The notes beneath the pieces are model-generated. The model did not search any database. It saw nothing but the letters and a program-made list of their open reading frames with translations, and had not been told where the DNA came from. DNA of 11,382 nt from assembly GCA_017481325.1 (NCBI GenBank), contig JAFUPG010000090.1, positions 1 to 11,382 on the forward strand, in the 5' to 3' direction. The position numbers and the translations under genes are program-made. The stretch comes from Oscillospiraceae bacterium (GTDB lineage: Bacteria; Bacillota_A; Clostridia; Oscillospirales; Oscillospiraceae). Positions 1 to 11,382 of the stretch are shown piece by piece (the stretch's first letter is position 1; each line of letters starts with the position of its first letter).

Positions 1-1343
1 ACGGCCAGCCCGAGCAGCCCGTCTATACCCAGCCCGAGCAGCCCATCTATACCCAGCCCGAGCAGCCGGCATACGGCCAGCCCGAGCAGCCCGTCTATAC
101 CCAGCCCGAGCAGCCCATCTATACCCAGCCCGAGCAGCCGGTATACGGCCAGCCTGAGCAGCCTGTATATCCTCAGCCCGAGCAGCCCAAGAAGAAAAAG
201 ACCTGGCTTCTTTTGGCCATCATCGGCGGCGTGGTGCTGGTGGCAGCCATTGTGCTGCTGTGGATTCTGGTGTTCAGCAAGACCCACGTGGAGCTGATCG
301 AGATCCAGGGCGAGTCTGAGATCGTCCTGAAGCCGGACGAGACCTACGAGCTGACCTATGAGGTCTATCCTGAGGACTACACCGACGAAATCTTCGTGGA
401 GAGCAGCGATGAGGAAGTTGTTTCGGTACGCAGAGGCAAGCTCAAGGCCGAGGGTGTCGGCAGCTGCACCATCACTGTTCGTGCGGACAGCGGCGCTACT
501 GCAGAGCTTGAGGTTGAGGTCAAGGTGCCTGTAGAGAGCCTTTATCTGGATATCTCCACCGTGACACTGAAGCCGGAGGAGACCTATACCGTCTCCTGGA
601 GCGCTACCCCCTCTGATTACACAGAAGAACTGACCTGGAGCAGTACCGCTCCCCAGGTTGCTACTGTGAGCAGTGACGGTGTGATCACCGCCGTAGGCGA
701 AGGCAGCTGCGATATCGTGCTGCAGTCGGAGAGTGGCGTTTCGGAGTCGATCCTCGTATACGTGGATGCCACGGTCTATGTTGAGAGCATTGAGCTGGAT
801 TCCTATTACCTGAGCCTGAAGCCCGGCGAGTCCTATACCGTCTCCTGGGTTGTCACGCCCTCCGATGCCACAGAGGAACTGACCTGGAGCAGCTCCGATT
901 CCTCGGTCGCCACCGTAAGCGACAGCGGCAAGATCACCGCTGTGGCAAGCGGCTCCTGCTCCATCACCCTCAGCAGCGAGAGCGGTGTCAGCGAGTACGT
1001 CTATGTGGACGTCCTTGAAGATACCTACTTCACCGATTCGGAAGCAGAGCTTGCGGCCTGCGGTACCTGGACCAGCTACGGCGCTTACGTAAACGACGAG
1101 GGCGTGGAATATTTCGGCGTAGAGATGTATCTTTACAGCGACAACACCGGCACGCTGTACTATGACGGCGATAGCATCGAATTTGAGTGGTACTACGACT
1201 TCTCCGACGAAGAGGTTCACTTCTACGATGCATATACCGATGACGGCGGCTATTTCTGGTTCGACTACTATTACACCGGTGCCTATGAAGGCGATCTGGA
1301 CGTGTGCCTGGAAGAGGACTTCTGGATTCTGTTTGAGAGATAA
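1..1343 (+). CDS. BIG2-domain membrane-anchored surface protein, 3' part (5' end outside window)
   Basis: The frame is open from the first bases of the window, so the gene is cut at its 5' end; 446 residues are visible. Order: eight 8-residue repeats of the type xQPEQPxY (residues 1-64), a KKKK stop-transfer-like patch (63-66), one hydrophobic membrane span (about 68-91), three BIG2 immunoglobulin-like domains (about 96-174, 175-256, 257-338; each with LKPxEtY, TWSS and VatVs..G.ItAvg.GsC motifs), and a Tyr/Asp-rich C-terminal beta domain (340-446) that starts GTW and ends ILFER. The lysines before the span predict an inside N-terminus and outside BIG2 domains. BIG2 folds are known adhesion or cell-wall modules; no enzyme motif is seen. 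In related Clostridia proteins such Pro/Gln linkers often follow a zinc ribbon, which would lie upstream (inference). The C-terminal domain resembles that of the gene at 6744-7481. A TTG at 213 is not the start, because the frame continues upstream through the repeats. Confidence 0.9.
   Translation, partial: GQPEQPVYTQPEQPIYTQPEQPAYGQPEQPVYTQPEQPIYTQPEQPVYGQPEQPVYPQPEQPKKKKTWLLLAIIGGVVLVAAIVLLWILVFSKTHVELIEIQGESEIVLKPDETYELTYEVYPEDYTDEIFVESSDEEVVSVRRGKLKAEGVGSCTITVRADSGATAELEVEVKVPVESLYLDISTVTLKPEETYTVSWSATPSDYTEELTWSSTAPQVATVSSDGVITAVGEGSCDIVLQSESGVSESILVYVDATVYVESIELDSYYLSLKPGESYTVSWVVTPSDATEELTWSSSDSSVATVSDSGKITAVASGSCSITLSSESGVSEYVYVDVLEDTYFTDSEAELAACGTWTSYGAYVNDEGVEYFGVEMYLYSDNTGTLYYDGDSIEFEWYYDFSDEEVHFYDAYTDDGGYFWFDYYYTGAYEGDLDVCLEEDFWILFER
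3..194 (+). repeat. 24-bp in-frame tandem repeat (8 units), with a 72-bp higher-order unit
   Basis: Eight consecutive 24-bp units encode GQPEQPVY, TQPEQPIY, TQPEQPAY, GQPEQPVY, TQPEQPIY, TQPEQPVY, GQPEQPVY and PQPEQPKK. Units 1-3 (3-74) and 4-6 (75-146) form a 72-bp super-repeat that differs at one base (GCA versus GTA in the last units). The final two units diverge more. The near identity implies recent expansion or active homogenisation. The array may extend left of the window. Confidence 0.95.
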
Positions 1344-1349
1344 TACTTA

Positions 1350-1381
1350 CGGGAGAAACCCACCGGGGTTTCTCCCGTTCT
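1350..1381. terminator. Shared Rho-independent terminator between the BIG2 gene and spmB
   Basis: A perfect 12-bp stem (1350-1361 with 1366-1377; CGGGAGAAACCC) encloses the loop ACCG and is followed on the plus strand by TTCTCTT. It lies 6 nt after the plus-strand stop codon and 5 nt beyond the spmB stop codon, so it probably ends both convergent transcripts. The minus-side tail is only weakly T-rich. Confidence 0.8.
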
Positions 1382-1382
1382 C

Positions 1383-1895
1383 TTATGAAAAGAGCTTTGC
1401 GGTCACAGCGGCAGAGAGGAAGCCTGCCAGGTCTGCCACCAGTGCCGCCGGAATGGCATAACGGGTCTTTTTGATCCCCACAGAGCCGAAATAGACAGAG
1501 ATGGTGTAAAAGGTGGTTTCGGAGCTGCCCAGCATCACGGCGGCGGTGCGGCCGATGGGGGAGTCAGCCCCATAGGTCTGCATCAGATCTGCCCCCACTG
1601 CCAGGGCGGCACTGCCGGAAAAGGGACGGATCAGCATGAGAGGCAGGGTCTCCGCCGGAATTCCCACGGCCTCGCAAAAGGGGGCGAGCCAATGGCTCAG
1701 CTGCTCCATGGCACCGGAGGCACGGAGCATATGTACCGCTGTCAGCAGCACCACCAGAGCAGGTGCAATGGAAAAAACCAGCTTCAGCCCCTCTTTGCCA
1801 CCCTGTAGCAGCGCCCCGTAAAGATCCTGCTTCTTGGCGAGGGCATAGAGACTGACCCCGATCATCCACAGGGGCAGCAGCAGATCAAAGCCCAT
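1383..1895 (-). CDS. spmB: Spore maturation protein B
   Basis: Encodes 170 residues, close to the family's usual length (about 175). It is a hydrophobic membrane protein of the nucleoside-recognition (Gate) family; I see hydrophobic spans near residues 4-20, 38-57, 82-103 and 147-165, and the conserved GSSETTFYTI block at 123-132. In Bacillus, SpmA and SpmB are needed for full spore-core dehydration and heat resistance; the transported species is not settled. The ATG at 1895 is chosen because AAGGAGG sits 5 nt upstream and the frame upstream of it is non-conserved. The start lies inside the 3' end of spmA (11-nt overlap), which suggests translational coupling. Confidence 0.93.
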   Translation of the reverse strand: MGFDLLLPLWMIGVSLYALAKKQDLYGALLQGGKEGLKLVFSIAPALVVLLTAVHMLRASGAMEQLSHWLAPFCEAVGIPAETLPLMLIRPFSGSAALAVGADLMQTYGADSPIGRTAAVMLGSSETTFYTISVYFGSVGIKKTRYAIPAALVADLAGFLSAAVTAKLFS

Positions 1896-2469
1896 ACTTC
1901 CTCCTTGCAAAGAGCTTCGCTGCCAGGAGTCCTGCGGAAAGAGAGAGCACCGAGCTGATCCACACCGCCGGCAGGATATCAAAGGGCGTTTTCGCCCCCA
2001 GCGATGCCCGCAGCGATGCCACAGTGGTGGGCAGCAGCTGGATGGATGCGGTGTTCATGACGATCAGGCGGCACATCTCGTCGCTGGCGGTGCTGCTGCC
2101 TGAAATGGCCTTCATCCGCTGCGCTGCGGCGATGCCCATGGGCGTGGCCGCATTTCCCAGCCCCAGCACATTGGCGGCTACATTGGCGCTCAGATAACCC
2201 AGCGCCTCCTCGTCGGCAGCGGTACGGGGGAACAGACGGCGAAAAATCGGCCGCAGAAGCCGCCCCAGCTTCTTCATCAGACCGCTTTGCTCCATGGCTT
2301 TGCCCAGAGCGCCGAAGAGACACAGCGAGCCCGTCAGCTTCACGCACAGCTCCACCGCTGCCGCCGCTCCCTCCATAGCCGCAGGCAGCAGCGCCCCGGT
2401 TTTTCCACCCAGCAGCGCCGCAACCAGGGAAACCAGCAGCATCGCGGCCCAAATTCCGCCCATAAGCAT
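1885..2469 (-). CDS. spmA: Spore maturation protein A
   Basis: Encodes 194 residues, matching the roughly 195-residue family. Hydrophobic spans lie near residues 5-21, 25-52, 90-113 and 165-186. The signature block NVLGLGNAATPMG is at 100-112, followed by AAAQRM; MNTASIQLLPTT lies at 138-149. It is a membrane protein acting with SpmB in spore maturation (family knowledge). Start: ATG 2469 (reading MLMGG) is preferred over the ATG two codons later, because AAGGGGG lies about 9 nt upstream. A longer open frame runs to 2643 but its added residues resemble no SpmA and it would cross the pckA promoter. It is the first gene of a two-gene minus-strand operon, divergent from pckA. Confidence 0.93.
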   Translation of the reverse strand: MLMGGIWAAMLLVSLVAALLGGKTGALLPAAMEGAAAAVELCVKLTGSLCLFGALGKAMEQSGLMKKLGRLLRPIFRRLFPRTAADEEALGYLSANVAANVLGLGNAATPMGIAAAQRMKAISGSSTASDEMCRLIVMNTASIQLLPTTVASLRASLGAKTPFDILPAVWISSVLSLSAGLLAAKLFARRKYGL

Positions 2470-2488
2470 GACCCCATCCCCCTTCTCA

Positions 2489-2521
2489 AGACAGGCTATG
2501 CAGAGCGCAGACAGGCTATGC
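2489..2521. repeat. 13-bp direct repeat upstream of spmA
   Basis: AGACAGGCTATGC occurs at 2489-2501 and again, identically, at 2509-2521, a 20-bp period (about two helical turns). It lies 20-52 bp upstream of the spmA start. It may simply be the two elements of a promoter or a repeated protein-binding site. Confidence 0.85.
2493..2521 (-). promoter_or_regulatory. Candidate sporulation-sigma (SigE-like) promoter for spmAB
   Basis: On the minus strand, GCATA (2517-2521) and CATAGCCT (2493-2500) are separated by 16 nt. SigE promoters in Bacillus carry ATA at -35 and CATAcanT at -10 with about this spacing; here the CATA and final T of the -10 match. The implied leader is about 17 nt and contains the spmA ribosome site. 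No convincing SigA promoter is visible here on this strand. The assignment is inferred from motif and gene content. Confidence 0.35.
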
Positions 2522-2555
2522 GACGAAAATTTAGAAGAAATTTTACAAAAAGCGG

Positions 2556-2584
2556 TAGCCAATTTGTTTCTCATATGATATAAT
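2556..2584 (+). promoter_or_regulatory. SigA promoter of pckA
   Basis: A perfect TATAAT (2579-2584) with an extended -10 TG (2576-2577) and, 17 nt upstream, TAGCCA (2556-2561, 4 of 6 matches to TTGACA). The predicted transcript start near 2591 gives a leader of about 73 nt. Confidence 0.75.
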
Positions 2585-2587
2585 TTA

Positions 2588-2641
2588 TTTGGTGGACATT
2601 GGCTTTCACCAAAACCGTATGAAATATGCCGCCTCTGCGGC
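2588..2641 (+). promoter_or_regulatory. pckA leader: inverted repeat at the start site plus a GC hairpin before the ribosome site
   Basis: TTTGGTG (2588-2594) and CACCAAA (2607-2613) are perfectly complementary 7-bp arms around a 12-nt spacer, covering the predicted transcript start. GCCGC (2628-2632) and GCGGC (2637-2641) form a tight 5-bp hairpin with loop CTCT, ending 9 nt before AGGAGG (2651-2656). The first could be an operator, the second a 5' mRNA stabiliser or translation modulator. No known riboswitch fold is recognised. Confidence 0.5.
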
Positions 2642-2663
2642 AAAAAGTATAGGAGGAAACACT

Positions 2664-4253
2664 ATGGAAACCTACGGTCTCGAAAAGTACGGCATCCTGG
2701 CTCCCAAGGCTGTTTACCGCAACCTGACCCCCGCCCAGCTGACCGAAGCTGCGCTGCGTCGTGGCGAGGGCAAGCTGTCCAACACCGGCGCTCTGGTGGT
2801 CACCACCGGTAAGTACACCGGTCGCTCGCCTAACGACAAGTTCATCGTCGATACCCCCGCTGTCCATGACGACATCGCCTGGGGCAAGGTGAACCGTCCC
2901 ATCTCCAAGGAGAAGTTTGACGCCATCAAGGGCAAGCTCTGCGCCTATCTGCAGGGCCGTGAGGTGTTCATTTTTGACGGCTTCGCAGGCGCTGATAAGG
3001 CTCACACCAAGAAGTTCCGCATCGTCAACGAGCTGGCTTCTCAGAACCTCTTCATCCACCAGCTGCTGATCCGTCCCACCGCTGAGGAACTGGAAGCTTA
3101 CGGCGATGCCGACTATACCGTCCTCTGCGCCCCCGGCTTCAAGTGCATCCCTGAGGTTGACGGTGTCAACTCCGAGGCTGCAATTATGATCGACTACGAG
3201 GCTCATATCATCGTTATCTGCGGCTCTCAGTACGCAGGCGAGATCAAGAAGTCCGTGTTCTCCACCATGAACTACGTTCTGACCAAGGAGAACATCCTGC
3301 CCATGCACTGCTCTGCCAACATGGATCCCGAGACCCATGAGACCGCCGTATTCTTCGGCCTCTCCGGCACCGGCAAGACCACCCTGTCCGCTGACCCCAA
3401 GCGTAAGCTCATCGGCGACGACGAGCACGGCTGGGCTGACGACGGCATCTTCAACCTGGAAGGCGGCTGCTACGCCAAGTGCATCAACCTGAAGGCTGAG
3501 AACGAGCCTGAGATCTGGGGCGCTATCCGCTTTGGCTCTCTGGTTGAGAACGTTGTCATGGATGACGAGACCCGTGAGTTCGACTTCGACGACGGCTCCC
3601 TCACCGAAAATACCCGTGTGGGCTACCCCGTTGAGTACATCTCCAACTCCGCTATCCCCGGTGTTGGCGGCATTCCCAAGGTCGTCATCTTCCTGACTGC
3701 CGATGCTTTCGGCGTTCTGCCTCCCATCAGCCGTCTGTCTGAGGACGCTGCCATGTACCACTTCGTCACCGGCTTCACCTCCAAGCTGGCCGGCACCGAG
3801 CGTGGCATCACCGAGCCTCAGCCCACCTTCTCCACCCTCTTCGGCGAGCCCTTCATGCCCATGGATCCCTCTGTCTATGCAGAGATGCTGGGCAAGCGCA
3901 TCCGTGAGTCCGGCGCCAAGGTCTACCTGGTCAATACCGGCTGGGCAGGCGGCTCCGCTGCCGACGGCGCAAAGCGCATGAAGCTGGCCTACACCCGTGC
4001 CATGGTCTCCGCTGCTCTCAACGGCGACTTCGACACCGTGGAGTTCAAGCATCACGATGTGTTCAACGTGGACTTCCCCATCTCCTGCCCCGGTGTTCCC
4101 GCTGAGATGCTGGATGCCCGTGGTCTGTGGGCCGACAAGGAAGCCTACGACAAGCAGGCCAACAAGCTGGCTACCATGTTCTCCGAGAACTTCGCCAAGA
4201 AGTACCCCAACATGCCCGCTCACATCGTAGAAGCAGGCCCCAAGGCCAAGTAA
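2664..4253 (+). CDS. pckA: Phosphoenolpyruvate carboxykinase (ATP)
   Basis: Encodes 529 residues, full length for the ATP-type enzyme (EC 4.1.1.49), which interconverts oxaloacetate + ATP and PEP + CO2 + ADP in the cytosol. Visible motifs: substrate-binding GKYTGRSPNDKF (49-60), metal-site Lys196 and His215 (in PMHCSANM), P-loop GLSGTGKTTLS (232-242), kinase-2/metal block LIGDDEHGW (249-257), and GGCYAKCINL (267-276). In gut anaerobes the enzyme may run toward oxaloacetate as an energy-conserving CO2-fixing step, or toward PEP in gluconeogenesis; the sequence cannot decide which. Start: ATG 2664 has AGGAGG 7 nt upstream. The open frame extends to 2589 but would begin at the predicted transcript start without a ribosome site. 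Strong codon bias and a near-consensus promoter suggest high expression. Its own terminator follows, so it is probably monocistronic. Confidence 0.98.
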   Translation: METYGLEKYGILAPKAVYRNLTPAQLTEAALRRGEGKLSNTGALVVTTGKYTGRSPNDKFIVDTPAVHDDIAWGKVNRPISKEKFDAIKGKLCAYLQGREVFIFDGFAGADKAHTKKFRIVNELASQNLFIHQLLIRPTAEELEAYGDADYTVLCAPGFKCIPEVDGVNSEAAIMIDYEAHIIVICGSQYAGEIKKSVFSTMNYVLTKENILPMHCSANMDPETHETAVFFGLSGTGKTTLSADPKRKLIGDDEHGWADDGIFNLEGGCYAKCINLKAENEPEIWGAIRFGSLVENVVMDDETREFDFDDGSLTENTRVGYPVEYISNSAIPGVGGIPKVVIFLTADAFGVLPPISRLSEDAAMYHFVTGFTSKLAGTERGITEPQPTFSTLFGEPFMPMDPSVYAEMLGKRIRESGAKVYLVNTGWAGGSAADGAKRMKLAYTRAMVSAALNGDFDTVEFKHHDVFNVDFPISCPGVPAEMLDARGLWADKEAYDKQANKLATMFSENFAKKYPNMPAHIVEAGPKAK

Positions 4254-4270
4254 TTACCTCAAACGCAATC

Positions 4271-4305
4271 AAAACCGCCGATGGAGTTTTCCATCGGCGG
4301 TTTTT
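4271..4305. terminator. Terminator of pckA, probably shared with the 51-aa gene
   Basis: AAAACCGCCGATGGA (4271-4285) pairs perfectly with TCCATCGGCGGTTTT (4290-4304) around the loop GTTT, with a T run at 4301-4305. It lies 17 nt after the pckA stop codon. On the minus strand the stem also ends in TTTT, so it can serve the opposing small gene whose stop codon is at 4352. Confidence 0.9.
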
Positions 4306-4351
4306 ACTGCGAAGTGATCGTCTCCGAAATGATGGGCAGCGCCTACCTGGA

Positions 4352-4507
4352 TTATGCCTTTTCACAGCGGACAAGGAAACAGCTCCCGTCTGCAAGGGTA
4401 ATCTGAAAAGATCCTTCTTTGTCGTTGGCATCTATTTTACTGATATCCAAGTCGTTGCTTTCGTTAATCAGGTCGAAAAGAATATCCTTAAAGTAATCTA
4501 TATCCAT
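4352..4507 (-). CDS. Small acidic protein (51 aa), divergent from the XRE regulator
   Basis: Reads as 51 residues beginning MDIDYFKDILFDLINES and ending LVRCEKA, then TAA. An excellent ribosome site, AAAGGAGG, lies 8 nt before the ATG. There are 12 acidic against 5 basic residues; the first half is predicted amphipathic helix and the second half (SFQITLADGSCFLVRCEK) reads as two beta strands. I have the impression that similar short proteins (DYFkdILFDLiNE-like starts) occur in Clostridia, but I know no function and could not search. It has no signal peptide or membrane span. It is transcribed divergently from the HTH gene at 4629, with a perfect palindrome between them, so co-regulation is likely. 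The codons are AT-richer than in pckA. Coding status is supported by the ribosome site, -10 box, terminator and composition. Confidence 0.75.
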   Translation of the reverse strand: MDIDYFKDILFDLINESNDLDISKIDANDKEGSFQITLADGSCFLVRCEKA

Positions 4508-4530
4508 TTCTCCTACCTCCTTTCCTGTCT

Positions 4531-4536
4531 ATCATA
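4531..4536 (-). promoter_or_regulatory. Extended -10 box of the 51-aa gene
   Basis: The minus strand reads TGGTATGAT: TATGAT (4531-4536) with an upstream TG. The -35 position, 17 nt upstream, reads TGTACT and lies inside the palindrome at 4551-4574, so a protein bound there would block this promoter. The predicted leader is about 18 nt. Confidence 0.6.
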
Positions 4537-4550
4537 CCATAAATTTTGCA

Positions 4551-4574
4551 ATTAGTACAGCAAAATGTACTAAT
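4551..4574. promoter_or_regulatory. Operator-like perfect inverted repeat between divergent genes
   Basis: ATTAGTACA (4551-4559) and TGTACTAAT (4566-4574) are perfect 9-bp inverted arms separated by GCAAAA. It lies 44 bp upstream of the 51-aa start and 55 bp upstream of the XRE start, overlapping the -35 zones of both. It is the natural candidate operator for the dimeric XRE protein encoded next to it (autoregulation inferred from placement and symmetry). Confidence 0.7.
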
Positions 4575-4591
4575 CAAATTGAATTGGTAGA

Positions 4592-4597
4592 TATACT
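4592..4597 (+). promoter_or_regulatory. -10 box of the XRE regulator gene
   Basis: TATACT (4592-4597) is a good -10 hexamer, giving a leader of about 25 nt to the ATG at 4629. No matching -35 is present at 16-18 nt; that region is the right arm of the palindrome (4566-4574). The promoter may be weak or regulator-dependent. Confidence 0.45.
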
Positions 4598-4628
4598 AAG
4601 CAAAGAAATTGGAGAGGAGGATGCGCAT

Positions 4629-4868
4629 ATGCGACTGAACGAGGCACTTAGTCTGCGCTTGCGTCAACTGCTGGACAAAGCGGATATGACCCAGTATCAG
4701 CTTTATATGAAAAGCGGTGTACCAAAGTCGACGATCAGTAATTTGATCCGCTGCACCTATACCGCTGTAAATCTGCGTATCCTCCATGAACTGTGTCAGG
4801 GGATGGGGATCAGCCTGGCAGAATTTTTTGCCTCTCCATTATTTGAGGAAGATAATCTGGAACCGTAA
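4629..4868 (+). CDS. XRE/Cro-CI family helix-turn-helix regulator (79 aa)
   Basis: Encodes 79 residues that are almost entirely one HTH_3 domain (about 6-62). The DNA-recognition helix-turn-helix is in TQYQLYMKSGVPKSTISNLI (21-40), followed by the third-to-fifth helices and LAEFF (63-67). There is no effector or protease domain, so it is a minimal repressor-type protein that binds DNA as a dimer (family knowledge). Start: ATG 4629 has GGAGAGGAGG ending 8 nt upstream; a TTG 15 codons earlier is unsupported and overlaps the -10 box. The likely target is the inverted repeat at 4551-4574, controlling itself and the divergent 51-aa gene. This architecture also occurs in toxin-antitoxin and phage immunity modules, but no toxin signature is seen in its partner. 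Confidence 0.9.
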   Translation: MRLNEALSLRLRQLLDKADMTQYQLYMKSGVPKSTISNLIRCTYTAVNLRILHELCQGMGISLAEFFASPLFEEDNLEP

Positions 4869-4873
4869 ATCAC

Positions 4874-4911
4874 AAACAGCTGCCGCACAGATCTGTGCGG
4901 CAGCTGTTTTT
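4874..4911. terminator. Shared terminator between the XRE gene and murI
   Basis: A perfect 16-bp stem: AAACAGCTGCCGCACA (4874-4889) with TGTGCGGCAGCTGTTT (4894-4909), tetraloop GATC, T run 4907-4911 on the plus strand. It lies 5 nt after the XRE stop codon and 24 nt beyond the murI stop codon (4936) on the other strand. The minus-side tail TTTGTGATTTA is moderately T-rich. Confidence 0.9.
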
Positions 4912-4935
4912 CGGTGCGGAAGCTTTATGTTGTCA

Positions 4936-5712
4936 TTATTTCCGACTTAACAGGAACTCTGCCCTGGTCTTCATTTCCGGATCGGGGCAGCTGTTGGTCA
5001 GGCGCAGTTTCCCTTCGCCTTCGCTGCGCAGCAGATCTGCCTCTGCCAGACGGCGGCGGCATTCCCGTGCGGTGCCGTCAGCCCCGTCAAAAATCTCCGT
5101 GTCTTCCCCAACAATTTTAACAATGCTTTTTTTCAGGAAAGGGTAGTGAGTGCAGCCCAGCACCACCGCCTGGGGTCTCTGCGCAAGGTGGGGGGAGAGG
5201 AGCTTTTTCAGGCTGGTCTCGACCTTTTCGCCCTCCAGCTGACCTTGTTCCACAAGCTCCACAAGACCGGGGCAGGGGCACTTCAAAATATGTACATTTT
5301 GGGCATAGCGCTCCAAAAGAGCGGCAAATTTCTGCTCCCGCAAGGTAGCATCTGTGGCCATGACCAGCACAGTCCCTCCGGGAAAACGGTCTGCCGCCGG
5401 CTTTAGAGCCGGCTCAATGCCGATGATGATCCGATGAGGATAGCGGCGGCGCAGTTCGTCAATGGCGGCAGCGGTGGCGGTGTTACAGGCAACTACCAGA
5501 GCTTTCGCACCCTCCGCCAGAAGCCGTTCTCCGTGTTTCAAACTCAGGTCACGGATCTCTTCCGTAGGCCGGGAGCCGTAGGGTGCATTGGCGGAGTCAC
5601 CGAAATAGAGAAAATCCTCCCGGGGCATCTCCTGCATCAGGCGCCGCAGCACGCTCAGGCCGCCCATGCCGGAGTCAAACACCGCAATGGGGGCGTTTTT
5701 TGTGATCTCCAT
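4936..5712 (-). CDS. murI: Glutamate racemase
   Basis: Encodes 258 residues, within the usual 255-275. It is a cofactor-independent racemase converting L- to D-glutamate for the peptidoglycan stem peptide (cytosolic, EC 5.1.1.3). Seen: substrate loop DSGMGGLSV (13-21), GDSANAPYG (38-46), catalytic Cys76 in ACNTAT, catalytic Cys187 with His189 in LGCTHYP. Both cysteines of the two-base mechanism are present, so it should be active. Start: ATG 5712 precedes the conserved IAVFDSG; a longer frame to 5772 overlaps the upstream lipoprotein and adds non-conserved residues. The ribosome site (GGAGAAAGGG) is moderate and the gene starts 2 nt after the lipoprotein stop codon, so it is probably translated from the same message. 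Confidence 0.97.
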   Translation of the reverse strand: MEITKNAPIAVFDSGMGGLSVLRRLMQEMPREDFLYFGDSANAPYGSRPTEEIRDLSLKHGERLLAEGAKALVVACNTATAAAIDELRRRYPHRIIIGIEPALKPAADRFPGGTVLVMATDATLREQKFAALLERYAQNVHILKCPCPGLVELVEQGQLEGEKVETSLKKLLSPHLAQRPQAVVLGCTHYPFLKKSIVKIVGEDTEIFDGADGTARECRRRLAEADLLRSEGEGKLRLTNSCPDPEMKTRAEFLLSRK

Positions 5713-5714
5713 AC

Positions 5715-6503
5715 TCAGGGCCCTTTCTCCAGGCTGTAGGCGTAGACTTTGTAATTGCTGACATCTTCCCACTTTAGATAGCTGGGAAGCATGAAGCTCT
5801 CAAAAGAGAATTCGGCGCTTTTGCCGGGCTCCAGAGGATCCTCCAGATAACCGCAGATGAAACCTGCAGGTGCCTTGTCCTTGTCGTAGAGAATGGCGCT
5901 GACACAGACCAGACCGCTGGTCTCCTCTGTGGAATTGGTGACTACACCCTCCAGCAGCATTCCGCCGAACTCGGTATCGGTCAGTTCCAGCTCGGAGGTG
6001 CTGTAGCGCTGGGCGGATTTTTGCGTTTCCTCAATGGGTGCAGAGAATTCCACATTCAGATGCTGCACTTCCCCAATATCCAGGGCGATCACATCGCAGT
6101 AGTAGCCAACCTTGCCCGGTGCCAGGATCTGAGGATAGGCGCTGACACTGTCGATTTTGCCTACCGTTCTGCCGTTGTCATCGGTGAGCACTATGCTGCC
6201 GTAATCCAGGAACAGATTTTCGCTGCCGGTGTTTTCTACAATGCTGAAGGCCAGTGCCCAGATGGTGCCGGAGGTGGCGGGATAAACCCAGGCGAAGGAG
6301 TCCCGAACCACATAGGGCTCCGGAGGTCCCGTGGTAGGGGGTTCGGTGGTGGTCGGTTCCGTAGCTTCGGTGGTGGAAGGTTCTGTGGTAGGGGGCTCGG
6401 TGCTGGGCTCGGCAGTGGAGGAGGGCACAGCGGGCTTTACGGTACAGGCGCAAAGCCCCAGCAGTAAAACGGCCGCACAGAGTACGGCAATCATTCGTCT
6501 CAT
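5715..6503 (-). CDS. Lipoprotein with Thr/Pro/Glu-rich linker and two beta domains
   Basis: Encodes 262 residues. The N-terminus MRRMIAVLCAAVLLLGLCAC is a lipoprotein signal with lipobox LCAC; lipid attachment is predicted on Cys20. Residues 27-63 are a low-complexity linker built from TTEP/STEP motifs, typical of a wall-spanning spacer. Two beta-sandwich-like regions follow, about 66-160 and 170-258. The second (GVVTNSTEETSG..VSAILYDKDK....LEPGKSAEFSF) has the look of FxLYD-type domains, whose role is unknown. The product should sit on the outer face of the membrane. Start: ATG 6503 has AAAGGAT 6 nt upstream and begins the signal peptide; the frame to 6566 upstream is not signal-like. It is the promoter-proximal gene of a two-gene unit with murI; a functional link to murI is not evident. 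Confidence 0.85.
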   Translation of the reverse strand: MRRMIAVLCAAVLLLGLCACTVKPAVPSSTAEPSTEPPTTEPSTTEATEPTTTEPPTTGPPEPYVVRDSFAWVYPATSGTIWALAFSIVENTGSENLFLDYGSIVLTDDNGRTVGKIDSVSAYPQILAPGKVGYYCDVIALDIGEVQHLNVEFSAPIEETQKSAQRYSTSELELTDTEFGGMLLEGVVTNSTEETSGLVCVSAILYDKDKAPAGFICGYLEDPLEPGKSAEFSFESFMLPSYLKWEDVSNYKVYAYSLEKGP

Positions 6504-6521
6504 AGTGAAATCCTTTCGGAG

Positions 6522-6574
6522 TCTGTGATGTAATAAGGTGACAAAATCCCATGTACCCTTTATCATATCACAGA
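6522..6574 (-). promoter_or_regulatory. Candidate promoter region of the lipoprotein-murI unit with flanking inverted half-sites
   Basis: The minus strand carries TATGAT (6562-6567), with no good -35 at 17 nt (TTTCTT). TCTGTGAT (6522-6529) and ATCACAGA (6567-6574) are perfect 8-bp inverted arms 37 nt apart; one touches the -10 box and the other would lie in the 5' leader. Could be paired repressor half-sites or chance. Confidence 0.3.
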
Positions 6575-6661
6575 TTTGTACAAAAAGAAAGCCAAAATAC
6601 GGTACATTCCGGCTTTTTTCCGATTCTCATGGGAGGAGCGCCGGAGGACAGCAGTTTTTCG

Positions 6662-6690
6662 TTGACAGAAAAGCGTTCTGCTGTTATACT
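6662..6690 (+). promoter_or_regulatory. Consensus SigA promoter of the second BIG2 gene
   Basis: A perfect TTGACA (6662-6667), a 17-nt spacer and TATACT (6685-6690). The predicted transcript starts near 6697, leaving a leader of about 47 nt to the ATG at 6744. Confidence 0.85.
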
Positions 6691-6743
6691 TAAAAGATAG
6701 AATCAAAGCTGTCGAAAGGCGTTGCAAATAGATGAGGAGCCCT

Positions 6744-7481
6744 ATGAACCAGGATAATCTGACCCAAGAAGCTGTGGAAACCCCTGTTGAAGAAAAAACT
6801 CCCCAAAAGGAGAACAACAAAATACTCTGGATTTTGCTGGCAGCATTTACGTTGCTGCTGATGGTGGGTGGGATTGTCCTGCTCTGCCTCACTCGCCCAA
6901 CACCCATTGAATCCATTCAATTTGCCGCCACGGAGCTGGTGCTGAAGGAGGGGCAGAGCGCTCTTCCGGCTTACACGGTTGCTCCCTTGGATGCTGCCGT
7001 GGAGGATCTGCAGTGGAAAACCACCAACCGCTCTGTAGCAACGGTGACCAATGGCCTGATCACCGCCCATTCTGAGGGAAGCTGTATGATCTCTGTCTCT
7101 TCTGACAGTGGCGCAAAGGATACCCTGACCGTCAAGGTTGAGGCGCCGATCCTGGAAGAGGAAGCACCGGCGGTGGGCAACTGGCAACTCTTTGCCATGG
7201 CAGAGGGAGAGCAGATCCGCTATTTTTACAGCATTGAGGACAGCCTCTTTGTCCGGGAGAACCGGACGGCTTCCTTTACCTATGAGGAAAGGGAATACAT
7301 TATTGAGGACTGGCGATACGGCGGAAAAGAAGGGAGTTACACCCTGTTTACCTGCGAATCGGACGATTTACAGAGCGGTTTTTACTACTGCCGGGACGGC
7401 ACATCTCCCTATGACCGCTGCTTGATCATTCCGCTTCCCGAGGGGAAAACACTGATTTTCCACCGGGAAAACGAATCATAA
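6744..7481 (+). CDS. Single-BIG2 membrane protein, paralogue of the left-edge gene
   Basis: Encodes 245 residues. A short charged cytoplasmic N-terminus (1-26) is followed by one membrane span (about 27-49, ILWILLAAF...), one BIG2 domain (53-133; WKTTNRSVATVTNGLITAHSEGSC is cut here to its key parts WKTTN, VATV, LITA, EGSC), an acidic linker (LEEEAP) and a C-terminal beta domain (145-245) from GNW to LIFHRE. The span lacks a cleavage site, so it is predicted to be anchored with BIG2 outside. The C-terminal domain aligns with that of the gene ending at 1343 (GTW/GNW start, YF..E..L, W-Y core, LF-R/LIFHR end). Start: ATG 6744 has GAGGAG 4 nt upstream; an in-frame ATG four codons earlier has no ribosome site. 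It has its own promoter and terminator, so it is monocistronic. Function unknown. Confidence 0.88.
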   Translation: MNQDNLTQEAVETPVEEKTPQKENNKILWILLAAFTLLLMVGGIVLLCLTRPTPIESIQFAATELVLKEGQSALPAYTVAPLDAAVEDLQWKTTNRSVATVTNGLITAHSEGSCMISVSSDSGAKDTLTVKVEAPILEEEAPAVGNWQLFAMAEGEQIRYFYSIEDSLFVRENRTASFTYEEREYIIEDWRYGGKEGSYTLFTCESDDLQSGFYYCRDGTSPYDRCLIIPLPEGKTLIFHRENES

Positions 7482-7486
7482 AGTAA

Positions 7487-7529
7487 AGGCTGCTGCAAGA
7501 CTCGGGTCTTGCAGCAGCCTCTTTCATTT
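7487..7529. terminator. Shared terminator between the second BIG2 gene and the 47-aa gene
   Basis: A perfect 14-bp stem AGGCTGCTGCAAGA (7487-7500) with TCTTGCAGCAGCCT (7507-7520), loop CTCGGG, and the T-rich tail CTTTCATTT (7521-7529). It lies 5 nt after the plus-strand stop codon. On the minus strand the stem is followed by TTTACTTTA and lies 7 nt past the stop codon at 7528, so it can serve both. Confidence 0.9.
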
Positions 7530-7671
7530 ACAGTTCCTTGGGCGGCAGGGGCAGGGGAGCGGGGCGGAGTACAGTCTCCTCCGGCGAGACGAAACGCCCG
7601 CTGTGGATCTGGGGCAATTTAGGGTCGTGGAGCTCACTGTGCCGCTGTGGTGCTTTTTCCGGATGTTCCAT
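7528..7671 (-). CDS. Small proline-rich protein (47 aa), possible forespore product
   Basis: Reads as 47 residues starting MEHPEKAPQRHSELHD and ending RPAPLPLPPKEL, then TAA. GGAGGG lies 7 nt before the ATG and a shared terminator follows the stop codon. It is rich in Pro (11) and His, with no membrane span, signal peptide or cysteine. I do not recognise the family. Upstream on the same strand is GTATA-17 nt-CATACTA, which resembles a SigG (forespore) promoter, so a spore-associated role is possible (inference). The frame is too short for coding statistics to decide; the support is the ribosome site, the promoter-like and terminator signals and the clean fit between them. Confidence 0.6.
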   Translation of the reverse strand: MEHPEKAPQRHSELHDPKLPQIHSGRFVSPEETVLRPAPLPLPPKEL

Positions 7672-7689
7672 GATGAATCCCTCCGACGG

Positions 7690-7718
7690 TAGTATGCGTC
7701 ACCACGGCAGTGCTATAC
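7690..7718 (-). promoter_or_regulatory. Candidate SigG/SigF-like promoter of the 47-aa gene
   Basis: On the minus strand, GTATA (7714-7718) and CATACTA (7690-7696) are 17 nt apart. Forespore SigG promoters in Bacillus have a G-n-ATA-like -35 and a CATnnTA -10 at about this distance. The leader would be about 11 nt and includes GGAGGG. A TTGACG at 7718-7723 has no -10 at 16-18 nt, so a SigA promoter is not supported. Confidence 0.4.
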
Positions 7719-7761
7719 GTCAAAGGGGGCATCCTTTGCGCAAAAAGAAAAAAACATGCCA

Positions 7762-7780
7762 TAGAAATTGTGCATTTCTA
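7762..7780. promoter_or_regulatory. Inverted repeat upstream of the secreted hydrolase promoter
   Basis: TAGAAAT (7762-7768) and ATTTCTA (7774-7780) are perfect 7-bp arms around TGTGC. The centre (7771) is about 63 bp upstream of the predicted transcript start, on the position used by class I activators. The bound protein is unknown. Confidence 0.45.
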
Positions 7781-7798
7781 CAAAGTTATTTTCGGCTA

Positions 7799-7827
7799 TG
7801 GACAGGCAATCAAAGGAATGGTATAAT
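7799..7827 (+). promoter_or_regulatory. SigA promoter of the secreted multidomain hydrolase
   Basis: TGGACA (7799-7804, 5 of 6 matches), a 17-nt spacer, extended -10 TG (7819-7820) and perfect TATAAT (7822-7827). The predicted start near 7834 gives a leader of about 49 nt. Confidence 0.85.
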
Positions 7828-7836
7828 GATCTTGAA

Positions 7837-7857
7837 TGTATGACGTTTCGTCACACA
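7837..7857 (+). promoter_or_regulatory. Leader hairpin of the secreted hydrolase mRNA
   Basis: TGACG (7841-7845) pairs with CGTCA (7849-7853) around loop TTT. After one A-C mismatch, TGT (7837-7839) pairs with ACA (7855-7857). It begins just after the predicted transcript start and ends 11 nt before the ribosome site AAAGGAG (7868-7874). It could stabilise the 5' end or be a DNA operator. Confidence 0.4.
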
Positions 7858-7882
7858 TATTATTAAAAAAGGAGATTTGCCT

Positions 7883-10800
7883 ATGAAGAAGCTCATTTCC
7901 CTTCTGCTGGCTTTGGCTCTGGTGCTGTCTATTCTGCCTGCCACCCTTGCCGCTCCCGCAGAAAAAGGTGCAGAGGATATTGTCATTCTCTACACCAACG
8001 ACGTCCACACTTATATCGACAAGCCCCTGTCCTATGACAATATTGCCGATATGAAGACCACCCTGGCGGCTGAAAATGCCGGTGTTCTGCTGGTTGATGC
8101 CGGCGACCACATCCAGGGTACTGCATTTGGCTCTATGGACAAGGGCGAGACCATCATCGAGCTCATGAACGCAGCCGGCTATGACCTGGCAACTCTGGGC
8201 AACCACGAGTTTGACTATGGCATGGAGCGTGCGCTGGAGCTGGTGGGTAAGGCTGAGTTCCCCTATGTCTCTGCCAACTTCTACCATGAGAAGGACGGCG
8301 TCAAGGGCGAGACCGTTCTCGATGCCTACAAGGTATTTGAGATCGGCGGCAAGAAGATCGCTCTGATCGGCATTACCACTCCCGAATCCTTCACCAAGTC
8401 CACCCCCGCCTACTTCCAGGATGAGAATGGCAACTACATCTACGGCATTGGCGGCGGCACTGACGGCGCTGCTCTGTACGCTGATGTGCAGGCTGCCATC
8501 GACGCTGCTTCTGCAGAGGCTGACTATGTCATCGCTCTGGGCCACTGCGGCGACGATCCCGCTTCCAAGCCCTGGACTTCCGAAGAAGTCATTGCCAATA
8601 CCACCGGCCTGGATGCCTTCATCGACGGCCACTCCCATTCCACCGTTCCCGGTAAGGAAGTCACCGACAAGGGCGGCAAGACCGTCCTGCTGACCCAGAC
8701 CGGCGAGTACTTCGGCGCCATCGGCAAGATGACCATTGGCGCAGAGGGCATCACCACCGAGCTGGTTACCGAGTGGACAGGCTCCAACGCTGATGTTGCT
8801 GCCATCAAGACCGCTTGGGTCGAAGAGGTCAACGGCCTCCTGGGCGAAGTCATCGGCTCCACCGAGCTGACCCTGGCCAACCACGATGCCGAGGGCAACC
8901 GTATGGTTCGTAAGTACGAGACCAACACCGGCGACTTCTGCGCCGATGCTCTGTACTGGCTCTTCGACAGCATGGATATGGATGTTGACGTTGCCATCAT
9001 GAATGGCGGCGGCGTCCGTAACGGCGCTGTTACCGGCGAAATTTCCTACCTGACCTGCAAGACCATCCACACCTTCGGCAACGTCGCCTGCCTGCAGACC
9101 GTCACCGGCCAGCAGATCATCGACGCTCTGGAGTGGGGCGCTCGTCAGACTCCCATTGCGGAAGTCGGCGGCTTCCTCCATGTCTCCGGCATCACCTATA
9201 AGGTCGAGAGCAACACCGAGACCACCGTCCAGCAGGACGACAAGGGCGTATGGATCGGCGGCCCCACCGGCGAGTACCGTGTCTATGACGTCAAGGTCTA
9301 CGACAAGGAAACCAATACCTATGTGGATATCGATCCCGAGGCCAAGTACAACATGGCCGGCTATAACTACACCCTCCGTGATCTGGGCGACGGCTTCGCC
9401 ATGTTTGACGGCGCTGTGAACGTCCTGGACTATGTCTCCGAGGACTATCAGGTTCTGGCTACCTACGTCAAGGCCTTCGAGGATGGTAAGATCGAAGCCA
9501 CCAACTCCCCCCTGCTTGCCAAGTACCCCGGTATGCTCTTGGACTACGGCACTGTCAATGGCTCCGGCCGTATCGAAGTGTCTGAGTACGAGGAAGTTTG
9601 GGATGGCGTTATCACCATCGGCGGCCTGGAGCCCAACCTCTGGACCACCAAGTACGGCAACGTCTACACCGACTGCTCTGCTGAGCATTTCACCGAGGAT
9701 CTGGGTCTGGCCTGGGGCGACCTGGCAACCGTCAAGTTCCTGGATAAGGAACTGGTTCTGCCCGTAGTACCCGACTACTCCTATGTTGACTCCGGCAAGC
9801 CCGCTCTGCTGCTTGGCAAGAATGAGCAGGGCAATCCCACCGGCTATGCCTTCATGGCTATCAACATGGGCAACTTCCTGGAGACCTACGGCATCGCCTA
9901 CAAGGGTACCGATGCTGACGGCAACTGGTACTGGACCGCCTACGAAGGCGTGGAATTCCCCATTGTTGTTACCTTCGAGCTCTACGAGAAGGAAGGCTAC
10001 ATGGCCGAGTACCTGCTCCACGAGCTGAACCGCACCAACAACCGTGAGGATTATCCCGACCTGACCGACGAGGAGTTCGCAAACTTCCGTGAGGTCACCA
10101 CCAACGGCATGGGCGACGATACCCTGTATCGCTCCTCCAGCCCCATCAACCCCGAGATCGGCCGTAACACCTATGCCGATGCCGCCATGGAAGCTGCTGG
10201 TGTCAAGACCGTCATCAACCTGGCTGACAGCGAGACCTCCGCAGCCGCATATCCCGGCTTTGCAGAGACCTACTACTCCCAGCAGAATGTTATCTACCTG
10301 AACCTGGGCGTGGACTTCGCTGCTGAGGACTTCCAGGAGGGTCTGGCCAACGGCCTGCGCTTTATGATCGCTAATGAAGGCCCCTACCTGGTCCACTGCA
10401 CCGAGGGCAAGGACCGTGCAGGCTTCGTCAATGCTGTTCTGGAGTGCCTGATGGGCGCTACCATTGATGAAGTCGTCGAAGACTATATGGTCACCTATTA
10501 CAACTACTATGGCGTGGAGCCCGGCACCGAGAAGTACGATGCCATTGCGAACAGCAACATTCTCAAGTCTCTGGCAACCGCTTTCGAGAATGATAGCATT
10601 TCTTCCGATACGGACATGAGCGCTGAGGCAGAGGAATATCTGCTTGCCATCGGTCTGACGGAAGGCGAAATCGTTGCACTGCGTAGTGTGCTTGGCCCCC
10701 GTGTTGTTTTTGATTCTTACGTTGAAGAGGTCACTGTAGATTCTTCTATTCGTGAGGAAGGCAAGATTCCCGCATACATCACATTGCCCGGCTACTATAC

Positions 10801-11382
10801 GCCTGGTGAAGAATGGCCTGTGGTCTTCATGATCCACGGCCATGGCGGCAACCACAACGAGTGGGGCGGCTATGACACCATTTCCGATGGCCTGGCTGAG
10901 AACGGCATCATTGCCGTCACCCTGGACTTCCCCGGCTGTGGCGCAAGCACCGAGTCCTTCACCCTGAACACTATGACCAATATGAAGCAGGATGTTCTGG
11001 ATGTCATTGCTTATGTTTGCGAGAACTACAGCATTGACCAGGATCGAATCGGCGGCTTCGGCTATTCCATGGGCGGCCGTATCATCCTGGAGCTGACGGC
11101 TGAAGAGCTGTACGAGTTCGATACCATCGAGTTCGTCGCTCCTGCAGAAGATCTGGAAGACCTGAAGAACCTCTTCGGCGGAGCCGAGAACTGGGAGGTT
11201 CTGAAGGCCGAGGCCAACGAGAACGGCTTCGTTATGTACTCCACCATCTACTCCACCCTGCCTCTGAGCAAGGAGTGGTTCGCAGATCTGGAGAAGTATC
11301 CCGACGGTCTGATGGAGCTGGCTGCTGAGAAGTACACCGGCAACTCCATGGTCTTCTGGGCCACCGACGACGCCGCTGTCTC
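7883..11382 (+). CDS. Secreted multidomain hydrolase: 5'-nucleotidase + SAM_HAT_C-like + tyrosine phosphatase + alpha/beta hydrolase (3' end outside window)
   Basis: One uninterrupted frame of 1166 visible residues, starting with AAAGGAG 8 nt upstream. Signal peptide 1-23/24 (MKKLISLLLALALVLS...TLA-A). Residues 33-300: metallophosphatase with metal motifs TNDVH (38-42), DAGD (72-75), GNHEFD (106-111), GHCG (220-223) and DGHSHS (248-253). Residues 320-540: 5'-nucleotidase C-terminal domain with ETNTGDF (346-352), NGGGVR (374-379) and LGDGFAMF (501-508). Residues 575-700: module like the SAM-hydroxide adenosyltransferase C-terminal domain (YGNVYTD, AINMGNF). Residues 710-900: Y_phosphatase3-type domain, RSSSPIN (750-756) and P-loop HCTEGKDRAG with Cys839 and Arg845. 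Residues 955-1166: alpha/beta hydrolase, oxyanion HGHGG (985-989), nucleophile Ser1062 in GYSMGG; WATDD (1159-1163) may carry the acid. Predicted to act outside the cell on nucleotides, phospho-esters and an ester substrate. All visible catalytic residues are intact. No wall anchor is seen within the window. Confidence 0.92.
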   Translation, partial: MKKLISLLLALALVLSILPATLAAPAEKGAEDIVILYTNDVHTYIDKPLSYDNIADMKTTLAAENAGVLLVDAGDHIQGTAFGSMDKGETIIELMNAAGYDLATLGNHEFDYGMERALELVGKAEFPYVSANFYHEKDGVKGETVLDAYKVFEIGGKKIALIGITTPESFTKSTPAYFQDENGNYIYGIGGGTDGAALYADVQAAIDAASAEADYVIALGHCGDDPASKPWTSEEVIANTTGLDAFIDGHSHSTVPGKEVTDKGGKTVLLTQTGEYFGAIGKMTIGAEGITTELVTEWTGSNADVAAIKTAWVEEVNGLLGEVIGSTELTLANHDAEGNRMVRKYETNTGDFCADALYWLFDSMDMDVDVAIMNGGGVRNGAVTGEISYLTCKTIHTFGNVACLQTVTGQQIIDALEWGARQTPIAEVGGFLHVSGITYKVESNTETTVQQDDKGVWIGGPTGEYRVYDVKVYDKETNTYVDIDPEAKYNMAGYNYTLRDLGDGFAMFDGAVNVLDYVSEDYQVLATYVKAFEDGKIEATNSPLLAKYPGMLLDYGTVNGSGRIEVSEYEEVWDGVITIGGLEPNLWTTKYGNVYTDCSAEHFTEDLGLAWGDLATVKFLDKELVLPVVPDYSYVDSGKPALLLGKNEQGNPTGYAFMAINMGNFLETYGIAYKGTDADGNWYWTAYEGVEFPIVVTFELYEKEGYMAEYLLHELNRTNNREDYPDLTDEEFANFREVTTNGMGDDTLYRSSSPINPEIGRNTYADAAMEAAGVKTVINLADSETSAAAYPGFAETYYSQQNVIYLNLGVDFAAEDFQEGLANGLRFMIANEGPYLVHCTEGKDRAGFVNAVLECLMGATIDEVVEDYMVTYYNYYGVEPGTEKYDAIANSNILKSLATAFENDSISSDTDMSAEAEEYLLAIGLTEGEIVALRSVLGPRVVFDSYVEEVTVDSSIREEGKIPAYITLPGYYTPGEEWPVVFMIHGHGGNHNEWGGYDTISDGLAENGIIAVTLDFPGCGASTESFTLNTMTNMKQDVLDVIAYVCENYSIDQDRIGGFGYSMGGRIILELTAEELYEFDTIEFVAPAEDLEDLKNLFGGAENWEVLKAEANENGFVMYSTIYSTLPLSKEWFADLEKYPDGLMELAAEKYTGNSMVFWATDDAAV

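Follow-up and report, generated by a model that had tools for sequence, protein, structure and literature searches.

MptpB-type phosphatases are familiar mainly as virulence factors, and multi-enzyme surface proteins anchored by SLH domains, SLH xylanases among them, occur in Clostridia. The P-loop signature HCXXGKDR[TA]G of the atypical lipid phosphatases was defined on the virulence phosphatase MptpB (PMC3091653), and a soil phytase carries the same signature. We analysed a stretch of 11,382 nucleotides (the window), in which one long gene encodes a phosphatase module (PTP) sharing this P-loop and the MptpB fold with MptpB-type enzymes and with Pho16B (PMC6409689). Unlike those enzymes, PTP is tethered to other enzymes and, in homologues, to SLH domains, and it is preceded by a SAM_HAT_C-like barrel (SHC), which lies immediately N-terminal to 194 of the 196 PTP modules compared here, so that SHC and PTP look like one cassette. 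The barrel is shared with the SAM-hydroxide adenosyltransferases, SalL and fluorinase (DUF62), where it forms the C-terminus behind an N-terminal domain that is absent with SHC. The 5'-nucleotidases of the UshA, CD73 and NT5E type (PF00149 plus PF02872) have both domains, the metal and substrate motifs and export in common with the nucleotidase module (NUC), but NUC is one module within a larger protein and scores far under the NCBIfam cut-offs listed. Cinnamoyl and feruloyl esterases (GthFAE, LJ0536, Est1E) and the Thermoanaerobacter lipase TTL share the fold, nucleophile elbow and Ser-Asp insertion of the alpha/beta-hydrolase module (ABH), but are stand-alone enzymes with 19-26% identity to the module of a relative, P0121. 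The SLH-anchored proteins of Clostridia resemble the full-length homologues P0003 and P0004 in their SLH tail and row of enzyme modules, while the module set differs. No paper on this architecture was found by title in the open-access literature, a scope outside which most subscription papers fall.

The reading frame was free of stops from its ATG to the window end (Table 1). Two promoter-like sites were found within 7400-8000 against a shuffle mean of 0.6, as consensus matches only. Pfam matches, judged against curated cut-offs, followed the order Metallophos (43.6 bits, cut-off 21.5), 5_nucleotid_C (77, cut-off 23.6), SAM_HAT_C (26.5, just above its cut-off of 25.5), Y_phosphatase3 (48.7, cut-off 22.2) and alpha/beta-hydrolase families (Hydrolase_4 35.9, cut-off 27). 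A sequence-only reading of this DNA had proposed a four-part secreted hydrolase with catalytic motifs of three unrelated enzyme classes in a single frame, and these matches bear it out in its main lines: TNDVH, GNHEFD, DGHSHS, HCTEGKDR and GYSMGG were all located, the SAM_HAT_C-like and hydrolase regions both matched profiles (Pfam, and PDB for SHC), and 10560-10800 held no stop, although this stretch is anomalous in third-position GC content (GC3) and identity.

Table 1. Features of the multi-enzyme gene and its upstream region (positions in the window; residues of the encoded protein).
Feature	Position	Strand	Residues and details	Basis
Terminator-like hairpin upstream of gene	7485..7522	both		pattern scan
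Promoter-like site	7799..7827	+	TGGACA-17-TATAAT, TG before -10; 11/12	pattern scan
Probable ribosome-binding site	7870..7874	+	AGGAG, 8 bases 5' of ATG 7883	read from sequence
Reading frame	7883..11380	+	1-1166 of about 1525-1531, cut by window end	ORF translation; homologues P0003, P0004
Signal peptide	7883..7954	+	about 1-24	judged by eye from sequence
NUC	7976..9577	+	32-565	Pfam, own profile, alignments to Thermus 5'-nucleotidase and UshA
NUC motifs		+	TNDVH 38-42, AGD 73-75, GNHEFD 106-111, DGHSHS 248-253, NGGGVR 374-379	sequence
SHC	9647..10108	+	589-742; KYGN, YSYVD, AINMGNF motifs	Pfam, PDB profile match, fold match
PTP	10124..10693	+	748-937; HCTEGKDRAG 838-847 (Cys839, Lys843, Asp844, Arg845)	Pfam, signature, fold
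Junction stretch	10583..10852	+	901-990; low identity to otherwise near-identical allele	identity profile; GC3 minimum at codons 898-957
ABH	10727..11380	+	949-1166, truncated; HGHGG 985-989, Ser1062, Asp1163	Pfam, alignment, P0003

Both NUC domains aligned to Thermus 5'-nucleotidase, and UshA aligned in pieces. The module combines Metallophos, 5_nucleotid_C and the metal-ligand motifs of the UshA/CD73 family; we take D40/H42, D75, N107/H108 and H250/H252 to be the metal ligands, and NGGGVR, FGN and GDGF to be the substrate-side motifs. All six nucleotidase patterns were kept in 123 of the 153 NUC modules longer than 450 residues. Its scores lay far under every cut-off of the NCBIfam nucleotidase models listed, including the cell-surface ecto-5'-nucleotidase model NF040549 (154.9 bits, cut-off 1050). 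By these domains and motifs, NUC is a predicted complete two-metal 5'-nucleotidase of the UshA/CD73 type.

For SHC, a profile search of the PDB returned 2zbu at an E-value of 2.1e-12 with an agreeing fold match, and SAM_HAT_C was missing from the precomputed Pfam lists of P0002 (the window's own database copy), P0005 and P0011. Pfam detected no N-terminal domain of DUF62 in the window protein, nor in P0003 and P0005, and the residues N-terminal to the barrel are nucleotidase. The module has the C-terminal domain of the SAM-hydroxide adenosyltransferases, but we did not file the protein among them because the N-terminal domain is absent, and a role as active SAM hydrolase was rejected for lack of the other half. 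By aligned range in the PDB profile search, the Asn of the SHC (F/Y)GN motif falls at N215 of fluorinase; the Ser-Arg of SalL, presumably equivalent to S269/R270 of fluorinase, lies opposite SHC consensus positions that do not match it. Judged by sequence, SHC is thus the C-terminal domain of these enzymes without its partner, and the earlier SAM_HAT_C-like label holds for the barrel alone. It would probably have no catalytic role of its own and may shape or support the phosphatase.

The P-loop of PTP fits HCXXGKDR[TA]G, a signature observed in 183 of 197 PTP modules (HCXXGKDR in 186 of 197), and the module has the MptpB fold. The CX5R loop that had led to the label of Cys- or tyrosine-phosphatase is present, but by signature and fold PTP is of the MptpB-type atypical lipid phosphatase kind. 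Cys839 would act as nucleophile, Arg845 would hold the phosphate, Asp844 would serve as acid/base and Lys843 in substrate binding, roles that make inositol phosphates, phosphoinositides or phosphoproteins the candidate substrates. The window protein did not match the PTP-SAK family (PF22784) at an E-value of 0.001; among relatives this family scored 22.3 in P0005, against a curated cut-off of 27, and 54.6 in P0008. No source paper for its Pfam name, 'Swiss Army Knife', was found in the open-access literature.

The nucleophile elbow of ABH, GYSMGG, holds Ser1062, and GYSMG was kept in 46 of 49 modules. The catalytic His falls outside the window and is supplied by P0003 and P0004 in GHSYGFY, completing an alpha/beta-hydrolase fold with a Ser-Asp-His triad. 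Fold evidence came from P0121, whose ABH is 62.6% identical; its AlphaFold model is poor overall (whole-model pLDDT 66.2) and only the ABH part was taken. The best fold match of this part was a lipase, and TTL scored as high as the feruloyl esterases. In the model ABH most resembles feruloyl/cinnamoyl esterases and a lipase, with a putative preference for hydroxycinnamates. We also observed ABH fused to FMN_bind and FAD_binding_2 domains in P0151 and P0152, a possible exported esterase-reductase for hydroxycinnamates; in P0151, the flavin reductase-like part joined to ABH gives only a hint of a preference for hydroxycinnamoyl esters.

Two full-length homologues extend the protein beyond the window. 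The four modules of the window protein have counterparts in P0003 (1531 aa) with 97.6-100% identity (98.6% for ABH), and P0004 (1524 aa) is 99% identical over window residues 500-1166. Both continue with the end of the hydrolase, including the esterase His, a second degenerate barrel (SHC') and three SLH domains, which were observed by Pfam in P0003 and P0005 and by our own profile in P0003, P0004 and P0005. SHC' occupies residues 1226-1335 of P0003, before the SLH repeats, with counterparts in P0122-P0125; in P0003 it scored a weak 47 bits by our own profile, and Pfam gave a single stretch. Given the SLH domains of its homologues, the window protein is probably held at the S-layer or cell wall. 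The earlier description as a four-part secreted hydrolase therefore needs amending: the four modules and the signal peptide are there, but the protein is incomplete in the window and probably anchored rather than simply secreted. A 2-Mb genome (G001) had 44 additional matches, almost all of which hit the SLH region, showing an organism rich in SLH proteins.

A host-directed surface factor, in which the nucleotidase would produce immunosuppressive adenosine and the MptpB-like phosphatase would strip host phosphoinositides or phosphotyrosines, could draw on the relation of NUC to CD73 and to NF040549 (far under its cut-off), and on the P-loop signature having first been set on a virulence phosphatase. 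We consider it unlikely, since the SLH domains suggest retention at the bacterial wall, no route into host cells was seen, the soil phytase has the same signature, and fusion to a possible plant-ester esterase fits poorly. The sources of the relatives point the same way: most of the 79 source-named loci belong to MAGs from herbivore guts, others to poultry-associated genomes and to three genomes of Faecalibacterium prausnitzii, and most of these matches covered the nucleotidase only.

To compare module orders we used 154 proteins, namely the 120 best of 1799 (P0002 included) and 34 further of 46, drawn from candidates of 0.55-1.75 times the query length that shared short words (in the main search the top 7988 by words were scored). 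With SLH and adjacent SHC hits collapsed, 23 orders of NUC, SHC, PTP and ABH were observed, a count that includes proteins cut by contig ends and single-module strings. SLH domains were present in 84 of the 154. All four modules were present in 28, counting the window's own copy, and were arranged in seven orders. The exact order NUC-SHC-PTP-ABH-SHC' was complete in only three clusters (P0003, P0004 and P0005), in addition to the truncated window copy, and the fragment P0115 has the same order as P0003. The order NUC-ABH-SHC-PTP was observed in 18 proteins, and one of these clusters alone (P0134) stands for 5704 sequences. The fusion had been called unusual, which applies to the exact order and not to the set of four modules: the window gene combines common, shuffled surface modules in a rare order. 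Since relatives carry the same parts in other orders, it seems to be one outcome of a nutrient-scavenging toolkit whose parts are swapped around. On a tree of ABH the order labels required 20 changes against a minimum of 11; because the branch of one sequence (P0153_2) is very long and, of 41 inner branches, 15 were open, we used this tree just as support for repeated reordering.

An SHC-PTP query matched 56 of 300 genomes sampled from the family of the nearest genome and 10 of 398 from its phylum (E up to 1e-10; G001 counted in both samples), which agrees with the earlier statement that the pair recurs. In 16 of the 56 family genomes the best match began at query residue 98 or later, so that it shows the phosphatase but hardly any or nothing of the barrel. 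In the phylum sample we observed six SHC-PTP frames of 378-421 codons (L144, L148-L152), and such small stand-alone frames are likely the ancestral form.

The modules might instead be kept mainly as exposed, recombining domains, for example to vary phage or antibody binding, with catalysis secondary. The 23 orders in 154 proteins would suit such a role, as would SHC', which is 30-40% identical in many allele pairs with far closer flanking modules (39.8% between P0122 and P0123, against 90-98% for the other six modules). Yet P0003 and P0122 are 91.8% identical in SHC', the catalytic motifs of all three enzymes are strongly kept, and divergence of SHC' can reflect relaxed constraint once its phosphatase is lost; we regard this role as improbable. 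The SHC' pattern itself points to SHC' having been replaced in some lines, or to weaker constraint after phosphatase loss.

A further irregularity lies between PTP and ABH. Over residues 901-990 the window protein matched P0122 at 47 of 89 positions, while the flanking residues 589-900 and 991-1166 matched at 455 of 488 (Fisher p 3e-19, for a stretch picked after viewing the profile). The lowest 60-codon GC3 of the gene overlaps this stretch (0.42 against a mean of 0.73; none of 2000 shuffles as low). P0122 is 97.4% identical to P0003 in its first NUC, 98.1% in SHC, 89.9% in ABH and 93.1% in SLH, and has an extra nucleotidase between PTP and ABH. PTP is out of pattern, with 80.4% identity between P0003 and P0122 and 98.4% between P0122 and P0123. 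The nearest contig by identity, from a goat-cecum MAG (L001), matches window 7511-10584 at 90% DNA identity, beyond which it runs into a second nucleotidase. Another contig of its genome carries an ABH-SHC-SLH tail (94% DNA identity over window 11048-11382), so that this genome probably encodes the longer form, interrupted by a gap between contigs. An upstream Ig-like (Big_2) gene (window 6732-7481) has a counterpart at 1730-2464 of the goat-cecum contig with 69% protein identity, and the locus is thus partly syntenic there.

The shift in codon usage and identity, and the nucleotidase in this place on the goat-cecum contig, would also be expected had an assembly fused two proteins into the P0003-type order. 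This is very unlikely: the junction recurs with small substitutions in P0003 and P0004, which lie on separate contigs, and is hence no artefact of one contig; the fragment P0115 repeats the order, and P0005 has an analogous junction with its four modules 75-83% identical to P0003. Residues 901-990 are probably a recombination scar rather than a sequencing error, and we read the identity and GC3 pattern as module-moving recombination, by either gain or loss of the second nucleotidase. More tentatively, and with some doubt, gut Oscillospiraceae may have a surface-enzyme module-exchange system in which the whole cassettes NUC, SHC-PTP and ABH are gained, lost or reordered through recombination between close strains, leaving divergent low-GC3 scars and a highly variable SHC'. 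If so, which extracellular phosphates and esters can be used, or what binds the cell surface, may vary between strains of one species.

We favour, with moderate confidence, an exported and probably S-layer-anchored modular enzyme that salvages phosphate, nucleosides and ester-bound acids from predicted substrates. The product would be an exported multi-enzyme from a gut bacterium that is uncultured and probably belongs to the Oscillospiraceae; its modules would sit side by side at the surface and draw on lysed plant, microbial or host material. The nucleotidase would convert nucleotides to nucleoside and phosphate, and the esterase would release hydroxycinnamate-type or other acyl esters. Recombination shifting whole modules would have given rise to the architecture, including this allele, which is without the second nucleotidase that near-identical alleles carry between phosphatase and esterase. 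Nutrient salvage fits at least as well as the host-directed adenosine and sequential action suggested earlier, and nothing was found in support of modules acting 'in sequence' or of adenosine generated near host cells. The locus ties MptpB-type phosphatases to probably surface-anchored gut-bacterial enzymes, with nearly every PTP here paired with an adenosyltransferase-derived barrel, and points to enzyme modules exchanged within one surface gene between near-identical relatives. It also gives testable predictions on phosphate and ester salvage in the gut.

A phage origin was rejected, since megablast against the phage collection returned nothing and the pattern search of viral contigs was likewise negative. 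A defence system was rejected as well (no PADLOC match for P0003). Sixteen SHC-PTP neighbourhoods were considered, of which 12 had a gene with the motif pattern (L157, L160, L161 and L171 were dropped, the pattern being absent); one of the 12, L170, encodes a 1094-aa protein and is not stand-alone. Among the 64 ORFs beside these 12 genes no Pfam family occurred in more than two, and one ORF was a 5'-nucleotidase. The genes nearby in the window, among them those for PEP carboxykinase, glutamate racemase and Ig-like proteins, are unrelated and give no pointer to a substrate. Opposite the multi-enzyme gene, a frame of 1194 aa was observed on the minus strand (7796-11380), which we attribute to biased codon usage in the plus-strand gene.
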